Source: Streptomyces sp. NBC_00620
GTDB taxonomy: Bacteria; Actinomycetota; Actinomycetes; Streptomycetales; Streptomycetaceae
Direction: 5' to 3'
NCBI RefSeq assembly: GCF_026341825.1
Contig: NZ_JAPENY010000002.1
Span: forward strand, 2,141,001-2,205,000
Length of the DNA stretch: 64,000 nucleotides
A model generated the notes under the pieces. The model was given only the letters and a program-made list of their open reading frames with translations. It had not been told where the DNA came from and did not search any database. Numbering within the stretch: the stretch's first letter is position 1; every line of letters begins with the position of its first letter. The translations under genes were made by a program, and so were the position numbers. Below are positions 1 to 64,000 of the stretch, one piece after another.

Positions 1-495
1 CCTGCGACCTCCCCGACCGCGACTCCGTCCACGGGCGCGAGCACCGCAGGGAACGCGGGTTTCGGTGGGGTGTCGACCAGCACGCAGAACTGCCCGGCCG
101 CAGCGGTCGAGGGCCTGGGCGGCCGGTGTGTCACGACCCCCGAGTGCTGGAGCGGCATCACGGACATCTCGGGGACCATCACTGTCAGCCGCGAGGACTG
201 CCAGGTGAAACACGTCTGGGAGACCTTCGCCATCGCCCCGCTGCCCGAAGACGGAATGACCAACAACGCCCGGGACTTGATCAAGCACCCCGACGTCCAG
301 TTGCTGTGCTCGCAGGACGTCATGCTCGAGTCCAGGTCGGGCGAGGGCCGGGAGGTGACCGCGGAGTGGCGGGCCGACATAATTCCGCCGAGCGCCGAGC
401 AGTGGGCGGACGGTCTGAGGATCTTCCGGTGTGTCGCCGCGGCGAGCACGGAGGACGGAGAAATCACCGGCAGCCGCTTCGGTGCGGAAGGTTGA
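1..495 (+). CDS. C-terminal part of a secreted or membrane-anchored protein, possibly the outer domain of a Ser/Thr kinase (5' end outside window)
   Basis: The reading frame is open from base 1 to the TGA at 493-495, so the gene begins upstream. The visible start is a Pro/Ser/Thr/Ala-rich linker, followed by a compact domain with four or more cysteines (GRCVTTPECW, REDCQVKHVWETFA, LLCSQ, RIFRCVAA). Cys-paired domains with this CW...DC...H.WE.F...C...F.CV pattern occur in septum-formation-like domains and at the extracellular end of many Streptomyces Ser/Thr kinases. The kinase part is not visible, so the assignment is inference. An in-frame GTG at 70 is not preceded by a good ribosome binding site and is unlikely to be the start. 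Confidence 0.55.
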   Translation, partial: PATSPTATPSTGASTAGNAGFGGVSTSTQNCPAAAVEGLGGRCVTTPECWSGITDISGTITVSREDCQVKHVWETFAIAPLPEDGMTNNARDLIKHPDVQLLCSQDVMLESRSGEGREVTAEWRADIIPPSAEQWADGLRIFRCVAAASTEDGEITGSRFGAEG

Positions 496-579
496 ACACC
501 CTGAGTTTCCGATCGGCAGCCTAGGCTTCCACCCGGCCCCCAGCCCAAGGGCCTCGCACCGACCCCAGGAGCGCACAGC

Positions 580-1122
580 GTGTTCGACCCCGCACCGGAG
601 TACCCGTACCCCGACAGTCACCGACCGGACGAGGCACCCGCACCGCACGCACTGCTGGAGCCCGTGCTCGGCCTGCTGGGTTTCTGGCACGGCCGGGGCC
701 AGGGCGGGTACCCGACGCTGACCGGGGACTTCTCGTACGCGCAGGAGGTCACCTTCAGTCACGACGGCCGCCCCTTCCTGCACTACGAGGCCCGGGCCTG
801 GCTGCTGGACGCCGATGGCGCGCCGCTGCGTCCGTCGGCCCGGGAGAGCGGCTGGTGGCGGCTTCAGCCCGACGGCCGGGTGGAGGCATTGATCACCCAG
901 CCCACCGGCATCGCGGAAATCATGGTCGGGCGCGCGACCGGCAACACGGTCGACCTCTCCACCCACGAGGTGGCCGTCGCCCCCACCGCCAAGAAGGTCG
1001 GCGCCACGCGCCGCCGCTACACGCTGACCGACGACGGCACGCTCACGTTCGACCACGACCTCGAGGCGGTCGGTCAGCCGTTGCAGCACCATCTGTCGGC
1101 GCGGCTGCGGCGCCGGGGCTGA
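580..1122 (+). CDS. Nitrobindin-like heme-binding beta-barrel protein (FABP/DUF1794 family)
   Basis: A 180-residue protein with GTG start, 9 bases after an AGGAG ribosome binding site. It has the nitrobindin/FABP-like family signature: a Gly-x-Trp-x-Gly-x-Gly motif near the N-terminus ([13 protein letters not shown], about residues 35-47), alternating strands of a ten-stranded barrel, and a late segment THEVAV typical of the family. Proteins of this family bind heme b in a shallow barrel pocket and are linked to nitric oxide or peroxynitrite chemistry; the physiological role in Streptomyces is unknown. It is a stand-alone gene convergent with the following minus-strand gene. Confidence 0.8.
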
Positions 1123-1178
1123 CAAGGTCCACCCATCAGCGGGCCTTGCACGAGCCGGTGTGGGCTTGCGGGAATCCC

Positions 1179-1928
1179 CTACGGTGTCGCCGTGAGTAGT
1201 TCGAGGACGCGTCTGGTCTTGGAGCCCTGCTCGCAGTCCGCCGGGTCGACGCCGCGTCGGCGCAGACTGCTCTCCAGGGCGAGTTGGGCTATCTCCGCGC
1301 CCCCACGTCCGACACGGCGGGAGAGCTCGACGACGTCCAGGCGGGCTCCCGATGCGGAAGTCGCCACCCAGCGCTCGACGGCGAGCGGCATATGGGACCA
1401 GATGACGGAGGGCCACCAGCGCGCCTCTACCGGGCCCAGGACTGTCAGGTGGCCGAGCGGCACCGGACCGTTCGCGCAGTCGGCGAGAAAGCTCCGCTGG
1501 GCGTCGGTGAACAGGGCCTCCGGAGGACCGCCTTGGGCCAGGGCGCGTGCCACCGTACCTGCCGGGTGGCGGGCGTTGACGGACACGGAGAGCATCCGTC
1601 CCTCGCCGGACCAGTCCGATGTGAAGTCCAGCCGGTCGATTCCGGTGTCCCTCGGCGCGGCCCAGTCAGCGGTCAGCAGGGAGGGACGGCACGGGCGCAG
1701 CCGCACGGTGGTGTCGTCGGGCCGCGCCCGTGTCTCACGCAGGCGCAGGATGACGCCGGAGTCCAGCAGCGGAAGCCGGGCGGGACAGGCGTCGGACTGC
1801 TCGCAGAACCAGATGCGCCGGTCCAGGCCCCGCCCCAGGACCGCATCCCAGATCCCCGCGCGACGCGCCTGCTCCGGGGACACGGTCACCTTGAGCTCGA
1901 CGACGTCCAGCCGGCCTTGAGCAACCAC
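1179..1928 (-). CDS. Uncharacterised protein with a CYTH-like N-terminal region
   Basis: A 249-residue protein. The GTG at 1928 is preceded by a strong GGAGGAGG 7 bases upstream; a TTG one codon earlier is the alternative. The N-terminus begins with a strand VVELKVTV resembling the ExExK opening of CYTH/triphosphate-tunnel proteins, followed by GVILRLRETRA and TTVRLRPC, which look like the basic barrel strands of that fold. The C-terminal half is not recognised. No membrane segment or signal peptide is seen. It is divergent from the LAL regulator. The CYTH assignment rests on motif spacing only and should be treated as tentative. Confidence 0.55.
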   Translation of the reverse strand: MVAQGRLDVVELKVTVSPEQARRAGIWDAVLGRGLDRRIWFCEQSDACPARLPLLDSGVILRLRETRARPDDTTVRLRPCRPSLLTADWAAPRDTGIDRLDFTSDWSGEGRMLSVSVNARHPAGTVARALAQGGPPEALFTDAQRSFLADCANGPVPLGHLTVLGPVEARWWPSVIWSHMPLAVERWVATSASGARLDVVELSRRVGRGGAEIAQLALESSLRRRGVDPADCEQGSKTRRVLELLTATP

Positions 1929-2148
1929 CAAGACGCCTCCTCCGGAGAGCACGCACCTCCCGACAGCTGACCGCGTGCTCTGGCCACCGCGCATCGGGGA
2001 AGTCCCCAACTTCCGTGCGGGACAAGCGCATCCGCCGGATGGCGTAGAGCGGGATGAACGGCTGCCGGTGACTCCCGGTGACCGACGCGAGGGGAGCATT
2101 CTGGTCGGGCGCGCAGAGCCGCGGCGGTGGCGCGCATACGGGGGAATC

Positions 2149-5139
2149 ATGAACGAGCCGACGCTGCGAGGTGGTCTCCGCGAAGAGTGGGTCGCGGACG
2201 GCTACGGGGTGCGGGTACCGGTCGGGCGCGAACGGGAGTGTGCGCTGCTGGACGGGTTGCTGGATTCGCTGCCCGACCGGGGGGCCGCGCTGCTGCTGCG
2301 GGGTGACCCCGGCATCGGGAAGACCAACATGCTCGACTATGTCGCCTGGCGGGCACACGGCAGGAACCTGCCTGAACGCGGGGGCGGGGCAGGGGCCGTA
2401 CGGGCTCAGCCTGAGCGCTGGACCGAGTCGGAGCCGGCACGGGCCCGGCCTGAGCGCGGGATCGAGTCGGAGCCGGTACGGACCCAGCCCGCGTGCGGGG
2501 CCGTGTCGCAGGCGATACGGGTCCTGCGGACGCGCGGGGTCGAGTCGGAGGCGGTGCTGCCCTACACCGTGCTCGCCGACCTCCTGCTGCCGCTGCGGTC
2601 GCACTTCGCCGAACTGCCGTCGACCCAGCGCAGAGCGCTGGAGACGTGCTTCGCGCTGATGGAGGCCGATGAGCCGAATCCGTACGCCGTGTGCGTCGGG
2701 ACGCTGGGTGTGCTCGCCGCCGCGGGGGAGGCCGAGCCGCTGGTGCTTCTCGTGGACGACCTGCACTGGTCGGACCCTTCGTCGAGACGGGCCCTGCAGT
2801 TCGTCGCACGCCGTCTCGCCACCGAGCGAGTGGCCCTGGTGATGGCCGCACGGCCGGCTTCCGATGACGACGTCACCTGGGAGGACGTGCCCAGGCTGAC
2901 CATCGCGCCCCTGGAGGAGGACGACTGCCTGCGATTGCTGGAGCGTGGCGGAGTCGACCCCGAGGAGCCCGCGGTCACCCGCCTGGTCCGGCTCAGTTCG
3001 GGGAATCCGCTGGTCCTGGTGGAGTACGCGGCGGCCCTCGAGGACGCGAGGAAACGCGGCGACGAACTGGCGGACACGGCCTGGGAGATGCCGGGGCCGA
3101 TGGTCGAACGGGCCTGGTGGGGGCGGATGCGGACCCTGTCACCTGAGACGCGCACCGCCCTCCTGTACGTCGCCGCCTGCCGTGTCCCCGAACTCGCCCT
3201 ACTGGAAAGGGCGTTGGCGGTGAACGGGCTGTCACTCGGCACCCTCGACGAGGCCAAGGAGAGCGGGCTGATCCGTGTCCGGGAGCGCGGCTACGAACTG
3301 CGGCATCCGGTGCTCAGGCCTCTGGTGTTCAGGCACTGCTCGGTGGCCCAACGGCTGCGCGCGTACCGGACGTTGGCGGATCTCTCGGCCGGGGAGGTGA
3401 GGACGTGGTACCTCGCCTCTGCCGCGGCCGGTCCGGACGAGACGGTGGCCTCGGCGCTGGCGGACGCGGCCGAACGATCCCGTCGCCGCGGCGCGCTCGG
3501 TGCTGCGGCGCACGCCTGGCACCGCGCCGCGGAACTGTCGCCCTCGGCCGCCGACAGGGCGGAGCGTCTGCTCAACGCGGCGCGGGACGCCTTCTACGGA
3601 GGGGCCTCCCGCGATGCCGTCGACTGGTGCGAACAGGCCCTGCGCTGGAGCGAGGACGTACGGCTGACCGCCGACATCGAGCTGTTGCGCGGCCAGGCCT
3701 GCGGCTGGCTCGGCGATCCCGGCCGGGCCCACCGTTCCCTGGTGGCCGCGGCCGAGGCGGTGGAGCCGGTGGACCGCTTCCGGGCCTGCGCCCTGTACGG
3801 GGCGGCCACCCTGCCCGCGACGATGGACGGCCGGATCGGCCGGGCGGTGGACACCTCGGCGCGCGCCGCCGCCCTGGCCGACATCCTTGAGGAAGAGGCC
3901 GGTGCGGAGTCGAGTACGCGCTCGTCCCGGCACCTCTCCAACGTGATGCGGGGCTGTGCGCTGGCACTCGCCGGGAAGGTGCCCGAAGGCCGCGGCCTTT
4001 TGCTTGCCGGACGGGCGGCACTGCACGGCAACTGGCCTTTGGAGGAGCAGCAGTTGGCTGTGCAGATCGGCCAGGCGCTCTCCTGGGTGGACGAAAGGGA
4101 GGCGGCGACGGCGGTGCTCGACGCGGTCATCGACGGCGCCAGGCGCGACGGGGTTCCCGCCCTGCTGCCGTACGCCCTGGTCGGTCGGTGCGAGGCGATG
4201 TCGTGGAGTCGCTGGCCGATGGCCAGGGCCGCCGGGGCCGAAGCCCTGCGCTGGGCGCAGGAACTCGGGCACCGGGCGATGACCGGGTACGCGCTGCTCC
4301 TGCTGGCGCGGCTCGACGGGCTGCGTGGCGACCGGGCGGGCTGTGAGGACCGTATTACGGCCTACGAGCGGCACTGCGGCAAGGTGCGCGGCCTTGAACT
4401 CTTCGCCCAGGCGGCGCTGGGCTCGGCGGCGCTCACCGGAGGGGAGCCGCAGGCGGCTGCCGGGCACCTGGAACGAGCGCTGTCGCTCGCGGACGAGATG
4501 GGACTCGGCAACCCCAACCTGATGCCGTTCCTGACCGAGCTCGCCGAGGCGTACGTCCGCACCGGGGAGCGGGACAGCGCGGTCCGGCTCACGGGCTGGA
4601 TCGAGGGGCTGGCCCGGTCCACGGGTCTCGCCTGGCCGGCGGCCGCCCACGCGCACTGCAGGATCATGCTCGCCTCGTCCGCGGACGAGGCGGAGGGATG
4701 GCTCAGGACCGCTGAACGCGTCCATGTGCGCGAGGAGATGACCTTCGAGCTGGCGCGGACCCAGCTGGTGTGCGGAGAGCTGCTGCGCCGTTTCCGGCGG
4801 CCCAAGGCGGCCAGGGGGCTGCTCCTCGCCTCCCAGCTGGCCTTCGCCGGCCTCGGCGCGAGCTCCTGGCGGTCCCGGGCGGCCGTGGAACTCGCCGCGG
4901 CCGGACACCGGGCCGCCGACACAAGGGCACCGGAACCGCGGATCGACAGGCTCACAGCCCAGGAACTGCAGGTGGCGCTGGCCGTCGGAGACGGGCTGAG
5001 CAACGGTGAGGCAGCCGCCGCCCTGTTCGTGTCGCGCAAGACCGTCGAGGCCCATCTGACGCGCGTCTACCGGAAACTCGGCGTGCGGTCGCGGTCCGAA
5101 CTGGCCGGGTACCTGGTACACGCGGACGTGGTGCGCTGA
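2149..5139 (+). CDS. LAL-type LuxR family transcriptional regulator with an expanded N-terminal repeat
   Basis: A 996-residue large ATP-binding LuxR regulator. ATG 2149 is chosen because the conserved LAL opening (VGRERECALLDGLL) begins about 26 residues later; the frame extends upstream only as unconserved sequence. Walker A is GDPGIGKT (residues 52-59), Walker B LLVDDLHWSD (about 200-208), then a long helical TPR-like middle. The C-terminal LuxR helix-turn-helix spans about residues 935-990 (LTAQELQVALAVGDGLSN, SRKTVEAHLTRVYRKLGV). LAL proteins are ATP-dependent activators, often pathway-specific. Its target is not evident here; the neighbours are a divergent CYTH-like gene and a convergent protease gene. 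It carries a five-unit 13-residue repeat just after Walker A, which is unusual for the family. Confidence 0.9.
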   Translation: MNEPTLRGGLREEWVADGYGVRVPVGRERECALLDGLLDSLPDRGAALLLRGDPGIGKTNMLDYVAWRAHGRNLPERGGGAGAVRAQPERWTESEPARARPERGIESEPVRTQPACGAVSQAIRVLRTRGVESEAVLPYTVLADLLLPLRSHFAELPSTQRRALETCFALMEADEPNPYAVCVGTLGVLAAAGEAEPLVLLVDDLHWSDPSSRRALQFVARRLATERVALVMAARPASDDDVTWEDVPRLTIAPLEEDDCLRLLERGGVDPEEPAVTRLVRLSSGNPLVLVEYAAALEDARKRGDELADTAWEMPGPMVERAWWGRMRTLSPETRTALLYVAACRVPELALLERALAVNGLSLGTLDEAKESGLIRVRERGYELRHPVLRPLVFRHCSVAQRLRAYRTLADLSAGEVRTWYLASAAAGPDETVASALADAAERSRRRGALGAAAHAWHRAAELSPSAADRAERLLNAARDAFYGGASRDAVDWCEQALRWSEDVRLTADIELLRGQACGWLGDPGRAHRSLVAAAEAVEPVDRFRACALYGAATLPATMDGRIGRAVDTSARAAALADILEEEAGAESSTRSSRHLSNVMRGCALALAGKVPEGRGLLLAGRAALHGNWPLEEQQLAVQIGQALSWVDEREAATAVLDAVIDGARRDGVPALLPYALVGRCEAMSWSRWPMARAAGAEALRWAQELGHRAMTGYALLLLARLDGLRGDRAGCEDRITAYERHCGKVRGLELFAQAALGSAALTGGEPQAAAGHLERALSLADEMGLGNPNLMPFLTELAEAYVRTGERDSAVRLTGWIEGLARSTGLAWPAAAHAHCRIMLASSADEAEGWLRTAERVHVREEMTFELARTQLVCGELLRRFRRPKAARGLLLASQLAFAGLGASSWRSRAAVELAAAGHRAADTRAPEPRIDRLTAQELQVALAVGDGLSNGEAAAALFVSRKTVEAHLTRVYRKLGVRSRSELAGYLVHADVVR
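2362..2556 (+). repeat. 39-bp (13-codon) in-frame minisatellite, five degenerate units, inside the LAL gene
   Basis: Units at 2362-2400, 2401-2439, 2440-2478, 2479-2517 and 2518-2556 each encode 13 residues starting with Arg: RNLPERGGGAGAV, RAQPERWTESEPA, RARPERGIESEPV, RTQPACGAVSQAI, RVLRTRGVESEAV. The last unit matches the normal LAL strand that follows the Walker A helix (R-V-L-x-x-R-G-V-E-S-E); the others look like expanded copies of it. Units 2 and 3 share gagtcggagccg exactly 39 bases apart. Confidence 0.85.
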
Positions 5140-5151
5140 CCTGCGACGCGA

Positions 5152-5181
5152 CTCCCGTGACCCTGGCCGGGGTCACGGGAG
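5152..5181. terminator. Bidirectional rho-independent-like hairpin between convergent genes
   Basis: A perfect 12-bp inverted repeat (CTCCCGTGACCC at 5152-5163 and GGGTCACGGGAG at 5170-5181) with a 6-base loop lies between the LAL stop at 5139 and the stop of the convergent protease gene at 5216. No U-tract follows, as is usual in Streptomyces. Confidence 0.7.
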
Positions 5182-5215
5182 CGGTCCGGTCAACGGGAGT
5201 GGTCGACGGGGGAGT

Positions 5216-7246
5216 TCACGGGCGCAGTCCCCGCACCACCGCCCCGGCCACGTCCGGATGCGCCAGGTACTCGTCGATGTCGTGCGCCTGCTCGCGCGGG
5301 TTCGTGACGACGGACTCATGGATGTCGGTACCCCACCGGGGACGCAGCGGGCATCCGATCGTGACCGGGTCGGCCGGGCTCCAGACGTTGTCCCAGCGCC
5401 CCACCCGCTCCGGACGCCGCAGCTTCGGGGCGAGCAGCCGCTCGTACACGGTGTCCAGACCGAGCGGACTGCCGGCCGTGACGAGGAGCCGTACGTCGAC
5501 CGCGGTGTCCAGCTGCGTCAGCAGATCCATGGCCACAACGGTTCCGAGGCTGTGCGCGACGATGGTCAGTCCGCCCGAGTCGGGCACGCTCTCGAGCACG
5601 GCGTCAAGGACCGCCTGCCGGGTCTCCCGGTTGTCGAGGTAGCGGGCTACATCGCCCAGGACGGCCGACACGAACAAGGCGTCCAGATCCGTGCGTGCGG
5701 CCAGCCAGGCCAACGAGCGTCGCAGCACGCCGGACGCGCCGCCCGGCAGGCTGAACCCCTCCTGTGCCGTGAGCAGTTCCTCCGGCATACCGGCCTTCAC
5801 CGCGGCCTCCCGGACCAGTTGCTCGTAGAGCACCCGGGCCGTGGGGTCGACCGGCGGGGCGGCCGAGGCGTACCCGAGCGTCGACTCGTCACCGAGCAGC
5901 GCCTCGCGGCCCGACGTACCGGCGGTGCGATTGCCGTAGAACGGGAGCCATACGTCGACCGGATCCACCGTCGGCAGACCGGCGAGGGTGAGCCCCCGGT
6001 TGAGCCCTGCCGTCCAGGAGCGACGCATGCTCTCCGGATCCGCCTTCTCCTGGCCCCGCCCATGCAGGAACAGCAGGTTGTTGCGCCCCGCGAACGCTCC
6101 CGTTCGGCCCCTGAGCCCCCGGCGCAGCGGAGCGGCCGCGGCGGCTCCCGCCCGGAGTGCCTCGGTGGCGGGCACGGTTGTGGGGGCGGTGGCGGGGAGC
6201 AGGCTCAGGTCCCCGAGCACCTGCTCGCGTGCGGTCCCGGCCAGTGACGCACGCAGGCTCGCCACGATACGGCTGACCCGAGCGCCCTCGTTGGCGGCCC
6301 AGTCCACCAGGTCGTCCGGGTCGCCGGGCTGTACGAGGGTGCCGTCGCGCCGCAGTTCCCTGCCCTGGGCGTCCTTGCGGGGGACACCGGCATGGTGCAG
6401 CGCCACCACTTCCCACTGGTCGTTGAACACGGGCGAACCGGAGTTCCCGGGCTCGGTGTCCGTGTCGTACTGCAGGAAGTCGTCGAGCTGGACCCGCAGT
6501 TCGTTGCGGCGGATGGCGATCTCCTTGAGCCGGCCGCTCGGGTGCCCCACGATGTTGACGGACTCGCCGACCACCAGTTTCCCCTGCGCCTCGATGAGCC
6601 GGTTCCAGCCGAACTGCGAACCCGGCGGGCGCCCGTCGGCCCCCGCCGCGACGCGGACGAGGGAGAAGTCAAGACCTGCGTCGGTGATGGGACCGAAGTC
6701 CGCGACCAGCCGGTACAGGACCGGCTGCGCCGGGGCGTTGTCGATTCCGGTCTCGGCGGCGAACTCCACGACGACCTGTGCGGCCATGTCCGCGTCGGGC
6801 AGCACATGGTGATTGGTCATCAGCAGATCCGGGGAGACGAGGAACCCCGTTCCCAGCGGCAGAATGCGGCCGTTGTCGGACACCGAGATGCGGCCCACGG
6901 TCGCGGCGGCACGCGAGCCGCGCGAGAGGAAGTTGACCGCCTGGAGGTCCTTGGAGGCACCGATGATGCGTTCAAGGAGCCGCCGTCCCGGCCCTTCCTG
7001 CGAGACGAGGGACATCACCGTCTCCATGGGCAGCGCGCCCCCGCTGATCAGGTGTTCCGCGCGGGCCTGGAGCTGGGGTTCGGTATCCGGCAGGGACACC
7101 CCCTGCTCGGCCAGCCGCTCGGCTTCCTCACGTTGCGGGAGCGCGTCGGTGTATCGGTCGGCTGCCGCGTCGTCATGCTGCTGCCGGGCGGCCTGCACTC
7201 GCTCGTACATGTCCTCGTTGAAACCGTGGGTGTCCATGAGCACCAT
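5216..7246 (-). CDS. Trypsin-like serine protease fused to an alpha/beta-hydrolase domain
   Basis: A 676-residue cytoplasmic-looking protein (no signal peptide or membrane segment). Residues 1-110 are a charged helical region. Residues about 115-335 form a trypsin/HtrA-like peptidase: His in TNHHVL (147), Asp in GLDFSLV (193), Ser in GNSGSP (269), so a complete triad. After a linker of about 40 residues, residues 385-676 form an alpha/beta hydrolase: LLFLHGRGQ oxyanion strand (391-399) and nucleophile elbow AHSLG with Ser566. Start could be ATG 7246 or ATG 7237; neither has a clear ribosome binding site. The two-enzyme architecture suggests a proteolytically triggered or scaffolded lipase/esterase, but the substrate is unknown. 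The gene stands alone between a convergent regulator and a 120-bp gap to the next operon end. Confidence 0.85.
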   Translation of the reverse strand: MVLMDTHGFNEDMYERVQAARQQHDDAAADRYTDALPQREEAERLAEQGVSLPDTEPQLQARAEHLISGGALPMETVMSLVSQEGPGRRLLERIIGASKDLQAVNFLSRGSRAAATVGRISVSDNGRILPLGTGFLVSPDLLMTNHHVLPDADMAAQVVVEFAAETGIDNAPAQPVLYRLVADFGPITDAGLDFSLVRVAAGADGRPPGSQFGWNRLIEAQGKLVVGESVNIVGHPSGRLKEIAIRRNELRVQLDDFLQYDTDTEPGNSGSPVFNDQWEVVALHHAGVPRKDAQGRELRRDGTLVQPGDPDDLVDWAANEGARVSRIVASLRASLAGTAREQVLGDLSLLPATAPTTVPATEALRAGAAAAAPLRRGLRGRTGAFAGRNNLLFLHGRGQEKADPESMRRSWTAGLNRGLTLAGLPTVDPVDVWLPFYGNRTAGTSGREALLGDESTLGYASAAPPVDPTARVLYEQLVREAAVKAGMPEELLTAQEGFSLPGGASGVLRRSLAWLAARTDLDALFVSAVLGDVARYLDNRETRQAVLDAVLESVPDSGGLTIVAHSLGTVVAMDLLTQLDTAVDVRLLVTAGSPLGLDTVYERLLAPKLRRPERVGRWDNVWSPADPVTIGCPLRPRWGTDIHESVVTNPREQAHDIDEYLAHPDVAGAVVRGLRP

Positions 7247-7366
7247 CCCGAAGGCGAGGCTGGGGAGAAAACGGGCTGCTCTCTGCTTAGCCCGGTCCTC
7301 CGCCGTACGGCATCGGGGAACTCCCCATGGAACGGCCGGTCGGCCCGCCGTTCGCCGGAGAAGCGC

Positions 7367-8140
7367 TCAGTTGTTCCAGCTCTCGTCGTACGGGTCGCGT
7401 GGGGCCGCGACCGGCTTGGCCTCGCCGACCTTGATGAAAGGGATGACACCGTCGTTCACCGGGTCCTTGGTCCGCTCGCTGGTGTAGGTACCGGTGACCT
7501 CGAGCCAGGAGTCGGGTTGCAGGACGGGGGGAATCCGTCCGGTCAGGCCGATCTTGACTGGTTGGGCGTCGGCGGCGCAGCAGTTGAGGGCCATGCGGAC
7601 GAGGTAGGGGGTCCCGTCGTGGTCCAGGGCGACGAAGCCGGTGACCTTGACCTGGCGGTCGCCGAGGGTGCGCCCGTGGTCGTAGGCTGCGCGGCCGGCG
7701 TAGTCGACCAGACTGAGCGGAATCGGGTCGCCGGCGGGCAGGGCGGCGTAGCCGAAGGGGGCTTGCAAGGCCGTACCGGTGCGCATCGCGCTGTAGGAGC
7801 CCAGGGCGGGTGGCGCGACCAGGATGAGGGCGAGAAGGGGGAGAACCAGGAGCCAGGCGATGCGGGGTTCGCGGTGGGAGTGGCCGTGTTCCTCGTCGTC
7901 ATGGTCCGGTTCGGGCGCGTGGCCGTGTTCCTCGTCGGCACGGTCCTTTTCGGGCGCGCGCCCCTGCCGCAGCTCGTACCACACGGTCGCGGCGGCGGTG
8001 ACGATCAGAACGACGCCGGCTCCCAGCAGCAACGGGCGCAACCCGGCCTTGACGTACCGCAGATAGAGGTCGCTGGAGCCGGCCTTGAGAACCGCCGCGC
8101 CGACGAGAAACAGGACCGCGGCCTGCGCCTGCCGGTTCAC
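7367..8140 (-). CDS. TIGR03943-family putative permease subunit with His-rich cytoplasmic loop
   Basis: A 257-residue protein whose GTG start (8140) overlaps the upstream permease stop in a GTGA, implying translational coupling. Two N-terminal membrane helices (about 5-20 and 35-52) are followed by a His/Asp/Glu-rich loop built from a duplicated 13-residue block (DEEHGH twice), a third helix (about 92-110) and an extracellular DUF1980-type domain containing the Cys pair LNCCAADAQP. Members of this family are paired with UPF0718 permeases (Bacillus ycgQ/ycgR), which are reported in zinc-responsive regulons. The His-rich loop and CC motif fit metal handling, but the transported ion is not established. 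Confidence 0.8.
   Translation of the reverse strand: MNRQAQAAVLFLVGAAVLKAGSSDLYLRYVKAGLRPLLLGAGVVLIVTAAATVWYELRQGRAPEKDRADEEHGHAPEPDHDDEEHGHSHREPRIAWLLVLPLLALILVAPPALGSYSAMRTGTALQAPFGYAALPAGDPIPLSLVDYAGRAAYDHGRTLGDRQVKVTGFVALDHDGTPYLVRMALNCCAADAQPVKIGLTGRIPPVLQPDSWLEVTGTYTSERTKDPVNDGVIPFIKVGEAKPVAAPRDPYDESWNN
7881..7958 (-). repeat. 39-bp direct duplication encoding the His-rich loop
   Basis: Two imperfect 39-bp copies, 7881-7919 and 7920-7958, each starting tggccgtgttcctcgtc on the plus strand. They encode two 13-residue blocks containing EEHGH, doubling the potential metal-binding loop of the TIGR03943 protein. Confidence 0.75.
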
Positions 8141-9156
8141 AGCAGCACCGCCCCGACGAGGAGCGACATGAGGATCGCCAGGGTGAAGGTGGCGGGGGCG
8201 AACCGCAGCGCGAACCCGCGGCCGAAGGTGCCGACCTGCATGGCGAACAGCTTCAGGTCGATCATCGGCCCGACGACGAGGAACGCAAGGCGGGCGGTGA
8301 GCGAGAACTGGGTCAGCGAGGCGACCACGAACGCGTCGGCCTCGGAGCAGATCGAAAGGAGGACCGCGAGGACCGCCAGGGCGAGGACCGACACCAGGAA
8401 GTTGCCCGCCGCGGCTTGCAGCCAGCTCTCCGGTACGACGGCCTTGAGCGTGGCCGCGGCCATCGCGCCGACGACGAGGAAGCCGCCCGCGTGCATCACG
8501 TCGTGCCGTACGGACCCCCAGAACGCCGCACCCCTGCCGAGGCCGTCGTGCGCCGGGCGGGACGGTGGGCGCAGCCAGTCCGCGCGCCCCAGCCGCTGCC
8601 ACAGCCAGCCCATCGCGCACGCCACGAGCAGGCTGGCCACGAACCGGGCGAGGACCATCTCCGGATTGCGCGGGAACGCGACGGCGGTGGCGGTCAGCAC
8701 GATCGGGTTGATCGCCGGCGCGGACAGCAGGAACGCCAGCGCCGCCGCGGGTGTGACGCCCCGGCGCACCAGTGCCCCGGCCACCGGCACGGAGGCGCAC
8801 TCACAGCCCGGCAGGACCGCCCCGGCCATCCCGGCGACCGGCACCGCGAGGGCGGGCCGGCTCGGCAGGGCGCGGGCGAAGAACGAGGGCGGGACGAACA
8901 CCGCGATGACCGCCGACAGGAGCACACCGAGGACGAGGAACGGCAGGGCCTGGATGATCACCGCGACGAACACGGTCATCCAGCTCTGCATCACCGGCGC
9001 GGACAGCGCCTGCCGGATCGAACCCTGCAGCGTGACCAGCACAAGCAGCAGCATGGTCAGAACGAGGGGGGAGCTGAGGTGCCAGCCCCGCCGGCCCTGC
9101 CGATCGCCCGCGTCGCGGTGCTCGACCGGGGGCGGGACCGCCTTGGTGATGGTCAC
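8137..9156 (-). CDS. UPF0718/DUF318-type permease
   Basis: A 339-residue polytopic membrane protein with about eight to ten helices. GTG 9156 is preceded by GGAGGT 9 bases upstream; earlier in-frame codons lack this. Characteristic motifs include LPGCECASVPVAGALV and LLSAPAINPIVL, and the second half repeats the pattern with LLSICSEADAFVV and VGPMIDLKL, as in the internally duplicated ArsP_1/UPF0718 family. Cys in GCEC and SICSE could bind thiolates or metals. It is the first gene of a two-gene operon with the TIGR03943 subunit. No zinc-uptake regulator (Zur) box was recognised in the 190-bp upstream region. Confidence 0.85.
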   Translation of the reverse strand: MTITKAVPPPVEHRDAGDRQGRRGWHLSSPLVLTMLLLVLVTLQGSIRQALSAPVMQSWMTVFVAVIIQALPFLVLGVLLSAVIAVFVPPSFFARALPSRPALAVPVAGMAGAVLPGCECASVPVAGALVRRGVTPAAALAFLLSAPAINPIVLTATAVAFPRNPEMVLARFVASLLVACAMGWLWQRLGRADWLRPPSRPAHDGLGRGAAFWGSVRHDVMHAGGFLVVGAMAAATLKAVVPESWLQAAAGNFLVSVLALAVLAVLLSICSEADAFVVASLTQFSLTARLAFLVVGPMIDLKLFAMQVGTFGRGFALRFAPATFTLAILMSLLVGAVLL

Positions 9157-9323
9157 GGGTGAGGTACCTCCGGTAAGGAAGGGCTCGGTGGCTGAATGCC
9201 CCTCCACCTTCAGTACGCCGGTTCCGGCACAGCTTCTCACCGTGAGGTGCAACGTCCGCGGGCGGGTTTCCCATTCGCTCGCGCCCCTTGACGCCTCATG
9301 GCGGCCGACCTAACCTCCACTGA

Positions 9324-9339
9324 ACACGTCTAGACAGGT
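9324..9339 (+). promoter_or_regulatory. Candidate GntR/HutC-type operator upstream of the nucleoside operon
   Basis: A perfect GTCTAGAC palindrome (9328-9335) flanked by acac/aggt lies 13 bases before the permease start codon. GTCTAGAC is the core of sites bound by HutC-subfamily GntR regulators such as DasR. The operon encodes its own HutC-type GntR (11411-12118), so autoregulation at this site is likely. Confidence 0.6.
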
Positions 9340-9348
9340 AGGTCGACG

Positions 9349-10854
9349 ATGACGGAATCCCACGACACCCGCGAATCCCCGGACAACAGATCCGCGGGCC
9401 GACAGCTCCAAGTGGAGACACACGGCCTCGACGTGATCGGCGACGCCGAACGGAAGGGCACTCCCCGGACACTGTTCTGGCCCTGGTTCGGAGCCAACGT
9501 CGGTGCTCTCGGCCTGAGTTACGGAGCGTTCGCGCTCGGCTTCGGCATCTCCTTCTGGCAGGCGCTGATCGCCGGATCGATCGGCATCGTGTTCTCCTTC
9601 CTGCTCTGCGGCTTCGTCGCCGTGGCGGGCAAGCGCGGATCCGCGCCGACCATGGTGCTCAGCCGCGCCGCCTACGGCGTCCGTGGGAACCGGCTGCCCT
9701 CGGTGATCTCCTGGGTGCTGACCGTGGGCTGGGAGACCGTGCTCTGCGCGCTCGCGACGATGGCCACCGCGACCGTCTTCGGGCGGCTCGGCTGGGGCGG
9801 CGGCACCGAGACCAAGGTGATCGCCCTGATCCTGGTCGGCGCGCTGATCGTGATCGGGGGCGTGATGGGCTTCGACGTCATCATGCGCCTGCAGACGGTG
9901 ATCACCGTTGTCACAGGGGTGCTCACGGTCGTCTACATCGCGCTGGTCGCCGACCACATCCACTGGAGCACCGTCAGCGCCGTACCGGCGGGCTCCGGAC
10001 AAGAGTTCATCGGCGCACTGGTCTTCATGATGACCGGCTTCGGACTCGGCTGGGTCAACGCCGCCGCCGACTACTCCCGCTATCTGCCGCGCGGTTCCTC
10101 CAGCCGGGGCGTCATCGGCTGGACCACCGTCGGCGGCTCGGTGGCGCCGCTGCTCCTGCTGCTCTTCGGCCTGCTCCTCGCGGGCTCCTCCGCGGACCTC
10201 AGCCAGGCCATCGCCATCGACCCGATCGGCGCGCTGACCACCATCCTGCCCACCTGGTTCCTGATCCCCTTCGCCGTCGTCGCCGTGCTCGGCATGGTCG
10301 GCGGAGCGGTCCTGGACATCTACTCGTCCGGCCTGGCGCTGCTCTCCGCCGGTCTGCGCGTGCCGCGCTATCTGGCGGCGCTCGTCGACGGCGTCCTGAT
10401 GATCGCGGGTTCCGTCTACATCGTCTTCTTCAGCGACAACTTCCTCGGCCAGTTCATCGGCTTCCTCACCACGCTGGGCGTCCCCGTCGCAGCCTGGTGC
10501 GGGGTCATGCTGGCCGACCTGGTGATGCGCCGCCGTGACTACGACGAGCGTGACCTGTTCCGCACCGGCGGCCGGTACGGCGATGTCCCGCTCCAGCCGC
10601 TGCTGCTCACCGTCGCCGCCACCGCCCTCGGCTGGGGCCTGGTCACCAACTCGGCCGCGAGCTGGCTGGAGTGGCAGGGCTATCTGCTCGACCCGTTCGG
10701 ACTCGGCGGCAAGTCGGGCGCCTGGGCCTACGCCAATCTGGGCGTCCTGCTGGCCCTCGCCGTCGGATTCCTCGGCACGCTGGCCCTCGGCCGCGGCCGG
10801 GTGCGCGCCCAGGAGCAGCAGAAGCCCAGCGAGGAGGTGCTCAGCGCGGCATGA
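9349..10854 (+). CDS. NCS1-family nucleobase/nucleoside permease (cytosine permease-like)
   Basis: A 501-residue transporter with 12 predicted helices. The N-terminal signature FWPWFGANVGALGLSYGA and the G-FDVIMRLQ and AADYSRYLPR motifs identify the NCS1 family (purines, cytosine, allantoin, hydantoins, nicotinamide riboside-like solutes). It is the first gene of a five-gene operon; its stop overlaps the next start as ATGA. With the downstream glycohydrolase and sugar kinase it probably imports an N-riboside or its base by proton or sodium symport. Likely regulated by the operon's own GntR through the GTCTAGAC site directly upstream. Confidence 0.9.
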   Translation: MTESHDTRESPDNRSAGRQLQVETHGLDVIGDAERKGTPRTLFWPWFGANVGALGLSYGAFALGFGISFWQALIAGSIGIVFSFLLCGFVAVAGKRGSAPTMVLSRAAYGVRGNRLPSVISWVLTVGWETVLCALATMATATVFGRLGWGGGTETKVIALILVGALIVIGGVMGFDVIMRLQTVITVVTGVLTVVYIALVADHIHWSTVSAVPAGSGQEFIGALVFMMTGFGLGWVNAAADYSRYLPRGSSSRGVIGWTTVGGSVAPLLLLLFGLLLAGSSADLSQAIAIDPIGALTTILPTWFLIPFAVVAVLGMVGGAVLDIYSSGLALLSAGLRVPRYLAALVDGVLMIAGSVYIVFFSDNFLGQFIGFLTTLGVPVAAWCGVMLADLVMRRRDYDERDLFRTGGRYGDVPLQPLLLTVAATALGWGLVTNSAASWLEWQGYLLDPFGLGGKSGAWAYANLGVLLALAVGFLGTLALGRGRVRAQEQQKPSEEVLSAA

Positions 10855-11414
10855 GTGACGAACAGGTTCACGGTCAGCTCACCGTCATCGACATGCAGCG
10901 CGTCTTCGCCGAACCGGACAGCCCCTGGGCGACGCCCCGTTTCGACGAAGCCGCCCAAGGTGTACGCCGATTGCTGCCGGCCTTCGGCGACCGCGTCACC
11001 TTCACCCGCTTCCTCGCGCCCGAGAAACCCGTTGGCGCCTGGCGTGCGTACTACGACCAGTGGCCCTTCGCGCTGCAGCCACCCGACGCCCGGCTGTGGG
11101 AGCTGGCGGACGAATTCGCCGAACAGGCACGGCACTTCGTGAACGCCACCACCTTCGGCAAGTGGACCCCCGAGCTCGCCGCACGCGTCGGCACCGACGG
11201 GCGGATGGTCCTGGCCGGAGTCAGCACCGACTGCTGCGTCATGTCCACCGCCCTCGCCGCCGCCGACGCCGGAGTGGAGGTGCTGGTGGTGGCCGATGCC
11301 TGCGCGGGCGTCGACGACGACTCGCACGCCAAGGCCCTCCATGTGCTGGACCTGTACCGGCCGTTGATCCGCGTCGTCACCGTCGACGAGGTGCTCGCCG
11401 GGGGCGCGGCATGA
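10851..11414 (+). CDS. Isochorismatase-fold cysteine hydrolase
   Basis: A 187-residue protein with the full catalytic set of the family: Asp14 in VIDMQ, Lys104 in TFGKW and Cys129 in the GVSTDCCVMST motif. Such enzymes hydrolyse amide bonds (nicotinamide, ureidoacrylate, N-carbamoyl compounds). ATG overlaps the permease stop, and its own stop overlaps the GntR start (ATGA), so the three are translationally coupled. In this operon it may deamidate or open a base released from the imported riboside; this is inference from context. Confidence 0.85.
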   Translation: MSDEQVHGQLTVIDMQRVFAEPDSPWATPRFDEAAQGVRRLLPAFGDRVTFTRFLAPEKPVGAWRAYYDQWPFALQPPDARLWELADEFAEQARHFVNATTFGKWTPELAARVGTDGRMVLAGVSTDCCVMSTALAAADAGVEVLVVADACAGVDDDSHAKALHVLDLYRPLIRVVTVDEVLAGGAA

Positions 11415-12118
11415 CCGGAGTCCGCCTCAAGCATCAGCAGATCACCGAAGTACTCGCCAAGGAGATCCGCAGCGGGGACCGGCCGACGGGGGAGCAGCTG
11501 CCGGGCGAGCACGCCCTGGCCCAGCGTTTCGGCGTCAGCCGCACCACGGTGCGCGCCGCACTCGCCGAACTGAACGACGCGGGCCTGATCGCCACCCGCA
11601 CCGGCAAGGGTTCGTACGTGCTCTACGACGGCCGCCCGCTCGACGACCGGCTCGGCTGGGCGCACGCCCTGGCCGTCCAGGGCATCGACACGCGCGTGCG
11701 GACCCTCGCCGTACGGGAGGTTCACGACAAGGAGCTCGCCGGTCGACTCGCCCTGGACACACCGACGTTCATACGGGTGGAGCGGATCCGGGAACTCGTC
11801 GCGGACGGCTCGGTGATCTCGTACGAACGCAGCTGTCTGCCGCCCGTTCCCGGTGTCAGGGAACTGCCGGGGCAGGGCCTCGGCGAGCTCTCCCTCACCG
11901 AGGTGCTGCTGCGGGCCGGACTGCGGCCCGACCACGGTGAACAGCGGCTGGCCGGGCGGCGGATCGACGTCCGGGAGGCGGAGGTGCTGCGCCGTGAACC
12001 GGGCGACTGGTTCCTCGACACGCGGCGCACCAGCCGCGCGGTCGACGGCGCGTTCGTCGAACACGTCGAGAGCCTGCTCGACCCCGACCACTTCCAGCTG
12101 TCCCTCGAGTTCGGCTGA
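11411..12118 (+). CDS. GntR family regulator, HutC/UTRA subfamily
   Basis: A 235-residue protein: N-terminal winged helix (about 8-75; ITEVLAKEIRSGDRPTGEQL, FGVSRTTVRAALAELNDAGL, RTGKGSYV) and C-terminal UTRA effector domain (about 90-232), which in this subfamily binds small carbohydrates, amino-sugars or related effectors. Encoded in the middle of the operon, with ATGA coupling to the gene before it. It is the obvious candidate to bind the GTCTAGAC palindrome in front of the operon. E. coli yegW, in the comparable yegTUVW cluster, belongs to the same regulator class. Confidence 0.9.
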   Translation: MTGVRLKHQQITEVLAKEIRSGDRPTGEQLPGEHALAQRFGVSRTTVRAALAELNDAGLIATRTGKGSYVLYDGRPLDDRLGWAHALAVQGIDTRVRTLAVREVHDKELAGRLALDTPTFIRVERIRELVADGSVISYERSCLPPVPGVRELPGQGLGELSLTEVLLRAGLRPDHGEQRLAGRRIDVREAEVLRREPGDWFLDTRRTSRAVDGAFVEHVESLLDPDHFQLSLEFG

Positions 12119-12154
12119 CCCCTGGCTTCGGCCGACTCCCTACGGAAAGTACCC

Positions 12155-13159
12155 ATGACCCTCCAGAACCGCGCCGCCGGAGCCCTGTACGGGCTCGCCC
12201 TCGGTGACGCCCTTGGCATGCCGACCCAGATGCTGTCGCGCCCGCAGATCGTCGCCCGGTACGGACCGATGCTGACCGGCTTCCACCCCGCCGCCCCGGA
12301 CCATCCGCTGGCCGCTGGGATGCCGGCCGGGGCGATCACGGACGACACCGAACAGGCCCTCCTGCTCGCCCGGTTGCTGCTCGACGGCAAGGGAAGTGTC
12401 GACGCGGCGGAGCTGGCCCGGCGCCTGGTGGCCTGGGAGGAGGACATGCGGGCCCGTGGCTCCCTCGATCTGCTCGGCCCCTCCACCAAGCGCGCGGTGG
12501 AACAGGTCCTGGCGGGCACGCCCGTGGACGAGGTCGGGCGGTACGGCACCACCAACGGCGCGGCGATGCGGATCGCACCCGTGGGTATCGCCGTGGCCTC
12601 GACGGATCCGGTCGCGATGGTGGACCGGGTCGTGGAGGCCAGCAGGCTGACCCACAACACGGGGGTCGCGCTCGCGGGCGCCGCAGCCGTGGCCGCCGCG
12701 GTCAGCGCGGGACTTGACGGTGCGTCGGTTCCGGAGGCGGTCGAAGTCGCCGTGTCGGCGGCCCGGTTGGCGGGAGGCCGTGGCCACTGGGTGGCCGCCG
12801 CCGATGTGGCCGAGCGGATCGTCTGGGCCACCGAGCTGGTGCGAGACCTCGACGCGGCCCAAGTCTGCGACCGGGTCTACGCGTTGGTGGGCACCAGTCT
12901 CGCGACCCAGGAGTCCGTGCCCGCCGCGTTCGCCGTCCTGGCGGCCTGCCCGGACGACCCGTGGCGGGCGGTGCTGCTCGGCGCGTCCGTCGGCGGCGAC
13001 TGCGACACCATCGCCGCGATCGCCGGCGCTGTCGGCGGCGCCTGCCACGGCGTGGACGCCTTCCCGGCCGAGGCGCGGGCGACCTTGGTACGAGTGAATC
13101 CGCAGTTGGACCTGGACGCGACAGCCGCCGCGCTCCTGACCCTGCGAGGGCGGCCGTGA
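12155..13159 (+). CDS. ADP-ribosylglycohydrolase family protein (YegU-like)
   Basis: A 334-residue single-domain protein. It has the family's dimetal-binding motifs: GALYGLALGDALGMP at the N-terminus, ITDDTEQALLLA (about residue 62) and the C-terminal GASVGGDCDTIAAIAGAVGGA. These coordinate two Mg ions and the ribose in enzymes that cleave N-glycosidic bonds. It starts 36 bases after the GntR stop and its stop overlaps the PfkB kinase start as GTGA. Family members next to PfkB kinases (as E. coli yegU-yegV) are thought to act on free nucleosides rather than on modified proteins; the substrate is not known. Confidence 0.88.
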   Translation: MTLQNRAAGALYGLALGDALGMPTQMLSRPQIVARYGPMLTGFHPAAPDHPLAAGMPAGAITDDTEQALLLARLLLDGKGSVDAAELARRLVAWEEDMRARGSLDLLGPSTKRAVEQVLAGTPVDEVGRYGTTNGAAMRIAPVGIAVASTDPVAMVDRVVEASRLTHNTGVALAGAAAVAAAVSAGLDGASVPEAVEVAVSAARLAGGRGHWVAAADVAERIVWATELVRDLDAAQVCDRVYALVGTSLATQESVPAAFAVLAACPDDPWRAVLLGASVGGDCDTIAAIAGAVGGACHGVDAFPAEARATLVRVNPQLDLDATAAALLTLRGRP

Positions 13160-14088
13160 CCCGGCTCCTGCACCTCGGCAATGTGGTCATGGACCTGGTC
13201 CTGGAGGTTCCCGCCCTGCCCGAACGCGGCGGCGACGTCCTGGCCACCCGCACCGAGCGGACGCCTGGCGGCGGTTTCAACGTCTTGGCGGCGGCGGCCC
13301 GCCAGGGCCTGCCCGTCACCTACGCGGGAGCCCACGGCACGGGCCCCTTCGGAGACCGCGCCCGGAGCGCGCTCCGCCAAGAGGGCATCGACGTCCTGTC
13401 GGCACCCCGCCCGGACCTCGACACCGGCTTCGTCGTCTGCCTCGTCGACGCCGAGGGTGAGCGCACCTTTGTCACGAGCCCCGGTGCCGAGGCCACGCTG
13501 ACCGTCGGCGATCTCGCCGAACTGCGGCCAGGACCGGATGACTTCGTCTACATCTCCGGATACAGCCTGCTGCACGAAGCCAACCGTGACGCCCTCACCC
13601 AATGGGTGCCTCGGCTCGACCAGAACGTCACCGTGATCGTCGACCCGGGGCCGCTGGTGGACGAAATCCCCACGGCCGCCATGGAGTTGTTCCTGGCGCG
13701 CGCCGACTGGTGGACCTGCAATGCCCGCGAGGCCCTGCTGCTCACCGGGATCGACGACCCGTCCGCCGCGGCCGTGGCCGTCCGGTCACGTCTGAAGCGC
13801 GGCTCGGCCCTGATCCGTACCGGACCGGACGGCTGCCTCCTGCACCACGAAGGCACGCTCTCCGCGATCCCCGGCTTCACCGTCCGGGCTGTCGACCTCA
13901 ACGGCGCGGGCGACGCGCACACCGGCGTCTTCATGGCCGCGCTGGCCAAGGGGCTGCCCCCGTCCGACGCCGCGCTCCGCGCCAACGCGGCCGCCGCGGT
14001 GGCGGTCACCCGGCCCGGGCCCGCCACCGCGCCCGACGCGCAGGCGCTCGACGAGTTCCTCCGTCAGTCGCGCCCGGTACCCCGGTAG
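13156..14088 (+). CDS. PfkB-family sugar/nucleoside kinase (YegV-like)
   Basis: A 310-residue ribokinase-fold kinase. N-terminal signature GGGFNVLAAAARQG (sugar-binding Gly-Gly) and C-terminal DLNGAGDAHTG with catalytic Asp253 and anion hole are present. The start is the GTG overlapping the previous stop (GTGA). It probably phosphorylates the ribose of the operon's substrate or the ribose freed by the glycohydrolase. Its last 25 bases overlap, antisense, the 3' end of the GH29 gene. Confidence 0.88.
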   Translation: MTRLLHLGNVVMDLVLEVPALPERGGDVLATRTERTPGGGFNVLAAAARQGLPVTYAGAHGTGPFGDRARSALRQEGIDVLSAPRPDLDTGFVVCLVDAEGERTFVTSPGAEATLTVGDLAELRPGPDDFVYISGYSLLHEANRDALTQWVPRLDQNVTVIVDPGPLVDEIPTAAMELFLARADWWTCNAREALLLTGIDDPSAAAVAVRSRLKRGSALIRTGPDGCLLHHEGTLSAIPGFTVRAVDLNGAGDAHTGVFMAALAKGLPPSDAALRANAAAAVAVTRPGPATAPDAQALDEFLRQSRPVPR

Positions 14089-15326
14089 AGGTCCAGCTCA
14101 CCGTCGAGTTCAACGGCCAGCACAGTGGCGTACTCGTCGAGGTCGGCCGCGGCGGGGGCGTCGATCCAGGTCACGCCGGGTACCGCGTCCAGGCCACCGG
14201 TGATGTGGTGACCCAGTTCGGCGCCCGTGCCGAGCACGGACACCCGGCGCACCGCGTTGCGCAGCCCGCGGATCGACACGGCCTCGCGCGGCACGTCGAA
14301 GCAGGTCAGGTACAGGGTGCGACGGTCGGCGGACAGGGTGCTGGGGCCGTAGTGGTGGCCGGGCGGCAGTCCGGCGACCGTCCCGTACACGGCGTCGGCG
14401 TGTCGCGAGATCCACGCGCCCATGCCTTCCAGGCGTTCGACCTGTTCCGCCGGGATCGTCCCGTCCTCCATGGGGCCGACGTCGAGCAGTAGGTTGCCGC
14501 CCATGCCGATCGTCTCGGTGAAGTAGCGCACCAGCTGGCGTACCGACTTGTAGTCGTGGTCGGTGGGCCGGTAGCTCCATGAGTCGTTGATCGTCAGGCA
14601 CAGCTCCCAGGGGCCGTCCGGGGCCTGGAGCGGGACGCCCTGCTCGGGGGTCGCGTAGTCGCCGTGACTGAGCATGCGGGCGTTGAGAATCGCGTCCGGG
14701 CTGCCCGCGAGGATCAGCTCGGCCAGCTCGCGCATCCGCCACTGCTCCTCCGTGCGCTCCCACTCGCCGTCGAACCAGAGCAGGTCGGGGTGGAAGCGGT
14801 CGACGAGCTCGCCGACCTGACCGTCGCGGTAGGCGAGGTAGCGCTGCCAGGCTGCCGGGTCCTCCTTGCCCGGCTCGGCATGGGAGAAGGGGCTGGGGGA
14901 CTCGCCCGGCCTGACGTGCCGGACGCTCGGGTAGTCGGGGTGGTTCCAGTCGGAGTGCGAGTAGTAGAGGCCGACCTTGAGGTCACGCTCGCGCAGGGCG
15001 TCGACGAAGCCGGTGACCAGGTCCCGGCCGGCCGGGGTGTCCCGGACCACGTCCAGGTTCCGGTGGCCGGTGTCCCACAGGGCGACGCCGTCGTGGTGCT
15101 TGGTGGTCAGCACCGCGTACTTGGCGCCGACACGGGCGAACAGCTCCGCCCAGGCCGTCGGGTCGTATTGCGAAGCGGTGAAGCGGTTGAGCTGTTTCAT
15201 GTACTGCTCGTGCGTGACCTCGCCCGTGTAGAAGGACCAGGACTCGGCCCATCCGTCCACGGCGTAGATGCCGTAGTGGATGAAGATGCCCAGCTTGGCA
15301 TCGGAGAACCAGGGTTGCATCGGCAT
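14064..15326 (-). CDS. Alpha-L-fucosidase, GH29
   Basis: A 420-residue cytoplasmic glycoside hydrolase with no signal peptide. The N-terminus (PWFSDAKLGIFIHYGIYAV) and TTKHHDGVALW motif are diagnostic for GH29; the nucleophile is Asp186 in LLWFDGEWE. It is shorter than many secreted fucosidases and lacks a C-terminal beta-sandwich extension of full size. The conserved core continues through GNLLLDVGPMEDGTIP. It would remove alpha-L-fucose from imported oligosaccharides. ATG 15326 is used; there is no adjacent transporter, so it appears monocistronic. Confidence 0.9.
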   Translation of the reverse strand: MPMQPWFSDAKLGIFIHYGIYAVDGWAESWSFYTGEVTHEQYMKQLNRFTASQYDPTAWAELFARVGAKYAVLTTKHHDGVALWDTGHRNLDVVRDTPAGRDLVTGFVDALRERDLKVGLYYSHSDWNHPDYPSVRHVRPGESPSPFSHAEPGKEDPAAWQRYLAYRDGQVGELVDRFHPDLLWFDGEWERTEEQWRMRELAELILAGSPDAILNARMLSHGDYATPEQGVPLQAPDGPWELCLTINDSWSYRPTDHDYKSVRQLVRYFTETIGMGGNLLLDVGPMEDGTIPAEQVERLEGMGAWISRHADAVYGTVAGLPPGHHYGPSTLSADRRTLYLTCFDVPREAVSIRGLRNAVRRVSVLGTGAELGHHITGGLDAVPGVTWIDAPAAADLDEYATVLAVELDGELDLYRGTGRD

Positions 15327-15456
15327 GCGGCCACGCTAGGCGCGGGTGCGCGGCCCGCGCGTGGGCGCAGGTCACCACTACTGGTCGATTCTCACCGTGC
15401 GGCCCGAACCTTGTGAGATCCCTTTACGTGCCTGTCATGTCCCTGTAGCTTCCGCG

Positions 15457-15495
15457 CTGCAAGAGATTTCAGGAACTTTCCGGTTCTTCTTGCAG
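15457..15495 (+). promoter_or_regulatory. Inverted CTGCAAG/CTTGCAG elements in the amylase promoter region
   Basis: CTGCAAG (15457-15463) and its inverse CTTGCAG (15489-15495) are separated by 25 bases, 38 bases before the amylase ATG. Similar CTGCAAG-type repeats occur in Streptomyces alpha-amylase and maltose-operon promoters controlled by the LacI-family repressor MalR/Reg1. The link to MalR is by analogy. Confidence 0.55.
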
Positions 15496-15533
15496 TGCAA
15501 CTCCCCACCCGCTGGGCCGCATTGGAGTCGCTC

Positions 15534-18494
15534 ATGAGACGTACATCCCCGTTCCCGCTCGTGGCGCTCGCGGCGGCGACCCTGCTGGTCGGAGGGATCC
15601 CGCCGGACGTGGGCTCCCCGCCCATGGGCAGGACGGCAGCCGAGGCGACGAACACCGCGACCGTCTTCTACTACACGAAGACCAAGAGCTGGCCGGCCAC
15701 CTATCTCCACTACGCACCGGACGGCGGCTCCTGGACCACCGTGCCCGGCGTGCAGATGGAGGCGGCCTGCACGGACTGGGTGAAGGAGACCGTCGACCTC
15801 GGCTCGGCCGCCGGCCTGCAGGCCACCTTCAACAACGGCAACGGCACCTGGGACAACAACGGCGGCGCCAACTACGCGCTGGGCACCGGCGACATCACCG
15901 TCAAGGACGGCGTGATCGCCCACAGCGACCCGTGCGCCGGCACCGATCCGGTCGAGGGCAACGAGGCGACCGTCTACTACTCGACGGCCACCTCCGGCTG
16001 GACCACCGCCAATATCCACTACGCGCCCACCGGCGGCTCATGGACGACGGCCCCCGGCGTCGGCATGGAGACGGCCTGCACGGGCTGGTGGAAAAAGACC
16101 CTCGACATCGGCACCGCCACCTCGCTGAAAGCCGCCTTCAACAACGGCAACGGCGTCTGGGACAACAACAACAGCGCCGACTACACCCTCCCCACCGGCA
16201 CCACGACCGTGCAGGACAGAACGGTCACCACGGCCGCCGAGGACCCGTGCGCCGCCGAGGAGCCGGACACCGAGGCACCGACCGCCCCGACCAAGGTCAC
16301 CGCGAGCGCTACCAACACCTCGATCGTGATTTCCTGGGAGGCGTCCACCGACAACACTGCGGTGACGAAGTATCAGGTCACGCGCACGGGCGGCACCAAG
16401 GGCACGGTCGTCACCGACGTGGGCTCAACGGTGTACTCCGACACGGGACTTGAGGAGCTGACCGGCTACACGTACACGGTGAAGGCCGTCGACGCGGCCG
16501 GCAACACCTCGCCCGCCTCCGCCGCGGCCACCGCGACGACCGGCGAGGAGGCACCCGAACCGGCCTCCGGCACCCCGCTGGGCACCGACCCGCGCAAGGA
16601 CCCGATCTACTTCGTCCTCACCGCCCGCTTCTACGACGGCGACAGCTCCAACAACCGCGGCGGCAGCCAGCACGTCAAGTCGGGGAACGCGGCCAACAAC
16701 GACCCCATGTTCCGCGGCGACTTCAAGGGCCTGGTCGACAAGCTCGACTACATCAAGGCGCTCGGCTTCTCGGCGGTCTGGGTCACACCGGTCGTCCTCA
16801 ACCGCTCGGACTACGACTACCACGGCTATCACGGCTACGACTTCTACAAGGTCGACCCGCGTCTGGAGTCCGCCGGCGCCTCCTACCAGGACCTGATCAA
16901 CGCGGCGCATGCCAAGGGCATGAAGATCTACCAGGACGTGGTCTACAACCACAGCTCCCGCTGGGGAGCCAAGGGCCTGTTCACCCCGACCGTCTACGGC
17001 GTCCGCGACTCGGAGTGGAGCTGGTACTACGACGAGAAGAACGAGGGCTTCGAGTACGACGGCCTGACGGTCGATCCCAAGTCCGGGAAGTCGTACTACA
17101 ACGGCGACCTGTGGTCGACCGCCGAGCCTTCTGGGAACACCTGCGTCAACTGGGGCAAGGCGACCGGCGGCAAGAGCTCCGAGGGCTACACGCTCTACAA
17201 CTGCCAGTGGCCCAGCCCCACTTCCGGCATGTTCCCGAAGGCGTACTACCACCAGTGCTGGATCGGGAACTGGGAGGGCGAGGACGCGCGCTCCTGCTGG
17301 CTGCACGAGGACCTGGCCGACTTCAACACCGAGAACACCGCCGTCCAGAACTACTTGATCGGCGCCTACGACAAGTACATCGACATGGGCGTCGACGGCT
17401 TCCGCGTCGACACCGCCGTACACATCCCGCGCGTCACCTGGAACCGCCGTTTCCTGCCCGCCATCTACGACCGGGTGACCCAGAAGTTCGGTACGACCGC
17501 CGCGCAGAACTTCTTCGTCTTCGGCGAGGTCGCCGCCTTCGTCAACGACAAGTGGAACCGCGGCTCGGTCAACCACTCCGCGCAGTTCTACACCTGGAAG
17601 GAACGCAAGGAGTACAGCGCCGACGACGAGACCGCGGCCATCGAGCAGTTCACCTACGAGAACAACCTCGGCACCGGCAACCAGCCGACGTCCACCAACG
17701 CCTTCCTGAGCGGCAACAGCTACCACACGCCGGACCGCAGCCAGTTCTCCGGAATGAACATCATCGACATGCGTATGCACATGAACTTCGGTGACGCGCA
17801 GAACGCCTACAACAACGGCAAGGACTCCGACGACTCCGTCAACGACGCCACGTACAACGTCGTCTACGTCGACAGCCACGACTACGGCCCCAACAAGTCG
17901 AGCACCCGCTACAGCGGCGGCACCGAGGCGTGGGCCGAGAACATGGCGCTGATGTGGACCTTCCGCGGTATCCCGACCCTCTACTACGGCTCGGAGACCG
18001 AGTTCCAGGCCGGCAAGCAGATCGACTGCGGTCCGACCTGCCCACTGGCGTCCACCGGCCGTGCCTACTACGGCGACCAGCTCGCCGGAACCGTCACGGC
18101 CTCCGAGTTCGGCAAGGCCGACACGGCGAGCGGCCAGGTCGCCACGACGCTGGCCCAGCCACTGGTCAAGCACCTCCAGCGGCTCAACCAGATCCGCCGG
18201 GCGATCCCCGCCCTGCAGATGGGCCAGTACTCCACCGACGGCATCAGCGGCTCGATGGCCTTCAAGCGCCGCTACACCAGCGGCTCGACGGACAGCTTCG
18301 CGCTCGTCACGGTCACCGGCGCCGCGACGTACACCGGCATCCCGAACGGCACCTACACGGACGCCGTCACCGGTGATGTGAAGACCGTCTCGAACGGCAC
18401 GCTGTCCGTGGCGGCTCCCGGCAAGGGCAACCTCCGGGTGTACGTACTGAACGGTCCCGGGAAGATCGGGAGCGACGGGCCGTACCTCAAGTAG
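15534..18494 (+). CDS. Secreted multidomain alpha-amylase (two CBM25-like modules, FnIII, GH13)
   Basis: A 986-residue exported enzyme. ATG 15534 gives a normal signal peptide (MRRT, hydrophobic VALAAATLLVG, cut near residue 35). Two homologous starch-binding modules follow (about 35-125 and 130-225), both with the repeated pattern T-V-x-Y-Y...IHYAPTGGSW, NNGNGVWDNN. A fibronectin type III domain lies at about 240-325, then the GH13 catalytic region from about 345. Catalytic residues are Asp626 (GFRVDTA), Glu665 (FGEVAA) and Asp783 (VDSHDYG; canonical NHD is here SHD). It degrades starch outside the cell to maltodextrins. Probably monocistronic, ending at a strong hairpin. Confidence 0.93.
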   Translation: MRRTSPFPLVALAAATLLVGGIPPDVGSPPMGRTAAEATNTATVFYYTKTKSWPATYLHYAPDGGSWTTVPGVQMEAACTDWVKETVDLGSAAGLQATFNNGNGTWDNNGGANYALGTGDITVKDGVIAHSDPCAGTDPVEGNEATVYYSTATSGWTTANIHYAPTGGSWTTAPGVGMETACTGWWKKTLDIGTATSLKAAFNNGNGVWDNNNSADYTLPTGTTTVQDRTVTTAAEDPCAAEEPDTEAPTAPTKVTASATNTSIVISWEASTDNTAVTKYQVTRTGGTKGTVVTDVGSTVYSDTGLEELTGYTYTVKAVDAAGNTSPASAAATATTGEEAPEPASGTPLGTDPRKDPIYFVLTARFYDGDSSNNRGGSQHVKSGNAANNDPMFRGDFKGLVDKLDYIKALGFSAVWVTPVVLNRSDYDYHGYHGYDFYKVDPRLESAGASYQDLINAAHAKGMKIYQDVVYNHSSRWGAKGLFTPTVYGVRDSEWSWYYDEKNEGFEYDGLTVDPKSGKSYYNGDLWSTAEPSGNTCVNWGKATGGKSSEGYTLYNCQWPSPTSGMFPKAYYHQCWIGNWEGEDARSCWLHEDLADFNTENTAVQNYLIGAYDKYIDMGVDGFRVDTAVHIPRVTWNRRFLPAIYDRVTQKFGTTAAQNFFVFGEVAAFVNDKWNRGSVNHSAQFYTWKERKEYSADDETAAIEQFTYENNLGTGNQPTSTNAFLSGNSYHTPDRSQFSGMNIIDMRMHMNFGDAQNAYNNGKDSDDSVNDATYNVVYVDSHDYGPNKSSTRYSGGTEAWAENMALMWTFRGIPTLYYGSETEFQAGKQIDCGPTCPLASTGRAYYGDQLAGTVTASEFGKADTASGQVATTLAQPLVKHLQRLNQIRRAIPALQMGQYSTDGISGSMAFKRRYTSGSTDSFALVTVTGAATYTGIPNGTYTDAVTGDVKTVSNGTLSVAAPGKGNLRVYVLNGPGKIGSDGPYLK

Positions 18495-18499
18495 CCCTG

Positions 18500-18530
18500 T
18501 GGGGCCCGGACTTGAAAGGTCCGGGCCCCA
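18500..18530. terminator. Strong hairpin terminator after the amylase gene
   Basis: A perfect 12-bp stem (TGGGGCCCGGAC 18500-18511, GTCCGGGCCCCA 18519-18530) with a 7-base loop, 6 bases after the amylase stop. It also serves the minus-strand remnant that ends at 18538. Confidence 0.85.
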
Positions 18531-18537
18531 CGCCCCG

Positions 18538-18621
18538 TCAGATCCGGTCCGCCGCGATCAGCAGATAGTGGAAGCTTCCTTCCTTGTACGCGGTCAGGAA
18601 CGCCTCCTCGAACCCGTGGCC
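18538..18621 (-). pseudogene. Remnant: last codons of a probable geranyl diphosphate 2-C-methyltransferase
   Basis: In the frame shifted by one base relative to the truncated encapsulin, about 27 codons run to a TGA at 18538-18540 and read [19 protein letters not shown] then LLIAADRI. This looks like the conserved C-terminus of a SAM-dependent methyltransferase. In family 2B encapsulin operons of Streptomyces the last gene is the geranyl diphosphate methyltransferase of 2-methylisoborneol synthesis, whose C-terminus has this style. No start or upstream domain remains. The identity is inferred from operon context and the tail sequence only. Confidence 0.5.
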
Positions 18622-19403
18622 ACCTCCGACTCGTACTCGCGCGGCCCCGGTTCGTAGTCCACGAACGTGCCAGGGAGGTCCGCCTCGCCCACATGCCCCG
18701 AGCTGAGCGCGATGTCGGCCTCGCCCGACCGGTTGCTCGGCCGGTGTCCGTCGGAGCCGATTCTCTCGACATGCGCCCGCAGCCCCTCGTACCGCTCCGC
18801 CACCGCCCGGTACGCCGCGTGCGGCAGCGCCAGGACCGTGGGGGCCGTCGCCGCGCGCGCCGTGAAGTCCCAGGTGCCGTCCGCGCCGGCGAGGACCTCA
18901 CCGCCGAACGTGTCACCGTCGGCCAGTAGACCGGTGATCGTCTCGTCCCCGTAGGGTCCCGCGCCGACCTGCTCCACCTTGCCGTGCACGATGAGGAAGA
19001 CATGGTCGGCCGGGCCGCCGGCCTCCACCACGAGCTGGCCGGGCTCGTACTCGCGCTGTACGAACTGCTCCGCCAGCACGCCCAGCGTGTCGCCGTCCGA
19101 GAACCCGCGCAGCAGCGGAAGTTCGGCGAGTTCCGCGGGGATGATCCTGACCCGCGCACCGGTCTTCACGAACGTCACCCGCCCGTCGCCGACCGCGTAC
19201 GACACCCGACGGTTCACGCGATACGTGCCGCGCGGCACGTCCACCCACGGGAGCATGCGCGTCAGCCACCGGGAGCTGATGCCCTGCATCTGGGGCTCGG
19301 ACTTGGTCGTCGTCGTCAGGTTCCGTGCCGCGGCGGCTCCGAGGCTCTGTTGCTCCCGCTCCTCGGCGCCCTCCGCGGGCGCCGTATCGGTCTCGACCGA
19401 CAT
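18594..19403 (-). pseudogene. Truncated family 2B encapsulin shell protein (EshA-like, cyclic-nucleotide-binding type)
   Basis: ATG 19403 with a purine-rich ribosome binding site opens a 269-codon frame. It contains the N-terminal arm ([32 protein letters not shown]) and the inserted cyclic-nucleotide-binding-like domain (about residues 80-215; [40 protein letters not shown]) of family 2B encapsulins. Full-length shell proteins are about 470 residues; here the sequence stops following the family soon after [14 protein letters not shown] (about residue 256) and ends [11 protein letters not shown]. The rest of the HK97-like fold (E-loop, A-domain) is missing, so no shell can form. The end coincides with a methyltransferase tail, indicating an internal operon deletion. 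Confidence 0.85.
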
Positions 19404-19666
19404 GGGTTCCTTCTCTCCTGTTGCGTGGGTGACAGAACGCATCCGGACTGTCACGCTCCGCGCCGACAGCTACCCGTGATCGGCCGCGACGAATGACGCC
19501 TTCGGACGGCGTGCGAAGCACGTCCCGCCACGAAGTGCCTCCGCACCACCGCCGATTCACTCGGATGCGCCTGGTTGGCGGTATCCGGTCGGTACCCGGG
19601 CGCCCCTCGCCGTGTTCAATCGCCAGTACCGCCGCGCGCTGACGGACTCGCCCACTAGGAGGCACC

Positions 19667-20908
19667 GTGATCGCAGTTCCCGAACCCGCGCTCACCGAAC
19701 GCGAACTGATCGAGCGCGCCGTGGAGTTACGACCCGCACTGCTCGAACGCCAGCCGGAGACCGAGCGGTTGACGCACTACCCCAAGGACACCCACGACGA
19801 CTTCCTGCGGGCCGGCTTCTACCGGGTGCTGCAACCGCGCCGGTACGGCGGCTACGAGTTCGGTCTGCCGACCTTCTACCGCGTGGTGACCGAGACCGCG
19901 CGCGGCTGCCCCTCCACCGGCTGGGCCCTGTCGCTCACCGCCGCCCACGTCCTCCAGGTCGCCGGCCTCTTCGACGAGAAGGCGCAGGACGAGATCTTCG
20001 GCGACCACGGCGAGTTCCGGGCCGCGTCCACGGTCGTGCCGATCGGCGTCGCCCGGCCCGACGGAGACGGCCACGTCGTACTCGACGGGACCTGGCCGTA
20101 CTCGTCCGGCGCGCCCTACTCCACGCACTACCTCGGCCAGACACTGCGCGCACCGGAGAAACCCGGCGACCCGCCAGGACCCTTCGTCCTGTTCCTGGCA
20201 CCGCGCGCGATCTGGACGGTGGTCGACGACTGGCACGGCGCCCTCGGCCTGCGCGGCAGCGGATCCAACAGCATCCGCATCGACGAGGGTCGCGTCCCCA
20301 CGTACTTCACCCGGGAGATGAGCCTGCTCGACCTGCCCGTCGAGGGCGGCACCCCCGGCTCGAAACTGCACGGCAACGCCATGTACGCGGGGCGCTCGCC
20401 GAGCTTCTACCACGGTGAGCTGGCCGCCATCATGATCGGCACCGCGTACGCGGCCGCCGACGAGTACGCCCGGATCATCGCCGAACGCCCGCTGATCGCG
20501 GACCCCACCCGCACCCGCTCCGAACTCCACGACTACCAACGGCATTTGGGAGAAGCGCTGGGCGCGATCCACACGGCCGAGGCGGCGCTGCTGCGCAACG
20601 CGGAGGACTGGATGGAGGTCTGCCGCCGCAATGTCTCGGGCGAGGCCCCGTTCACCAGCGCCGAGGACAACCGGCTCGCGCTCGTCTTCCTCACCGCCGG
20701 GCGGATGGCGTGGGACGTACTGCAGGGCATCCTCTTCCGCACGGCCGGTTCCCGGTACGCCCGCGACGGTGAGCGGATGCAGCGGTACTTCCGGGACGCG
20801 GCCACGTGCTGGACGCATGTCGGTCCCACCATGGCCGAGCCGCTGTACCGGCGGGTCGGCCGCGACCGCCTCGGCCTGCCCTCGGACGACATCCCGCTGC
20901 TGCCCTGA
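19667..20908 (+). CDS. Flavin-dependent monooxygenase, acyl-CoA dehydrogenase fold (HpaB/HsaA-type)
   Basis: A 413-residue protein; GTG start 5 bases after AGGAGG. The order of segments (N-terminal helices with RYGGYEFGLPTFY, a beta domain with GTWPYSSGAPYSTHY and HGALGLRGSGSNSI, C-terminal four-helix bundle) matches group D flavin monooxygenases such as HsaA, p-hydroxyphenylacetate 3-hydroxylase oxygenase and DszC. They use FMNH2 or FADH2 supplied by a separate reductase, which is not encoded nearby. The substrate is unknown; an aromatic ring or an amine is plausible. It is divergent from the broken encapsulin gene and followed by a 13-bp tandem repeat. Confidence 0.8.
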   Translation: MIAVPEPALTERELIERAVELRPALLERQPETERLTHYPKDTHDDFLRAGFYRVLQPRRYGGYEFGLPTFYRVVTETARGCPSTGWALSLTAAHVLQVAGLFDEKAQDEIFGDHGEFRAASTVVPIGVARPDGDGHVVLDGTWPYSSGAPYSTHYLGQTLRAPEKPGDPPGPFVLFLAPRAIWTVVDDWHGALGLRGSGSNSIRIDEGRVPTYFTREMSLLDLPVEGGTPGSKLHGNAMYAGRSPSFYHGELAAIMIGTAYAAADEYARIIAERPLIADPTRTRSELHDYQRHLGEALGAIHTAEAALLRNAEDWMEVCRRNVSGEAPFTSAEDNRLALVFLTAGRMAWDVLQGILFRTAGSRYARDGERMQRYFRDAATCWTHVGPTMAEPLYRRVGRDRLGLPSDDIPLLP

Positions 20909-20999
20909 GCGAAGACGTCGAGCGAAGCCGTCGAGCGAAGACGTCGAGCTAAGGCGCCGAGGGAAGCCGCTGAGCGAATTCCCTGATGGAAAGCGCGAG
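20909..20999 (+). repeat. 13-bp tandem repeat, seven degenerate units, starting at the base after a stop codon
   Basis: Units at 20909, 20922, 20935, 20948, 20961, 20974 and 20987. The first three are gcgaagacgtcga, gcgaagccgtcga, gcgaagacgtcga; later copies drift. The array starts immediately after the TGA of the monooxygenase gene (20906-20908) and is not in a coding frame. Confidence 0.85.
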
Positions 21000-21091
21000 G
21001 GTTGCCTCCGCTCCGGATGGGTACGCGACGAGGGTGTGCCCGGGGCGGTCCCCGTCCCGGGCGGCCCGTCCGTACTACCCCGGGATTTGCC

Positions 21092-21505
21092 ATGGACACC
21101 CCCTCGAACAACCACACCGCGCCCGCGACACCCGCCCAGGAAGCGTTGGACACGCTCGCTGTGAACACCGAGGACGCCGAGGCCCTGGCCACCCTCGCCG
21201 GCAGCGACGTGCTGGTCCCCGTGCCGGACGACGTCAGTGAGGAGGACGTGGCCGACCCCTCGGCCGTGGCGTTGCCCGTCCTGGAGGCGCCCGGCGGTGA
21301 GCAGGTCGTGCCGGTCTTCACCTCGGAGCTGGAGATGGCCGAGCTTCTCCCGTCCGTTTCCCGCTACCGCATGGTGCCGCTGGGCGCGCTGGCCTCCCAG
21401 TGGCCGGCCAGTGACCTGGCACTCTCGATCGACGCCAGTTCGGCACACGGTCTGACCCTCACCTCGGAGGGCGTACGCACCCTGCTGGCCAGGCCGCTGG
21501 GGTAG
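21092..21505 (+). CDS. SseB-like (N-terminal domain) protein
   Basis: A 137-residue acidic protein starting at ATG 21092. After a Pro/Thr/Ala-rich N-terminus it shows the SseB-type pattern: DVLVPVPDDV, ALPVLEAPGGEQVVPVFTS, ELEMAELLP, YRMVPLGALASQWPASDLAL, SIDASS. SseB-like domains are found in serine-sensitivity proteins and in type III/VII secretion accessory proteins; biochemical function is unknown. The ribosome binding site is weak. It converges with the GlcD-like gene with only 5 bases between stops. Confidence 0.7.
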   Translation: MDTPSNNHTAPATPAQEALDTLAVNTEDAEALATLAGSDVLVPVPDDVSEEDVADPSAVALPVLEAPGGEQVVPVFTSELEMAELLPSVSRYRMVPLGALASQWPASDLALSIDASSAHGLTLTSEGVRTLLARPLG

Positions 21506-21510
21506 GGCGC

Positions 21511-22884
21511 CTAGAGACTCTTGCCGGGATTGAGGATCCCGCGCGGGTCGAAGGCGTCCTTCAGCCGCCGCTGCAGAGCATGGGCCGCAGGCCCGAGCTC
21601 GTCCGCCACCCACTGCCGCTTCAGGACCCCCACTCCGTGCTCGCCCGTCAGGGTGCCGCCCAGACGCAGGGCCAGCGCGAAGATCTCTCCTGCCGCCTCC
21701 CAGGCGGCGTCCGGGAGGACGGGCAGCGACGGGTCCACCACGATGATCGGGTGGAGGTTCCCGTCGGCGGCGTGCGCGATCGTGAAGACGGGCACGTCAT
21801 GGCGTGCGGAGATGGCGCGGATCTCACGGGCCGCCTCCGCGAGGCGGGAGCGGGGTACCGCGATGTCCTCGATCAGCGGACGGCCCAGGCGCTCCAGCGC
21901 CGGCAGCGCGAGACGGCGGGCGGCGAGCAGCGCGTCGGCCTCGGCCGGGTCCGTCGTCGTCTCGACCGTCGTCGCCAGCGGTGACAGGAGCCGGGCGACG
22001 GTCGCCGCCTCGATCGCCGCTCCTGCGCCGTCGCACTGCACCAGCAACAGGGCGGCGCCGCGCTCCCGCAGCGCCGGGTCGATGGCGCCCAGCACCGGCC
22101 CGTCGACCAGTTCCGCAAGCGCGGGCTCGACTCCGGCCCGCCCGATCGCGTACGAGGCCTCGGCTGCCTCCTCGAAGGAGGCGAAGTACGCGGCGAGTGT
22201 GGCCGTCGCCACCGGGACGGGGCGCAGCCGCAGCGTCGCCGACGTGATCACCGCGAGGGTGCCCTCGGAGCCGGTGAGCAGCGCAGTGAGGTCGTAGCCG
22301 GTGACGCCCTTGACCGTACGGCGGCCGGTGCGCACGACGGTGCCGTCCGCGAGCACCGCCTCAAGACCGAGCACGCTGTCCCGCGTGACGCCGTACTTGG
22401 CGCAGCGCAGACCGCCCGCGTTGGTCGCGATGTTCCCGCCGATCGTGGAGATGGCGGCGCTCGCCGGATCGGGTGCGTAGCGCAGCCCGTGGGCGCCGGC
22501 CGCCCGGTCCAACTCGGCGGTGATCACGCCGGGTTCGACCACGGCGAGCTGGTCGTCCGGCGACAGTTCGAGGATGCGGTTCATCCCGGACAGATCTAGG
22601 ACGAGCGCGCCCTCGCCTGCCGTCGCCCCGCCCGACAGACCGGTGCCCGCGCCGCGCGGAACCACCGGCACGCGCAGTGCGTGCGCGTGCCGGAGGGTGA
22701 CCGTCACGTCCTCGGTCCGCCGGGCATGGACCACGGCGAGCGGGCTGCCGTCGGGCCGCGTGCCGGAGCGGTCGGTGGCGTGCGCGGTCAGCGTGGCCGG
22801 GTCGGTGGTCAGCCGGTCGGGGGCCAGATCACGGGCGAGCAGGCCAAGGAGCTGGGCCGACGTGGTGGTCGCTGGTGCTGTCAC
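21511..22884 (-). CDS. FAD-linked oxidase, glycolate oxidase GlcD-like
   Basis: A 457-residue protein. GTG 22884 overlaps the upstream stop (GTGA). It has the PCMH-type FAD-binding domain (VVPRGAGTGLSGGA, YAPDPASAAISTIGGNIATNAGG, GSEGTLAVIT) and the C-terminal FAD-oxidase domain with HAADGNLHPIIVVD and GTLTGEHGVGVLK, as in GlcD and D-lactate/2-hydroxyglutarate dehydrogenases. It would oxidise a 2-hydroxy acid to the 2-oxo acid. As last gene of the organosulfur operon it may process a hydroxy-acid or glycolate product of C-S bond cleavage; this is inference. Confidence 0.88.
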   Translation of the reverse strand: MTAPATTTSAQLLGLLARDLAPDRLTTDPATLTAHATDRSGTRPDGSPLAVVHARRTEDVTVTLRHAHALRVPVVPRGAGTGLSGGATAGEGALVLDLSGMNRILELSPDDQLAVVEPGVITAELDRAAGAHGLRYAPDPASAAISTIGGNIATNAGGLRCAKYGVTRDSVLGLEAVLADGTVVRTGRRTVKGVTGYDLTALLTGSEGTLAVITSATLRLRPVPVATATLAAYFASFEEAAEASYAIGRAGVEPALAELVDGPVLGAIDPALRERGAALLLVQCDGAGAAIEAATVARLLSPLATTVETTTDPAEADALLAARRLALPALERLGRPLIEDIAVPRSRLAEAAREIRAISARHDVPVFTIAHAADGNLHPIIVVDPSLPVLPDAAWEAAGEIFALALRLGGTLTGEHGVGVLKRQWVADELGPAAHALQRRLKDAFDPRGILNPGKSL

Positions 22885-24053
22885 GGGTTCGGTGCCTTCG
22901 TTTCGTCGGGTTCCGTCGCTGCCTTGGATTCCGTCGCCCTGCTCAACGCCTTCGTTCCGATCGCGAGCAGGGAGATGTCCTCCTGAGGCGCGTGCACGGG
23001 CGCGCACTGGATGTCGCGGAAGTGCCGTTCCAGGGGGTTGCCACGGGCCAGGCCCGGATTGCCGAGCAGCCGCACGGCCAGCTCCACGGCCCGTACGCCG
23101 TGCCGGTCGGCCAGCACGCGCGCGCCGAGTGCCTGTTCCGGGGTGTACGAGGAGTCGCCCGCGTCGACCCGGGCGGCACCGCCGAACACCAGCTGCTCGG
23201 CGCCGGCGAGCAGCACCTCGATCTCCCCGGCCGTCCGCCGGAAGCGTTCCGTACGGGCCACCGGATGACCGAGATTGGCGGGCACCCGTGCGTGCGCGAA
23301 GGTGTGGAAGAAGGCCTGCGCCGCCCGGGCGACGCCCAAGTAGAGGGCGGCCAGCGGGAGATGGAGCGCCGCTCCCGCCCGGTTGTCCTGCTCGGAGTCG
23401 GGGCCGTGCGGGCCGAGGCCCACGACATGCTCGTACGGGATCTCCACCTCGTGGAAGGTCACGTCGTGGCTGCCGCTGGCACGCAGCCCCAACTGGTCCC
23501 AACGGCCGGTGATCTCGATGCTAGGGGAGCCGCCGGGGACCAGGAAGGTGCCCACGCGGGGCTCGGGTTCGTCCGTCGTGGCCCACACCAGGAACCAGTC
23601 GAGGCCGTCCGCCCCCGTCACGAACCGTTTGGTACCCCTGACCGACCAGCCGTCGTCGGTGCGACGCGCGAGGGTGGCGGGCAGTCCGCCCCGCGCGGGG
23701 GAGCCCAGATCGGGCTCCACGCGCGCGTGGTTGATGAGAACGGGCCGCTCCTCGGACTCCTTGAGTACGCGCGCGTACAGCTCGTCGGGCCAGTGCGGCT
23801 GGACGGCCTGGCGGGCGTGGGTGTTGAGGGTCATCGCCGTGATCAGGGCGACGGAGGGGTCGCCCTGGCCGAGGGTGTACAGGATGCGCGCGGTCTCGGC
23901 GACCTTGCCGCCCTGGCCGCCGTAGCGTTCGCCGACGGTGGCGGTGAGCAGTCCGGCTTCGTGGACGGCCTGGAGTGACTCGGCGGGGAAGGCGGCCGAC
24001 TGGTCGTATTCCGGAGCCAGTTCGGCGAGCCTTGCCGTCACCCGCGAGGTCAC
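22881..24053 (-). CDS. Acyl-CoA dehydrogenase-fold flavin monooxygenase (DszC/SfnC-like)
   Basis: A 390-residue protein; GTG 24053 overlaps the preceding stop (GTGA). It has acyl-CoA dehydrogenase N-terminal helices (ERYGGQGG), a beta domain with GTKRFVTGADGLDWFLVWAT and WDQLGLRASGSHDV, and C-terminal helices. Homologues in sulfur operons (DszC, SfnC) are FMNH2-dependent oxygenases acting on dibenzothiophene or dimethylsulfone-type compounds. Context with SsuD and a sulfonate importer supports desulfurisation rather than fatty-acid oxidation. Confidence 0.82.
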   Translation of the reverse strand: MTSRVTARLAELAPEYDQSAAFPAESLQAVHEAGLLTATVGERYGGQGGKVAETARILYTLGQGDPSVALITAMTLNTHARQAVQPHWPDELYARVLKESEERPVLINHARVEPDLGSPARGGLPATLARRTDDGWSVRGTKRFVTGADGLDWFLVWATTDEPEPRVGTFLVPGGSPSIEITGRWDQLGLRASGSHDVTFHEVEIPYEHVVGLGPHGPDSEQDNRAGAALHLPLAALYLGVARAAQAFFHTFAHARVPANLGHPVARTERFRRTAGEIEVLLAGAEQLVFGGAARVDAGDSSYTPEQALGARVLADRHGVRAVELAVRLLGNPGLARGNPLERHFRDIQCAPVHAPQEDISLLAIGTKALSRATESKAATEPDETKAPNP

Positions 24054-25060
24054 AGGGCCTTCTTGAGGTCGGAGTTCAGCTCGGTGGACCAGAACGACTC
24101 GACGTCCAAGTGCGACTTCAGGGCGCCCAGTTCGGTGAAGACGTCCGCCACCTTCTGCTGGGAGGCGATCGTGTCGTCGCCGACCGTCCTGGCCTGCGTC
24201 TGGCGCTGCGCCTGCTGGGCGCGGAAGTCGCTCTCCGCCTGGGCCTCGGGCTGGTGGGTGGCGTCCGCGATCACCTTGGCGTATTCGGTCTCGCGCCCGT
24301 CACGGACGTACGCGTACGCCTGGGTGATCCGGGCGATGAGATCGGCCGCGGCGGCGCTCTGGGCGGAGTTGTCCAGGACGCTGTCGCGCGCCGACCAGAG
24401 GAAGTTGCCGGACAGGATGTCCTTGCCCGAGCCGACTGTGGTGGCGCCCTGCTGGTGGGCGGTGATGATCGAGGTGCCGTAGGAGGCGAAGGCGTCGATG
24501 CCGCCGCCGTTCAGAGCCGCGAGCCCGTCGTTGGGCAGGAGGGGCTTGGCGTCGATGTCGGACCACTTGAGGCCGGCCTGCTTCAGCAGCTCGTACAGGA
24601 AGTAGTGCGCGGTGGTGTTCTGGACGTAGCCGACCTTCTTGCCCTTCAGGCCCGCGATGTCGGTCACCTCGGAGCCCTTGGGGACGACGACCTCCTGATT
24701 GAGTGTCGAACCGCGCTGTACGGCGACCACCTTGAAGTTGGGTCTGCCGTCCGCCGCCGCGAAGACCGGCGGGATCTCGCTGGAGGAGGCGAGGTCGAGC
24801 GCTCCGGCCCGGATGGCCTGGAGCTGCTGGTCACCGCCCTGGAAGAGGCTCCACTTGACCTTGTACGGGGTGTCGTCGAGGTGGGCGAACTTGAGGATCG
24901 CCTCCTCGTTCTTCCAGCCGGTGGCGCCGACGCGCAGGGTGACCGTGGAAACGTCGGACGACGACTCGGCCTGCGCCTGGGTTCCGCAGGCGGCGGTCAG
25001 CGCGAGGAGCAGCGCGGCGGCGGTCGTGCGCAGGACGCGCTTGGGGGTGCGAGCGAACAC
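24050..25060 (-). CDS. ABC transporter substrate-binding lipoprotein, sulfonate/taurine type (second copy)
   Basis: A 336-residue lipoprotein: signal peptide with lipobox LTAAC (Cys25). Mature part is of the SsuA/TauA class (GWKNEEAILKFAHLDDTPYKVKW, SSEIPPVFAAADG, VPKGSEVTDIAGLKGKKVGY, ATHQPEA). GTG start with GGAG 5 bases upstream. It lies 15 bases after ssuD and is coupled by GTGA to the monooxygenase. It shares the ABC core genes 27243-28858 with the other binding protein, so the importer can probably take two different organosulfur ligands. Confidence 0.88.
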   Translation of the reverse strand: MFARTPKRVLRTTAAALLLALTAACGTQAQAESSSDVSTVTLRVGATGWKNEEAILKFAHLDDTPYKVKWSLFQGGDQQLQAIRAGALDLASSSEIPPVFAAADGRPNFKVVAVQRGSTLNQEVVVPKGSEVTDIAGLKGKKVGYVQNTTAHYFLYELLKQAGLKWSDIDAKPLLPNDGLAALNGGGIDAFASYGTSIITAHQQGATTVGSGKDILSGNFLWSARDSVLDNSAQSAAAADLIARITQAYAYVRDGRETEYAKVIADATHQPEAQAESDFRAQQAQRQTQARTVGDDTIASQQKVADVFTELGALKSHLDVESFWSTELNSDLKKAL

Positions 25061-25075
25061 GGAAGCTCCATGGGT

Positions 25076-26176
25076 TCAGGCGGCCTGGGAGGTGGCGGCG
25101 CGGTGGGCGAGTTCCTGCCGGACCAGCGGGAGGACGTAACGGGCGTAGTCGATCGCGTCGTTGAGCGGGTCGTAGCCCCGGATCGACAGCAGGTCGCAGC
25201 CGATGTCGACGTAGTCGAGCAGTGCCTGTGCGACGGTCTCGGGGGAGCCGACCAGTGCGGTCGAGGCGCCCGCGGCGTTCGTCGCCACGGCCGGGGCCGT
25301 CCACAGGCAGCGGTCGTGGACCTCGCCGCGCTCGGCGATGTCGAGGAGCCGCTGCGAGCCGACGTTGGCCGGGCGCCCGCTCGTCTTGTAGTGGCGCAGC
25401 AGCTCCGTGCCCGAGGCCTGCTCCTTGAGCACGCCGAGTGTGCGGTGCGCCTTCTCCCAGGCCAGCTCGTCGGTGGGCGCGATGATCGGGCGGAACGACA
25501 CCCAGATACGAGGGTGGGGGCGCCCGGCGGTGTCCGCGACAGCGTTGACGGCGGCGATCTGCTCCGCCGTCTCCTTCAACGGCTCGCCCCACAGCCCGAA
25601 GATGTCGCCCTGCTGCCCGCCCACCCGGTAGGCGTCCTGCGAGGAGCCGCCCACCGAGATCGGGACGAGCCCGTTGACCGGCCGTACGTCGGAGTGGAAT
25701 CCCTCGAACCTGTAGTGCTTGCCCTCGTGCGAGACCGGCCCGTCCGCCGTCCACACCTTCCGCAGGATCTGGATGTACTCGTCCGAACGCTCGTACCGCT
25801 CGGCCTTGTTGAGGTAGTCGCCCTCCCGGTGCTGCTCCTCGTCACTGCCGCCGGAGATGATGTGCACCGACAGCCGGCCGTTGCTGATCCGGTCCAGCGT
25901 GGCGAAGGCGCGGGCCGCGTGGGTGGGGAAGATGACGCCGGGCCGGTGCGCCAGGACCGGCCGGATGCGCTCGGTGTGCGTGGCGACGAACTGGGCGAGC
26001 TGGAGGGCGTCCGGCGAGGCCGAGTGGTAGGCGACCAGCGTGTGGTCGAAGCCGCCGTCGTCCAGGGCGCGGGCGTAACGGCGTACGTAGTCGGGGTCGA
26101 AGCCGGTACGCGCGCTGGCAGCGGGACCGTTCGCTCCCGAGTCGGTGTGGACGGCGCTGATGAACTCTACGGGCAT
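25076..26176 (-). CDS. ssuD: LLM-class FMNH2-dependent alkanesulfonate monooxygenase
   Basis: A 366-residue TIM-barrel bacterial luciferase-type enzyme. Typical SsuD features: VEFISAVHTDSG start region, YVRRYARALDDGGFDHTLVAY, RPGVIFPTHAARAFATLD, NIISGGSDEEQ-like segment (HIISGGSDEEQHREGD) and the KIWTADGPVSHEGKHY-type loop. It uses FMNH2 and oxygen to cleave the C-S bond of alkanesulfonates, releasing sulfite and an aldehyde. No SsuE flavin reductase is encoded in the operon. The 5' untranslated region holds a 17-bp tandem repeat. Confidence 0.9.
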   Translation of the reverse strand: MPVEFISAVHTDSGANGPAASARTGFDPDYVRRYARALDDGGFDHTLVAYHSASPDALQLAQFVATHTERIRPVLAHRPGVIFPTHAARAFATLDRISNGRLSVHIISGGSDEEQHREGDYLNKAERYERSDEYIQILRKVWTADGPVSHEGKHYRFEGFHSDVRPVNGLVPISVGGSSQDAYRVGGQQGDIFGLWGEPLKETAEQIAAVNAVADTAGRPHPRIWVSFRPIIAPTDELAWEKAHRTLGVLKEQASGTELLRHYKTSGRPANVGSQRLLDIAERGEVHDRCLWTAPAVATNAAGASTALVGSPETVAQALLDYVDIGCDLLSIRGYDPLNDAIDYARYVLPLVRQELAHRAATSQAA

Positions 26177-26186
26177 GGTGAACTCC

Positions 26187-26271
26187 TGGCTTTCAAAGGC
26201 GGCTTGCAGTCACAGGCGACGGGCGGTCGAAGGCGACGTGCGGCCACAGGTGACTTGCTTTCCAAGGTCAC
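26187..26271. repeat. 17-bp tandem repeat, five degenerate units, between ssuA and ssuD
   Basis: Units at 26187-26203, 26204-26220, 26221-26237, 26238-26254 and 26255-26271 (for example tggctttcaaaggcggc and ttgctttccaaggtcac). The array almost fills the 98-bp gap between the ssuA stop (26275) and the ssuD start (26176), so it sits inside the operon mRNA just ahead of ssuD. Confidence 0.75.
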
Positions 26272-26274
26272 TGG

Positions 26275-27246
26275 TCACTTGAGGACGGACGTGTCGGCGG
26301 ACTTCGCCACGTCGACGTTCGGTTCCAGCACGCCGATGCCGTTCATCAGGTCGGCCACGCCCTGGACCGTCCCGTTCACCTCGGACGTGATCGGCAGAAC
26401 CTTGCTGTACGCGGCCGAGGCGAGCGTCTTGGCGACGGAGGCGTCGGCGCCGTTGAGCTTCACGATGGCGTCCGCGTACGCGTCCTGGTGCGTGCTCGTC
26501 CACTCCAGGGCCGTGCCGAGCCGCTTGAGGAAGTCGCCGAGCGCGGCCTTCTTTGCCGGGCTCGCCAGGGCCTTCTCGGAGGCGCCGATGAAGCCGTACC
26601 CGCTGATGCGCCCGTCGGCGCCGTCGATGAGGACCCGGCCGCCCTGCTGCAGCCCGACGGCCTGGTAGACCCCGAAGGTCGCCCAGACCTGGATCTTCCC
26701 GGAGGCGAAGGCCGCCTGCGCGTCGGTCGGCAGCAGGTACTGCACCTTCACGTCGGAGTACTTGAGCCCGTTCTGCTGGAGCACGTTGGCCAGCAGGTAC
26801 TCGGCGATGCTGCCCTTCGCCGAGGACACCACGACCGTCTTGCCCTTCAGGTCCTTGACGCTCTTCACGTCGGAGCCCTTGGGGACGATGAGCGCGGTGT
26901 GATGGCCGTCGTTCTTGAGCGCCGCCACGTTCTTGAACTTCACGCCGCCGCTGAGTGCCTGGAGGGCGGGCAGGTCGGCGGAGTACGTGGTGTCGGCGGC
27001 GTTCGCCTGGACGGCCTGGTAGAGCGGGGCCGCGCCCTCGAACTCGGCCCACTTCACCTTGTACTTGGTGCCCTTGAGCGCGTCGGAGGCGGCGAAGATG
27101 GTCTGGAGGGTCTTCGCCTGGTCGCCGATGGTCAGGGTGACCTCGTCCTGGCTGGTGGCCGTGTCCGCCGATGAGTCGGCGCCGCAGGCGGTCAGCGCCA
27201 GCAGGGCGGTCAGGCTCAGTGCGGCGGCTGCGAGTCTGCGTATCAC
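26275..27246 (-). CDS. ssuA: ABC transporter substrate-binding lipoprotein, aliphatic sulfonate type
   Basis: A 323-residue lipoprotein with signal peptide and lipobox LTAC (Cys21). GTG 27246 overlaps the ATPase stop (GTGA). Conserved SsuA-type segments: TIGDQAKTLQTIFAASDALKGT, YSADLPALQALSGGVKFKNVAAL, VPKGSDVKSVKDLKGKTVVVSSAKGS, YLLPTDAQAAFASGKIQVWATF. It captures organosulfonates at the membrane surface for the SsuBC importer encoded immediately upstream. Confidence 0.9.
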   Translation of the reverse strand: MIRRLAAAALSLTALLALTACGADSSADTATSQDEVTLTIGDQAKTLQTIFAASDALKGTKYKVKWAEFEGAAPLYQAVQANAADTTYSADLPALQALSGGVKFKNVAALKNDGHHTALIVPKGSDVKSVKDLKGKTVVVSSAKGSIAEYLLANVLQQNGLKYSDVKVQYLLPTDAQAAFASGKIQVWATFGVYQAVGLQQGGRVLIDGADGRISGYGFIGASEKALASPAKKAALGDFLKRLGTALEWTSTHQDAYADAIVKLNGADASVAKTLASAAYSKVLPITSEVNGTVQGVADLMNGIGVLEPNVDVAKSADTSVLK

Positions 27247-27959
27247 GAGGGGGTCCCTTCGAGGGTGGGGGTGACGCCGAGCCAGCCGAGGAGGCGGGCG
27301 CGGAGGGTGACGAATTCGGGGGCGGTGAGATCCCGGGGGCGGGGCAGGTCGACGGTGAGGTCGTGGGCGATGCGGCCCTCGTCCATCACCAGCACCCGGT
27401 CGGCGAGCAGCAGCGCCTCCTCCACGTCATGCGTGACCAGGAGGATCGCGCAGCCGTGCCGCTTCCACAGCTCGCCGACCAGCTGCTGCACCTTGCCCCG
27501 GGTCAGCGCGTCGAGCGCGCCGAACGGCTCGTCCAGGAGCAGGAGTTCGGGCTCACGGACGAGGGCGCGGGCCAGCGAGACGCGCTGCGCCTGCCCTCCG
27601 GAGAGGGTCTTGGGCCAGACGGTGGCCCGTTCCGCGATGCCGACCTCGTCCAGCGCCCTGTTGGCCAGCGCGCGGTCGGGGCGGCCGGGCAGCCCGAGGA
27701 CAACATTGCGCCACACCTTCAGCCAGGGCAGCAGACGGGGCGACTGGAACGCGGCGCTGCGCCGCGCGGGCACGGTCACCTCGCCGCCGATCTCGTCGTC
27801 GAGCCCGGCGAGGATGCGCAGCAGCGTCGACTTGCCGCAGCCGCTGTGTCCGAGGAGGGCCACGAACTCGCCCTCACGGATGTCGAGGTCGAGGTCGTGC
27901 AGGACGGTATTGCCGTCGAAGGCCCGCGAAAGCCCCCGTATCTCCACGCTGTTGGTCAT
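27243..27959 (-). CDS. ssuB: ABC transporter ATP-binding protein, sulfonate type
   Basis: A 238-residue ATPase with Walker A GHSGCGKST, Q-loop in FQSPRLLPW, signature LSGGQAQRVSLARAL, Walker B LLLLDEPFGALD and the H-loop VTHDVEEA. The FQSPRLLPWLKVWRNV stretch is characteristic of the SsuB/TauB group. ATG 27959 is 2 bases after the permease stop. Confidence 0.92.
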   Translation of the reverse strand: MTNSVEIRGLSRAFDGNTVLHDLDLDIREGEFVALLGHSGCGKSTLLRILAGLDDEIGGEVTVPARRSAAFQSPRLLPWLKVWRNVVLGLPGRPDRALANRALDEVGIAERATVWPKTLSGGQAQRVSLARALVREPELLLLDEPFGALDALTRGKVQQLVGELWKRHGCAILLVTHDVEEALLLADRVLVMDEGRIAHDLTVDLPRPRDLTAPEFVTLRARLLGWLGVTPTLEGTPS

Positions 27960-27961
27960 GA

Positions 27962-28858
27962 TCAGGCCTCGCCCTCGAAGTTGGCGCGCCAGGTCAGCAG
28001 ACGGCGCGAGAGGACCCGTACGGCGAAGTCGCAGGCCAGACCGAGCAGCGCGTACACGGCGAGGCAGAGCACGATGATGTCCGTGCGGAAGTACTGCTGG
28101 GCGTTGCTCATCAGATAGCCGAGGCCCGCGTCGGCGTTGATCTGCTCGGCGAAGACGAGCGCGAGCCAGGCGGTGGAGAGCGCGTACCGCAGGCCCACGA
28201 GTGCCCCCGGGAGCGCGCTCGGGAGGATCACGTACTTGATCAGGCCCAGCCTGCCGAGCCCCATCATCCGCGCCGCCTCGACGAGTTGGGCGTCGGTGGA
28301 GCGGATGCCGCCATAGATGTTGAAGTACAGCGGGTAGGTGACACCGAGGGCGACGAGCGCGATCTTCGGGGTCTCCTCGATGCCGAACCAGACGATGAAC
28401 AGCGGGATCAGACCCACCCACGGGATCGCCCGGAACATGCCCATCGACGAGTCGATGACGTCCTCGCCGAGCCGGAAAAGACCGGCCAGCAGGGAGAGGC
28501 TCAGCGCGATCGTCGCGCCGATCAGGAAGCCGATGGCGGCCCGGCGTCCCGACGCCGCGATGGCGCTGGGCAGTTCACCGTTCCTGGTCAGGTCGACGGC
28601 CTGGCGCAGTACGTCGACGGGAGAGGCGAGGACGGATTCGGGGAGGACGCCCGTGGCCGAGGTCAGGAACCACAGGAGCACGAGGCCGACGGGGCCGGAG
28701 GCGCGGCGTACGGAGCGGGGGACGGTGAAGCGGCGGGCGGTGCGGGCGGTGCCTCGGATGGTGACCCGGGGTGTGGTCTTCGGGGCCGGAGCGGAGGGTG
28801 CGTCGGGGGTCGGGCCGGCCGGTACGGGTGGTGCCGTGGCCAGGGGTTTCGTCGTCAT
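27962..28858 (-). CDS. ssuC: ABC transporter permease, sulfonate type
   Basis: A 298-residue inner-membrane permease with about six helices after a Pro/Ala/Thr-rich cytoplasmic N-terminus of 60 residues. The EAA loop (EAARMMGLGRLGLIKYVILPSALPG) and the family motif GLRYALSTAWLALVFAEQI are present. It forms the channel for the SsuB ATPase. Confidence 0.92.
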   Translation of the reverse strand: MTTKPLATAPPVPAGPTPDAPSAPAPKTTPRVTIRGTARTARRFTVPRSVRRASGPVGLVLLWFLTSATGVLPESVLASPVDVLRQAVDLTRNGELPSAIAASGRRAAIGFLIGATIALSLSLLAGLFRLGEDVIDSSMGMFRAIPWVGLIPLFIVWFGIEETPKIALVALGVTYPLYFNIYGGIRSTDAQLVEAARMMGLGRLGLIKYVILPSALPGALVGLRYALSTAWLALVFAEQINADAGLGYLMSNAQQYFRTDIIVLCLAVYALLGLACDFAVRVLSRRLLTWRANFEGEA

Positions 28859-28882
28859 GGCGGGGGTTCCTCTCGCGTCGCC

Positions 28883-29731
28883 TCAGGACGGCAACGGGCC
28901 GGTCGCGGCGGGGCGTGCGGGATCGGCGGACCAGGCGGACCAGGAGCCGGGGAAGAGCGTCGCCTCGTAACCGGCTATGGCGAGTGCGGCGATCTGATGG
29001 GCGGCGGTGACGCCGGAGCCGCAGTAGACACCGATGCGCGAGGTCGCGTCGGCGCCCTTGTCCGCGAACCTCTTGCGCAGCACCTCGGCGGGCAGGAAGG
29101 TGCCGTCCGCCGCGAGGTTCTCCCCGGTCGGCGCGGAGACCGCGCCCGGGATGTGGCCCGCGCGCGGGTCCACCGGTTCCACCTCCCCGCGGTAGCGTTC
29201 GGCCGCGCGGGCGTCCAACAGCAGTCCCGTCGCGGCGAGATCGGCGGCCCCGTCCACGTCGACGGTCTGGAGCCTGTCGGGACGCAGTACGACATCACCC
29301 GGCGACGGATCGGCGGGGGCGCCGGACTCCAGCGGCAGTCCGGCCGACCGCCACGCTCCCAACGCCCCGTCCAGGAGCGTCACTTCGGCCACTCCGGCGT
29401 AGCGCAGCAGCCACCACGCCCTGGCCGCGGCCGTGTTCCCCAAGTCGTCGTACACGACGACCGGTTGCCCGTCCCGCACACCCCACCGCCGTGCCGCCGT
29501 CTGCAGATCCGCGAGATCCGGCAGCGGATGGCGTCCGCCCTCCGGGCTCGGCGGCGCGGCCAACTCGGTGTCCAGGTCGACGTACACGGCACCCGGTATG
29601 TGCCCGGCCGCGAAGTGGTCGCGGCCGTGCGGGTCGCCGAGCGCCCAGCGGACGTCGAGTACCGCGGGCGGTTCGGCGGAGCGCAGCAGAGTGTCGAGCT
29701 CGGCGACCGTCGTCGTCACCCGGGCGGTCAT
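28883..29731 (-). CDS. Sulfurtransferase (two rhodanese domains, 3-mercaptopyruvate type)
   Basis: A 282-residue protein with an inactive N-terminal and an active C-terminal rhodanese domain; active-site loop CGSGVTA with Cys237. The CG[ST]GVT loop is the 3-mercaptopyruvate sulfurtransferase form, whereas thiosulfate-specific enzymes have CRKGVT. ATG 29731 overlaps the upstream hydrolase stop (ATGA). In this operon it may handle sulfane sulfur or sulfite-derived persulfide from desulfurisation. Confidence 0.9.
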   Translation of the reverse strand: MTARVTTTVAELDTLLRSAEPPAVLDVRWALGDPHGRDHFAAGHIPGAVYVDLDTELAAPPSPEGGRHPLPDLADLQTAARRWGVRDGQPVVVYDDLGNTAAARAWWLLRYAGVAEVTLLDGALGAWRSAGLPLESGAPADPSPGDVVLRPDRLQTVDVDGAADLAATGLLLDARAAERYRGEVEPVDPRAGHIPGAVSAPTGENLAADGTFLPAEVLRKRFADKGADATSRIGVYCGSGVTAAHQIAALAIAGYEATLFPGSWSAWSADPARPAATGPLPS

Positions 29732-30441
29732 GCGAGGCCCTCGGCGATCAGGGGCAGTTCGGGGGAGAGGCGCAGCCGCTCCAGGAAGAGGACGACCGCG
29801 GCGGCGGCCGTGCGGTGCAGCGCGTCGTTGAGTACGTCGTGACGGCCGCCGTTGAAGGTCACGGTCCGTACTCCGGGATGGCCGGCGTACGCGCTCAGCG
29901 CCTGGTCGAGGGGGCTGACCTTGTCGTCCGTGCCGTGCAGGGCCAGCACCGGGACGCCTACGAGATCGAGACGCAGCTCCGGCAGAGCGGCCGTCGCGTC
30001 GAGGGCTCCGCGCCGGAACTCCGGGTCGTTCGTGAGCCGGCCCTGGTGGGTGGGGCAGGCGGTGCGCGCCTCGACCTCGGTCTCCCAACTGCCCGACTCC
30101 CAGGGGCCGGTGGGCAGTCCGGCGAGGATCAGCGCGTCGATCCCCGGCGTCTGCTCGGCGGCCAGGTGGGCGGCGTACCGGGCACCGCTGTCCGAACCGA
30201 CCAGCACCTTCGGGCCGGGCAGCGATTCGTCGGCGAGAAGCTTGGCGGCCTGGTCGGGCACCGAGGGGTCGGTGGTGGGATCACCGAGGGCGCGTACGCG
30301 GTAGGCGTCGAAGGCGAGCCGGCGGCCGAACCGCTCGTACACGCCGCCGTGCTCACCGCGCCCGGCCAGCACGATGAGCGTGCCGCGGGCGGCGAGGCCT
30401 TCGGGTTCGTTCCAGGAGGACGGGGGCGGGGATGCGGGCAT
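29728..30441 (-). CDS. Alpha/beta hydrolase, first gene of the organosulfur operon
   Basis: A 237-residue protein. ATG 30441 with AGGGAG 12 bases upstream is preferred to the in-frame ATG 48 bases earlier. It has the alpha/beta-hydrolase order: strand LIVLAGRGEHGGVYERFGRRLA, nucleophile elbow GSDSGARYAA, acid-strand ALHGTDDKVSP and His in GGRHDVLND. The elbow G-S-D-S-G keeps the Ser nucleophile. Possibly an esterase or C-S/C-C hydrolase acting on the imported organosulfur compound. Confidence 0.8.
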   Translation of the reverse strand: MPASPPPSSWNEPEGLAARGTLIVLAGRGEHGGVYERFGRRLAFDAYRVRALGDPTTDPSVPDQAAKLLADESLPGPKVLVGSDSGARYAAHLAAEQTPGIDALILAGLPTGPWESGSWETEVEARTACPTHQGRLTNDPEFRRGALDATAALPELRLDLVGVPVLALHGTDDKVSPLDQALSAYAGHPGVRTVTFNGGRHDVLNDALHRTAAAAVVLFLERLRLSPELPLIAEGLA

Positions 30442-30813
30442 GAGGGGGCGACTCCCTTGGACGGCTGGGCATGCGTGGGGGGCGAACATGCAGGGGTGCG
30501 AGCGCGCGTCTCAGGTCCCGCTGTCACGTGTCAGGTACGACAGGGCGCGACTCGGGAGAGAAACGGGAAGGAAGCTCGGTGGGCCGTACTCGTCAGTGAC
30601 GGTCGGCGAAGTGCTTCAGCAGGTCAGCGACAACGCGCGCTGCTCGCCACGCCGAAGTCGATGACTCGGCGCTGCGTCAGAAAGGCAGCGGAAGCGGTGG
30701 CGTGAAGCATGGACTCATCATGACCGGACGTGGCCGGATACGTCCAACGACGATTCCGCATCGAAATCGATCAGCAATCGAGATCGGTGCCGGAATCGGG
30801 CTACCGTCACCGC
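30442..30813. other. Divergent control region between the organosulfur operon and the LysR gene (no full-size gene)
   Basis: This 372-bp stretch holds the 5' untranslated leader of the minus-strand operon, the candidate leader peptide at 30624-30710 and the LysR promoter. Next to the LysR start an AT-richer patch contains two atcga-type half sites (cgaaatcgatcagcaatcga), a plausible LysR binding region. No SAM riboswitch fold was recognised. Confidence 0.5.
30624..30710 (-). CDS. Candidate cysteine-type leader peptide of the organosulfur operon
   Basis: A 28-codon ORF, ATG 30710 to TGA 30624-30626. Its C-terminal half reads LTQRRVIDFGVASSARCR and ends at the stop, with one Cys codon (tgt) as the penultimate codon. 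This closely follows the actinobacterial putative leader peptides found upstream of sulfur-assimilation genes, whose pattern is L-x-x-RR-x-[IV]-D-[LF]...S-[AS]-x-C-R. Such peptides regulate by cysteine-dependent attenuation in mycobacteria. It lies 183 bases upstream of the operon's first gene. The ribosome binding site is weak. Confidence 0.6.
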   Translation of the reverse strand: MLHATASAAFLTQRRVIDFGVASSARCR

Positions 30814-31662
30814 ATGCCCCAACCTGTCCTCGACATCGTGGCCCTGCGCAGCCTGACCGCGATAGCCGACTGCGGCGGCTTCCATCGCGCGGCCCACTCC
30901 CTCGCCCTCAGCCAGTCCGCGGTCAGCCAGCATGTGCGCAGGCTGGAGAAGGCGCTGGGCCGCCCGGTCGTCGAGCGCGAGGGCCGCGGGATGCGGTTCA
31001 CCCCCGACGGACGCCTGCTGGTGGAGCAGGCCCGCCGTATCCTCGCCGTCCACGACGAAGCCGTGCGTGCCCTCCTCGACGTGGACGGCGACACCGTCAC
31101 CATCGGCTCCACCGAGCATGCCGCCGACCAGTTCCTGCCCCGGCTCACCGCGGCCGTACAGGCGGTGCGGCCCGGCTGCCGGGTGCGCTTCCGTATCGAC
31201 CGCTCGGCACGCCTCGTCGAGGCCGTGGAGCGGGGGAGCGTGGACGTCGCGGTGTACGTCACCGAGGCCGCCGCCACCGAGGGCACGCCGGTCGGCGGAC
31301 TGCCGCTCACCTGGCACGCCACGCCCGGCTGGACGCCGCCCGGGACGCCCGATCCCGTCCCGCTGGTCGCGATCGAGGACCCCTGCGCGATCCGCCGCCG
31401 GGCCATCGCGACTCTCGCCGCGCACGGCGTCGCGGCCACGGTGGTCGGCGACGCCGGCTATCTCGCGGGCGTCCTCGACATCGCCCGCACCGGCCAGGGC
31501 GTGGCCCTGCTCGCCGCGGTCGGGCCCGCACCGGACGGCCTGACCCCGTACGACGGGCTGCCCCCGGTCACCCCGATCCCCATGAGCGCGCTGGCTCGCC
31601 CCGGCGCGGACCCGGCGACGGTCACGGCCGCGTTCGACGCGGTGCGGGATCTTCTGCGGTGA
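30814..31662 (+). CDS. LysR family transcriptional regulator
   Basis: A 282-residue protein beginning at ATG 30814 (an upstream in-frame ATG at 30730 would add non-conserved residues). It has the N-terminal LysR winged helix (DIVALRSLTAIADCGGFHRA, LSQSAVSQHVRRLEKALGRPV) and a C-terminal periplasmic-binding-like effector domain (about 95-282). Divergent from the organosulfur operon across a shared 372-bp region, so regulation of that operon in response to a sulfur signal is likely. Confidence 0.88.
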   Translation: MPQPVLDIVALRSLTAIADCGGFHRAAHSLALSQSAVSQHVRRLEKALGRPVVEREGRGMRFTPDGRLLVEQARRILAVHDEAVRALLDVDGDTVTIGSTEHAADQFLPRLTAAVQAVRPGCRVRFRIDRSARLVEAVERGSVDVAVYVTEAAATEGTPVGGLPLTWHATPGWTPPGTPDPVPLVAIEDPCAIRRRAIATLAAHGVAATVVGDAGYLAGVLDIARTGQGVALLAAVGPAPDGLTPYDGLPPVTPIPMSALARPGADPATVTAAFDAVRDLLR

Positions 31663-31698
31663 GGCGGGGATGTGGCGCGGGCCGGGGGACTCCCTGTG

Positions 31699-32091
31699 CT
31701 ACGCGTTCAACATGCGGTCGAGGACGGCGCGTTGCAGGGGGCGCACCTCGGCGTGCAGGTCGTGTCCCTTCGCGGTGAGCGCGACCCATACTCCGCGCCG
31801 GTCCTCGACACAGACGGTGCGTTCCACCAGGCCGTCCTTCTCCAGCCGGCCGATGAGGCGGGACAGGGCGCTCTGGCTCAGATGGACCCGGTCGGCGATG
31901 TTCTGCACACGGCAGAGTGCGCCGGGCTGCACGGCCGTGCCGGAGGCGAGGATGTCGAGTACCTCGAAGTCGCTGGCGCCGAGACCGTACGGGTGCAGCG
32001 CGCGGTCGATCTCGCACATCGTGCGCGCGTGCACCGAGAGGATGTCCCGCCATTGGTCCTCGAGCCGGACGTCGGGCGTCTTCGCTGCCAT
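31699..32091 (-). CDS. MarR family transcriptional regulator
   Basis: A 130-residue winged-helix protein: dimerisation helices at both ends, recognition helix in VHLSQSALSRLIGRLEKDGLVERTVC and wing with DRRGVWVALTAKG. ATG 32091. Cys residues at about 26, 60 and 94 could make it redox responsive. It converges with the LysR gene; the glyoxalase-fold gene lies directly upstream on the same strand and both may be controlled by the TGCA-type operator at 32127-32142. Confidence 0.88.
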   Translation of the reverse strand: MAAKTPDVRLEDQWRDILSVHARTMCEIDRALHPYGLGASDFEVLDILASGTAVQPGALCRVQNIADRVHLSQSALSRLIGRLEKDGLVERTVCVEDRRGVWVALTAKGHDLHAEVRPLQRAVLDRMLNA

Positions 32092-32126
32092 AACACAACG
32101 GTAACAGAGATCCGGCCAGTCATTGA

Positions 32127-32142
32127 TTGTGCAACTAGTGCA
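32127..32142. promoter_or_regulatory. Candidate MarR operator
   Basis: TTGTGCAACTAGTGCA, an imperfect palindrome with two TGCA arms around ACTAG, 36 bases upstream of the MarR start. MarR-type sites commonly have this TTGNNCAA/TTGCAACT style. Assigned from position and symmetry only. Confidence 0.45.
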
Positions 32143-32162
32143 GGCGCATTCAGTTGCCCGCG

Positions 32163-32222
32163 CTGCTCGGCGGGTGCCCGCCCTGCTCAGCGGCTGCCCA
32201 CCCCGCTCGGCCGGTGCCCGCC
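32163..32222. repeat. 20-bp tandem repeat, three units, at the 3' end of the glyoxalase-fold gene
   Basis: Three 20-base units start at 32163, 32183 and 32203 (ctgctcggcgggtgcccgcc, ctgctcagcggctgcccacc, and a ccgctcggccggtgcccgcc copy). The array ends 4 bases before the stop codon complement of the gene at 32226-32579. Confidence 0.8.
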
Positions 32223-32225
32223 GCG

Positions 32226-32579
32226 CTACTCGGCGGACGAGTCCTGGAGGAGCCCGATGAGGTTCCCGTCGGCGTCCTTCACCGAGGCGATCAGCCGGCC
32301 GCCGCCCACGTCCTGGACGTCCTGGAGCGACTCGGCCCCGGCTTCGAGCAGGCCCGCCAGAGTTCCCTTGATGTCGGCGACGTGCCAGTAGGGAACGGGC
32401 CCTGTCATGCCCTTGGCGTGGCCGTTCGGGTCCAGGCCGACGTCCTGCCCGGCGTCCTTGAAACCGACGTAGTACGCCTCGTCCACGTACGGGTCCACCT
32501 GCAGCAGTGCGCTGAACAGGGCCTTTGCCTTGGCGATGTCCTTGACGGGGTAGATGATGGTCTTGAGGCCTGCGGTCAT
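32226..32579 (-). CDS. VOC/glyoxalase-fold protein
   Basis: A 117-residue single-subunit VOC protein with GAGGAG 5 bases before ATG 32579. Segments match the beta-alpha-beta-beta-beta repeat: LKTIIYPVKDIAKAKALFSA, YYVGFKDAGQDVGLDP and GRLIASVKDADGNLIGLLQD. The metal ligands of true glyoxalase I are not clear, so a binding or dioxygenase-like role remains open. Confidence 0.85.
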   Translation of the reverse strand: MTAGLKTIIYPVKDIAKAKALFSALLQVDPYVDEAYYVGFKDAGQDVGLDPNGHAKGMTGPVPYWHVADIKGTLAGLLEAGAESLQDVQDVGGGRLIASVKDADGNLIGLLQDSSAE

Positions 32580-33095
32580 GACGACTCCTCGTGTCTGTCG
32601 CGTTGTCTGTCCCACCGACGCGGATTCCGTCGGTGGTTTCACGCTAAGGCGGGGGAGTGCCGGGTGGCTTCTCGAATCCTGACCGGTGCGGGCGCGCCTC
32701 GCGTGGGCGGAGCCGTTGGAGAGGCGCGCACTGGGTGAAGTCCTCGTGGTCGCAGCGGGCGCACTGGATCAGGGCGCGGGAAGCCTGCGCGGCGGCGACG
32801 CGGGAGCGGAGGGCTTCGGCCTCGCCGCGGAGGATGACCGCGACGCGGGTGACGTCAGACAGGCCCTAGCGGCGCCGGCCCGCGGAATCGCGTACGGGAG
32901 CCAAGAAGCCCCACCGTCTCCCGGTGCCGCGCCACATGCGTCGCCAGGCCGGAGTGGTTCGCGAGGGCGCGCACGGCGCCGGTGCACTGACGCGTGAGCG
33001 CGCGGACGCCTGGGGCGCGGAGCAGCGCAGCCGCGCCGCGACCGACCGCCTGTCTCCTGGCCCTGCCGGTGTTCGCGGCGCGGTCACCGCACCCC
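32580..33095. other. Gene-poor stretch between the VOC gene and the LacI gene
   Basis: Apart from the MerR-like fragment at 32644-32865, this 516-bp stretch shows no gene with both a start and a ribosome binding site. A frame on the minus strand around 32866-33060 reads GVRALTRQC, AVRALANHSGLATHVARH without an assignable start; it may be further eroded coding sequence. Confidence 0.4.
32644..32865 (-). pseudogene. Probable fragment: C-terminal part of a MerR-family regulator
   Basis: An open segment of 73 codons bounded upstream by an in-frame TAG and lacking any start codon. It reads GLSDVTRVAVILRGEAEALR, SRVAAAQASRALIQC, then CDHEDFTQCAPLQRL. This matches the coiled-coil linker and the C-x-HEDFTQC-type tail of Streptomyces MerR regulators. 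The DNA-binding N-terminus is not found in the neighbouring frames, so it appears to be a decayed gene. Confidence 0.4.
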
Positions 33096-34121
33096 TCAGG
33101 TCGACTCCCGCCGTACCAACTCCGTGGGCAGGATCACCGCCGCAGGGTCCTCGCCCCCGATCTGGGCGAGCAGCACCCGTACCATCTCGGCGCTGATGCG
33201 GTCCCAGGGCTGGCGGATGGTGGTGAGGGCGGGAGTGGACGCGGTGGCCGCGGGGGAGTCGTCGAAGCCGCCGACCGACACGTCCTCGGGTACCCGGCGG
33301 CCGGCCTTGCGCAGCGCGGCGAGCACGCCCTGGGCCATCAGGTCGGAGGCGACGAACACGGCGTCCATGTCCGGTACTCGGGTGAGGAGTTGCTCGGCGC
33401 CCGCCTCGCCGCTGGCGCGGCTGTAGTCGCCGGAGACGACGAGACGGTCGTCGGCCTCGATGCCCGCCTCGGCGAGCACCTCCCGGTAGCCCGCGAGACG
33501 CTCGACACCGCCGGGGGTGTCGAGCGGGCCCGTGACCACGCCGATCCGGCGACGGCCGAGGGACCGCAGGTGTTTGACCATGTCACGGGCGCCGTCCCGG
33601 TCGTCCGCGGCGACGTAACTGACCTTGGACCCCATGCCGATGGGCTTGCCGCAGGCGACCAGCGGCACGCCCGCCTCGCGCAGCTGCTCGGCCACCGGGT
33701 CGCCGGAGTGGCTGGAGACCAGCAGCACCCCGTCGACATGGCCCGCGGTGATGTACCGAGTTATGCGCCGCCGTTCGTCCTGCGTGCCCGCGAGCATCAG
33801 CAGGAGGGGAACGTCGTGCGCGGCCAGCGCCTGCGTGCAACCACGTAGCAGGACGTTGAAGTTGGGGTCCTCGAAGAACCGCTCCTGAGGTTCGGTCAGC
33901 AGGAAGCCGATCGAGTCGGAACGCCCGGTGATCAGCGAGCGGGCGTGCCGGTTCACGACGTAACCCGTCCTGCGGATGGCGGCGTTGACCGCCTCCTGCG
34001 CCGCGGGGCTGACGTAGTGCCCGCCGTTGAGCACGCGCGACACCGTGCCCCTCGATACACCCGCCTCGCGCGCGACGTCATGAATCGTGGGCGGTCTGCG
34101 CCGGCCCCCCGCGTTGGTCAT
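33096..34121 (-). CDS. LacI family repressor of the galactan locus
   Basis: A 341-residue protein starting at ATG 34121, 2 bases after the permease stop (TGACCATG). It has the N-terminal LacI helix-turn-helix (TIHDVAREAGVSRGTVSRVL) with the minor-groove hinge helix and a periplasmic-binding-like sugar domain (GFLLTEPQERFF, VDGVLLVSSHSGDP, VGGFDDSPAA). It is the last gene of the sugar ABC operon and probably represses it and the divergent GH42 gene by binding the palindrome at 37327-37342. Confidence 0.9.
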   Translation of the reverse strand: MTNAGGRRRPPTIHDVAREAGVSRGTVSRVLNGGHYVSPAAQEAVNAAIRRTGYVVNRHARSLITGRSDSIGFLLTEPQERFFEDPNFNVLLRGCTQALAAHDVPLLLMLAGTQDERRRITRYITAGHVDGVLLVSSHSGDPVAEQLREAGVPLVACGKPIGMGSKVSYVAADDRDGARDMVKHLRSLGRRRIGVVTGPLDTPGGVERLAGYREVLAEAGIEADDRLVVSGDYSRASGEAGAEQLLTRVPDMDAVFVASDLMAQGVLAALRKAGRRVPEDVSVGGFDDSPAATASTPALTTIRQPWDRISAEMVRVLLAQIGGEDPAAVILPTELVRREST

Positions 34122-34123
34122 GG

Positions 34124-35029
34124 TCACGACTTTACGGCTCCCGACAGCAGATCGAGACTCCAGAAACGCTGGATGACCAGGAACAGCGCGACCAGCGGGA
34201 TGATCGCGAGCAGCGCACCGGTGATCACCAGCGTGTACAACGCCGGGGTGTTTGAGCCCTGTTCGAGAAGCGTGAACAGGCCGAGCGTGATCGGGAACTT
34301 CTCGTCGTCGCTGAGCATGATGTACGGCAGCAGGAAGTTGTTCCACACCGCCACGAACTGGAACAGGAACACCGTCACCAGACCCGGCACCATCATCGGC
34401 AGCGCGATCCGCGTGAAGATCCGCCACTCGCTCGCGCCGTCCATCCGCCCGGCCTCGACCACGTCACCGGGCACGGCCGCGGCGGCGTAGATCCGGGCGA
34501 GATACACGCCGTACGGGGAGAGGACGAGCGGCAGGAGCACGGACGCGTACGAGTCCGTCAGGTCCGCCTTCGCCAGCAGCAGGTACTGCGGGATGGCCAG
34601 GATTACCGGCGGCATCAGCACACCGGCCATCAGGATGCTGAACACCGTCTCGCGGCCACGGAAGCGGTACATCGCGAGCGCGTAGCCGCTGACCGCCGAG
34701 ACGGCCGTCGACAGGAGGGCGCCGAGACCGGCGTACAGGGCGGAGTTGCCCATCCACTTCCAGTAGATGCCGTCGCGGTAGGCGTTGAGATCCTTGACGT
34801 TCTCGGTGAAACCGGAGCCCGGAAGGAAGGTGAAGGTGGAGAACAGCTCGCTGCCCGACTTGGTGGCCGCGATCACCACCCAGGCGACCGGCAGCAGACA
34901 GTAGAGGGCGCCGAGCAGCAGCGTCAGCGTCGGGACGAGGGCGATCCGGCGGCGCAGCGGCGGCCCCTGGGCGGTCCCGGGGGTGGTACCCGCGGCCGGT
35001 GCGGCCTTACGCAGGGCAAGAGAACTCAT
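34124..35029 (-). CDS. Carbohydrate ABC transporter permease (MalG/GanQ type)
   Basis: A 301-residue membrane protein with six helices and the MalG-type EAA loop (EAGRMDGASEWRIFTRIALPMMVPG). ATG 35029 overlaps the partner permease stop (ATGA). It pairs with the permease at 35026-35949 to form the oligosaccharide channel. Confidence 0.92.
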   Translation of the reverse strand: MSSLALRKAAPAAGTTPGTAQGPPLRRRIALVPTLTLLLGALYCLLPVAWVVIAATKSGSELFSTFTFLPGSGFTENVKDLNAYRDGIYWKWMGNSALYAGLGALLSTAVSAVSGYALAMYRFRGRETVFSILMAGVLMPPVILAIPQYLLLAKADLTDSYASVLLPLVLSPYGVYLARIYAAAAVPGDVVEAGRMDGASEWRIFTRIALPMMVPGLVTVFLFQFVAVWNNFLLPYIMLSDDEKFPITLGLFTLLEQGSNTPALYTLVITGALLAIIPLVALFLVIQRFWSLDLLSGAVKS

Positions 35030-35949
35030 CGTGCTTCCTCCTGCTTGTTACGGGAGTTCGCGGCACGCAGGAAGCCGAAGGACAGGACGAGGGTGACGAC
35101 GGCGATGAGTGCGGCCTGCGCGGCGGCGGAGTAGATGTCGCCGTTCTTGAAGGCGTCCTGGTACACCTTCATCAGCGGACTCCAGGTCGTGGAGACGGAG
35201 TTGGTGAGCGGTTTGAGGGTGGTCGGCTCGCTGAACACCTGGAGCGTCGCGATGATCGAGAAGAAGAAGGTGAGCACCAGCGAGGGCGCCACCATCGGGA
35301 TCTTGATCCGCAGCGCGATCTGCAGCGGTGTGGCGCCGTCCAGCTTCGCCGCCTCGTACACCTCGGCCGGAATGGCCTGCAGCGAGGTGTAGATGACGAT
35401 CATGTTGAAGCCGGTGCCGCCCCAGACCGCGATGTTGGACAGTGCGATGTAGAGCGGACCGCCGTCCAGCAGGTCAGGCTGCGGCATCCCCAGCTTGTCG
35501 AGGATGAAGTAGAAGGGGCTGACGTCCGGGAGGTACAGGAAGCCCCAGAGCATCGCGGCGACGACGCCCGGAATGGCGTACGGCAGGAAGATCGCGAGCC
35601 GCGTGAAGGGGGCGAGGCGCACCTTGTCCGTGTCGAGCATCAGGGCGAAGAGCAGCGCGAGGCCGAGCATCACCGGGATCACGATGGCGCCGTAGCCCGC
35701 CACGCGCAGCGCCCCGTCGAGCAGTTCGGAGTCGGTGAGCGCGTCGGTGTAGTTCTCCAGGCCCGCCCAGACTTCCTTGCGGGCACCGGCGCCGAGCCCG
35801 AGGCCCGAGACCTGGACCTTGTGCAGGCTCAGCCAGAGCGCGTACCCGATGGGCAGCGCGAAGAAGAGGGCGAAGAGGACCGTCGCGGGGATGAGGAAAG
35901 CGTACGGGGCCCCCTTGACCCCGTACGACTTCCGGCGTGCCTTGGTCAC
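35026..35949 (-). CDS. Carbohydrate ABC transporter permease (MalF/GanP type)
   Basis: A 307-residue permease with six predicted helices and EAA loop (EAAKLDGATPLQIALRIKIPMVAPS). GTG 35949 overlaps the binding-protein stop (GTGA). No ATPase gene is present in the locus, which is normal for Streptomyces CUT1 importers that share MsiK encoded elsewhere. Confidence 0.92.
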   Translation of the reverse strand: MTKARRKSYGVKGAPYAFLIPATVLFALFFALPIGYALWLSLHKVQVSGLGLGAGARKEVWAGLENYTDALTDSELLDGALRVAGYGAIVIPVMLGLALLFALMLDTDKVRLAPFTRLAIFLPYAIPGVVAAMLWGFLYLPDVSPFYFILDKLGMPQPDLLDGGPLYIALSNIAVWGGTGFNMIVIYTSLQAIPAEVYEAAKLDGATPLQIALRIKIPMVAPSLVLTFFFSIIATLQVFSEPTTLKPLTNSVSTTWSPLMKVYQDAFKNGDIYSAAAQAALIAVVTLVLSFGFLRAANSRNKQEEAR

Positions 35950-37271
35950 TCCGCGACCCCGAAGCCCTGCTTCTTGAGGTCGGCGACGGTGTCGTCCTGC
36001 ATGGTCTTCAGGGCGGCACCGAAGTCCGACTTGTTCTTGGCCGCGGCGCCGAAGGCGTCGTTGAAGGTCGTGTAGGCGACGTTCACGTTCGGGCCCCAGG
36101 CGGACGGCGCGGTGGTCTTCGCGATCTCGGAGGCCTTGGTGTAGAAGTCGGCCTGGTTCGAGAAGAAGGCCGGCGGCGTGGCGAACGCGCCACCGGTCTG
36201 TGCGCTCGTGGCGGCCGGGTAGATGCCACCCTCCTTCGCCATCGCGGCCACCGCCGTCGGGTCCGTGTTCAGCCAGGCGGCGAACTTCGCGGCGGCCGAC
36301 TTGTTCTTGGAGTCAGTGGTGACCGCGGTGGACGAGCCACCCCAGCTGCCGGTGACGTTGTCGGAGGCCGACCACTGCGGCAGCGGGGCCATCGCCCACT
36401 TGCCCGCGGTGTCGGGGGCCGCGGTGGTGAGGGTGCCGGGCGCCCAGACCGCGCTGACCCAGGCGATCTGCTTGCCGGTGTTCAGCGCCTTGTTCCAGGA
36501 CGGCGTGTACATCGGCTGGTTGTCGATCGCGCCCTCCTTGACGAGGCCGCCCCAGAAGTCGGCGACCTTCTGCGTCGCCGCGTCGTCGATGCCGACCTTC
36601 CACTTCTCGCCCTCGGTCGTCCACCACTTGGCGCCCGCCTGCTGCGCCAGCCCCGCGAAGAGGCCGGAGTCGTTGGCGGAGAACGTGGTCAGGTCCGTGT
36701 CGGGGGACTTCTTCTTGAGCGCGCGGGCGGTCTCCGCGAACTCCTCCCACGTCGTCGGGACCGTCAGGCCGTACTGCTTGAAGAGGTCCTCGCGGTAGTA
36801 GAACATCATCGGCCCGATGTCCTGCGGGATCGCGTACACCGCGTCCGTGCCCAGCGTCGTCTGCTGCCAGACGCCCTCGGCGAACTTGTCCTTCGCGCCG
36901 TTCACATCGCCCGATATGTCGGCAAGCGCGTCATTGCTGACCAGCGTCGGAAGCGCCTGGTACTCGGCCTGGACCAGGTCCGGGGCCTTGTTCGCCTTGT
37001 GCGCGGTGAGGATCTTGGTGACCAGCGTGTCGCCGGACGCCTGCTTCTTCACCGTGACGGTGATCTGCTGCTCTTTCCCCGGCCCCTTGTTCCACAGGTC
37101 CACGACCTTGTCCATGCCCGGGGCCCAGGTCCAGTACGTCAGAGACGCGGGACCGGACTGGGCTTCGCTCTTGTCGTCGTCGTCGGACGAGCCGCAGGCG
37201 GCGAGCGAGGTGGCACCGAGCGCGACGGCGATGGTGGTGGCCACGAGGCGGCTGTGCTTCGTGATGGGCAT
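35946..37271 (-). CDS. Sugar ABC transporter substrate-binding lipoprotein (GanS-like)
   Basis: A 441-residue lipoprotein with lipobox LAAC (Cys26) followed by an Asp-rich linker. It is a CUT1-type binding protein (LTYWTWAPGMDKVVDLWNKG, KAPDLVQAEYQALPTL, DIGPMMFYYREDLFKQYGL, PTTWEEFAETARALKKK). ATG 37271 with AGGGGAG 8 bases upstream. First gene of a four-gene operon with two permeases and LacI; the neighbouring GH53 and GH42 genes indicate that it binds galacto-oligosaccharides released from galactan. Confidence 0.92.
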   Translation of the reverse strand: MPITKHSRLVATTIAVALGATSLAACGSSDDDDKSEAQSGPASLTYWTWAPGMDKVVDLWNKGPGKEQQITVTVKKQASGDTLVTKILTAHKANKAPDLVQAEYQALPTLVSNDALADISGDVNGAKDKFAEGVWQQTTLGTDAVYAIPQDIGPMMFYYREDLFKQYGLTVPTTWEEFAETARALKKKSPDTDLTTFSANDSGLFAGLAQQAGAKWWTTEGEKWKVGIDDAATQKVADFWGGLVKEGAIDNQPMYTPSWNKALNTGKQIAWVSAVWAPGTLTTAAPDTAGKWAMAPLPQWSASDNVTGSWGGSSTAVTTDSKNKSAAAKFAAWLNTDPTAVAAMAKEGGIYPAATSAQTGGAFATPPAFFSNQADFYTKASEIAKTTAPSAWGPNVNVAYTTFNDAFGAAAKNKSDFGAALKTMQDDTVADLKKQGFGVAE

Positions 37272-37326
37272 GGATAGTTCTCCCCTGACCTGGGTCTCCG
37301 CCTGCTGCGGACGACCTGCCATGCTT

Positions 37327-37342
37327 CTGTGAGCGTTCACAG
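37327..37342. promoter_or_regulatory. LacI-family operator between the ABC operon and the GH42 gene
   Basis: CTGTGAGCGTTCACAG, a 16-bp palindrome with only the central base pair mismatched, lies 55 bases upstream of the binding-protein start in the divergent promoter region. It has the CG-centred form typical of LacI/GalR operators (TGTGAACGTTCACA-like). The LacI gene at 33096-34121 is the likely partner. Confidence 0.8.
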
Positions 37343-37456
37343 TAGAGAAACATCCCGGACACTTGTCAATGGTTGTTGCTGTGCGGTTATGTTGGGCTCT
37401 CGCCGATGGCGATGTGTGTGCACGTTCCCAAATGATCGATTAAACGGGAGAGATCC

Positions 37457-39478
37457 ATGCCGGAGACCACCCCCAGGGGCCTCACCAGGCTCGCCTTCGG
37501 TGGGGACTACAACCCTGAGCAGTGGCCGGAACACGTCTGGCAGGAAGACGTCCGGCTGATGCGCGAGGCGGGCGTCACGATGGTGAGCGTCGGGATCTTC
37601 TCCTGGGCGCTCCTCGAACCGACGCCGGGCACCTACGAATTCGGCTGGCTGGACCGCCTGCTCGACCTGCTGCACGAGAACGGCATACGCGCCGACCTCG
37701 GTACGCCGACCGTGGCGCCGCCCGCCTGGTTCTACCGCGAGCACCCTGACGCGCTGCCGGTCACCGCAGACGGCACCCGCTACGAGTTCGGCTCACGAGG
37801 CGCCATCTGCCACAGCAACACCCACTACCGCGCGGCCGCCGCGAACATCGCCACCCAGCTCGCCACCCGGTACGCCAGCCACCCCGCGCTCGCCATGTGG
37901 CACGTCCACAACGAGTACGGCGTGCCCGTCTCGGCCTGCTACTGCGAGAGCTGCGCCGCGCACTTCCGCCGCTGGTTGACGACGACGTACGAGAGCGTCG
38001 ACGCGCTCAACGAGGCCTGGGGCACCGCCTTCTGGGGCCAGCGCTACGCCGACTTCGGCCAGGTCAACCCGCCGCGGGTGACCCCGACCGTCGGCAACCC
38101 GGCCCAGGCGCTCGACTACAAGCGGTTCGCCGACGCCACCCTGCGCGAGAACTTCGTCGCCGAGCGGGACATCCTGCACCGCCTCTCACCCGGCATCCCG
38201 GTCACCACCAACTTCATGACCGCCCTCAGCCAGTGCGACTCCATCGACTACTGGGCCTGGGGCCGCGAGGTCGACCTCGTCACCAACGACCACTACCTGA
38301 TCACCGACGGCCGCCGCACCCACGTCAACCTCGCGATGGCCGCCGACCTCACCCGCTCGGTCGGCGCCGGCGCCCCCTGGCTGCTGCTCGAACACTCCAC
38401 GTCCGGCGTCAACTGGCAGCCGCGCAACCCCGCGAAGGCCCCGGGCCAGATGGCCCGGAACTCCCTCGCGCACGTCGCCCGTGGCTCCGACGGCGCCATG
38501 TTCTTCCAGTGGCGGCAGTCCCGGCGCGGCGCCGAGAAGTTCCACTCCTCGATGCTGCCGCACGCCGGAACGGACTCACGGGTGTGGCGCGAGGTCGTCG
38601 AACTCGGCGCGTCCGTCGACTCGTTGGCCCCGCTCAAGGGGACCCGCACCGTCGCCGACGTCGCCGTGCTCTGGGACTGGCAGTCCTGGTGGGCGCAGAA
38701 CCTCCAGTGGCGGCCCAGCGAGGACCACGACCCGCGCGAGCGCGCAGACGCGTTCTACGAGGCGCTCTACGACCGTCACCTCACGGTCGACTTCGCCCAC
38801 CCCGAAGCCGACTTGTCGGCGTATCCCCTTGTCGTCGTACCCGCGCTGTATCTGATGACGGAGGCCGCCGGGAGCAACCTCAGGGAGTACGTCGAGAACG
38901 GCGGCACCCTCGTCGTCTCGTACTTCTCCGGCATCGTCGACGAGCACGACGCCGTGCACGAGGGCCCCTACCCGGGCGCCCTGCGTGACGTACTCGGCCT
39001 GACCGTCGAGGAGTTCTCGCCGCTCCTCCAGGGCGACCACGTCCGGATCACCGGCCCCGACGGCTCCGAACTCACCGGCGATGTATGGACCGAGTTCGTC
39101 GTCCCGCGCGGCGCCGAGACCGTGTGGACGTACGCCGACGGACTCACCGCCGGCCGGCCGGCCGTCACCCGGCACGGCCTCGGCGAGGGCTCGGCCTGGT
39201 ACGTTTCCACCCGCCTCGGCGCCCAGGGCCTGGACGCCCTGATCGGCTGGGCGGCCGACGACGCGCGGATCGCGCCGCGCGCCGACCTGCCCCGCGACGT
39301 CGAAGTGGTGCGCCGCACCGGCGAGTCCGGCACCTATGTGTTCGCCATCAACCACACCGCCTCCGACGCCAAGGTGCCGCTGGAGGCACACGGCACCGAA
39401 CTCCTCACGGGCGAACGTGCTGCGGGCCGACTCGGAGTACCGGCGGGCGCGGTCCGGGTCGTACGGCTCGACGGCTGA
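37457..39478 (+). CDS. Beta-galactosidase, GH42 (GanA-like)
   Basis: A 673-residue cytoplasmic enzyme with all three GH42 parts: TIM-barrel (about 1-385), trimerisation domain (about 395-600) and C-terminal beta domain. Acid/base Glu153 in VHNEYG and nucleophile Glu312 in LLEHSTS. A Cys cluster (CYCESC) of the zinc-binding loop is present. ATG 37457 with GGGAGAG upstream. It hydrolyses beta-1,4-galacto-oligosaccharides imported by the divergent ABC system; Bacillus ganA is the functional counterpart. Confidence 0.93.
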   Translation: MPETTPRGLTRLAFGGDYNPEQWPEHVWQEDVRLMREAGVTMVSVGIFSWALLEPTPGTYEFGWLDRLLDLLHENGIRADLGTPTVAPPAWFYREHPDALPVTADGTRYEFGSRGAICHSNTHYRAAAANIATQLATRYASHPALAMWHVHNEYGVPVSACYCESCAAHFRRWLTTTYESVDALNEAWGTAFWGQRYADFGQVNPPRVTPTVGNPAQALDYKRFADATLRENFVAERDILHRLSPGIPVTTNFMTALSQCDSIDYWAWGREVDLVTNDHYLITDGRRTHVNLAMAADLTRSVGAGAPWLLLEHSTSGVNWQPRNPAKAPGQMARNSLAHVARGSDGAMFFQWRQSRRGAEKFHSSMLPHAGTDSRVWREVVELGASVDSLAPLKGTRTVADVAVLWDWQSWWAQNLQWRPSEDHDPRERADAFYEALYDRHLTVDFAHPEADLSAYPLVVVPALYLMTEAAGSNLREYVENGGTLVVSYFSGIVDEHDAVHEGPYPGALRDVLGLTVEEFSPLLQGDHVRITGPDGSELTGDVWTEFVVPRGAETVWTYADGLTAGRPAVTRHGLGEGSAWYVSTRLGAQGLDALIGWAADDARIAPRADLPRDVEVVRRTGESGTYVFAINHTASDAKVPLEAHGTELLTGERAAGRLGVPAGAVRVVRLDG

Positions 39479-39491
39479 GCCGGTTTGTTGC

Positions 39492-39679
39492 CTTCGCCCC
39501 CGCCGCCCCTACCCGTCCCATCCTTTCGGGGGCCAGCCCCCGACCCCCCGCTCCTCAAACGCCGGAGGGGCTGAAATACCCAGCCTGTCCGGCGTTTGAG
39601 GACGAGGCCGTTCAGGCCGAACGGGGGTTTGGGGGCGGAGCCCCCAAAGACGGGACGGGTAGGGGCGGCGGGGGCGAAG
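39492..39679. repeat. Large palindromic intergenic element of a Streptomyces-wide type
   Basis: Between the GH42 and GH53 genes, 28-bp perfect inverted arms at 39492-39519 and 39652-39679 enclose two further hairpins: CTCAAACGCCGGA (39554-39566) with its inverse (39588-39600), and a tttgggggc/gcccccaaa stem at 39629-39649. The CTCAAACGCCGGA hairpin is a repeated intergenic element familiar from many Streptomyces genomes. It could act as a terminator or mRNA stabiliser between the two genes. Confidence 0.85.
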
Positions 39680-39743
39680 AACCCCCTCCTCAAGCCCCAA
39701 CCCCGGGGCGCCCATCCCCATCACGTCGAAGGGACGACGGACG

Positions 39744-41315
39744 ATGATGTTCCATCCCAGACGCACACTCAGGGCCCTGCTGCTGCCGCTGGCCGCCGGG
39801 CTCGCCTTCACCGCGCTGCCCGCGCAGACCGCTCACGCGGCGAGCACTCTCACCAACGGCGGCTTCGAGTCGAACGGTGCCGCCACGGCGACGCCGACCG
39901 GCTGGTCGACGTACTCGGCGGCGGGGCAGAACGCCGCCTCGTACACCGAGTCCGGTGGCCACGGCGGGAGTTACCGCCTCACGCACTGGTCGGCCTCGGC
40001 CTACAAGGTGGAGACTTACCAGTACCTCTCCGGGCTGACCAACGGGAACTACACCCTCACCGCGTGGGTGCGTTCCGGCGGCGGCCAGAACTCGGCCTAC
40101 CTCGCCCTGAAGAACTGCGGGAGTTCGGAGCAGCGCACCGATCTGCCGGTCTCCGCGAGCGGCTGGATCCGGATCGTCACGTCGATCGCCGTGACGAACA
40201 ACCAGTGCACGATCAGCATCAACTCCGATGCGAACGCGGGCAATTGGATCAACGTCGACGACCTGACCTTCGCGTCCGGCTCGACAGCCCTCGCCATCAA
40301 GGGTTCTGACGTCTCGTCACTCGCCAAGAGCGAGGCCCTCGGCGGTGTCTACAAGACCAGCTCGGGCACGACCGGCGACGCGCTCGCCATCCTCAAGTCC
40401 GCGGGACAGAACTACGCCCGCCTCAAGGTGTGGGTGAACCCCGCCGACGGCTACAACAACAAGGCGCGCGTGCTGGCCATCGCCAAGCGCGTCAAGGCGC
40501 AGGGCATGAAACTCCTCGTCGACTTCCACTACTCGGACACCTGGGCCGACCCGGGCGCCCAGACCAAGCCGGCCGCCTGGTCCGGACACTCCTACAGCCA
40601 GCTCAAGACCGACGTCTACAACCACACGTACGACGTCCTCAACGCCCTGAAGGCGCAGGGCACGACGGCCGACATGGTGCAGGTCGGCAACGAGATCAAC
40701 GGGGGCATGCTCTGGTCCGAGGGCTCGACGAGCAACTGGGCGCAGCTCGCGGGGCTGCTCAACTCCGGCTACGACGCGGTCAAGGCGGTCAACTCCTCCA
40801 CCACCGTGGCGCTGCACCTCGCCAAGGGCGGTGACCTCGCGGGCACCCGCTGGTGGTTCGACAGCGCGGTCGCCAATGGCGTGAAGTTCGACGTCATCGG
40901 CCTGTCGTACTACGGCTACTGGCACGGAACGCTCGCCGACTTCCAGACCACGCTGGACGACGCGGCGGCCCGCTACGGCAAGCCGGTCTACCTCGCCGAG
41001 ACGGCCTACCCGTTCCGCCTGGACAGCGAGGACTCGACCGAGAACATCATCGACCTCACCAGCGAGCTGGTCTCGGGCTACGCGGCCTCGACGGCCGGGC
41101 AGACGAAGTGGATGAAGGACGTCGCGAGCATCGTGGAGGCCGTCCCGAACGGACGCGGCCTCGGCATCTTCTACTGGGAATCCACCTGGACCGCTGTCAC
41201 CGGCAACGGCTGGGACCCGACGGACTCCGCGTCCGGCAACGGCTGGGAGAACCAGGCCCTGTTCGGCTACGACGACAAGGCGCTGCCCGCCATGTCGTGG
41301 TTCAGCCACCGCTGA
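39744..41315 (+). CDS. Secreted arabinogalactan endo-beta-1,4-galactanase, GH53, with N-terminal CBM
   Basis: A 523-residue exported enzyme. Signal peptide (RRTLRALLLPLAAGLAF, cleaved after AHA), a beta-sandwich carbohydrate-binding-like module (about 35-175; NGGFESNG, WTGWSTYSA-like) and a GH53 barrel (about 180-523). Catalytic Glu317 (VGNEINGG) is the acid/base and Glu419 (LAETAYPF) the nucleophile. It cuts pectic galactan outside the cell; products are imported and cleaved by the GH42 enzyme. Separated from the GH42 gene by the palindromic element. Confidence 0.93.
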   Translation: MMFHPRRTLRALLLPLAAGLAFTALPAQTAHAASTLTNGGFESNGAATATPTGWSTYSAAGQNAASYTESGGHGGSYRLTHWSASAYKVETYQYLSGLTNGNYTLTAWVRSGGGQNSAYLALKNCGSSEQRTDLPVSASGWIRIVTSIAVTNNQCTISINSDANAGNWINVDDLTFASGSTALAIKGSDVSSLAKSEALGGVYKTSSGTTGDALAILKSAGQNYARLKVWVNPADGYNNKARVLAIAKRVKAQGMKLLVDFHYSDTWADPGAQTKPAAWSGHSYSQLKTDVYNHTYDVLNALKAQGTTADMVQVGNEINGGMLWSEGSTSNWAQLAGLLNSGYDAVKAVNSSTTVALHLAKGGDLAGTRWWFDSAVANGVKFDVIGLSYYGYWHGTLADFQTTLDDAAARYGKPVYLAETAYPFRLDSEDSTENIIDLTSELVSGYAASTAGQTKWMKDVASIVEAVPNGRGLGIFYWESTWTAVTGNGWDPTDSASGNGWENQALFGYDDKALPAMSWFSHR

Positions 41316-41321
41316 GCAGAT

Positions 41322-41353
41322 GAGGGCCCGGCCGCCGCGGCGGCCGGGCCCTC
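41322..41353. terminator. Perfect 16-bp hairpin after the galactanase gene
   Basis: GAGGGCCCGGCCGCCG (41322-41337) is followed directly by its inverse to 41353, 6 bases after the galactanase stop. Very stable stem; no U-tract. Confidence 0.8.
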
Positions 41354-41459
41354 GGCGTTCCCCCGGCCGTTCGGCCCCTGCGAGCGTCGCCGAAGCCCGT
41401 GCGTGTCGCCCCGGGCTGCGGCACAGTAGCGGGAGACCGCCTTGACGGAGGGGGACGAG

Positions 41460-41747
41460 ATGCTGAGGGTTCCCGTCAGTGGACAACGTATGGACATCCT
41501 GGAGTGGCTCCGGGACCCCGTCGCGCACTTTCCGCCGCAGCGGGGCGGCGACCTCGTCGAGGACGGCATCAGCTCGGCGACCCTCGCCGCCAAGCTCGGC
41601 GTGAGCCGGAACGCCGCGCGCACCCACCTCGACCTCCTCACCGGGATCGGGCTGCTGCGCACCAAGAAGATCAGACGTCGCACCTTCTACCGCCGCGACG
41701 AGTACCGCATCGCCGAGGTCAGCCACTTCTTCGAGAAGGGCTGGTAG
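41460..41747 (+). CDS. Small ArsR-like winged-helix regulator
   Basis: A 95-residue protein starting at ATG 41460 (GGAGGGGG 5 bases upstream; an in-frame TTG 18 bases earlier is less likely). It consists of one winged helix: [65 protein letters not shown]. No metal-binding Cys pair is present. It stands 196 bases upstream of the crcB cluster and could regulate it, but no site was identified. Confidence 0.85.
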
Positions 41748-41943
41748 GAGCCTCCGGGGCCCCGGTTGGGTGTGCGGGGCCGGCCCACCCGGCGTTACGC
41801 TGTTCACCGGCCGCGATCTTGCCTCGCGGCGCGGCGGTGGGGCCCGCCGTACCCGAACCGCGGTGTCGGTGCCGCCAACGGTCCCTACTTGCGATGGAGC
41901 GTGCTCGGGCGACCGGGCCCCGGCGAGTAGGAGACGTACGCAC

Positions 41944-42408
41944 ATGACAGTCCCACGGCCAGAGCGAGTCGACCGGGTCGGGATTCCCGCGCGGCCGGTG
42001 TCCCCGTGGCACGGCCAGGGGCCGGTCGTCGCGATGGTCGCGCTCGGCGGCGCCATCGGCGCCACGGCCCGCTACGGCGCGTCGCTGCTGTGGCCCGCGC
42101 AGCCGGGCGGATTCCCCTGGACCACGTTCTGGGTCAATGTCGTCGGCTGCGCCGTGATCGGCGTCTTCATGGTGGTCGTCACCGAGGTGTGGGTGGCCCA
42201 CCGGCTGGTGCGGCCGTTCTTCGGCACCGGGGTACTCGGCGGATTCACCACCTTCTCGACGTACGCCGTCGACATCCAGAAACTGGTCGACGAGGGCCAC
42301 CCCGGCACTGGTCTCGGCTACCTAGCCGCGACTCTGTTCGCGGCCCTCGCGGCGGTCTGGCTCGCGGTCGCGGCAGCACGCCGCGTACTGGCACGGAGGC
42401 GGCGATGA
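41944..42408 (+). CDS. crcB: Fluoride channel/exporter subunit CrcB (copy 1)
   Basis: A 154-residue membrane protein with four helices and a 30-residue hydrophilic N-terminus. Signature Fluc motifs: [20 protein letters not shown] and [14 protein letters not shown] 41944 follows GGAG by 9 bases. Its stop overlaps a downstream ATG (ATGA) that begins the mini-ORF ladder leading into the DUF190 gene. Two different CrcB proteins encoded together usually form a heterodimeric fluoride channel; the partner is at 42843. Confidence 0.92.
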
Positions 42409-42473
42409 CGAGTCGGAGGCGGCCATGACCAGGGCGGAGACGGCGATGACCAGGCGGAGGCAGCGATGACGAG
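42394..42473 (+). repeat. 20-21-bp tandem repeat, four units, each carrying a ribosome-binding-site-like GGAG and an ATG
   Basis: Units start at 42394, 42414, 42435 and 42455. Each has the form cggaggcggcgATGACgag with small changes (ATGs at 42405, 42425, 42446 and 42466). The array spans the end of crcB copy 1 and the start of the DUF190 gene; only the last ATG opens the DUF190 frame. Confidence 0.85.
42405..42469 (+). other. Two ATGA-overlapping mini-ORFs coupling crcB to DUF190
   Basis: Mini-ORF 1 (42405-42428) encodes MTSRRRP and begins at the ATGA overlapping the crcB stop. Mini-ORF 2 (42425-42469) encodes [14 protein letters not shown] and begins at the ATGA overlapping mini-ORF 1's stop; its own stop overlaps the DUF190 ATG (42466) as ATGA. 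Thus three consecutive ATGA junctions link crcB to DUF190. Whether the peptides are translated is unknown. Confidence 0.6.
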
Positions 42474-42840
42474 GCTGACGGGTCGCGCCCTGCGCGTGAC
42501 GATCTTCATCGGCGAGAACGACACCTGGCACCACAAGCCCCTCTACACGGAGATCGTGCACCGCGCCCGTGCGGCAGGCATCGCGGGCGCGAGCGTCTTC
42601 CGCGGTATCGAGGGCTTCGGCGCCTCTTCGCTGATCCACACCTCGCGGCTGCTCTCGCTCAGCGAGGACCTGCCGGTGGCCGTCGTGATCGTGGACACCG
42701 AGGAGCATGTACGCGCCTTCCTGCCGACGCTCGACGCACTGGTCACCGAGGGGCTGGTGATCCTCGACGACTGCGAGGTCATCCGATACGTCGGACGGGA
42801 GCCGAAGCAGGGCGAAACGGACAAGGAAGGTAAGAGGTAG
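42466..42840 (+). CDS. DUF190 PII-like protein
   Basis: A 124-residue ferredoxin-fold protein ([67 protein letters not shown]). DUF190 proteins resemble PII signalling trimers and are often encoded with crcB. ATG 42466 is the last of four repeat-borne ATGs. It lies between two crcB genes, 2 bases before the second. A role in sensing or gating the fluoride channel is speculative. Confidence 0.9.
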
Positions 42841-42842
42841 TT

Positions 42843-43217
42843 GTGAACTGGCTGCTGGTGATCATCGGTGCCGCGGTCGGCGCGCCGCTGCGCTATCTGA
42901 CCGACCGCGCGGTGCAGCTGAGACACGACTCGGTCTTCCCCTGGGGCACCTTCGCCGTCAACGTCACGGGCTGTCTGATCCTCGGCCTCCTGACCGGCGC
43001 GGCCTCGGCGGGACATGCCTCCTCCCACCTGCAGCTGCTGATCGGCACGGGCCTGTGCGGGGCACTGACCACGTACTCGACGTTCTCGTACGAGACGCTG
43101 CGGCTGACCGAGACGGGCGCCGGGTTCCATGCCGCGGCGAACGTGATCGCGAGCGTCGCGGCGGGCCTCGGGGCGGCGTTCGCGGGGGTCTCCTTCGCGC
43201 AGACTGTGTGGTCGTAG
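42843..43217 (+). CDS. crcB: Fluoride channel/exporter subunit CrcB (copy 2)
   Basis: A 124-residue four-helix protein with VGAPLRYLTDRAV, WGTFAVNVTGC and TTYSTFSYETL motifs. GTG start 2 bases after the DUF190 stop, with AGGTAAGAGG upstream. Shorter than copy 1, lacking its hydrophilic N-terminus, and probably its dual-topology partner. Confidence 0.92.
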   Translation: MNWLLVIIGAAVGAPLRYLTDRAVQLRHDSVFPWGTFAVNVTGCLILGLLTGAASAGHASSHLQLLIGTGLCGALTTYSTFSYETLRLTETGAGFHAAANVIASVAAGLGAAFAGVSFAQTVWS

Positions 43218-43288
43218 GCGACGAACGCTTGCTCGCACGTAGTAGGACGGTCGACAGCACTGTCGGCCAACTCCCAGAACTGGATCCC

Positions 43289-44122
43289 ATGAGCGTCATC
43301 AACGTCGGTCAGGCCGTCGTCCTCGGAGCCGTCGAGGGGGTGACCGAATTCCTCCCCGTCTCCTCCACCGGACACCTCAAGATCACCGAAGGGCTGATGG
43401 GCATCCCCGTCGACGACAACGCCGTGGTCGGGTTCTCGGCCGTCATCCAGGTCGGCGCGATCGCCGCCGTGCTCGTGTACTTCTTCAAGGACATCGTGCG
43501 GATCCTCTCCGCTTGGGGCCGCGGCCTGCGCGACCGTGAGGAGCGCTACCACCACGACTACAAGTTCGCCTGGTGGGTCATCTACGCGACCATCCCGATC
43601 GTGATCGTCGGTCTGGCGGCGAAGCCGCTCATCGAAGGCCCGCTCGCCTCGCTGTGGGTGGTCGCGGCCTCGCTGATCGTCGGCAGCGGCGTGATGTGGG
43701 CGGCGGACCAGATGGGCCGGCACAAGCGGGGCGAGGACGACACCTCGTTCAAGGACGCGATGCTGGTCGGCAGCTCCCAGATCCTCGCCCTGCTCTTCCC
43801 GGGCTTCTCACGCTCCGGCGCCACCATGTCCACGGCGCTCATCCTCGACCTCGACCGCGTCGCCGCCACCCGGCTCTCCTTCTTCCTCGGCATCCCCGCC
43901 CTGACCGGCGCCGGTCTTTACGAGCTGAAGGACGCCCTGGGTACGGGGGTCGGCGCGGCCCCGCTCGTCGTCGGCACGCTGGTCTCCTTCGTGGTCGCGT
44001 ACGGCTCCATCGCCTGGCTGCTGAAGTATGTCGCCAAGCACTCCTTCAACGCCTTCGTGATCTACCGGCTCGTGATCGGCGTCGCGCTGTTCGGCCTGCT
44101 CGGGGCGGGTGTGCTCAGCTGA
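43289..44122 (+). CDS. uppP: Undecaprenyl-diphosphatase
   Basis: A 277-residue membrane protein of the BacA/UppP family with about eight helices. Both catalytic signatures are present: EGVTEFLPVSSTGH (about residues 16-29) and PGFSRSGATMSTAL (about 170-183). ATG 43289. It recycles the undecaprenyl carrier lipid for cell-wall synthesis and its overexpression confers bacitracin resistance. Located 71 bases after crcB copy 2 and closed by a hairpin. Confidence 0.93.
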   Translation: MSVINVGQAVVLGAVEGVTEFLPVSSTGHLKITEGLMGIPVDDNAVVGFSAVIQVGAIAAVLVYFFKDIVRILSAWGRGLRDREERYHHDYKFAWWVIYATIPIVIVGLAAKPLIEGPLASLWVVAASLIVGSGVMWAADQMGRHKRGEDDTSFKDAMLVGSSQILALLFPGFSRSGATMSTALILDLDRVAATRLSFFLGIPALTGAGLYELKDALGTGVGAAPLVVGTLVSFVVAYGSIAWLLKYVAKHSFNAFVIYRLVIGVALFGLLGAGVLS

Positions 44123-44160
44123 GTCCTGCGACGGTGCGACGGTGAATCCGCCCGCGGTAT

Positions 44161-44195
44161 GAGAGCCGGTGCCCGTTCCTCGGGCACCGGCTCTC
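44161..44195. terminator. Hairpin terminator after uppP
   Basis: A perfect 15-bp stem (44161-44175 and 44181-44195) with loop TTCCT, 38 bases after the uppP stop. Confidence 0.85.
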
Positions 44196-44245
44196 ACGCC
44201 TTCCACCCTTGACAGCCGCCTCCCGTTCCCCGGAGTATCACCCCC

Positions 44246-44977
44246 GTGAACCTGTCAGACAGCCAGACAGGTGGCTCGGTACCGCGGCGCGTCAGCGCCA
44301 TGGAAGCGGTGCTCACCCACCTCCGCAGCGCCATCGAGCGCGGCGAGTACGCCATCGGCGACAAGCTTCCCTCCGAGGCGGAGCTGTGCCGCCGCCTGGA
44401 GGTCAGCCGCCCCGTGCTCCGCGAGGCGCTACGGGCCCTGCAGGTGATGGGCCTGACCGTCTCCCGTACCGGCAAGGGCACCTTCGTGCTCGCCAACACG
44501 GTCGAGGACCCCACCTTCGGCGACTACGCGGCCAGCGACCTGCTCGAGGTGCGCCGCCACGTCGAGATCCCCGTCGCCGGGTACGCGGCGGTGCGCCGCA
44601 CCCCGGAGAACCTCGACCACCTCGCGCATCTCCTGGAGCGGATGGAGCGGGAGATCGACACCACCGCGTGGGTGGCGATGGACACGATCTTCCACATCGC
44701 CGTCGCCGAGGCCTCCCAGAACCCGGTCTTCCGCAGGGTCATCGAAGAGATCCGGGACGCCCTGGCACGTCAGTCGGCCTTCCTCAACGAACTCGGCGAC
44801 CGCCGCGAGCAGTCCAACCGCGAACACCGCGCGATCGTCGAGGCGTTGATCGACGGCAGCGAGCACGACGCGGTGGAAGCCATGTCCCATCACCTCGACC
44901 GCGTCGAGAACACCCTCACCTCCATCGTGCACCCCGAGCGCACGGACACCCCCACGAAAGGCGGACCCGAGGCGTGA
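44246..44977 (+). CDS. GntR family regulator, FadR/FCD subfamily
   Basis: A 243-residue protein: winged helix (about 15-85; EAVLTHLRSAIERGEYAIGDKL, LEVSRPVLREALRALQVMGL, RTGKGTFV) and all-helical FCD effector domain (about 95-235) with metal ligands in DTIFHIAVAEAS and EHRAIVEAL. GTG 44246 has a GGAG 12 bases upstream; ATG 44300 is an alternative. Its stop overlaps the permease GTG. It heads the Asn/Gln catabolic genes and likely responds to an amino acid or dicarboxylate. Confidence 0.9.
   Translation: MNLSDSQTGGSVPRRVSAMEAVLTHLRSAIERGEYAIGDKLPSEAELCRRLEVSRPVLREALRALQVMGLTVSRTGKGTFVLANTVEDPTFGDYAASDLLEVRRHVEIPVAGYAAVRRTPENLDHLAHLLERMEREIDTTAWVAMDTIFHIAVAEASQNPVFRRVIEEIRDALARQSAFLNELGDRREQSNREHRAIVEALIDGSEHDAVEAMSHHLDRVENTLTSIVHPERTDTPTKGGPEA
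44251..44271. promoter_or_regulatory. Candidate FadR/FCD-type operator overlapping the regulator's first codons
   Basis: CTGTC-A-GACAG, a perfect odd-centred palindrome at 44252-44262, contains the GT-NNN-AC core of FCD-GntR sites; a second CAGACAGG arm follows at 44264-44271. If the GTG 44246 start is right, the site lies in codons 3-9, and binding would block initiation. Confidence 0.4.
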
Positions 44978-46413
44978 GCGAGCAGTCCCTGAAACAAGAA
45001 GCGCGCGCGGCGAGCGGCCATGTCGACGCCGGCGACGCGGGCTACAGCAAGTCGCTCAAGTCCCGGCACGTCAACATGATCGCCATCGGCGGAGCCATCG
45101 GCACCGGCCTCTTCCTCGGCGCCGGAGGCCGCCTCGCCGACGCCGGACCCTCGCTGTTCGTCGCCTACGCGGTCTGCGGCCTCTTCGCCTTCCTGGTCGT
45201 CCGCGCGCTGGGCGAACTCGTCCTGTACCGGCCGTCGTCGGGCGCCTTCGTGTCGTACGCCCGTGAGTTCCTCGGTGAGAAGGGCGCGTACATCGCGGGC
45301 TGGATGTACTTCCTCAACTGGGCCACCACCGGCATCGCCGATATCACCGCCGTGGCCCTCTACACGCACTACTGGGGCATGTTCTCCGACGTCCCGCAGT
45401 GGGTGATCGCGCTCATCGCGCTCGCCGTCGTCCTCACCGTGAACCTCATATCGGTGAAGATGTTCGGCGAACTGGAGTTCTGGTTCGCGATCATCAAGGT
45501 CGGCGCACTCGTCGCCTTCATGCTCATCGGCATCTTCCTCCTCGTCACCCAGCACCCCGTCGACGGCCACGCCCCCGGCCCGTCCCTGATCACCGACAAC
45601 GGCGGTGTCTTCCCCAACGGCATGCTGCCGATGCTCCTGATCATCCAGGGCGTCGTCTTCGCCTACGCCTCCGTCGAACTGGTCGGCGTCGCGGCGGGCG
45701 AGACCGAGAACCCCGAGAAGATCATGCCGAAGGCCATCAACTCCATTATGTGGCGCGTCGGCATCTTCTACGTCGGCTCCGTGCTCCTCCTGTCGATGCT
45801 GCTGCCCTGGAACAAGTACACCGGGGGAGAGAGCCCCTTCGTCACCGTCCTGTCGAACATCGGCATCCCCGCAGCGGGCGGCGTCATGAACCTCGTCGTC
45901 CTCACCGCCGCCATGTCCTCGCTCAACTCCGGCCTGTACTCCACCGGCCGCATCCTGCGCTCCATGGCCATGTCCGGTTCCGCACCGAGGTTCACCGGAG
46001 TGATGAGCCGCAGCCAGGTCCCGTACGGCGGGATCCTGCTCACCAGCGGCATCTGCGTACTCGGCGTCGGCCTCAACTTCGTCGTGCCCGCCGACGCCTT
46101 CGAGATCGTGCTGAACTTCGCGGCGATCGGCATCCTCGCCACCTGGGGCATGATCATGCTCTGCCACCTGCTGTTCTGGCGCAAGACGGAGAACGGCGAG
46201 CTGTCCAGGCCGAGTTACCGCCTCCCCGGTTCGCCGTGGACCGAGGTCGTGACCATCGGCTTCCTGCTCTCCGTGCTCGTTCTGATGTACGCCGACGGTG
46301 GCGCCGGACGGACGACCGTGCTGTGTCTCCCGCTGATCGCGGCGGCTCTCGTCGCCGGCTGGTACGGAGTGCGCCGCCGGGTCGCCGGGATACGCGACGG
46401 AGCGGACGCGTGA
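44974..46413 (+). CDS. Amino acid permease, probably asparagine/GABA type (AnsP-like)
   Basis: A 479-residue APC-family transporter with 12 helices. Core motif HVNMIAIGGAIGTGLFLGAGGRL in helix 1 and ETENPEKIMPKAINS after helix 6 are typical of the amino acid transporter branch with AnsP, GabP and related permeases. GTG start overlaps the regulator stop and its stop overlaps the asparaginase start (both GTGA), so all three are coupled. Context points to asparagine or glutamine uptake. Confidence 0.9.
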   Translation: MSEQSLKQEARAASGHVDAGDAGYSKSLKSRHVNMIAIGGAIGTGLFLGAGGRLADAGPSLFVAYAVCGLFAFLVVRALGELVLYRPSSGAFVSYAREFLGEKGAYIAGWMYFLNWATTGIADITAVALYTHYWGMFSDVPQWVIALIALAVVLTVNLISVKMFGELEFWFAIIKVGALVAFMLIGIFLLVTQHPVDGHAPGPSLITDNGGVFPNGMLPMLLIIQGVVFAYASVELVGVAAGETENPEKIMPKAINSIMWRVGIFYVGSVLLLSMLLPWNKYTGGESPFVTVLSNIGIPAAGGVMNLVVLTAAMSSLNSGLYSTGRILRSMAMSGSAPRFTGVMSRSQVPYGGILLTSGICVLGVGLNFVVPADAFEIVLNFAAIGILATWGMIMLCHLLFWRKTENGELSRPSYRLPGSPWTEVVTIGFLLSVLVLMYADGGAGRTTVLCLPLIAAALVAGWYGVRRRVAGIRDGADA

Positions 46414-47444
46414 ACCAGGCAGTCAGGTACGGCAGTTCACTCGCGGCGGCTCCAGTGATCCGCGAGCCCCTGCACGCACCCGTCGCCCATCTCGTACGCG
46501 GCGGAGTCATCGAAGGCATCCACTACGGCTCGGTCGTCGTGCTGGCAGCCGACGGCCGCGTGGAGCTGCAGATCGGCGACATCGAGGCCGCCTTCTACCC
46601 GCGCTCGGCACTCAAACCCCTCCAGGCCGCGGCGATGCTGCGGGCCGGACTGCCGCTCGACGGCGAGCTGCTCTCGCTGGCCGCGGCCAGCCACTCCGGC
46701 GAGGAACGCCATCTGGCCGGCACCCGGCGGATCCTGGAGCTGGCCGGACTGCGCGAGGACCAGCTGCGCAACGTCCGGGACCTGCCCTTCGACCCGGTCG
46801 TACGCGAGGACTGGGTCCGTGAGGGGCGGCTGCCCTCCCGGCTCGCGCAGAACTGCTCGGGCAAACACGCCGCCATGCTGTACACCGCCAAGCTCAACGG
46901 CTGGTCGCTCGACGACTACCTCGACCCCGGGCACCCGCTCCAGCAGGCCATCGCGGAGATCGTCGAGGACCTCACCGGGCAGGCGATCGCGCGGGTGAGC
47001 GTCGACGGCTGCGGGGCGCCCCTGTTGTCGGTCTCACTGCACGGGCTCGCGCGCGCCGCCGCGCGGATCACCACCGCGGCCCCGGGCACCCCCGAGGCGA
47101 TGGTGGCCGACGCCATGCGTGAGCACGCCGAGATGGCCTCCGGTTCCGGGCGCGACGTCGCCGCGCTGATGCGGGCCGTGCCGGGGCTGCTCGCCAAGGA
47201 CGGATTCGAAGGTGTGCAGGTCGCGGCGCTGCCGGATGGTCGGGCTATCGCCGTGAAGATTGCCGACGGGGCCGATCGGGCGCGGGTTCCGGTGGCTGCG
47301 GCTGCCTTGGTCCGGGCCGGGGTCGATCCGGGCGCTCTTGCGGAGTTCGGCGGTGTGCCTCTCCTCGGGGGTGGCGTGGTGGTCGGTCACGTCCGCCCTG
47401 CCCGTGCGCTTGATCCGCTGCCGGCGCATGACATGTGCGCCTGA
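46410..47444 (+). CDS. L-asparaginase II family protein (Rhizobium-type)
   Basis: A 344-residue cytoplasmic protein of the thermolabile R. etli-type asparaginase family, not the classical TxT asparaginase. Conserved segments: RGGVIEGIHYGSVVV, YPRSALKPLQAAAML, AAASHSGEERHLAGT, QNCSGKHAAML and SVDGCGAPLLSVSL. The SGKHAAM and DGCGAP motifs carry the Cys/Lys/Ser active-site residues. GTG overlaps the permease stop. It converts asparagine to aspartate for the following aspartase. Confidence 0.9.
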   Translation: MNQAVRYGSSLAAAPVIREPLHAPVAHLVRGGVIEGIHYGSVVVLAADGRVELQIGDIEAAFYPRSALKPLQAAAMLRAGLPLDGELLSLAAASHSGEERHLAGTRRILELAGLREDQLRNVRDLPFDPVVREDWVREGRLPSRLAQNCSGKHAAMLYTAKLNGWSLDDYLDPGHPLQQAIAEIVEDLTGQAIARVSVDGCGAPLLSVSLHGLARAAARITTAAPGTPEAMVADAMREHAEMASGSGRDVAALMRAVPGLLAKDGFEGVQVAALPDGRAIAVKIADGADRARVPVAAAALVRAGVDPGALAEFGGVPLLGGGVVVGHVRPARALDPLPAHDMCA

Positions 47445-47471
47445 GCGCCGTGCGACGAGGGTTGTGGGGCG

Positions 47472-47516
47472 GGTGCGGGGCCGTTGTGGCTGGTCGCGCA
47501 GTTCCCCGCGCCCCTA
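47472..47516. repeat. Copy of a common Streptomyces intergenic repeat
   Basis: The stretch containing tggctggtcgcgcag and ttccccgcgcccct is a short element that recurs many times in intergenic regions of Streptomyces genomes. Here it sits between the asparaginase and aspartase genes. Function unknown. Confidence 0.6.
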
Positions 47517-47576
47517 GGTCCGCTGCCGCTTACCCATTCTTCTACGCCTCCCCCTTCGAAAGAGGACCGCTCAGCC

Positions 47577-49022
47577 ATGATCACCGTCGCCGTAGCCCAC
47601 CGCAGCGAACACGACCTGCTCGGAGACCGGGACGTTCCCGCCGAGGCGTACTGGGGGATCCACACCCTGCGGGCCACGGAGAACTTCCCCATCACGGGCA
47701 CCGCGATATCCGCCTATCCGCACCTGATCGACGCCCTCGCCGCCGTCAAGGAGGCCGCCGCTCGCGCCAACGAGGAACTCGGCCTCCTTGAGCCCCGCAA
47801 GGCGGCCGCCATCGTCGCGGCCTGCCGGGAGATCCGGGACGGCGAACTGCACGACCAGTTCGTCGTCGACGTCATCCAGGGCGGCGCCGGCACCTCGACG
47901 AACATGAACGCCAACGAGGTGATCGCCAACCGGGCGTTGGAGCTCCTCGGCCACGCCAAGGGCGACTACCTGCATCTGCACCCCAACGAGGACGTCAACC
48001 TCGGCCAGTCGACCAACGACGTCTACCCGACCGCGGTCAAGGTCGCCACGGTCTTCGCGGTACGCGGGCTGCTCAAGGCGATGGCCGTGCTCCAGGATGC
48101 CTTCGCCCGCAAGGCGGTCGAGTTCCGTGACGTTTTGAAGATGGGGCGTACACAGCTCCAGGACGCGGTGCCGATGACGCTGGGGCAGGAGTTCTCGTCG
48201 TACGCCGTGATGCTGGACGAGGACCGGCTCCGCCTCGCCGAGGCCGTCGAGCTGATCCACGAGATCAACCTCGGGGCCACCGCGATCGGCACCGGGCTCA
48301 ACGCCCCCGCCGGATACGCGGAGTCGGCGCGCCGCCATCTCGCGGACATCACCGGGCTGCCGCTGGTCACCGCCGCCAATCTGGTCGAGGCGACCCAGGA
48401 CTGCGGCGCGTTCGTCCAGATGTCGGGCGTGCTGAAGCGGATCGCGGTCAAGCTGTCCAAGAGCTGCAACGACCTGCGGCTGCTGTCCTCCGGGCCGCGC
48501 GCCGGGCTGAACGAGATCAACCTGCCGCCCGTGCAGGCCGGTTCGAGCATCATGCCAGGCAAGGTCAACCCGGTGATCCCCGAAGTCGTCAACCAGGTCG
48601 CCTTCGAGGTGATCGGCAACGACGTCACCATCACCATGGCTGCCGAGGCGGGACAGCTCCAGCTCAACGCGTTCGAGCCGATCATCCTGCACTCGCTCTC
48701 GGAGAGCATCACGCACCTGAGTGCCGCCTGCCTGACCCTCGCGGAGAGGTGCGTCGACGGGATCACCGCCAACACGGAGGTGCTCCGCGCGGCGGTCGAG
48801 AACTCCATCGGCCTGGTCACCGCGCTCAACCCGCACATCGGGTACACGGCGGCCACCGACATCGCCAAGGAGGCCCTCGCCACCGGCCGCGGAGTCGCCG
48901 AACTCGTCCTGGAGAAGGGCCTGTTGCCCGCCGAACGCCTTGAGGCACTGCTCCGGCCCGAGGTGCTCGCGGGCAGCGGCACCCCGCAGGCCACCTCGGG
49001 GACCGCCCCGAGGGCGCTCTGA
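47577..49022 (+). CDS. aspA: Aspartate ammonia-lyase
   Basis: A 481-residue member of the fumarase/aspartase superfamily. It carries the signature loop GSSIMPGKVNPVIPE (about residues 322-336, catalytic Ser324) and the other conserved blocks GAGTSTNMNANEVIANRALE and HPNEDVNLGQSTNDVYPTA. KVNPV follows the aspartase form. ATG 47577. It deaminates aspartate to fumarate and ammonia, completing asparagine breakdown. 132 bases separate it from the asparaginase gene, so it may have its own promoter. Confidence 0.93.
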   Translation: MITVAVAHRSEHDLLGDRDVPAEAYWGIHTLRATENFPITGTAISAYPHLIDALAAVKEAAARANEELGLLEPRKAAAIVAACREIRDGELHDQFVVDVIQGGAGTSTNMNANEVIANRALELLGHAKGDYLHLHPNEDVNLGQSTNDVYPTAVKVATVFAVRGLLKAMAVLQDAFARKAVEFRDVLKMGRTQLQDAVPMTLGQEFSSYAVMLDEDRLRLAEAVELIHEINLGATAIGTGLNAPAGYAESARRHLADITGLPLVTAANLVEATQDCGAFVQMSGVLKRIAVKLSKSCNDLRLLSSGPRAGLNEINLPPVQAGSSIMPGKVNPVIPEVVNQVAFEVIGNDVTITMAAEAGQLQLNAFEPIILHSLSESITHLSAACLTLAERCVDGITANTEVLRAAVENSIGLVTALNPHIGYTAATDIAKEALATGRGVAELVLEKGLLPAERLEALLRPEVLAGSGTPQATSGTAPRAL

Positions 49023-49055
49023 GCCGATGAGCACCGGGACCGGCCGGACGGCACA

Positions 49056-49988
49056 ATGGTGATCATGTCCCCGTCGCTGACCTTTCAGCCGGTCCTGGAA
49101 CGCATCGCCACCGAGATCGCGCAGACCCCCGGCCGCGGGCGGCCCGCCGACTACATCCCGGCGCTCGCCGCCTGCGACCCACGCCGCTTCGGCATGGCCG
49201 TCGCCGAGCTCGACGGCACGGTCTACGGCGTGGGGGACTGGCGTGTGCCCTTCTCCACCCAGTCCATCACCAAGGTCTTCACGCTCGCCCTCGACCTGGC
49301 CCGCGAGGGCGACGCGCTGTGGGAGCACGTCGGCCGCGAGCCCTCCGGCAACGCCTTCAACTCCCTGGTGCAGCTGGAGTACGAGAACGGCATCCCGCGC
49401 AACCCGTTCATCAACGCGGGAGCCCTCGTCGTCACCGACCGCCTGCAGACACAGACCGGAGACGCGGCCGGGTCCCTGCTCGCCTTCCTGCGCGCCGAGA
49501 GCGGCAACCAGGACCTGACCTTCGACAAGGACGTCGCCGCCTCCGAGGCCGCGCACGGCGACCGCAACGCGGCCCTCGCCCACTTCATGGCGTCGTACGG
49601 CAATATCGACAACCCCGTGCCGGTGCTCCTGGAGCAGTACTTCCGGCAGTGCTCGATCGAGGCCTCCTGCGCCGATCTGGCGCTGGCCACCGGCTTTCTG
49701 GCCAGACACGGCCTCCGGGCCGGCGGCTCCCGGCTGCTCACCCAGACCCAGGCCAAACAGGTCAACGCGGTGATGCTCACCTGCGGCGCCTACGACGCGG
49801 CGGGCGAGTTCGCGTACCGCGTGGGGCTGCCCGGCAAGAGCGGTGTGGGCGGCGGGATCATCGCGGTCGTGCCGGGGCGGTGCACGTTGTGCGTGTGGAG
49901 CCCGGGTCTCGACCAGAGCGGGAACTCGGTGGCGGGCGTCGCGGCTCTCGACCGGTTCACGACGCTGACAGGCGTGTCCGTCTTCTGA
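49056..49988 (+). CDS. glsA: Glutaminase
   Basis: A 310-residue serine-type glutaminase with a beta-lactamase-like fold. Catalytic Ser70 and Lys73 in the STQSITK motif, plus NPFINAGALVV, EYENGIPRNP and the GKSGVGGGI loop. ATG 49056 or ATG 49065 could start it. It hydrolyses glutamine to glutamate and ammonia. It lies 33 bases after aspA and completes an amide-amino-acid catabolic set. Confidence 0.93.
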   Translation: MVIMSPSLTFQPVLERIATEIAQTPGRGRPADYIPALAACDPRRFGMAVAELDGTVYGVGDWRVPFSTQSITKVFTLALDLAREGDALWEHVGREPSGNAFNSLVQLEYENGIPRNPFINAGALVVTDRLQTQTGDAAGSLLAFLRAESGNQDLTFDKDVAASEAAHGDRNAALAHFMASYGNIDNPVPVLLEQYFRQCSIEASCADLALATGFLARHGLRAGGSRLLTQTQAKQVNAVMLTCGAYDAAGEFAYRVGLPGKSGVGGGIIAVVPGRCTLCVWSPGLDQSGNSVAGVAALDRFTTLTGVSVF

Positions 49989-50125
49989 TCTGCCGCCCCG
50001 GTGGCGGCTGTCCGTGCCCGGAACCGGTCCTCGTCGCGCGGATCTCACACGGAGGTCACGCGTAGGCCGCCGTCCGGAGAGAAGTACGTCGCTTTACGGC
50101 CACTCGGCGTTGACACGCTTCTCGA

Positions 50126-51523
50126 GTGTTGGCCATGGCTTTTCCCGTCGATCTCCGCCGCTGTCAGGCTCTCGGTCTGGCCGGCTCCGCCTTTCTCGCT
50201 CTCGGCGGTGAGACGGCCGGAGCCCTGCCCGCGCGGGAGTTTCTCGCCCCCGAGTCCGCCGAGGCCGTACTCGGCCTGGTCGGCGTGTACTTCGGCGTCG
50301 TCCTGCTCATAGCGGCATGGGCGCTCCTCGGCACCGTCGTACGCGGCCCCGAACCGCCGACTCCGCGGTCGCTGCTGCTCGTTCTGGCCGTCTGGGCGGC
50401 GCCGCTGCTGCTCGCGCCGCCGCTGTTCAGCCGCGACGTGTACAGCTATCTCGCGCAGGGCGCGATGGTCGACGCGCACATCGACGTGTACGCGCACGGC
50501 CCGGCGCAGCTCGGCGGTCCGCTCGCCGACGAGGTGGCGCCGGTGTGGCAGCAGAGCACGACGCCGTACGGCCCGGTCTTCCTCGCCGTCGCCTCCGCAC
50601 TGTCCGGCCTCACCCGCGGGGAGCTCCCGGCCGGACTGCTCGGCATGCGTCTGGTCGCCCTGCTGGGTGTCGGCCTGATGGCGGCGGCGCTGCCCCGGCT
50701 CGCCCGGCACAGCGGAGCCGATCCGGCCGCCGCGCTGTGGCTGGGCGCGCTCAACCCCCTCGTCCTGCTGCACCTGGTGGCCGGAGCGCACAACGACGCC
50801 ATCATGCTCGGACTGCTCGGCACCGGACTGGTGGCCGCGCGCGGCCGCTGGCCGGTCGTGGGCGTCGTCCTCATCACCCTCGCGGCGCTGGTCAAGGCGC
50901 CCGCCGCGCTCGGCCTGCTTGCGGTGATCGCGCTGCGCGGGCGGCGGGGGCTGGTGCGCTCCACCCTGACCACCGCCGTCGCGGCTCTCGCCACCACCGT
51001 CGTGGTGACCACCGTCACCGGCACGGGCTACGGCTGGATCGCGGCTCTGAAGACCCCCGTGTCGCCGCACAACTGGTCGCTCACCAGCCTGCTCGGCCGT
51101 GCCACCGGCACCCTGCTCGAGAAACTCGGCAGCGGCCTCGCACCGCTGGCCCTGCCCGCCTGGCACACGGCCGGAATCGTGGTGACCGTACTCATCGTCC
51201 TGTTCATATGGCTGCGCCTCAGGCCGGGACCGATCTACGCACTGGGCCTGAGCCTCGCCGCCGTGGCCGTGTTCGGTCCGGCGATCCGGCCCTGGTATGC
51301 ACTGTGGGGGCTGTTCCTCATCGCCGCGGCGGCGCCCAGCGGTTCGGTGCGCCACCGGGTCGCGGCCGTGAGCGGAGTCCTCGCGCTCGCCGTGCTGCCG
51401 AGCGGGTACGCGCCGGACGCCGAACAGGTGATCCTGGCCGTCTCCGGCGGACTGCTCGCCCTCGTCGTCCTCTGGCAGGCCCATCAAGCGGCGCAGGCGC
51501 CGGTACTGGAGCGCACCGCATGA
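50126..51523 (+). CDS. Polytopic GT-C mannosyltransferase-like protein (MptB-related)
   Basis: About 462-465 residues with 11 to 13 helices. The first luminal loop has the acidic GT-C motif FSRDVYSYLAQGAMVDAH, and a QQSTTPYGPVFLAV stretch resembles polyprenol-phosphomannose-dependent alpha-1,6-mannosyltransferases (MptB family). Start uncertain: GTG 50126 or ATG 50135. Its stop overlaps the next start (ATGA), so it forms a pair with the GT87 protein. It probably adds mannose to a lipid or envelope glycan. Confidence 0.8.
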   Translation: MLAMAFPVDLRRCQALGLAGSAFLALGGETAGALPAREFLAPESAEAVLGLVGVYFGVVLLIAAWALLGTVVRGPEPPTPRSLLLVLAVWAAPLLLAPPLFSRDVYSYLAQGAMVDAHIDVYAHGPAQLGGPLADEVAPVWQQSTTPYGPVFLAVASALSGLTRGELPAGLLGMRLVALLGVGLMAAALPRLARHSGADPAAALWLGALNPLVLLHLVAGAHNDAIMLGLLGTGLVAARGRWPVVGVVLITLAALVKAPAALGLLAVIALRGRRGLVRSTLTTAVAALATTVVVTTVTGTGYGWIAALKTPVSPHNWSLTSLLGRATGTLLEKLGSGLAPLALPAWHTAGIVVTVLIVLFIWLRLRPGPIYALGLSLAAVAVFGPAIRPWYALWGLFLIAAAAPSGSVRHRVAAVSGVLALAVLPSGYAPDAEQVILAVSGGLLALVVLWQAHQAAQAPVLERTA

Positions 51524-52944
51524 GACGCCCGCGCTCCTTTCCCGGACTTCCCCGCGTCACTCCGAGACTTCCCCGTACGGACCGGGGACGCCTGTTCCTG
51601 GTACTGGGACTCACCGCCGCCGTGACCGTGTTCACCGCCACCGTGCCGCTCCTGCGCGACTGGTTCGACCTGCGCGTCTACTACGGGACGATCGACGCCT
51701 GGGCCCACCACGACGGCCGGATCTACGACTACCTCGTGCCCGGGACGACGTACGGCTTCACCTATCCGCCGTTCGCGGCTCTCAGCATGCTGCCCATGGC
51801 GCTGGTCGGACTGCACACCGCGATCGCCATCGGACTGCTCCTCAACCTCGCCGCGCTCGCAGCCGTGGTGTGGATCCTCGTCGGGCCCGCGCTGCGCCGC
51901 TACGGCTGGTTCGGCTTCGCCCTGGCGGCCTGCCTGCTGGCCCTGTTCGAACCGGTCCGCGACACCTTCACCTTCGGCCAGGTGAACCTGCTGCTCCTGG
52001 CCCTCGTCCTGAGTGACCTGTGGCTGCTGGCCACCGGCCGGGGCCGCCGGGCGGGCGTCGGTATCGGCCTCGCCGCGGCCATCAAGCTCACCCCCGCGAT
52101 CTTCATCGGCATGCTGCTGCTGGCAAGGCGCTGGCGTGCCGCCGGAGTTGCCACGGGCGTCGCCGCCGCGGCCACCGCCCTTGCGGCCTGGGTGGCGCCG
52201 GACGCCTCGCGTTTCTACTGGACCCACGCGCTGTGGGACACGGACCGCATCGGACGCCTCGGCTATGTCTCCAACCAGTCGTTGCAGGGCGTCCTGGCCC
52301 GGCTCGCCGCGCCGGGCGAACCGAGCAAGGCCCTCTGGGCGGCCACCGCCCTGGTGGTCCTGTGCGTATGGGCCTGGCGGACTTCCCGTGCGGTGGCCGC
52401 CGAGGACTGGACGGCCGCGTTCGCCCTCACCGGCCTCACCGCCTGCCTCGTCAGCCCGATCACCTGGGTCCACCACCTCGTCTGGCTGCTCCCGGCCTTC
52501 GCCGTGCTGCTGCGCAGGCGCCGACTGCGGGTCGCGGGCATCCTGTACGCGATCCTGTGCACCAGCGTGGTGTGGCTGTGGTTCGACGACGCGTCCGGCG
52601 TCGACGGCTTCGTCGGCAGCAACGCGTATACGTGGATCACGCTCGGGCTGCTGCTGTGGCTGCCGGTCGGTCAGCCGCGCGTCGGCCGGCCGACTCTGAT
52701 CCGCAGGGCCAGGGCGACGATTCCCGCGCCGAGACAGGCCGCGCCCGCGATCGCGGCGGCCGCGGGCCAGCCGGGTCCGTCGGTCGCGGGCAGCGCCACC
52801 GGCAGGGCGGCGGCGGGTCCTGCCGCCGGCACGGGACGCGTGTCGAGGAGCGACCCGACGGGCTCTACCCGCCCGGACGCCTTGAAACCCCAGTCGAGCA
52901 GCGAGCGGGCCTCCTCGTACACCGTGAACCCGCCGCCCGCCTGA
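51520..52944 (+). CDS. GT87-family glycosyltransferase (DUF2029) with an antisense-overlapping tail
   Basis: A 474-residue membrane protein; ATG 51520 overlaps the previous stop. Residues 1-385 contain about ten helices with GT87/PimE-like motifs: DLRVYYGTIDAWAHHDGRIYD, FTYPPFAALSMLP, FGQVNLLLLALVL, AAIKLTPAIF, YVSNQSLQGVL. These use polyprenyl-phosphate mannose donors. Beyond residue 385 the sequence becomes low-complexity Ala/Pro/Arg/Ser-rich, because the frame runs 274 bases antisense into the carboxypeptidase gene before a stop. The functional protein probably ends near residue 385. Confidence 0.85.
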   Translation: MRRPRSFPGLPRVTPRLPRTDRGRLFLVLGLTAAVTVFTATVPLLRDWFDLRVYYGTIDAWAHHDGRIYDYLVPGTTYGFTYPPFAALSMLPMALVGLHTAIAIGLLLNLAALAAVVWILVGPALRRYGWFGFALAACLLALFEPVRDTFTFGQVNLLLLALVLSDLWLLATGRGRRAGVGIGLAAAIKLTPAIFIGMLLLARRWRAAGVATGVAAAATALAAWVAPDASRFYWTHALWDTDRIGRLGYVSNQSLQGVLARLAAPGEPSKALWAATALVVLCVWAWRTSRAVAAEDWTAAFALTGLTACLVSPITWVHHLVWLLPAFAVLLRRRRLRVAGILYAILCTSVVWLWFDDASGVDGFVGSNAYTWITLGLLLWLPVGQPRVGRPTLIRRARATIPAPRQAAPAIAAAAGQPGPSVAGSATGRAAAGPAAGTGRVSRSDPTGSTRPDALKPQSSSERASSYTVNPPPA

Positions 52945-53831
52945 GGGTTCATCACGGTGACGATCAGGGTGCGCCCGCCCCGGCGCGCGGCGGCCACGAG
53001 TGTGCTGCCCGCGTTGCTGGTGGAGCCGTTCTTGACGCCGATCAGGCCCGGGTACGGCTCCACTCCGTCGGCGCCGGTCAGCAGCCGGTTGGTGTTCTCG
53101 ATCTCGAAGGACCAGCCGCCCCCACCGGGGAACATGGCCTCGACGGTGGAGCAGTACCGTGCGAAGTCGGCGTTGCGCAGCCCGGCCCGCCCGAACACCG
53201 CCAGGTCGTAGGCCGACGAGACCTGCCCCGGCGTGTCGTACCCGTCGGGTGACAGGACATGTGTGTCGAGGGCGCCCAGAGCCCGGGCCTTGGCCTGCAT
53301 CCGGGCGGCCGTGGTGCGCCAGCCGCCGTTCATCGCGGCGAGCACGTGGACGGCGTCGTTGCCGGAATTGAGGAAGACACCGCGCCAGAGGTCCGCCACC
53401 CGGTAGGTGCGTCCTTCGGCGACGCCCACCAGGCTGCTGCCGTCGCCGATGCCCTGCAGTTCCTCTTCGGTGACGGTGTGCCGGATGCCGCCGGGCAGTA
53501 CGGGGAGCACCGTGAGGGCGAAAAGGGTCTTCAGTGTGCTCGCGGGCGGCAGTTTGCGGTGCGCGTTGTGCGCGGCGAGCACTCCGCCGGTGCGGGCGTC
53601 GGCCACCAGCCACGACAGTGCGGAGACGTCCTCGGGGACCTCGGGCGCTCCGGCTCGTGGCCGTACCTGCGTCCCGGCCCGGTACAGCGGCGGCTGCGAG
53701 GCCGAGGCTCTAGGTGTCCCCGGGTCCGTGCCGGCTCGGGCGGCGGCCGCACTCGGTGCGAGGGCCAGGGCCCCGGCCACACAGACGGCGGAACAGCGGA
53801 CGGCGGCGCGGGAAGAGAATCCGATGGTCAT
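52671..53831 (-). CDS. D-alanyl-D-alanine carboxypeptidase (peptidase S11, PBP5/6 type)
   Basis: A 386-residue exported protein. ATG 53831 yields a signal peptide (AVRCSAVCVAGALALAPSAAA). Active site: Ser98 and Lys101 in STLK, SGN at 156-158, and KNG at 267-269 where KTG is canonical. A C-terminal helix (about 355-378) anchors it in the membrane. It trims the terminal D-Ala of peptidoglycan stem peptides. The 3' end overlaps the tail of the convergent GT87 gene. Confidence 0.92.
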   Translation of the reverse strand: MTIGFSSRAAVRCSAVCVAGALALAPSAAAARAGTDPGTPRASASQPPLYRAGTQVRPRAGAPEVPEDVSALSWLVADARTGGVLAAHNAHRKLPPASTLKTLFALTVLPVLPGGIRHTVTEEELQGIGDGSSLVGVAEGRTYRVADLWRGVFLNSGNDAVHVLAAMNGGWRTTAARMQAKARALGALDTHVLSPDGYDTPGQVSSAYDLAVFGRAGLRNADFARYCSTVEAMFPGGGGWSFEIENTNRLLTGADGVEPYPGLIGVKNGSTSNAGSTLVAAARRGGRTLIVTVMNPQAGGGFTVYEEARSLLDWGFKASGRVEPVGSLLDTRPVPAAGPAAALPVALPATDGPGWPAAAAIAGAACLGAGIVALALRIRVGRPTRG

Positions 53832-53933
53832 TCCGCAAACGTAGGAACGTACATGCCGTACGCCGGGGTGCCAGGCCCGAACGGCGGGATCGAGCACCCG
53901 GATGCCGCACGCGGGAGGTGCGGACGGCAGTGG

Positions 53934-55076
53934 TCAGGCGTGCAGCGTGGGCTGGACCTGGCGGAGGAAGGACGCGTTGTCCGGGGTGGCGCGCATCCGC
54001 TCGAGGAGGGTTTCCAGGCCGGTCTGGCCGTCCCGGGTCTGCAGGGCGCGGCGCAGTCCTCGCATGGTGTTCAACTCGGTGGCGGGCACGAGGAGTTCCT
54101 CGCGACGGGTGCCGGACGGCGTGATGTCGACGGCCGGGAACACTCGCCTGGAGGACAGGGTGCGGTCGAGGCGGAGCTCCATGTTGCCGGTGCTCTTGAG
54201 CTCCTCGAAGAAGTAGTCGTCGGCACGGGAGCCGGTGTCCACCAGGGCGGTGGCGAGGATGGTCAGCGAGCCGCCCTCCTCGGCGAGGCGTGCGGCACCG
54301 AAGAACCGCTTGGGGCCGTGCACCGCGGCCGCGTCGACGCCGCCGCTCAGGGTGCGGCCACCCGAGGAGGCCGCGTTGTTGTGCGCCCGGCACAGCCGGG
54401 TGAGCGAGTCCATCAGGATGACGACGTCCTCGCCCTGCTCGACGAGCCGCTTGGCGCGCTCGATGACGAGTTCGGCGAGTGCGATGTGCTGCTTGGGCGC
54501 CTGGTCGAAGGTCGAGGCGAAGACCTCGCCCCGGACCGAGCGCCGCATGTCGGTCACTTCTTCGGGCCGCTCGTCGAGCAGCAGCACCATCAGGTGGACT
54601 TCGGGGTGGTTGCCCGCGACGGCCGCGGCGATCTGCTGGAGCAGCACCGTCTTGCCGGTCTTGGGCGGGGCGACGATCAGGCCGCGCTGGCCCTTGCCGA
54701 CCGGTGACACCAGGTCGACGAGGCGTCCGGCGATACCGCTCGCGGGGTGCTCCAGGCGGAGCCGGTCCCGGGGGTGCAGCGGGGTGAGGTCACGGAAGTG
54801 CGGGCGGTGGCGCAGCTCTTCGGGAGTACGCCCGTTGATGCGCTCCACCTCGGCGAGGGCGCGGGGCCCGCCGCGTACGCCTTCGACGGTGTCGCCCTTG
54901 CGCAGGCCGTAACGGCGGATCAGCGCGGCGGAGACCTGGACGTCGGTCGGCGTGGGGAGGCAGCTCGCGGCGGCGCGCAGGTACCCCTGCCCGTTGTGCG
55001 CGATGTCGAGGACACCGGTGGCCTGGGCCGGGAGCTGCTGCTGTCGTACTGGAGGGTGTTCGAGTGTGGTGGTCAT
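53934..55076 (-). CDS. rho: Short Rho-type transcription termination factor (probable second Rho)
   Basis: A 380-residue protein with ATG 55076 and AAAGGA 9 bases upstream. It has a Rho cold-shock-like RNA-binding domain (about 18-85; [16 protein letters not shown]) and a complete ATPase: Walker A APPKTGKT (about 132-139), [32 protein letters not shown]-loop/R-loop [19 protein letters not shown] and [15 protein letters not shown]. Streptomyces housekeeping Rho is much longer (about 650-700 residues, with a basic insertion); this one lacks the insertion and the usual N-terminal helix bundle. It is likely a paralogue, possibly specialised or conferring tolerance to Rho inhibitors. Confidence 0.88.
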
Positions 55077-55379
55077 GATGGGTGGTCCTTTCAAGGACGG
55101 GTTCATGAGGTCATGAGGAAGGGAGGGGGATGTGCCGGGGGAGGCGGCGTGCTCACGCATCCGTGCGGCGGGGAGACATCACAGCGCGTACGGCGACGGC
55201 AGGAACTGCCTGTGGCCGTGCTCAAGAAGTGATGTGCTGGAAAGCTGTTCCGCCGGTCGGAAGTCGACGGGCGTGTCAGCGGGAAGAGATGAGATAAACA
55301 CCGGCGCCCGAGACGGGGCGTACACAAGTGCTGATCGCACTGTAGCACCCCATGGCGGGGATCGGCTGTGATGTGTGTC
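55077..55379. other. Long 5' leader region of the short rho gene
   Basis: 303 bases between the methyltransferase stop and the rho start, without a full-size gene. It contains the possible leader peptide at 55276-55353 and purine-rich sequence near the rho start. Long leaders used for Rho autogenous control are known in E. coli. Confidence 0.4.
55276..55353 (-). CDS. Possible leader peptide upstream of the short rho gene
   Basis: A 25-codon ORF (ATG 55353 to TGA 55276-55278) encoding MGCYSAISTCVRPVSGAGVY then LISSR. It is small, Ser-rich and has two Cys. It ends 200 bases upstream of rho, and its position recalls the rhoL leader of E. coli. No clear ribosome binding site, so it is weakly supported. 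Confidence 0.3.
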   Translation of the reverse strand: MGCYSAISTCVRPVSGAGVYLISSR

Positions 55380-56255
55380 TCAGCGGCCCGCGAGCAGGCC
55401 GTACAGCAGCGGGATGTGGGGCTCGGTCTCCGGCAGCCGCCACCAGCCGGACGGGGTACGGGTCATCTGCGGCCACCGGGGCCAGGGCAGCTCGTCGCTC
55501 TCCCGTAGTCGCCGGATGCGCAGGCCCGCCCCGATCAGCGCGTTGATGACGTCGTCCAGGCCGTGCATCCACTCGTAGCTGTCGGTCGCGCCGCGTACGG
55601 CCGGACCGTCCGTGTAGGTGTACGTCGCGTCCCGGTGGACGGCGTCCCTGCCGCCCAAGTAGTCGTGCCGCAAACGCAGTTCACCACCCTCGTCCGGCGC
55701 CGGCTTGGGACCCAGCGAGTTGAGCAGGGGATGGAACTCGGCGATGTACAACCGCCCCTCGGGGCGCAGGAGTTGGGCGATGGTGGTGGCCCAGCGGTCC
55801 AGGTCGGGCAGATAGCACAGGGCGCCCTTGCCGGTGTACACCACGTCGAAGCGCCGACCGCCCAGGGCTTCGACGGCGTCGTACACATTGGCTCGTACGT
55901 ACGCGACGTCGGCGCCCGCCCGTGCCGCGATGCCGGTAGCGGCCGCCACCGAGGCCTCGGAGATGTCGAGGCCGACGGCGCGGGCGCCGCGCTCGGCGAA
56001 GGCGATCGTCTCGGTGCCGAGGTGGCATTGGAGGTGGAGCACGTCGCGGCCGGCCAGTTCGCCGAGGTCCTCCCACTCGAAGGCGCCGAACCAGCGGGCC
56101 GGGTCGAGTTTCTCGTGCAGCCCGTAGAACCGACTGGCGAGGTGAACGGGGGTACGCGCGTCCCAGTTGGCCTGGTTGGCCCGCATCATCCGCTCGTGCT
56201 CGTGCTCGTGCTCGTGCTCGCGTCCGTTCCGGTGCCCGCCGTCCATCTCGGTCAT
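55380..56255 (-). CDS. Class I SAM-dependent methyltransferase
   Basis: A 291-residue protein. ATG 56255 is preferred because the frame upstream is unconserved. After a short N-terminus with an (Glu-His)4 run, the Rossmann fold shows motif I VLHLQCHLGTETIAFAERG (near 70-88), motif II VGLDISEASVAAA, and YLPDLDRWATTIAQLLRPEG. Similar proteins are annotated as ubiquinone/menaquinone-type or trans-aconitate-like methyltransferases; substrate unknown. Followed on the same strand by rho after 303 bases. Confidence 0.88.
   Translation of the reverse strand: MTEMDGGHRNGREHEHEHEHERMMRANQANWDARTPVHLASRFYGLHEKLDPARWFGAFEWEDLGELAGRDVLHLQCHLGTETIAFAERGARAVGLDISEASVAAATGIAARAGADVAYVRANVYDAVEALGGRRFDVVYTGKGALCYLPDLDRWATTIAQLLRPEGRLYIAEFHPLLNSLGPKPAPDEGGELRLRHDYLGGRDAVHRDATYTYTDGPAVRGATDSYEWMHGLDDVINALIGAGLRIRRLRESDELPWPRWPQMTRTPSGWWRLPETEPHIPLLYGLLAGR
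56192..56220 (-). repeat. 6-bp simple repeat encoding (His-Glu)n in the methyltransferase
   Basis: gctcgt repeated almost five times on the plus strand encodes alternating Glu and His (residues about 13-20) at the methyltransferase N-terminus. The period is a multiple of three, so slippage would change length without frameshift. Confidence 0.8.
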
Positions 56256-56356
56256 GGGGACATCCAATCGTGCGCGGCCGGGGAGCGGCGGGAAGAACTC
56301 CGGATCGGCGCGAGTTGGTGGGTGTCGAGTCGCCGACCACGAGAGAGGGTCCTCGC

Positions 56357-57277
56357 ATGCGCGCACTGATCGTTGATCCCACGGCACCCGGAAGACTGCG
56401 CCTGGGCGACGCCCCTGATCCCGTACCCGGGCCAGGGCAGGTTCTGATCGAGGTCCGGCACACGTCCCTCAACGCGGCCGAGCTCTTCTTCGCGGAGCGG
56501 GCCGCGCCCGGCGAGGTCATCGGCTTCGACGCGGCAGGCGTCGTCGTGACGGCCTCCGCGGACGGCACCGGCCCCGTCGTCGGCAGCCGGGTGGTGGGAT
56601 TCGCGGAGGGCGGCGGCTTCGGCGCGCTGCGGGCCATGGATGCGGCGGACGTGGCCGTGGTGCCCGACGGTGTCGAGCTCGGCGAGGCGGCCACGCTGCC
56701 GGTCGCCGCGGGCACGGCTCTGCGGGCCCTGGAACAGGCGGGGTCGCTGCTCGGCCGCAGGGTGCTGGTGACCGGCGCGTCAGGTGGCGTCGGGGGGTTC
56801 GCGGTGCAGCTCGCGGCGCTCGGTGGTGCGTACGTCATCGGAGTCGCCGGTTCCGAGGAGAGCGCCCGTGGTCTCGCCGAGCTCGGGGCGGACGAGGTGG
56901 CGATCGGGCTCAGCGGGGTGACCCTCCCGGTGGACGTGGTGGTGGACACGGCCGGCGGAGACCAACTGGTCGCCGCCTACGGTCTGCTCGCCCCCGGTGG
57001 CAGCCTCCAGAGCGTCGGCTGGGCCGCCGGACACGGAGCCTCGCTCCCCGTGGGCTCCACACTGGGCAGCCCCATCCCCAAGACGATCGTCTCCGTCTAC
57101 AACGGCGCCGGACTCACCGACCGCCGGGCGCAGTTGGACCGGCTGCTCGCCCTGGTCGCGGCGGGGAGGCTGCGCGTGCCCGTCGGCTGGCGCGGGCCGT
57201 GGGACAAGGTCGCGGACGCGGTGGAGGCACTGGGGAACCGGCGGTTGCGGGGGAAGGCGGTGCTGGACGTCGGGTGA
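56357..57277 (+). CDS. Quinone oxidoreductase-like protein (zinc-independent MDR family)
   Basis: A 306-residue medium-chain dehydrogenase/reductase. It has the GroES-like N-terminal half and a Rossmann half with GASGGVGGFAVQLA (about residues 138-151). The zinc-ligand Cys and His residues of alcohol dehydrogenases are absent, so it belongs to the quinone oxidoreductase/enoyl reductase branch, using NADPH. ATG 56357 with GAGAGAGGG upstream. Divergent from the methyltransferase gene with 101 bases between. Confidence 0.88.
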   Translation: MRALIVDPTAPGRLRLGDAPDPVPGPGQVLIEVRHTSLNAAELFFAERAAPGEVIGFDAAGVVVTASADGTGPVVGSRVVGFAEGGGFGALRAMDAADVAVVPDGVELGEAATLPVAAGTALRALEQAGSLLGRRVLVTGASGGVGGFAVQLAALGGAYVIGVAGSEESARGLAELGADEVAIGLSGVTLPVDVVVDTAGGDQLVAAYGLLAPGGSLQSVGWAAGHGASLPVGSTLGSPIPKTIVSVYNGAGLTDRRAQLDRLLALVAAGRLRVPVGWRGPWDKVADAVEALGNRRLRGKAVLDVG

Positions 57278-57577
57278 CGCCCTCGCCGACATGTCCGACG
57301 CCCGAAGCCCGCTCAACAGTCCTTCGAGGGCGCCGGGTTGACCGTACGGTCCGAGAGGGCTCGCTGACGGCCGGCCAAGGCTCGATCGTCCTTCCCGGTT
57401 ACCCGGCCGCCGGGCGCGAGGCGGCCGGAATCGACCGCCCGGGAACCTACCCTGGCTGACGCCGCGCATACCAGCCATACGACACCGCGATGGCCCTGAG
57501 CCGACCCTTTTCTTGTTCTGGTCAAAGGCCGTACCTACGCTTCCAGCACCGCACACCGGCGGCACTGGACAAGGGAC
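57278..57577. other. Intergenic region upstream of the SDR operon
   Basis: 300 bases with no gene supported. It contains the sigma-HrdB-like promoter at 57513-57541; otherwise nothing was recognised. Confidence 0.5.
57513..57541 (+). promoter_or_regulatory. Housekeeping-type promoter of the SDR-VOC-MFS operon
   Basis: TTGTTC (57513-57518), 17-base spacer, TACGCT (57536-57541), 36 bases before the SDR start codon. Close to the TTGACN-N17/18-TANNNT pattern of vegetative Streptomyces promoters. Confidence 0.5.
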
Positions 57578-58357
57578 ATGGCAATCATGGGTCGACTGGC
57601 CGGGAAAATCGCTTTCATCAGCGGCACGGGGGCTGGAATAGGGCGGGCCGCGGCTCAGATATTCGCCGACGAAGGCGCCACCGTATTCGGCTGCGACATT
57701 GACTCCGACGCCGCCGCCGAAACGGTCGAACTCGTCGAGAAGGCCGGCGGAGTCATGAAATCCCTCGCCCCCGTGGACCTGTCCACCGAAGCGGGCGCCC
57801 GGGAGTGGATCGGCGCGGGCATCGCGGCCTTCGGCGGGGTCGACATCCTCTACAACAACGCCTCCGCCCTGCGGAACGGGCCGTTCGAGACCATGCCCGC
57901 CGAGGACTGGTACTTCACCATCAGGAACGAGCTCGACATCCCGTACTTCTGTACGCAGGCGGCCTGGCCGCACCTGATCGCCCGCGGCGGCGGAGCCGTC
58001 CTCAACGTCGCCTCGGTGGCCGCGGTGCGGGGCGCGCCGTTCATGCCGATGGTGCCGCACGGCGCCGCCAAGGGCGGGGTGCTGGCGATGAGCAAGCACC
58101 TGTGCGCGGCAGGCGCCCCGCACCACATCCGCGTCAATACCATCGCGCCCGGCATGACCTACACGTCCGCGACCGCGCCCTTCCTCGACGATCCCGACGG
58201 GCCGAAGGCGCAGTTGGAGGCGCGGATCCCGGTCGGGCGGGTGGGGCAGCCCGAGGACATCGCGCGGGCCGCGGCCTTCCTCTGCTCCGAGGAGGCCGCG
58301 TTCGTCAACGGCGCGAACCTCATGGTCGACGGCGGCGACAGCGCGATGGCGGGCTGA
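57578..58357 (+). CDS. Short-chain dehydrogenase/reductase with catalytic Tyr replaced by His
   Basis: A 259-residue SDR. NAD(P)-binding TGxxxGIG is SGTGAGIG (about 16-23), followed by NNAS at about 92-95, Ser146 in NVASVAAV and the C-terminal GGDSAM. Where the catalytic Y-x-x-x-K is expected the sequence is HGAAK: codon 161 is CAC (His) and Lys165 is retained. All other SDR hallmarks are intact. ATG 57578 or 57587. First gene of an operon with a VOC protein (6-base gap) and MFS exporter. It may be catalytically altered or act as a binding or regulatory protein. Confidence 0.88.
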   Translation: MAIMGRLAGKIAFISGTGAGIGRAAAQIFADEGATVFGCDIDSDAAAETVELVEKAGGVMKSLAPVDLSTEAGAREWIGAGIAAFGGVDILYNNASALRNGPFETMPAEDWYFTIRNELDIPYFCTQAAWPHLIARGGGAVLNVASVAAVRGAPFMPMVPHGAAKGGVLAMSKHLCAAGAPHHIRVNTIAPGMTYTSATAPFLDDPDGPKAQLEARIPVGRVGQPEDIARAAAFLCSEEAAFVNGANLMVDGGDSAMAG

Positions 58358-58363
58358 GCGCCC

Positions 58364-58801
58364 GTGACCACACGACTCGACCACGTGGGCGTCAACGTAC
58401 GCGACCTGCCTGCCCAAACCGCCTGGTACCAGAAGGCGTTCGGCCTGAAGACCGTCTTCGAGTTCACCCTCGAAGGGCCCGGGCTGAGCGCCGTGGTCCT
58501 GGAGCATCCGCACGGCTGGCGCCTCGAACTGCTCGCCAGGCCCGGCTCCACGCCCGGGCTGCGCGCGCCCGACCCGCTGACCGCCGCCCTCACCGAGGGA
58601 TACGGGCACTTCGCGGTCACCACCCCTGAACTCGACCCCGTCCACGCGGCCCTGGTGGCCCACGGAGCGGGTGAGGCCATGGAGCCGGGGCCGTCCCCTG
58701 AACCCGGTATTCGCATGGCCTGGGTCACCGACCCCGAGGGAAATCTCATCGAACTCATAGAGAAAAACGTCGAGCACGACCATCTGAAGAACGCAGAGTG
58801 A
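58364..58801 (+). CDS. VOC family protein
   Basis: A 145-residue glyoxalase/bleomycin-resistance-fold protein with both beta-alpha-beta repeats: TRLDHVGVNVRDLPAQTAWYQ, WRLELLARPG, and GYGHFAVTTPELDPVHAAL, MAWVTDPEGNLIELIE. Potential metal ligands are His7, Glu54-region, His78 and Glu129. GTG start 6 bases after the SDR stop; its stop is followed within 12 bases by the MFS gene. Confidence 0.87.
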   Translation: MTTRLDHVGVNVRDLPAQTAWYQKAFGLKTVFEFTLEGPGLSAVVLEHPHGWRLELLARPGSTPGLRAPDPLTAALTEGYGHFAVTTPELDPVHAALVAHGAGEAMEPGPSPEPGIRMAWVTDPEGNLIELIEKNVEHDHLKNAE

Positions 58802-58812
58802 GGGCACGTACG

Positions 58813-60354
58813 ATGACGGATTCGATCTCCTTGAACTCCCTGAAAAGACTGGACAGAGGGACACTCATAGCCTGCTGTCTCGCAGTGGCCGCGGCGCAGT
58901 TGTGCATTACCGTTCCCTCTCCCATCAACGGGGAAATTCAGGCCGCTTTCGGGGCCTCGGGTTCCCAGGTGGCCTGGGTGACCTCCGCCTTCATTCTGCC
59001 CACCGCGATTCTCGAGCTGAATTTCGGTGTACTGGGAGACCTGTTCGGCCGCAAGCGCCTGCTGGTGCTCGGCGGACTGGTGCTCGCGCTCGGTGAACTC
59101 CTCAACGCCACCGCGCAGAACATCACCATGATGTGGACGGGCCAGGCTCTCGCGGGTGTCGGTGCCGCCGCGCTCTTCCCCAGCTCCCTCGCCGTCATCG
59201 CGGCCGCCACTCCAGACGGGAAGGACCGTGCGAAGGCGGTCTCCACCTGGGCGCTCAGCATCTCGCTCGCCTCCGCCGTGGGCCCTCTGTCCTCCGGGAT
59301 TCTCGCCACGGTCGCCGACTTCCGCTGGGCGTTCGTGCCGCCGGTCGTCCTCGGTCTGGTGGTCGCGGTCGCGTGCTGGAAGCTGGTCACCGACTCCAAG
59401 GCCCCCGAGGGCCGCAGCCTGGACTGGCCTGGGCAGATCACCATCGCCGTCGGTCTCACCGCTCTGCTCTGGGGCATCATCGAGGGCGGCGAGCGCGGCT
59501 GGAGCAGCCCGGCGATCGTCGGCTCGCTCGCCCTCGCGGCCGTGGCCCTCGTCGGATTCATCGTCGCGGAGACCCGCGCCGCCTCACCCATGTTCAACCT
59601 GGACCTGCTGAAGATCCCGTCGTTCGCCGCTGCCGCCGTCGTCGCGCTCGCCGGCATGTTCGGCTTCATCGGCACCGCATACTGCGTCTCGATCCGGCTC
59701 GGCGCGGTGATGCACCTGAGCGCGCTGCGGGCGAGCATGCCGTTCGTGATCCTCCAGCTGATCCCGCTGCTCCTTGCGCCGGTGCTCAGCAAGATGCTCA
59801 CCCGCGTCGACGCCCGCTGGCTCCTGATGGGCGGCCTGCTGCCGATGGCCGTGGGACAGTTCTGGATCGCCGCGCTCCCCATCACCACGACCTCCCTCGC
59901 CGCCTTCATCGGCCCGGTGCTGCTGCTCGGCATCGGCTTCATCTGCGTCGTGTCCTCGCTGACCTCGGCCGCAGTGAACGCCGTACCGATCCACATGACC
60001 GGGATGGCCAGCGGCGCCACCAGCCTGGTGCGCGAGTTCGGCCAGGGCCTCGGCCCGGCCGTGATCAGCACCATCGCGATGAGCGCCGCGTCCTCGGCCC
60101 TTGTGGGCAAGCTCAGTGGGGCGGACGCGGGCATGGAGGCGGCGGCCGGTCCCCTCGCCGTGGTGAACGCGGGCAGCGACAGCGCCAGGGCGGCGGCCCA
60201 GACCGCGCTCGGCCACGGCATGGCCATCGGCGTGGTGATCTGCGGCTGCGCCTCACTGCTCGGTGCGCTGGTCACCCTGCTGCTGGTGCGGAAGAACACC
60301 GCACGCTCGACGGTCGGCGTCACAGGTGAGACGGCGGAGGCGGCGGCCGTCTAG
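58813..60354 (+). CDS. MFS drug/metabolite exporter, DHA2 (EmrB/QacA) family
   Basis: A 513-residue transporter with 14 helices expected for DHA2. Motif A GDLFGRKRLLVLGG after helix 2 and motif C-like ALSISLASAVGPLSSG are present. ATG 58813 (a GTG at 58798 overlapping the VOC stop is possible). Third gene of the SDR-VOC-MFS operon, closed by a strong hairpin. Probable efflux of a small hydrophobic compound modified or bound by the upstream proteins. Confidence 0.9.
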   Translation: MTDSISLNSLKRLDRGTLIACCLAVAAAQLCITVPSPINGEIQAAFGASGSQVAWVTSAFILPTAILELNFGVLGDLFGRKRLLVLGGLVLALGELLNATAQNITMMWTGQALAGVGAAALFPSSLAVIAAATPDGKDRAKAVSTWALSISLASAVGPLSSGILATVADFRWAFVPPVVLGLVVAVACWKLVTDSKAPEGRSLDWPGQITIAVGLTALLWGIIEGGERGWSSPAIVGSLALAAVALVGFIVAETRAASPMFNLDLLKIPSFAAAAVVALAGMFGFIGTAYCVSIRLGAVMHLSALRASMPFVILQLIPLLLAPVLSKMLTRVDARWLLMGGLLPMAVGQFWIAALPITTTSLAAFIGPVLLLGIGFICVVSSLTSAAVNAVPIHMTGMASGATSLVREFGQGLGPAVISTIAMSAASSALVGKLSGADAGMEAAAGPLAVVNAGSDSARAAAQTALGHGMAIGVVICGCASLLGALVTLLLVRKNTARSTVGVTGETAEAAAV

Positions 60355-60370
60355 TACATAGGCATACGAG

Positions 60371-60403
60371 GAGGGAGCCGGGGCCGAGCGCCCCGGCTCC
60401 CTC
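60371..60403. terminator. Hairpin terminator after the MFS gene
   Basis: A perfect 13-bp stem (GAGGGAGCCGGGG 60371-60383, inverse 60391-60403) with a 7-base loop, 17 bases after the stop. Confidence 0.85.
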
Positions 60404-60438
60404 GTGTGTCCGTCCATGCGCAAGAGAACCTGGAAGGG

Positions 60439-60467
60439 TGTCGATTCGGCGCCTGCCCGTTCGTCGG
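60439..60467 (+). promoter_or_regulatory. ECF42-type promoter of the DGPF-sigma operon
   Basis: TGTCGA (60439-60444), exactly 17 bases, then CGTCGG (60462-60467), 35 bases before the first start codon. The -35 TGTCGA is the known recognition element of ECF42 sigma factors. The same arrangement, including the following tggggtg, recurs at 62822-62850. Confidence 0.75.
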
Positions 60468-60502
60468 TGGGGTGTAGGAGCTCAAGAGCACCAGGAGGAA
60501 CC

Positions 60503-61240
60503 ATGAAGTACATGCTGCTGGTCTGCGGTGACGACACCGTCGACGCCTCCGGCATGGCGCCCGTCGAACCCTGGGTCGAGGAACTGGGCGCCGAGCGCGG
60601 CGTACGGCTGCACGGCCACCGGCTGCGGCTCCCCGCCGACGCGGTCACCGTCCGCGTACGCGACGGCGAAGTGCTGCGCACCGACGGGCCGTTCGCGGAG
60701 ACCAAGGAGTACATCGCCGGGTACGACATCCTCGACTGCGACACCCTGGACGAGGCCGTCGAGGCCGCTGCCAAGCACCCCGTGGCGAGCATCGGCGCCA
60801 TGGAGGTGCGCGCGTTCTGGGACGACGAGGACGCCGAGGCGGAGATCCGCCGGATCGACGCGGAACTCACTGCGGCCGGCCGGGAGCGGGACTTCGACCG
60901 GGCGATGGCCTGTTACGCGCCCGATGTTGAGGTCTTCCACCCCGTGAGCGGCCTGGAACAGAGCGGGATCGAGGCGCTCCGTAAGGCGGAGGAGCTGTGG
61001 TTCTCGACGCTGACCGGACCCGTGGAGCGCGAGGTGCTCGACTTCCGCGTCCGGGTCGACGAGAGCGTCGCGTTCAGCCACGCGCTCGTGCGGATGCGCG
61101 CCACGCTCGTCACCGGTGAGCCCCTGGACGCAACGGCGCGGGTGACCACCGGTTACCGCGCCGCCGGCGACCGCTGGCAGATCGTCCACCAGCACACCTC
61201 GGTTCCGTTCGACGCCGGAATCACGGAGGGCCGGTCATGA
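60503..61240 (+). CDS. DGPF/YCII-related protein fused to a SnoaL-like domain
   Basis: A 245-residue protein with AGGAGG 8 bases before ATG 60503. Residues 1-118 are a YCII-related (DGPF) domain with the hallmark TDGPFAETKEY; residues about 120-240 are a SnoaL/NTF2-like cone (AMACYAPDVEVFHPVSG, RWQIVHQHTSVPF). The second domain resembles SnoaL-like extensions and could bind a small ligand. First gene of the ECF42 operon; its stop overlaps the next start (ATGA). Confidence 0.88.
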   Translation: MKYMLLVCGDDTVDASGMAPVEPWVEELGAERGVRLHGHRLRLPADAVTVRVRDGEVLRTDGPFAETKEYIAGYDILDCDTLDEAVEAAAKHPVASIGAMEVRAFWDDEDAEAEIRRIDAELTAAGRERDFDRAMACYAPDVEVFHPVSGLEQSGIEALRKAEELWFSTLTGPVEREVLDFRVRVDESVAFSHALVRMRATLVTGEPLDATARVTTGYRAAGDRWQIVHQHTSVPFDAGITEGRS

Positions 61241-61578
61241 AGTACGCGCTGTTCATCTGCACCCCCGTCGGCGGCGAGGAGCTCAGCCCCCAGGAGATCG
61301 CCGACGACCCCCGCTTCCTCTCGTACATCGAGGAGGTGCGCGGCCGCGACATCGTGAAGGGCGGCGCACGGCTGCGGCCGGCCACCGACGCCACCACCGT
61401 CCGCGTACAGGGTGACGAAGTGCTGCTCAGCGACGGGCCGTTCGTGGAGTCCAAGGAGTACGTCGCGGGCATCGACATCATCGAGGTCGCCGACCTCGAC
61501 GAGGCCATCTCGCTCGCCTCGCGGCACCCCGCCGCGCTGGGCGGAGGCTCGGTCGAAGTGCGTCCGGTCTGGGAGTGA
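61237..61578 (+). CDS. DGPF/YCII-related protein
   Basis: A 113-residue single YCII-related domain with the SDGPFVESKEY motif and a C-terminal ALGGGSVEVRPVW strand. Such proteins are strictly associated with ECF42 sigma factors and share a ferredoxin-like fold; no enzymatic activity is established. ATG overlaps the previous stop and the sigma gene starts 7 bases later. Confidence 0.9.
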   Translation: MKYALFICTPVGGEELSPQEIADDPRFLSYIEEVRGRDIVKGGARLRPATDATTVRVQGDEVLLSDGPFVESKEYVAGIDIIEVADLDEAISLASRHPAALGGGSVEVRPVWE

Positions 61579-61585
61579 GCCGCCG

Positions 61586-62836
61586 GTGAACGACGTCGAG
61601 GAGGCGGTTGCCGCCGCCTTCCGGGAGGAGTGGGGCCAGGTCGTCGCCACCCTGATCCGGGTGACCGGCGACTGGGACCTCGCCGAGGAGTGCGCGCAGG
61701 ACGCCTTCGCGCGGGCCCTGGACCGGTGGCGACGCGACGGCGTGCCGAGCCGCCCCGGCGCCTGGCTGACCACGACGGCCCGCAACCGCGCCCTGGACGT
61801 GCTGCGCAGGGAGGCGGCGGGCGCGGCGAAACTGCGGGAGGCGGCTGTGCTGGCACGGGACGAGGGGCCCTGCGACCCGGAGGACTCCGACTACGGGAGT
61901 GGGGTGGGGGACGACCGGCTGCGGCTGATCTTCACCTGCTGCCACCCGGCGCTCCCGATCGAGGCGAGGGTGGCGCTGACGCTGCGTACCCTCGCGGGGC
62001 TGACCACACCCGAGATCGCCCGCGCCTTCCTCGTACCCGAGGCGACGATGGCGCAGCGCCTGGTCCGCGCCAAGCGGAAGATCCGCAACGCGGGCATCCC
62101 CTACCGCGTACCGCCCGCGCATCTGCTGCCCGAGCGCACGACGGGTGTCCTCGGCGTGGTCTACCTGCTCTTCAACGAGGGGTACGCCGCCACGTCCGGG
62201 GCCGATCTGCTGCGCACGAACCTGTGCGCGGAGGCCCTCCGGCTCGCCCGGGTCCTCGCCCGCCTGATGCCCGACGAACCCGAAGTGCTCGGTCTGCTCG
62301 CGCTGTTGCTGCTGCACGACGCCCGGCGCGGCACACGGGTCGACGCGGCGGGCGAGCTGGTGACGCTGGAGGACCAGGACCGTACGGCCTGGGACAGGGC
62401 CGCGGCCGACGAGGGCGCCGCCCTGCTGGAGACGGCCCTGCGGCGCGGTCGTCCGGGGCCCTACCAGATCCAGGCGGCCATCGCGGCCTGCCACACCACC
62501 GCCGCCACGGCCGGGGAGACGGACTGGGCCGACATCGCGGCGCTGTACGGGGAGTTGGCCCGCTTCGTGCCCTCCGCCGTGGTGCGGCTGAACCGCGCGG
62601 TTGCCGTCGGTATGGCGGAGGGGCCGGAGGCGGGCCTGGCGCTGGTGGCGGAGTTGGAGGGGGAGGGCGAGCTGGACGGCTATCACCTGCTGCCGGCCAC
62701 CCGTGCGGATCTGCTGCGCCGCGGCGGGCGTACGGCGGAGGCGGTCCAGGCGTACGGCAGGGCCTTGGAGTTGGTGGAGAACGAGGCGGAGCGGCGGTTC
62801 CTGGAGAGGCGGCTCGCGGAGTGTCGATCGGCTTAG
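61586..62836 (+). CDS. ECF42-group RNA polymerase sigma factor with C-terminal helical extension
   Basis: A 416-residue sigma factor. GTG 61586 follows GGGAG by about 12 bases. Region 2 (about 5-75; EEWGQVVATLIRVTGDWDLAEECAQDAF, ARNRALDVLRRE) and region 4 (about 115-165; TLRTLAGLTTPEIARAFLVPEATMAQRL) are followed by a 240-residue TPR-like extension (LLFNEGYAAT, LLHDARRGTRVDAAGE, QAAIAACHTTA) characteristic of ECF42. No anti-sigma factor is encoded; the extension is thought to control activity. It very likely autoregulates from the TGTCGA promoter at 60439 and also drives the one at 62822. Confidence 0.92.
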   Translation: MNDVEEAVAAAFREEWGQVVATLIRVTGDWDLAEECAQDAFARALDRWRRDGVPSRPGAWLTTTARNRALDVLRREAAGAAKLREAAVLARDEGPCDPEDSDYGSGVGDDRLRLIFTCCHPALPIEARVALTLRTLAGLTTPEIARAFLVPEATMAQRLVRAKRKIRNAGIPYRVPPAHLLPERTTGVLGVVYLLFNEGYAATSGADLLRTNLCAEALRLARVLARLMPDEPEVLGLLALLLLHDARRGTRVDAAGELVTLEDQDRTAWDRAAADEGAALLETALRRGRPGPYQIQAAIAACHTTAATAGETDWADIAALYGELARFVPSAVVRLNRAVAVGMAEGPEAGLALVAELEGEGELDGYHLLPATRADLLRRGGRTAEAVQAYGRALELVENEAERRFLERRLAECRSA

Positions 62837-62850
62837 GGCGTGTTCGTCGG
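62822..62850 (+). promoter_or_regulatory. Second ECF42-type promoter, overlapping the end of the sigma gene
   Basis: TGTCGA (62822-62827), 17 bases, CGTCGG (62845-62850), identical in elements and spacing to the promoter at 60439 and likewise followed by tggggtg. It overlaps the last codons of the sigma gene and is 34 bases before ATG 62885. Confidence 0.7.
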
Positions 62851-62884
62851 TGGGGTGCAAGGACCCGACGACACAGGAGGCCCG

Positions 62885-63040
62885 ATGTCCGCCACCGTCC
62901 CAACCCCGCGTGTCAGGAAGGTGTTCGCCCTGCTCCGGCGCCGGCCTCCGGGGCGGGATGCGCCGTTCGACGGCAGGACACCCGACCGTGAGCCGGGCGG
63001 GCCCGACGTCTGGCTCGCCGGTCTCCGGCTGGGCGGTTGA
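62885..63040 (+). CDS. Small basic protein of unknown function, predicted ECF42 target
   Basis: A 51-residue ORF with ACAGGAGG 5 bases before ATG 62885, directly downstream of the second TGTCGA promoter and ending before a hairpin. The sequence begins MSATVPTPRVRKVFALLRR and is Arg/Pro/Gly-rich with no membrane segment. Not recognised from any family. Promoter, ribosome binding site and terminator together support a real small gene. Confidence 0.6.
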   Translation: MSATVPTPRVRKVFALLRRRPPGRDAPFDGRTPDREPGGPDVWLAGLRLGG

Positions 63041-63058
63041 GCGCCACGCTCCGGATTT

Positions 63059-63091
63059 GGATCGGTCGCCCCGTCGTGGGGCGGCCGATCC
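63059..63091. terminator. Hairpin between the small gene and the convergent MFS gene
   Basis: GGATCGGTCGCCCC (63059-63072) and GGGGCGGCCGATCC (63078-63091) form a 14-bp stem with one G-T pair and loop GTCGT. Confidence 0.8.
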
Positions 63092-63106
63092 GAGGGATGA
63101 AGCAGG

Positions 63107-64000
63107 TCAGGCCTTGACCTCGGATGCCTCGGGAGTGGAGTCCGACGTGGCGGTGGGCTCCAGCTCCGCGGCCGCCGCCCGGACGGGAATGAAGAAGGCG
63201 AGGATCGCCGCCCCGAGGCCCACACCGCAGCCGATCAGCATGGCGACGCGGAAACCGTCCTCGGACGGCAGGGCGTAGCCGCCGAAGTCCGTGGTCATCT
63301 GCGCGAGGACGACAGCGATCACGGCGGCCGACACGGAGCTGCCGATCGAGCGCATCAGGGTGTTGAAGCTGTTGGCCGAGGCGGTCTCCGACTGGGGCAC
63401 CGCGCTCATGATGAGGGCGGGCATCGCGCCGTAGGCGAAGCCGACGCCGGTGTTGCAGACGATGGTCACGACCAGCAGGCCCCAGGTGGAACCGGTGCTC
63501 ATCAGCGGCAGGGAGATGCCGTAGCCCACGGCGATGATGAGGCTTCCGACGGACAGGGTGACCTTGGGGCCCTTAGCGGCGGACAACTTGGCGCCGATCG
63601 GCGACATCACCATCATCATCAGGCCCGCCGGGGCCATCCACAGGCCCATGGCCAGCATCGACTGGCCCAGGCCGTACCCGGTGGCCTCGGGCAGCTGGAG
63701 CAGCTGAGGCACCACCAGCGACTGGGCGTACATCGCGAACCCGACCAGGATCGAGGCCGCGTTCGTCATCAGCACCTGCGGACGGGCGGTCACCCGCAGG
63801 TCGACCAGCGGCTCGCCGGTACGCAGCTCCCACCGGCCCCAGGCCAGCAGCAGGACGATCGCGGAGCCGAGCAGTCCGAGTGTGGTGCCGCTTCCCCAGC
63901 CCCAGTCGGCGCCCTTGGAGACACCGAGGAGCAGGCAGACCAGCGCGGCGCCGAGACCGATCGCGCCGAGCCCGTCGAAGCTGCCCGAGGAGGAGTTCTC
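63107..64000 (-). CDS. MFS transporter, DHA2 family (5' end outside window)
   Basis: At least 297 residues of a 14-helix drug exporter; the frame is open to base 64000, so the N-terminal half lies outside. Visible features: helix segments LGAIGLGAALVCLLLGV, ATLGLLGSAIVLLLAWG-like, the loop GEPLVDLRVT, GLWMAPAGLMMMVMSPIGAKLS and VGFAYGAMPALIMSAVP, then NSFNTLMRSIGSSVSAAV, which is typical of EmrB/QacA exporters. Cytoplasmic tail rich in Glu/Thr/Ser. Confidence 0.88.
   Translation of the reverse strand, partial: ENSSSGSFDGLGAIGLGAALVCLLLGVSKGADWGWGSGTTLGLLGSAIVLLLAWGRWELRTGEPLVDLRVTARPQVLMTNAASILVGFAMYAQSLVVPQLLQLPEATGYGLGQSMLAMGLWMAPAGLMMMVMSPIGAKLSAAKGPKVTLSVGSLIIAVGYGISLPLMSTGSTWGLLVVTIVCNTGVGFAYGAMPALIMSAVPQSETASANSFNTLMRSIGSSVSAAVIAVVLAQMTTDFGGYALPSEDGFRVAMLIGCGVGLGAAILAFFIPVRAAAAELEPTATSDSTPEASEVKA

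Follow-up and report, generated by a model that had tools for sequence, protein, structure and literature searches.

The 269-codon frame on the minus strand at positions 18594-19403 of the window (the whole 64,000-nt stretch of Streptomyces sp. NBC_00620 DNA analysed here), taken from the open-reading-frame list, is most probably a pseudogene, left without function by a deletion in an encapsulin operon for the earthy odorant 2-methylisoborneol (2-MIB); we put the probability of this reading at about 90%. The ancestral locus would have carried an operon with genes for a family 2B encapsulin shell, a 2-MIB synthase and a geranyl diphosphate methyltransferase. One deletion of about 2.7-2.8 kb would then have brought shell codon 258 in frame with the last 30 methyltransferase codons, and the further loss of 1 nt in a run of G would have moved the methyltransferase tail out of frame. 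The identity of the two pieces, their synteny with intact operons and the lesions shared by two strains are established at the level of sequence comparison, and the features of the region are collected in Table 1.

Residues 20-262 of the frame match positions 1-243 of the 450 in NF041163, the NCBIfam model of the family 2B encapsulin shell (319.6 bits, E = 3.9e-95). This score stays below the whole-protein cut-off of the model (400 bits), and the HK97 fold is incomplete, because nearly half of the shell is missing. A cyclic-nucleotide (cNMP)-binding domain inserted between the shell parts, as in family 2B, is present and matches Pfam PF00027; it is preceded by the N-terminal part and followed by the first residues of the HK97 part, where frame residues 220-262 match positions 5-47 of the 254 in Pfam PF19307 (SrpI-like). 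In family 2B shells this domain is described as inserted in the E-loop (PMC12407261). Three solved chains of 470-477 residues also align to the frame, 9bje at residues 13-263, 9bhu at 12-263 and 9bix at 2-262; their entries carry names such as 'Crp/Fnr family transcriptional regulator', and we read them as family 2B shells.

The piece that follows belongs to another family. It matches the very end of NF041943, the NCBIfam model of geranyl diphosphate 2-C-methyltransferase (positions 246-272 of 272, E = 7.2e-10), as well as the final 25 residues of PDB 4f84 (E = 2.7e-5) and 3vc1 (E = 1.5e-4). As similarity matches, both family assignments are far beyond chance, and both origins had been proposed in the sequence-only reading, that is, a family 2B shell for the 269-codon frame and a methyltransferase C-terminus for the tail. 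The 25-residue tail is matched in at least 230 of 392 Streptomyces genomes, its own genome counted.

Table 1 Features of the remnant and its surroundings (positions in the window)
Feature	Position	Strand	Description
Alpha-amylase gene with CBM25 and fn3 domains	15495..18494	+	Convergent; downstream anchor
G+C-rich hairpin	18499..18531		13-nt arms; separates the amylase gene from the remnant; without a T run
Methyltransferase-derived part	18538..18629	-	Last 30 codons and stop of a geranyl diphosphate 2-C-methyltransferase gene; NF041943
1-nt loss	18612..18614	-	Run of G, codon 264; common to G306
Large-deletion junction	18629..18630	-	Shell codon 258 fused in frame to a methyltransferase Ser codon
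Shell-derived part	18630..19403	-	Codons 1-258 of a family 2B encapsulin gene; NF041163; junction set against relatives
cNMP-binding domain	18789..19055	-	Residues 117-205; Pfam PF00027 cNMP_binding, E = 1.6e-14
Run of four GC units	18853..18860	-	Four in the window; one fewer in G306
Upstream region	19404..19666		Common to the remnant and the divergent gene; RBS-like AGGAGAGAAGGA before the ATG
Divergent neighbour gene	19667..20908	+	Acyl-CoA dehydrogenase C-terminal domain; syntenic anchor in intact relatives

Intact operons were found among the relatives of the shell, taken as the best 80 of 569 loci, from named genomes. Within these 80, 39 match both the 2-MIB-synthase-type cyclase and the methyltransferase of locus L037 nearby; they include two with a different gene order (L054, L065), one with partial methyltransferase matches only (L085) and one cut by a contig end (L113). 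A further 31 match neither enzyme, 1 matches the cyclase alone, and 9 have less than 3.5 kb of sequence behind the last shell. In L085 (Streptomyces sp. AV19), the partial matches, at 2392-2598 and 7585-7695, cover methyltransferase residues 8-76 and 2-42 and adjoin two divergent family 2B shells.

The order shell, 2-MIB synthase, methyltransferase, which had been expected for the ancestral operon, stands beside the divergent gene of the window in four relatives, L037 (Streptomyces sp. GESEQ-35), L038 (S. albicerus), L039 (S. scabichelini) and L043 (S. albiflavescens), without an internal stop. The L037 genes score above the cut-offs of their respective models, NF041163, NF041167 (encapsulin-cargo terpene cyclase) and NF041943. 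The remnant thus adjoins the same neighbour as the intact operons, which upholds the proposal of a deletion that removed the cyclase. The best NCBIfam model for this neighbour is the HsaA monooxygenase, below its cut-off. On the other side, the alpha-amylase gene also adjoins the methyltransferase gene in another genome, G040. The hairpin between the remnant and the amylase gene was not called by the terminator scan; palindromes resembling it were seen by eye behind the methyltransferase genes of L143 and L158. In the intact relatives L142, L143, L038 and L039 (the first two of which appear to be the L037 and L043 genomes), the two junction points are 2,711-2,804 nt apart, and since the intact operon lies beside the same divergent gene in four relatives, about 2.7-2.8 kb has been lost.

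Alignment with the relatives shows that the shell residues extend to E258 (PREYE), and that the following SEVATG (residues 259-264) is already encoded by methyltransferase codons, read in the frame of the shell, which places the true junction at 18629/18630. The sequence-only reading had the frame leaving the family soon after PGPREYE and the tail following in another frame; the tail itself stands, with the junction refined in this way. The methyltransferase part has 92 nt, compared with 93 in the intact relatives. One base is gone from the run of G, so that the tail is out of frame and reading stops at 18594-18596. As the large deletion is in frame, it is ruled out as the cause of the frame change, which needs the separate 1-nt loss, and the earlier statement that one deletion explains everything seen has to be given up. 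Reconstructed from the relatives, the microhomology at the junction is 2-3 nt, AG, extended to AGT should the ancestral codon have been TTG, and the ends would probably have been united by end joining at these bases; both this mechanism and the order of events are what we infer.

To place the lesions in the history of the species, 392 Streptomyces genomes, the window's own included, were searched with a 2,651-base query. One other genome of the same species, G306, is among the matches listed, with positions 1-2650 of the query covered at 98%, and the sample of the species is therefore two genomes. The junction and the 1-nt loss are common to the two strains and are surrounded by strain-specific substitutions. 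From this sharing we infer that both lesions are older than the split of the two strains, and the remnant would have been drifting since. In G306 there is in addition a 2-nt deletion, placed by the alignment at 18859-18860, which is a frameshift inside the cNMP-binding domain.

The rest of the window's genome, which is 98.5% complete, was searched for the missing parts. An intact paralogue of the family 2B shell is present in both strains elsewhere in the genome (G000:C2:251747-253108 in the window strain, covering NF041163 in full, positions 1-450, with 771 bits). Pfam PF19086 gives five matches in four open frames. One is a two-domain cyclase that scores 1153.7 bits with NF041168, just below the cut-off of 1200, and which we take to be a geosmin synthase; the others are an epi-isozizaene synthase and a 7-epi-alpha-eudesmol synthase, both above cut-off, and one frame with no family over cut-off. 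None of the PF19086 frames in this genome reaches the cut-off of NF041167, whereas the L037 synthase passes it; what most resembles that synthase here is the two-domain gene (E = 1.2e-6). No complete geranyl diphosphate methyltransferase was found there; the search returned the tail (model positions 247-272 of 272) and weak, sub-cut-off matches to other proteins. Apart from the remnant, neither strain has a shell matching that of L037 at more than 67%, or a complete geranyl diphosphate methyltransferase. The searches for synthase, shell and methyltransferase thus exclude an intact operon copy elsewhere in the window's genome, which the sequence-only reading had thought worth looking for. Judged by these family models, the window's genome contains no replacement methyltransferase or family-typed 2-MIB synthase, and the strain is predicted to have lost 2-MIB production.

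G306 has an extra cyclase (L164 5199-6125; G306:C1:8253199-8254125), 35% identical to the L037 2-MIB synthase. Its nearest model is NF041167, with 277.7 bits under a cut-off of 400, and it is distantly related to the encapsulin-cargo cyclases; neither the shell nor the methyltransferase of L037 has a match in the 11 kb around it. A counterpart was not found in the window's genome. The loss of every such cyclase is therefore limited to the window's genome.

We compared the substitutions in the remnant with those in other genes of the same two strains. Nonsynonymous and synonymous changes number 7 and 6 in the shell part, and 3 and 1 in the methyltransferase tail when it is read in the methyltransferase frame. 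For the intact family 2B paralogue the counts are 0 and 7 (0 and 6 over the first 263 codons), for the divergent neighbour gene 1 and 15, and for the amylase gene 13 and 24. By Fisher test, the shell part differs from the paralogue (p = 0.044) and from the neighbour gene (p = 0.0097), whereas between the remnant as a whole (10:7) and the amylase gene (13:24) there is no significant difference (p = 0.14). Of the seven amino-acid differences in the shell part, four (at sites 23, 58, 67 and 135; three on the window side and one on the G306 side) bring in a residue absent from 128 relatives, a set obtained from 148 by removing the window and G306 copies, matches shorter than about 200 residues and identical rows. 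Among the 391 differences in 22 control pairs of related shells, 46 are of this kind, a lower proportion than 4 of 7 (one-sided p = 0.006). Between species, a ratio of 7:6 alone is not unusual, as the window and L037 shells differ by 71:71 changes; pairwise dN/dS against other species is uninformative because the shell evolves fast in general. The substitution pattern thus shows signs of relaxation by some controls and not by others, and it is mainly the truncation, the frameshift and the unusual residues that argue for decay. The lesions are those of a pseudogene: truncation and 1-nt loss in both strains, and an extra 2-nt frameshift in one.

Among the alternatives, the one that survives best, although we consider it very unlikely, is that the fragment has been neofunctionalised, and is made and active as a free cNMP-binding protein, which perhaps sequesters cNMP or, via its N-terminal arm, poisons assembly of the shell encoded by the intact family 2B paralogue. 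The 258 shell codons of the window strain still form an open frame behind a good start site, and the retention of the upstream region, as implied from the letters alone, is supported, with an RBS-like site and a single difference in 263 nt between the strains; the promoter scan found no sigma-70 consensus upstream. The existence of an intact family 2B paralogue in both strains also counts in favour of this alternative, as do the mixed family 2B shells described for S. lydicus in PMC12407261. In an AlphaFold prediction of the fragment, with an alignment of 27 sequences, the mean pLDDT is 59.6, and the cNMP-binding domain is the part predicted with fair to high confidence: ten-residue blocks of residues 91-210 have means of 72-90, and ten-residue means of 70 or more are limited to residues 91-220. 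The fragment could therefore fold as a cNMP-binding domain with most of the HK97 part missing. Residues 13-74 and 221-269 are below a pLDDT of 50; what would be made, if anything, is an isolated cNMP-binding domain, with little predicted order at its ends and without a shell. Against a kept function stand the frameshift in the middle of the domain in G306, the novel residues and the other signs of relaxed constraint. For these reasons a kept free cNMP-binding protein was set aside as the main reading, and the free cyclic-nucleotide-binding fragment envisaged by the sequence-only reading is not borne out as a retained product.

Somewhat less probable again is a functional in-frame fusion of shell and methyltransferase, favoured by selection at first and disrupted only afterwards. 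In its favour, the large deletion joins the two genes in frame, and in G306 the methyltransferase tail is once more in the frame of the shell start, because the 1 nt and 2 nt lost there add up to 3; the open frame around shell start and tail has 307 codons, and the chimeric frame 287 residues. However, an in-frame junction has a one-in-three chance, such a fusion would have just the end of the methyltransferase and lack most of the HK97 part, and the stretch that links the two parts in G306, residues 184-262, is read in the wrong frame. In the deletion-scar reading, G306 would have lost its 2 nt after the strain split, and this would have restored the frame of the tail by chance.

Runs of G are often misread by 1 nt in sequencing. 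The least probable alternative, an operon intact in the organism and collapsed in the assembly, is nevertheless rejected, because the identical junction and 1-nt loss recur in G306 amid strain-specific substitutions, which makes an assembly error, a concern of the sequence-only reading, very unlikely, and because neither genome has a close shell or complete methyltransferase beyond the remnant, the window's genome has no close 2-MIB synthase, and the junction offers only 2-3 nt of homology.

The history of the operon before the deletion may have been different from that of its surroundings. In a tree of the neighbour gene the window groups with L043 (support 1.0), whereas in a tree of the shell part it groups with L037, L041, L044 and L046 (support 0.994; its placement next to L037 has a support of only 0.14). 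This conflict points to an exchange of the operon between lineages, and the operon was probably exchanged by recombination before the deletion took place.

Other arrangements were seen in relatives. In G040 (L158 10101-13498), only the last 25 residues of the neighbour gene are left and the shell gene lacks its 5' half, while the frames for shell residues 197-473, synthase and methyltransferase are open, so that the lesion is the mirror image of that in the window. In G022 (L159 9080-11450), the shell is missing altogether, and the conserved upstream region is joined to the synthase at about residue 9, so that the synthase may lack a start; the methyltransferase frame is open, and no neighbour gene was found in the 19 kb of sequence there. 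L041, L044, L046 and G123 (L144), of the same clade, have a whole shell and no synthase or methyltransferase match in the stretch behind it. In G006, at a locus not tied to that of the window, there is a shell and a methyltransferase, with no synthase match in the 16 kb of sequence there. Second, more distant sets of shell, synthase and methyltransferase were also noticed in genomes related to that of the window, at G251:C13:175081-178493, G123:C153:92498-95905 and G006:C8:333077-336801; the G251 operon at the window's locus is intact besides its distant set, and G161 too has an intact operon. Among the tail matches listed, two lie in an open frame of fewer than 281 codons, that of the window (119) and G339:C1:1556957 (198). 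The latter (L161 3957-4043) is an orphan methyltransferase tail, residues 260-288, with no shell or synthase match in the 9 kb around it, and is possibly another scar.

Taken together, the scar may belong to a natural series of deletions at one locus, in which lineages have independently dropped different modules of the operon and some have dropped or halved the shell while the frames for both enzymes stayed open, a tentative proposal that we hold to be rather doubtful. Synthase and methyltransferase are reported to be enough for 2-MIB production in E. coli (PMC10580876), and shell-less operons are therefore plausible 2-MIB producers. For terpene synthases in Streptomyces, gene transfer has been argued and the loss of redundant copies suggested (PMC6604706). 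If the series were true, the compartment would be dispensable and repeatedly selected against, and the odorant pathway either kept naked or lost. As a single case, the remnant is ordinary gene decay: a single deletion probably cost one species its 2-MIB production. The remnant also shows how a 269-codon 'hypothetical protein' can arise by deletion, for which an annotation as cNMP-binding regulator is unwarranted. More useful than the single case is the comparison set that these loci offer for the role of the family 2B shell in 2-MIB production: enzyme frames without a whole shell (G040, G022), a shell without adjacent enzymes (L041, L044, L046, G123), and neither in the species of the window.

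Among the titles and abstract openings listed in a literature search, none describes such an operon scar. The closest known systems are the family 2B operons with a 2-MIB-synthase-like terpene cyclase and a C-methyltransferase, described by Andreas and Giessen (2021, PMC8346489). The remnant is like these operons in its shell with an inserted cNMP-binding domain and in its methyltransferase tail, and its relatives have the same order of shell, cyclase and methyltransferase; it differs in lacking nearly half of the shell, and with it a complete HK97 fold, all of the cyclase and about 90% of the methyltransferase. With geranyl diphosphate 2-C-methyltransferase (NF041943; PDB 4f84 and 3vc1) it has the C-terminal 30 residues in common, whereas the rest of the enzyme is gone and the tail alone is left, out of the frame of the shell. 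The intact paralogue in the same genome is of the same family as the remnant and 58% identical to it over the shared part, and in contrast to the remnant it is intact and lies at another locus.
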